Shown here: positions 1-11,046 of the stretch, piece by piece
Numbering within the stretch: the stretch's first letter is position 1
Layout: each line of letters starts with the position of its first letter
NCBI GenBank assembly: GCA_036939355.1
Contig: JALLAP010000681.1
Span: forward strand, 1-11,046
Length of the DNA: 11,046 nt
Source: Thalassiosira profunda
Taxonomy: Eukaryota > Bacillariophyta > Thalassiosirophyceae > Thalassiosirales > Thalassiosiraceae
Direction: 5' to 3'
Made by a program: the position numbers and the translations under genes
Notes under the pieces: model-generated
Seen by the model: only the letters and a program-made list of their open reading frames with translations
What the model was told of the DNA's origin: nothing
The model's database searches: none

Positions 1-1
1 C

Positions 2-1531
2 TTGACTTACTCCAGCGTTGTCTCGAGGGACAGCGTCAAGATTGCCTTCCTAATCGCAGCCTTGAATGGACTAGACGTGAGCGCGTGCGACATTGGCAAT
101 GCCTATCTCAACGCGCCTTGTCGAGAAAAGATTTGGTTCGAGGCTGGCGTCGAATGCGGACCAGAGCTGCAGGGTAAAGCCTGCAAGCTCGTGCGCGCGC
201 TGTATGGATTAAAGAGCAGCGGCGCGTCCTGGCGCAAAATGTTCTCTGATTTCATTCAGAAGGAGTTGGGCTTCACTCCCACGAAAGCTGACCCTGATGT
301 CTACTTCAGGAGGGCGAGGAAAGGGCCCACTGCCGCAGAGCAGGAGCTCGACGCCCATCGAAAAGGGTGCGTCTACTCGAAGCCGTCTGGTGTCGAGATG
401 CCAACAGACGATTACTACGAGTACCTCCTGGTCTACGTCGACGACGTCATGCTAGTCAGCCACGACCCTGTCCCAACCATGCGAAAGATTGGGAAGCGGT
501 TCGAGATTAAGAACGATGAGATTGGGCCACCCAAGGTCTACCTCGGCGCTGGCATTTGCAAAGTTGCCAGCGACGAGGATGGCTCCGAATGCTGGAGCAT
601 GGAGAGCCACAAGTACGTCAAGGCAGCAGTCCAAACTGTAAAGGATCTGCTGGCAGAGGATGGTCGAGAGCTCAAGGGCAAAATCGGCAGCAAGACTGGC
701 CCTTTGCCCACCAACTACGAGCCTGAACTCGACGTGACGAATGAGCTGAACGAGGAGAAGTCCTCGCGCTTTCGCCAGCTTATAGGCATCCTCAGGTGGG
801 CTTGCGAGTTGGGACGCCTCGATATCCAAATCGAGGTATCACTCTTGTCTCAGTTTCAAGCGTCGCCCAGAGAAGGGCATCTCGAGGCGCTGTATCATAT
901 ATTCGCCTACCTGAATCATCACCCTCTGAAGCGTATTATATTCGACCCTAAGTTGCCTGAGGTGAACGAGGGTGCTTTCACAATAGCAGACTGGACCGAT
1001 TTCTATGGGGAAGTGGAGGAGGAGGATCCTCCACACATGCCAGAGCCGCTGGGCAACCCCGTCATGATGTCCTGCTTCGTCGATGCAAATCACGCTGGAA
1101 ACAAAGTGACGAGGCGATCCCATACTGGCATCCTCCTCATGCTGAACAATGCGCCGATCCAAGTCTTCTGCAAGCGACAGAATACTGTGGAGTCTAGCAC
1201 TTATGGTTCAGAACTGGTGGCGATGAGAATCGCCAGAGACTTGATATCTGCTTTGAGAATCAAGCTCAAATGGTTCGGCGTTCCTATCCTTGGACCCACG
1301 AACGTGTTTTGCGACAACAACGCCGTGGTATTGAATACCAGCAAGCCTGATTCGACGCTGTCGAAGAAGCACAATGCGATCAACTATCACATTTGCAGAG
1401 AGGCTGTCGCAGCTGGTATCATGAGGGTCGCAAAGGAGGACACGCTGACGAACATTGCGGACGCCTTTACGAAGCTACTGTCCTACTCGAGGAAAATGTA
1501 TCTGCTTGGTGGTTTGCTTTCCAATAGGTGA
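2..1531 (+). CDS. Ty1/copia retrotransposon pol, 3' part (reverse transcriptase + RNase H), 5' partial
   Basis: This is the C-terminal 509 residues of a copia-type polyprotein, cut by the left window edge; the first codon is TTG inside an open frame, so it is not a start. Reverse transcriptase copies the element RNA to DNA in virus-like particles, and RNase H removes the RNA template. The fragment starts within the RT palm (TYSSVVSRDS, then the AYLNAP and RALYGLKSSG signatures). The catalytic YVDD lies at residues 145-148. The copia connection region (RQLIGILRWAC to the AYLNHHP stretch) follows at about 258-308. RNase H shows D361 (FVDANHAG), E404 (YGSELVAMR), D438 (FCDNNAVV) and D487 (NIADAFTK), so all four acidic residues are present. 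Protease and integrase would lie upstream, as expected for the copia order. No stop or frameshift interrupts 509 codons, which suggests a young copy. Family certain; assignment to a diatom copia clade is inferred from recalled similarity. Confidence 0.95.
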   Translation: MTYSSVVSRDSVKIAFLIAALNGLDVSACDIGNAYLNAPCREKIWFEAGVECGPELQGKACKLVRALYGLKSSGASWRKMFSDFIQKELGFTPTKADPDVYFRRARKGPTAAEQELDAHRKGCVYSKPSGVEMPTDDYYEYLLVYVDDVMLVSHDPVPTMRKIGKRFEIKNDEIGPPKVYLGAGICKVASDEDGSECWSMESHKYVKAAVQTVKDLLAEDGRELKGKIGSKTGPLPTNYEPELDVTNELNEEKSSRFRQLIGILRWACELGRLDIQIEVSLLSQFQASPREGHLEALYHIFAYLNHHPLKRIIFDPKLPEVNEGAFTIADWTDFYGEVEEEDPPHMPEPLGNPVMMSCFVDANHAGNKVTRRSHTGILLMLNNAPIQVFCKRQNTVESSTYGSELVAMRIARDLISALRIKLKWFGVPILGPTNVFCDNNAVVLNTSKPDSTLSKKHNAINYHICREAVAAGIMRVAKEDTLTNIADAFTKLLSYSRKMYLLGGLLSNR

Positions 1532-1743
1532 TCGTATCTGTCGATCGAATCGACACCCTGCTAGAGTATCGACTCGCGGGGACCATTAAGATACAGATAC
1601 TGCATAACGAACCAGGACAGACGGTGTCAAAGAGGCGTCAAGATGAAGAGAACTGTAAATAGAGGGGCTGGCTCAACGCCAGCCCATAATATCAATTGCA
1701 TGTTAGGAAGAGACCTGATATCAATACTTGTTTGCCAAAACAT
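1532..1743 (+). other. 3' flank of the copia element, possible start of the 3' LTR (boundary unresolved)
   Basis: This non-coding stretch lies between the pol stop codon and the tandem array. A copia polypurine tract and 3' LTR should begin within roughly 100-200 bp of the stop. Candidate purine runs are AGAGGGG (1661-1667) and AGATGAAGAGAA (1641-1652), and a TGTTAGG that could open an LTR lies at 1701, but none forms a convincing PPT-TG junction. The 5' LTR is outside the window, so the LTR cannot be defined by self-comparison. An inverted pair GTATCTGT (1534-1541) / ACAGATAC (1593-1600) is also present. No gene is visible. Confidence 0.4.
1665..1685. repeat. Perfect 8-bp hairpin downstream of copia pol
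   Basis: GGGCTGGC (1665-1672) and its exact reverse complement GCCAGCCC (1678-1685) are separated by a 5-nt loop, TCAAC. The stem is GC-rich. It could be a fold in the element's 3' end RNA, but the function is unknown and a chance origin is possible. Confidence 0.5.
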
Positions 1744-2145
1744 ACTTACCTACCTACCGCTACCTCTTAAAAGTATCGTGTTGGGCCTCAAGCTTCATTT
1801 ACTTAACCCTAGCTCATATTTGGGTAAGAACTAAGGTTAGGGTTGGCGTTATTGATTGAATTCCTCTGTACAGATTCTCTGGTACTCCTACCACTTACCT
1901 GCGCATAGTATCGTATTATCTTTATCTAGCTTCATTTACGTATTAACCCTAGGTCTTATTTGGGTTGAAACTAGGCTTAGGGTTAGGGTTGTTGATTGAA
2001 TTCCTCTGTACAGATTCTCTGGTACTCCTACCACTTACCTGGGCATTGTATCGTGATATTCATCTCTAGCTTCATTTACGTAAACAACTTGGTTAGGGTT
2101 GGGCTCATTTTGAGGTTTGTCTGAAGTTAGGGTTTAGGTTAGCAC
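1744..2145. repeat. Tandem array of a ~140-bp unit with interstitial telomere-like TTAGGG motifs
   Basis: There are two full units, starting at AGCTTCATTTAC (1791-1927 and 1928-2067; lengths 137 and 140 bp). A truncated unit tail precedes them (about 1744-1790) and a diverged third unit begins at 2068. A 50-bp block is identical in both full units (1852-1901 and 1992-2041, beginning TTGATTGAATTCC). The rest of each unit has an AACCCTAG motif followed about 20-30 bp later by TTAGGGTT motifs on the same strand; the clearest run is TTAGGGTTAGGGTT at 1977-1990. The CCCTAA/TTAGGG parts vary more than the core. The array may be a subtelomere-derived satellite or an old telomere-associated repeat. 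The link to true telomeres is inference from the TTAGGG motif, which is the known telomeric repeat in several eukaryotic groups, diatoms included. Confidence 0.85.
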
Positions 2146-2304
2146 AAATTTGGTTGCCTAAGTAGGTATGTCAGTCTGAGTGCCTCGGATTTGCTTCCCA
2201 GGGGAAAAAGAAAAGGTAGAGTCCAAGCTACTTACCATACGTACAATAGTCCACTATTCACAGCCACACAGAGCGCACACAGCCAAGCACGTGCATCGGC
2301 CAAG
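2146..2304 (+). promoter_or_regulatory. Probable promoter and 5' UTR of the HRDC gene
   Basis: About 160 bp separate the end of the telomere-like array from the HRDC start codon. The sequence holds TACGTAC at 2238-2244, 60 nt upstream of the ATG, a motif related to those in the two divergent promoters farther right. No clear TATA box is seen. The promoter therefore either sits against the repeat array or overlaps it. Confidence 0.35.
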
Positions 2305-2961
2305 ATGTCGTCGGACCACGATCTATCGCCGTACGAGGCTGCTCGGTTGGGTAGGATTCGACGCAATGAAGAGAAACTTAGGAGTTTGGGGTTGCTCGGC
2401 AGCGGTGCAGTGAAACCGAAAGCGCAGCCGCGCAAGAAGGCGCAGCCAAGGAAACGGCCCAAGCAGACGCAGCTGCCGTCGAGGTCCAGCAAGCGCCTGC
2501 GGCTACTGAAGGAAGGAGTGAAGGAGGAGGATGCAAAAGGAGCCGATTCCTCCGAGGAAGAGGAGAACGCAGCCAGCTCGGCGCCAGAAGATGATACAGT
2601 GACTTATGCAAACATACCGCAGGAGCCGGATCATTTGGACGACAGTGAATTCCAGGTGTACGTCGCTTTACGGGCGTGGAGGCTCCGTCGCAAAAACGAG
2701 CTTGACGTAGAGCCCTACAAGATATGCCAAAACCGGACTCTTTGCGAGTTGCTTAGGAAGAGGAGGAACGATAGTGATTTTGCATCCAGCGGAATGGGCG
2801 AGGAAGCTGTGGAGCAGGATTTGCTGTCGGTGTGGGGCATTGGACCGTCAAAGGCAGCACAGGGTGGTTTCGGATGGGAAATGTTGGAAGTGGTGAATGG
2901 AGAGGAGAATATGAAGCTACTGCAGCTCTCGAGGGAGAACGTTCCCAAGAAAGATGACTGA
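2305..2961 (+). CDS. Small nuclear HRDC-domain protein
   Basis: The protein has 218 residues. The HRDC fold spans about 114-197: DSEFQVYVALRAWRLRRKNE, then NRTLCELL, and a GIGPSKA turn at 178-184. HRDC is the auxiliary nucleic-acid-binding domain of RecQ helicases and RNase D, but neither a helicase nor a nuclease domain is present. The N-terminus has a short motif (residues 10-30, YEAARLGRIRRNEEKLRSLG) of the form YE..R...I.RN...L..LGL, which I recall from chromatin and DNA-repair proteins of algae and plants. Residues 37-69 are strongly basic and look like a nuclear localisation signal, and 74-97 are acidic. The ATG at 2305 has A at -3 and begins just before the conserved N-terminal motif, so I prefer it to the in-frame ATG 114 nt upstream. 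A role in DNA repair or chromatin is inference. The gene is convergent with the phosphoesterase gene, 22 bp between stops. Confidence 0.85.
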   Translation: MSSDHDLSPYEAARLGRIRRNEEKLRSLGLLGSGAVKPKAQPRKKAQPRKRPKQTQLPSRSSKRLRLLKEGVKEEDAKGADSSEEEENAASSAPEDDTVTYANIPQEPDHLDDSEFQVYVALRAWRLRRKNELDVEPYKICQNRTLCELLRKRRNDSDFASSGMGEEAVEQDLLSVWGIGPSKAAQGGFGWEMLEVVNGEENMKLLQLSRENVPKKDD

Positions 2962-2983
2962 GGGATGTGGTTGTTCTGGCCTG

Positions 2984-3748
2984 TTATTTAGCTACCTCCG
3001 ACGCCAGCCAGTCCTTTGGAAACATGCTACTGGCAAGATCGGCCTTTAAAGATCGATCAGGCACAGGACAATGGATATTGAGCACTTTTCGTCTTTGCGG
3101 GCAATAATCGATGACGACCGGTTGCAGCCAAGTAGATGCACAATTCACTGCTGTGATATCTGGGTTCATTGCGCGCACTCCTCTTGAATAATGGATGTGG
3201 CCAAAGCAATGCAATGGCGGGTTGATCTCTGATGCCAGTTTGCTTAACTCCTCCGATCCGTGCCAGCCCCGCCCTCCTTTTGCAATGTACGGAGGGAAAT
3301 GGGACAGCAATAAATCAACTCTCGTCTGGTCTCCACCGTTCCAGGATTGCATGCTGTTCTTCAACTCTGAAAAATCCTCGTTCTGGCACGCATCCCACGT
3401 GAGGGCAGCCACTGTAAGCTTTTCATCTGCAATTGCGACCACTTCGTTTCTTAGAACTCTTGCAACTCCTTTCCATTCTGACATAAAGTTTCTGTCAGTA
3501 TGCTGGTCTCTGTCGTGATTTCCGTCGATCACAATGATTTCCTCGTGAGCGGAGTTGCTCTTCATCCATTGCACGAGCGACCGTATCTGTGCGATGTCGC
3601 CGCGGTTGCACGCATCTCCAAGATAGAATAGCACGTCGCCGTCCGGCAATGGCAGTGGAATCTCGCCGTGGCGCCCGTGCGTATCACTGAGGAATACGAG
3701 GCGAAGGGCCCCGTCGATGCGTTGTGGAATAGGATCGGATTGTCGCAT
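2984..3748 (-). CDS. Calcineurin-like metallophosphoesterase, MPPED/UPF0046 type
   Basis: The 254-residue frame contains the complete two-metal phosphoesterase set: SDTHG (D22, H24), GD (G44-D45), GNHD (76-79), H150 in LLLSHFPP, and GHIH (183-186). The order and spacing, and the C-terminal NCASTW segment after GHIH, match the MPPED1/MPPED2 branch, small metallophosphoesterases active on phosphodiesters such as cyclic nucleotides at least in vitro. The natural substrate is unknown. The ATG at 3748 has pyrimidine at -3, a weak context. The same frame stays open upstream to a stop at 3830-3832, and another frame from an ATG at 3933 encodes a plausible hydrophobic N-terminus, so the real start may be farther upstream through an intron or a sequencing frameshift. 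The gene ends 22 bp from the HRDC stop and is divergent from the Ycf34 gene. Confidence 0.88.
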   Translation of the reverse strand: MRQSDPIPQRIDGALRLVFLSDTHGRHGEIPLPLPDGDVLFYLGDACNRGDIAQIRSLVQWMKSNSAHEEIIVIDGNHDRDQHTDRNFMSEWKGVARVLRNEVVAIADEKLTVAALTWDACQNEDFSELKNSMQSWNGGDQTRVDLLLSHFPPYIAKGGRGWHGSEELSKLASEINPPLHCFGHIHYSRGVRAMNPDITAVNCASTWLQPVVIDYCPQRRKVLNIHCPVPDRSLKADLASSMFPKDWLASEVAK

Positions 3749-3933
3749 GAATAGCTGTGGGTTGGGACGACGTGTAGACGGAGATGCGACTGATGTGTCG
3801 ATTTGTGGCTGCTCGTGGCGCCCATCAACTCATGCACTGCAAAAAGAGCAACGATTCCACCAAAAAACGCAAGCACACTGCGGATCTTGGGCACCGCATC
3901 TCCACGCAGCAACTCCGGCGTGAATCTGGGCAT
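3749..3933 (-). other. Candidate 5' exon or out-of-frame N-terminus of the metallophosphoesterase gene
   Basis: From an ATG at 3933 (G at -3) this frame reads MPRFTPELLRGDAVPKIRSV and then a hydrophobic stretch (residues 19-38) that looks like a signal anchor, followed by a polar Ser/His-rich tail. The frame is offset from the phosphoesterase frame, so it cannot be joined without a length change of 2 mod 3. Introns of that length with GT/AG ends are possible (3790-3878, 89 nt; 3790-3860, 71 nt; 3809-3876, 68 nt), but none has a strong donor. A single-base error is also possible, and so is chance. If real, it would give the enzyme a membrane anchor or a secretory leader, unless a splice removes the hydrophobic part. 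Confidence 0.35.
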
Positions 3934-4158
3934 CACATGTTATCTCCGTCGTCTTACGTGCGAGGGCGAGGGCAGGGAGGTCCGTGGGTTGCGTTGGCAA
4001 GTCAGGTTCAGTGCAAAGCTATGTATCTATCGATTGTGTACGTACCTACGTGAACGGCGCAACCGCACCCCCGCAACCCGCAACTCCGCAACTGCAACGC
4101 GTTCGTTCAGCACACTCCCGCGGCCGCCCCCACTTCCTCCCGGTGCACTACACCCAAT
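3934..4158. promoter_or_regulatory. Divergent promoter between phosphoesterase and Ycf34 genes
   Basis: The region is 225 bp if the phosphoesterase starts at 3933, or 410 bp if it starts at 3748. It contains GTACGTACCTA (4038-4048), ending 110 nt before the Ycf34 ATG, followed directly by CGTGAACGG. A C-rich segment runs up to the ATG. No canonical TATA box is evident. Confidence 0.5.
4038..4048 (+). promoter_or_regulatory. GTACGTACCTA motif upstream of Ycf34
   Basis: This 11-mer is identical to 6195-6205, upstream of the response regulator gene, and lies at nearly the same distance from the start codon (110 versus 117 nt). The core TACGTA is palindromic, as expected for a dimeric factor such as a bZIP protein. 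The function is inferred only from position and recurrence. Confidence 0.35.
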
Positions 4159-4698
4159 ATGGTACACCTGGAGACCCTCGTGGCGCTGCTGGCGGCGCCG
4201 TTGGGTGACGTCGCCGCGTTTTCCCCGTCGGTACACCAACGCTCGCCATTGCAACGCAGTTCAGTGATCCCATCTCCGTCCGCCCTACCTATGTGCATCT
4301 GCATCCACTGCGCCCGCGTCACCAACTGCTCCGCCTATCACTTCGTGGAGGAGCAGCACTCGCAGCCGCACATCAACAAAAATCCAACGTGGGAGCCGCG
4401 GAACGGCAGTCCGACCATCGAGGTCCACATCCGTCCCGATGAGGATGCCGCGGCGCAGAATGAGTTGGGGAAAATGTGGGCAGAGCACGAGGACCAGACG
4501 CGGATAGCGGAGGAAGCTTCGGGTGGGGATGCAGGAGATTTTGCCTTGGTTGGGGAGAAGTCGTACGACATCAGTGGAACAATCAGCTACGAGTACGACG
4601 TTGTTGCGTGCGAGGACTTTGTGGAGGAAAAAGATGCGTGGGTACGGAACATGCCGGAGGAGATCCGGATTGCGAATCCCGACTTTGTGCCGACGTAA
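4159..4698 (+). CDS. ycf34: Nuclear-encoded, plastid-targeted Ycf34 homologue
   Basis: The 179-residue protein splits cleanly. Residues 45-179 are a Ycf34 core starting at an internal Met: MCICIHCARVTNCSAYH, then EEQHSQPH, PTIEVHI (85-91) and YEYDVVACEDF (144-154). Cysteines 46, 48, 51, 57 and 151 are the conserved set; in cyanobacteria Ycf34 is reported to hold an iron-sulfur cluster and to affect photosynthetic electron transport. Residues 1-44 are extra: a hydrophobic start (LVALLAAPLG), then DVAA-FSPSVHQRS, which fits a signal peptide cut before Phe followed by a Ser/Arg-rich transit peptide, as in diatom plastid proteins. An acidic insertion (about 93-140) separates the two core blocks. 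The ATG at 4159 has A at -3. Ycf34 is plastid-encoded in red algae, so this copy implies transfer to the nucleus. The gene is convergent with NEIL3 (49 bp). Confidence 0.9.
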   Translation: MVHLETLVALLAAPLGDVAAFSPSVHQRSPLQRSSVIPSPSALPMCICIHCARVTNCSAYHFVEEQHSQPHINKNPTWEPRNGSPTIEVHIRPDEDAAAQNELGKMWAEHEDQTRIAEEASGGDAGDFALVGEKSYDISGTISYEYDVVACEDFVEEKDAWVRNMPEEIRIANPDFVPT

Positions 4699-4747
4699 AT
4701 GACCGATGAGAAACGAGATTGCAAACGCAAACGTCCAGTGGCATTCA

Positions 4748-6040
4748 TTACAGAAGTGGCGTCAGCAAACATCGGAGAGGCCCGAGTTGTTTGTCGGAGG
4801 CCCACTCAAAGTGACCGCAGCCGTTGCTACTCGATCCGCCTTTGCTTTTGTCGCCCGATGCGCAGCACAAAAACCACCGGCCTCCGCTCCGTTCCGTCTT
4901 GGACACCCGCAAAACTGTCTTCTTTCCGCAGCGGCATTGAGAGAATGTACTATCCGCCCACAAAAAGTACTGACAATCCTTTCTGGTGCATGTGAAGAAT
5001 ATCCGCAATCCATTGTTTCCGTTCCGAGCGCGACGCAGCTTGAGTGATGTGTGTCCATGCTGCGGGCAGTGGGCTTGCTGCCCGTTCGATTCTGTCGTTG
5101 TTCTGTTTGCACTGCCAGGAGCTGATGCCTGCGCCCTGTTCTCTCCCGACGCCACTTGCAGTGGTTGGCAAACGGTACACCAAAAGGTCACTCGGCTCAT
5201 GAAGGCGTGGCCTTGGCCAGATCCGTTGGCCTCTGATCCGCCCATCTTTTGCATTTTGACAGACACACCATTGCATGTACCGCATGTTGTTTGATTGTAG
5301 ACTAGTTTCGTCCCCGCCCTTCCGGTCTTTAGCCAGTCCATCGAGTATTTCCGTGTGTGGCGGATGACCCTGCGCAACTCGCCATCTGTCAAAGAGCTCA
5401 CAACTCTCCTCGGATCGACCCTGCTTCGATGCAGAGATTCTATTTTGATGATGTTGCCGGCTCCTGGCATCAAATTCTGATTGAGCAATGCGTCTGCAAT
5501 GATCAAGTTGTTGCCCGATTGTCGAATAGCAGTAAATACATCCTGGGCGTTGAACGAAGTAGAGCACACGTCCCGCGAACGAAGATTCGTCAGTTTGATG
5601 CGTGCGTTTCTCGCAGAGACGGGCGACACTGTCGTTTCCCAGGCCTCCAGGACGGTGTAGTTTGACGCGTCGCCGTCTGTCACAAAGTATAACCTGAGGG
5701 TTGGATCGCTCTTTTGTCTCCAGCCAGATGATTTGTTCTGCGTGTCGCCCGCTTTTGCCTTCCGCACGCGCATGCTGCCGTTCATGCCAAAGTGCAGCCG
5801 TACCCCTACGTCTGCCGCCGTCTCTGAGTGTGGATGGGTAGGCGCATCCTCGAATGCAGTGAAAATGAGGAAGAGTTCCTTCCCCACTGTGAAAGCCTCT
5901 GCGAGGGTGAGGCCGGCCAAACTTCCTGCGAGCTGAGGAGGAAGCGCTGGCGATGCAGGAGCAACGTCGGACGTTGCTTTTTTGCCGACCGCCGCTTGCA
6001 CCTTCGTCCCATTCCGGGTGCAACCGGGGCCCTCCACCAT
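4748..6040 (-). CDS. NEIL3: NEIL3-like DNA glycosylase/AP lyase with two GRF zinc fingers
   Basis: The 430-residue protein belongs to the Fpg/Nei family, which excises oxidised bases; animal NEIL3 also unhooks interstrand crosslinks at stalled forks. The N-terminus MVEGPGC gives Val2 as the catalytic amine after Met removal, a NEIL3 hallmark (others use Pro2), and fixes the start at 6040. E3 is conserved and K54 in [10 protein letters not shown] fits the family lysine. [10 protein letters not shown] (83-92) is the central Fpg/Nei strand. The H2TH region spans about 168-238, with PGAGN (192-196). A C4 zinc finger (C253, C256, C288, C291) follows, with Arg in [10 protein letters not shown]. Two GRF fingers end the protein: C325/H328/C351/C356 with FLW, and C369 or C371/C392/C408 with FEW. 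The RanBP2-type finger that human NEIL3 has between these parts is absent; a Ser/Ala-rich linker (294-324) replaces it. The gene is divergent from the response regulator, 282 bp. Confidence 0.93.
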
Positions 6041-6322
6041 CGAGTCCCACTGTGCCGGAAGGGCGGGTGGGTTGGAGGGGGTGGCGGGTAGGGGAGGGTG
6101 GAGGCGGCCGCTGGAGGGCGGGGACGCGACCGTTGGTGTTTGTTGTGGTTGTGTTGTTGCAAAAAGCTACCCACTACCGTACCTTCGTACGTACGTACGT
6201 ACCTAACTCTTCTCCATCAGCAGCTCAAGCCAGCACCATCACTCTCCGGCGTGGCTGCGCTCGCAGGCCCACTTCGTCGGGGCGTCGGTCCCTTCGGCGG
6301 CGCCCATCGTCTCATTGCTGAT
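6041..6322. promoter_or_regulatory. Divergent promoter between NEIL3-like and response regulator genes
   Basis: This 282-bp region separates two head-to-head starts. It is G-rich near NEIL3 (GGGTGGGTTGGAGGGGG and similar, about 6063-6100) and contains (GTAC)4 at 6187-6202 running into CTAAC. The in-frame ATG at 6098 would add 75 residues of low-complexity sequence to the response regulator, so I treat that stretch as untranslated. Confidence 0.5.
6187..6205 (+). promoter_or_regulatory. (GTAC)4 run containing GTACGTACCTA
   Basis: Four GTAC units (6187-6202) end in CTA. The last 11 bases (6195-6205) match the motif upstream of Ycf34 exactly. The run ends 117 nt before the response regulator ATG. 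It may be a binding site for a palindrome-reading factor, or just a small microsatellite. Confidence 0.35.
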
Positions 6323-7432
6323 ATGGTGGCATCGACTGGCGTCCTCTTCGTGCTCCTGGCCTGCCTCTTCTCGTTGGCGGTTCCCTTTTCATATGAGGCA
6401 CATTGCAATTGTATCCCAGGATGTAGAATCGGAAGAAGACCCTCGTCGCTGCCGATTGCCAAGAGCGGCGACGCATCCACTGGAGATGAAGGCAATCGAT
6501 CAAAGTCGAGAGAAAAGTGGATACTCATAATCGAAGACGACGACAATCTGAGAAAGGCTATGGGCAAATTCATTGCAAAGGAAGGGGGTTACTCCGTAAC
6601 GGGCGTTGCGGATGCCCGATCTGGACTGCTGATATGCCGTGGCATCGTGCGCCCAAACGCCAAACGCACTCGGTTCGCCTTTGACCGCAATTTTACTGAT
6701 GACATCCCAAAGAATGCAACGCAGATTGGCAGACGACCTGACTGCCTTGTGCTTGATGTTAGCAATGGAATCGAGCTCATGGAGACAATGCGTGCTGATC
6801 CTGTGCTGGAGAGCTTGCCGGTGGTCCTACTTACTTCCAGCAAAGTGGAGGATCGCCTTGCCGGATATGATGCTGGGGCGGATGCTTATGTTGCAAAACC
6901 GTTTGATCCGAATGAGCTGATGGCCGTAATTGAAGGTCTTCTGCTTCGAAACGACAGATATCGGGTGAGTGGATATGGAACGGGGAGAGAAGACAAACAG
7001 ACAGGGATGCAGCGGAATGTCTATGCAAGTCTGAAGCGCGAACTGTCCGCCATCAAAGAGCTCTTGGAGGTGCTAGATTATATACCTTCGCCCCCAGATC
7101 GGAATGATTCCAGAGACCAGATATCGGCGAGCTCTGTCAGTCGAGATATTGCTGAGATTAGAGGTGCCATCGAAAGCCTGAACACAAACGGACAACCTCA
7201 ATCAAAGCCCGATGATACTGCCAAGCGACCATACCAATACGCACAATCGAATTTCTCGCCAGAGGACACTGAAATAATGGAGCTGGTTGCTACAGGGTTG
7301 AGCAACAATGATATTGCGGCAGAGATGGACAGCAGTGTAAGCAAGATCGAGAAACGAATGACGGCAATGTTCAAGGAAGCCGGAGTCCGGAAGCGAGCAG
7401 ACCTTGTTGAATGGTGGCAAATGAACCAATGA
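6323..7432 (+). CDS. Presequence-bearing (plastid?) NarL/FixJ-type response regulator, Ycf29-like
   Basis: The 369-residue protein has a receiver domain and a DNA-binding domain. Residues 1-25 (MVASTGVLFVLLACLFSLAV then PFSYE) are a good signal peptide, followed by a basic, Ser-rich stretch to about 65, suggesting import to the plastid. The receiver spans about 66-208: acidic pocket E71/D72/D73, phospho-acceptor D145 (CLVLD), T171 (LLTSS), K192 (AKPFD). The C-terminal LuxR-type helix-turn-helix spans about 311-365 (GLSNNDIAAEM, KRADLVEWW). The architecture matches cyanobacterial NarL-family regulators and plastid Ycf29, so it may be a nuclear-relocated Ycf29. Two oddities: about 28 extra residues precede D145 (around 103-138), and the usual M-P-x-M-D loop after it is missing. 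I chose ATG 6323 over 6098 because the signal peptide begins there. No histidine kinase is nearby. It is convergent with the NELF-B-like gene, 32 bp between stops. Confidence 0.88.
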   Translation: MVASTGVLFVLLACLFSLAVPFSYEAHCNCIPGCRIGRRPSSLPIAKSGDASTGDEGNRSKSREKWILIIEDDDNLRKAMGKFIAKEGGYSVTGVADARSGLLICRGIVRPNAKRTRFAFDRNFTDDIPKNATQIGRRPDCLVLDVSNGIELMETMRADPVLESLPVVLLTSSKVEDRLAGYDAGADAYVAKPFDPNELMAVIEGLLLRNDRYRVSGYGTGREDKQTGMQRNVYASLKRELSAIKELLEVLDYIPSPPDRNDSRDQISASSVSRDIAEIRGAIESLNTNGQPQSKPDDTAKRPYQYAQSNFSPEDTEIMELVATGLSNNDIAAEMDSSVSKIEKRMTAMFKEAGVRKRADLVEWWQMNQ

Positions 7433-7464
7433 GGCACCGATGCAAATTAACAACAACAAGAGGG

Positions 7465-10400
7465 CTACGTTTGCGCTGCGTCAGTATCCAAAGCGATCCC
7501 AATCTTTTCCTTCCATTCTCGGGCCCTCGCTTCGGGTACAATCGCGAGCATCTTGGTGCACTGCTCTTTGACGGCTGCAAACGAATCATCGTCACTGGTC
7601 CACAACTTTGCAAAGGTTTCACTTTTCTCCCCAACTTGCACCCTGCTCGATGCTGCAACCGCTTCCTCGCTGAGGCTGAGAAGCAAATCCCTGGGAAGAA
7701 CGAGGTTGCCCAATGCTGACCACTGCGACAAGGAGGATAATGCGTTAGAAGAGTGGTGAATCCATCTGCACCAAATAGGAGTGACATCTCACCTCATTCA
7801 ACAAATGCATGAAGCATTCGTGCAGAGGCGAACAAATGGCTGTCGTTGCAGATGCGCCTTCTGCTCGCAACCACTTGATCATGAACCCTGTCACTAAATC
7901 ACGGATGCTGTGCGGGAGCTTCGACTTGTACCTCAACAAGGCATTCGTGAGGGACACGAAGAAGGGACGCTCATTCAGCATGTTTCCGCCTGACAGTTTG
8001 TCCAGTGCCGCAATGAATCTAGGAAGTTGGTGCTTGATCGCAGTTTCACTGGTATTGCCAGGCTGCAGCAGGTGGGTGAGAGCACCCTCGACAACCGCCC
8101 GAATGTCAAACAACGATGAAGTCCCGTCCCACTCATCGGTCATCACTTCTGGCCGCTGGCAAGCATCCTGGAGGGCGGCATCGTACAAATCTCCATTGAT
8201 CGACATGCGGCGATCCAGGTCGGCATCCAGCAACAGTTTCGACACGAGAGGAAGGCAATTGCGCGTCGACTCGTAGTACGGGCTGAACTCCTCTCCCTCC
8301 ATCAACACTTTTCGGAGGCCTGCGTCAGGGATGAAGCTTTGCTTTCCTTTCAGCGCACACAACTGCGTTGAAATGCGACCAATATTCAGCAGCTGAAACA
8401 GTGAAGGCAGCACAGGGTGTCCCCCTGGAACGCTCTTCTCTTTCAACACGTCCGCTCTCAGAATCTTTTGGACTCGGTCCAGCAATACCCTCACCACGAA
8501 AGGATCGGCGAGCAGCATCGACGCGAGGCATTGCAGACTAGGCACTTCGAGCTCCGTCTTGCGGCGTTTCCAAGGAGGGAGCGGCTTGACGTCTTGTGCA
8601 GTGAGATTGCTGATTGCTGCGTCCTCTTTCTCTTTGCCATCTTTTGTGCGTTTCGTCGGTGTTGACGCAGATGGTTTGGTGCCTTTGCCCGGGGCGAAGG
8701 CCAAAGGTGGAGGTTTGGGCTTTTGTTTCAGACGTTTCTTCCGCTTCGCCCCTTCTATCTTCAAGGTGGACTTGGATTGGGGATAGATAGTTTCCCTCCA
8801 AATCTTCTTCTGCCGGTTCGCCTCGGTTCTGAACCACTGCCCCGCTGCGCCGACGTTGTATTTGCAACAGTTCGAGAACAGGAGCAACGTGTCATCCTTG
8901 AACTCGTCGATGCTCCTGTAGGCAGACGAAAGCATTTTCTGTTCCATGGTGCGGATGCACATGGGCGTTTCGATGATGGAGCTGTAGCCGGGAGCAATCT
9001 CGTCCGTGACGGGGTTGAGAAAGAGGCCCTGGTAATCGTTCTCTTTCAGCAAGGAAATGGCCTTCTTCACCACTCGTTGCAAAAGCTTCCTCTCGAATTC
9101 GGAGTCGTCCGCGGGCAGATCTGGAAACAGCGTCGGAGCCTTTTTGAGGCTCAGCTTGATCTTCGTCCCCTCGGCCCGATCTTTGCCGGGTGGCGATGGA
9201 CGTGCGTGCGCTTTCTCTGACTCGGATGGGCGGAAGATGGTGCGAAGACAGCCTTGCACTTGAGCAATGGCACTGTCCGAGATGGAGCCAGATTGAACTG
9301 ACGCATCAAGAATGCGAGCCATGATGTCCAAAACTTCGTACGTGCGGGGCAGATGGCCAAAGGATAGGAGTACATCTGCCACCATAGTGCAAGAGAGATT
9401 TGTCGCCCCTCCAAGAAGAGACGCCTGTGAGGCGACATCCGTGGCTGTGGTTGTTTCGGCGTTCTCTGTGTCTGGTGTTGTCTTCTTGGCACATCCGATC
9501 CCACCGCCTTTCGCTGCGTGTTCGGCAATGAGCATATCCAGAACCGCCCCCAGCAACTTTGGGCGGCTCCCAACCGTTTCTTTGATGGATGCAATGGCAA
9601 CGGCCGAGAAAGGATCTGTCTTTTCTTCGGTATTGTTCTCCGTGTTTGACGCCGCCTTGGTGACCCCCATCGAGGCCAATGTGCTCATCGTTTCCCCCGC
9701 ATTCCCCGACGCTTCGGCCTCTTTTGCTCCCACCATTCTCCTGAATTTCGTGGCAAACCTTCGCTCGGACATCGTCCCAACAAATGCCAAATCTGCCTCC
9801 CTCTCCAATGATAAATCCGACAAGTAGCTGGCGACAGGCGCTCGTATCATATCCGCCAAGATGGTGCAGCCCCCGAGCGTCAACTCCTCTTCGCTCGATT
9901 CTCCTTTGCCAACCGATTCCACCTTGGCATCCCAATCCGCCTCCCACACCAGCCTTTGCAAATGAGGGCCCAGCTGGCCCACCAAATCGGCATTTCGCAG
10001 CTCGGTCGATTCGCTCTTCTTCGCCCCCAGTCGCCGCAGCATGGGCACCGGAGTAAAGTCCCCCAATCGCTTGAGCACGCACACCAACACGGGACGCAGT
10101 TCCGGCACGTCCCGAAATTGCCACGCCGACTTGAGCAGGTGCAACAACGCCCGGAGCCCCGCCTCCCCGGGGGTGGAGGGAGGCCGCGGCACGCCGTTGG
10201 ACCCGATCGTCAGGGGCGCGATCGGCATCCGGCCGATCTCGTCCTCGATCGCCGACCGCAGCCCCGCCCCCACCCGCGTGTGCACCTCGTGCCGCGACAC
10301 CCCCAAGTGGGACAAAAAGTCGAGGGCCGGGGAGGGGTCCAATTCTTGCGCGGGCACCGTCCCGAAGGCCTTGGAGAAGGCGGCGTGGAGGCCGTTGGAC

Positions 10401-10537
10401 TGCTGGAAGTCGGCGATGGTCGTGCGGGCGTCGTTCGAGTTGCGGAAGGCCTGTCGGATGTGCCGCTTGGCCGCGGGGCCGCAGGGAAAATTGGCGGGGG
10501 TGGCCGCCGCCGCGGCGGCTGGCGGTGTCGTCGTCAT
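7465..10537 (-). CDS. NELFB: NELF-B/COBRA1 homologue with embedded bromodomain (two exons: 10537-7793 and 7722-7465)
   Basis: Spliced, this gives 1000 residues. NELF-B is a subunit of the negative elongation factor, which holds RNA polymerase II in promoter-proximal pause. Residues about 24-436 follow the N-terminal half of NELF-B: DFQQSNGL, LDFLSHLGVSRHEVH, then VPELRPVLVCVLKRL and LQRLVWEADW. Residues about 665-1000 follow the C-terminal half: LASMLLADPFVVRVLLDRVQ, HPVLPSLFQLLNIG and a C-terminal DDSFAAVKEQCTKML. Between them sits a bromodomain (about 483-588) with NPVTDEIAPGYSSII, and N561 in CCKYN as the acetyl-lysine anchor, followed by a basic, Lys/Pro-rich stretch (593-660). Human NELF-B has about 580 residues and no bromodomain. 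The start ATG at 10537 has A at -3 and precedes an Ala-rich leader; an in-frame ATG at 10726 adds only low-complexity sequence. NELF-B identity rests on recalled sequence similarity in several blocks. Confidence 0.82.
7723..7792 (-). other. 70-nt intron in the NELF-B-like gene
   Basis: On the minus strand the donor is GAG|GTGAGA and the acceptor CTTGTCGCAG|TGG. The intron is phase 0 and joins LLNE to WSALGN. The joined exon adds 85 residues that continue the C-terminal NELF-B-like similarity. Without splicing, the first exon would read 15 more residues (VRCHSYLVQMDSPLF) and stop. This is the only convincing intron in the window. Confidence 0.85.
8774..9091 (-). other. Bromodomain within the NELF-B-like protein
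   Basis: These bases encode residues 483-588. The sequence shows the ZA loop (LFLNPVTDEIAPGYSSIIET, including Pro509, Tyr518 and the usual TPM turn), the helix-B region (YRSIDEFKDDTLLLFSNCCK) and the canonical acetyl-lysine-binding Asn at 561. It is in one uninterrupted frame with the flanking NELF-B-like halves, so it is not an artefact of joining exons. Confidence 0.93.
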
Positions 10538-10752
10538 GCTGTCAATTGATGTCCGCCTCTGGCGCCGCCGTCTTGGGGTGCGTGGTGAACTCGTCCTGCT
10601 GGCTGGATGGGTTGGTGGTGTTGGGATGAGCAGGAGGAGTGATGCGCGGCCGCGCGGGGGGGTTCCCCGCTGAATAAGGGGGGGCAAGGAAAACACACTG
10701 GCACCAATTCTAGTCGAAAAATACATAACCCTAAATGTGCTATCGCCCCCTT
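10538..10752 (-). promoter_or_regulatory. Upstream region of the NELF-B-like gene with a telobox-like AACCCTAA
   Basis: The stretch before the start codon is GC-rich near the gene (about 10538-10690) and AT-richer beyond. AACCCTAA (10727-10734; TTAGGGTT on the gene strand) lies about 190 bp upstream of the ATG. It resembles the telo-box of plant promoters and the motifs in the array at 1744-2145. A regulatory role is a guess. Confidence 0.3.
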
Positions 10753-11046
10753 TTATGCCCCATTTGAACCTTCTGAGCCACTCAAAACAAACAACCGAAG
10801 CCCGTCAGAGACAAGAGGCTTGTTGATGCTCAGGTTCGGATGATCACAATCTGATCCGCACATAGGTAGAAATACACGGAATGAAGGAATTATTCCATAC
10901 TCTATCCGGAGTGATGTGGCATGGCATGGATCGGTAAGATATGGAGGAAAAAAGAGGAGGATGGTGAGAGGACCTGGCAGCGAACGCAACCAGCGGGGCG
11001 TCGACTTCAATGATTGAGCCAGCAGCTTCCGAGGGGGCCGCAAGAT
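10753..11046 (-). other. Right edge: no confident gene; possible 3' end of a minus-strand gene entering from outside
   Basis: Two minus-strand frames run in open from the right edge. One stops at 10753 (about 97 codons) and is rich in Pro, Leu and Ser without recognisable motifs. The other stops at 10844-10846 (66 residues) and begins with a more protein-like stretch, APSEAAGSIIEVDAPLVAFA. The second may be the end of an exon with a splice site soon after (GCCAG|GTCCTC on the minus strand). I recognise no family, and both may be chance. No plus-strand frame is convincing. Confidence 0.2.

Follow-up and report, generated by a model that had tools for sequence, protein, structure and literature searches.

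Does a diatom encode the pausing factor NELF-B with a bromodomain set into its middle, and what would such a protein do? The sequence examined, called the window here, was a whole 11,046-nt contig of the 21.8-Mb draft genome of Thalassiosira profunda. The first-pass annotation had read one of its genes as two NELF-B halves, in order, with a complete bromodomain between them. The 580 residues of human NELF-B were covered by the diatom flanks alone. Beyond the human sequence, we know of no animal NELF-B with a bromodomain. Most discussions of NELF treat it as a pausing factor of animals. It was called metazoan-specific in a 2025 paper (PMC11881899). The gene was divided into the following parts:

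10537 to 7465, minus strand: NELF-B/bromodomain coding sequence, 1000 amino acids plus stop, in two exons
7793..10537, minus strand: exon 1, residues 1-915, from the open frame, the splice site and the T. profunda homologue P0001
7723..7792, minus strand: predicted intron of 70 nt, GT-AG, phase 0, after LLNE, from the sequence and relatives
7465..7722, minus strand: exon 2, residues 916-1000 plus stop, from the sequence; P0001 matches here too
9242..10474, minus strand: N flank, residues 22-432, aligned with human NELF-B 11-288 (hhalign, profile match)
9107..9241, minus strand: linker 1, residues 433-477, mostly predicted disordered (P0001 model)
8726..9106, minus strand: bromodomain with long last helix, residues 478-604 (Pfam stretch 491-561)
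8855..8857, minus strand: Asn561, assigned as the acetyl-lysine Asn from its alignment position
8984-8986, minus strand: Tyr518 of the ZA loop, by alignment
8525..8725, minus strand: linker 2, residues 605-671, basic, mostly predicted disordered (P0001 model)
7465..8524, minus strand: C flank, residues 672-1000, interrupted by the intron, NELF-B from human residue 301 on

Exon 1 was one open exon of 915 codons and contained the entire bromodomain, which bore out the earlier claim that the domain lies between the flanks in a single frame. The junction of LLNE with WSALGN was identical in the T. profunda protein P0001, which was 98% identical to the window protein over the C flank. In the case of three distant relatives (P0111, P0112 and P0114), the gene models continued past LLNE at the same place, like an unspliced intron.

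Several other genes and elements were located on the same contig. A bacterial-type response regulator with a LuxR/GerE helix-turn-helix (PF00072, PF00196) and a hydrophobic stretch near its start was encoded at 6098-7432 (plus strand) of this nuclear contig, and it may be a former plastid regulator that is now nuclear-encoded. Ycf34, known as a chloroplast-genome protein, was nuclear-encoded here at 4159-4698 (plus strand; PF10718, E 4.9e-26). The gene at 4748-6040 (minus strand) coded for an Fpg/Nei-type DNA glycosylase (H2TH) with GRF zinc fingers, a make-up that we take to resemble NEIL3. A short protein with an HRDC domain (PF00570, E 7.3e-07) was found at 2191-2961 (plus strand). By eye, 2-1531 (plus strand) looked like a piece of a copia-type retrotransposon polyprotein, and several telomere-like words (TTAGGGTT, AACCCTA) were present in the intergenic region 1800-2160.

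In the searches for relatives, scoring was limited to about 8,000 candidates, those with the most shared words. The bromodomain profile PF00439 was present in 35/35 proteins of the first search and in 113 of the best 120 of 158 matches in the second. The order N flank, bromodomain, C flank was observed in 115 of the 126 distinct relatives fetched. The other 11 were partial (four with bromodomain and C flank, four with N flank and bromodomain, three with the N flank alone), and none of the 126 carried both flanks without the bromodomain. All NELF-B matches with an organism name were diatom, among the matches listed (the best 120 of 158 in the second search). The named members included Thalassiosira, Discostella, Cyclotella, Skeletonema, Nitzschia, Seminavis and Cylindrotheca, which places the architecture in both centric and pennate diatoms. 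Four relatives from an MMETSP transcriptome source (P0010, P0063, P0064 and P0070) contained all three parts as single proteins. This meant that the objection that the bromodomain and the flanks belong to separate mRNAs failed at the family level. The gene structure and the conservation of the arrangement in the diatom relatives fetched were established for the predicted proteins, as was the flank homology described below.

The T. profunda genome itself was searched with P0001. This search gave the window gene and a partial second copy on contig C1056, and five further matches, all weak, fell in the bromodomain region; no NELF-B free of the bromodomain was shown by it. Over 1345 bp, the second copy (L006:230-1693) shared 87% identity with window 6323-7660. 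It was diverged and broke off at the contig end inside NELF-B exon 2, and it would be another haplotype or a duplicate. Two relatives, P0010 and P0013 (the latter named Skeletonema), had an extra N-terminal stretch at residues about 33-97, where an RWD match stayed below threshold (18.7 and 17 bits, cut-off 22.8).

The identity of the flanks was examined with sequence profiles. Five diverged relatives were aligned with the bromodomain cut out (A2), and the profile was searched against the PDB up to E 10. It returned seven distinct sequences, six of which were NELF-B (E 6.7e-10 to 9.4e-10); the seventh was an acetylglutamate kinase at E 1.6. The matched blocks were collinear with the NELF-B chain (38-112 with 45-124, and 313-434 with 227-349), and the second block spanned the bromodomain excision site without a break. 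Each flank was also compared with human NELF-B in hhalign, using profiles of 113 sequences and 100 shuffles per flank as controls. The N flank matched human 11-288 with probability 97.4, E 1.3e-11 and score 90.8, against a best E of 0.035 and a best score of 24.0 in its shuffles. The C flank matched human 301-383 with E 8.1e-4 and score 34.8 at a probability of only 24, against a best E of 0.018 and a best score of 25.3 in its shuffles. The bromodomain profile alone gave nothing against NELF-B (E 0.54). Since both flanks scored above their best shuffles and the bromodomain profile was silent, the NELF-B match of the flanks exceeds chance. The separate search of the two flanks proposed earlier gave NELF-B on both sides of the insertion.

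Single sequences gave weaker results. In the window protein, Pfam gave no COBRA1 (PF06209) at E<=1, and PDB phmmer with the N flank or the C flank alone found no NELF-B chain, its one match being a de novo designed protein at E 0.33. The COBRA1 profile had no match on the contigs of the T. profunda genome and none in any control either. Pfam COBRA1 matched four of five members from which the bromodomain had been removed (best E 0.006); P0001 cut in the same way reached 15.7 bits against the cut-off of 22, a curated value that is a detection threshold and no biological definition. Of ten uncut proteins scanned, one (P0112) reached this cut-off, with 22.8 bits for COBRA1, no single stretch passing alone, and 66.8 bits for the bromodomain. 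Two three-sequence profiles were built from natural fragments (N-only or C-only). One gave NELF-B in all six matches at E 0.65-1.3, and the other gave no NELF-B and two NapD matches.

Structure prediction was consistent with part of this assignment. In the case of the C-terminal half, Foldseek on the model found the NELF-B helical-repeat fold, with no match of the C flank below E 0.001. The full-length model of P0001 was weak (pLDDT 61, pTM 0.36). A 972-column Foldseek alignment of this low-confidence model ranked NELF-B first, although the TM-scores reached only 0.13-0.27 and the rmsd was about 27, and a second listing gave bromodomains throughout with no NELF-B row. The expected structural likeness was therefore found in the predicted C-terminal half, and the full-length comparison placed NELF-B first only at those low TM-scores. 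Together, the profile and fold results supported the reading of the first-pass annotation that both predicted halves are NELF-B, correctly ordered on either side of the bromodomain.

In the hhalign alignment, residues 433-671 of P0001 occupied the place of human NELF-B 289-300. This located the insertion point of the predicted protein between human residues 288 and 301. Crosslinking divided human NELF-B into modules 85-291, 291-438 and 438-519, the middle one being suggested as a hinge (PMC4940160). The bromodomain would therefore sit at the boundary of the first two modules. Both linkers were predicted to be disordered, with pLDDT <50 for 436-477 and 605-672 in the P0001 model. The putative diatom protein resembles animal NELF-B in both flanks by profile, in the C flank by fold and in their order. 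It differs in that a bromodomain of about 100 residues, with long linkers, takes the place of some 12 residues where the N-terminal module meets the middle one.

The partner subunit NELF-C/D, which had been named as a check, was found in the same genome:

contig C1039, L003:1080-3926, minus strand: NELF-C/D (TH1) with two N-terminal WW domains, by profile matches

The contig search gave TH1 at 1.0e-18 and 1.1e-13. The whole frame of 948 aa contained two WW domains (PF00397, 1.2e-19) followed by TH1 (3.3e-35). Homologues were counted at E 0.001 or better, again among the roughly 8,000 candidates scored. TH1 was present in 50/51 of them, and WW was also present in 38 of these 50. The 12 without WW may be partial, since each of them was shorter (571-723 aa). 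A homologue in the brown alga Pylaiella littoralis (match E 1.7e-13) carried TH1 at 1e-57 and two WW stretches, which extends the WW-bearing form beyond diatoms. To our knowledge, animal NELF-C/D has no WW domain. Profile searches of the T. profunda contigs gave no match for NELF-A_N or HEXIM, and none in the controls either. Spt5-NGN also gave no match on these contigs, with four archaeal controls positive. Spt5 is described as universal in eukaryotes (PMC11482795), so this miss was put down to the draft genome or the exon-wise search, and no absence is claimed.

According to the main text of PMC11482795, NELF-B and NELF-C/D form an ancient core of eukaryotes, and where this core is present there is some pausing; strong evidence for NELF-E was given in metazoans only, and the NELF-A HDAg domain in animals and Capsaspora only. 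The diatom genome, like animals, also encodes NELF-C/D, and its predicted pair resembles the core of unicellular eukaryotes in requiring no animal-type NELF-A or NELF-E. It differs from the core in that main text, which has no bromodomains, in the bromodomain of NELF-B and the WW domains of NELF-C/D. In mammalian complexes, NELF is near the downstream nucleosome, and one of its binding modes has the NELF-BE lobe turned toward downstream DNA (PMC11881899). From this position and the old core, we infer that the bromodomain would grip nucleosome tails. Our preferred reading, which we hold to be rather probable, is that this NELF-B homologue, with its bromodomain between the N-terminal and middle modules, holds or releases paused Pol II depending on how the first downstream nucleosome is acetylated. 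NELF-B and NELF-C/D would pair as in animals, and the bromodomain on its flexible linkers would project from the NELF-B lobe. It would grip acetylated histone tails of the first downstream nucleosome, and this binding would alter the residence time of NELF on Pol II, which would couple pausing to acetylation. As to whether the pause is stabilised or released, we lean to acetylation-dependent retention at active promoters. The WW domains of NELF-C/D may bind proline-rich partners.

The bromodomain profile PF00439 matched residues 491-561 of the window protein with 62.5 bits (cut-off 21.7), which confirmed the annotated complete domain with Asn561. Asn561, Tyr560 and Tyr518 were invariant in 114/114 aligned relatives. 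We take Asn561 to be the acetyl-lysine Asn and Tyr518 the ZA-loop Tyr, and the pocket residues were intact in the predicted domain. These residues would fit any acetyl-lysine ligand, and several acyl-lysine ligands are named in PDB titles for BRD9 and BRD7, the closest human bromodomains by sequence. The protein could be a true NELF-B whose working bromodomain has a ligand other than histones, namely an acetylated NELF subunit, elongation kinase or Pol II; it would then be a switch within the elongation machinery and no chromatin reader. We judge this unlikely, and the place of NELF near the nucleosome in the mammalian complex favours histones (PMC11881899). The bromodomain was also the best-conserved segment, with 54% mean identity to P0001 vs 43% and 45% for the flanks. 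This conservation and the invariant residues argue against a structural spacer or docking surface that no longer reads acetyl-lysine in the cell. Bromodomains without acetyl-lysine binding exist, but such a role is improbable here. In five relatives (P0118, P0119, P0122, P0123 and P0125), the gene models started or stopped inside the bromodomain at an intron-like place, so the bromodomain itself may be spliced in some diatoms.

Like BRD7 and BRD9, which are SWI/SNF subunits, the diatom bromodomain has the same ZA-loop and Asn positions, and some relatives bear the database name bromodomain-containing protein 7 or 7/9. In animals, NELF-B also acts independently of pausing (PMC10591015). The protein could be NELF-B by descent whose present function lies elsewhere than in pausing, such as in transcription termination or in chromatin remodelling, to which its BRD7/9-like domain and the database names point. 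The presence of the NELF-C/D gene and flanks that match NELF-B, not BRD7/9, make this more doubtful still. The rest of the protein is unlike BRD7/BRD9 in the same respect, and a BRD7/9 orthologue was rejected because of these flanks. A gene-model artefact in which neighbouring genes are read as one protein, which only the weak single-sequence scores of the flanks would favour, was rejected as hardly conceivable given the 915 codons open in one exon, the order kept in 115/126 relatives from several sources and the four transcriptome-sourced proteins.

The preferred reading, acetylation-dependent pausing through NELF-B, was compared with known systems. BRD4 with P-TEFb is a separate reader that joins acetylated chromatin to Pol II pausing and helps pause release. 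The diatom protein is predicted to make the same connection, but unlike BRD4 its reader is part of the pausing factor itself. Among the matches listed in open-licence literature (titles and abstract openings), no description was found of a bromodomain in NELF-B or of WW domains in NELF-C/D, and nothing related was found for NELF with diatoms in that literature. A broader and more tentative proposal is a reader-equipped diatom NELF core, in which the NELF-B bromodomain would recognise acetylated nucleosomes and the tandem WW domains of NELF-C/D would bind proline-rich partners, the Pol II tail for example. It might sense chromatin and polymerase state by itself, as animals do with NELF-A, NELF-E and BRD4, and would be an independent route to regulated pausing outside animals. 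Together with the WW-bearing NELF-C/D, the protein suggests that pausing control was elaborated independently in ochrophyte algae. A diatom NELF-B with its own acetyl-lysine reader would link histone acetylation to pausing within a single polypeptide, a task divided among different proteins in animals. In a culturable alga, changing a single pocket residue of this one gene could then tell chromatin sensing apart from pausing.
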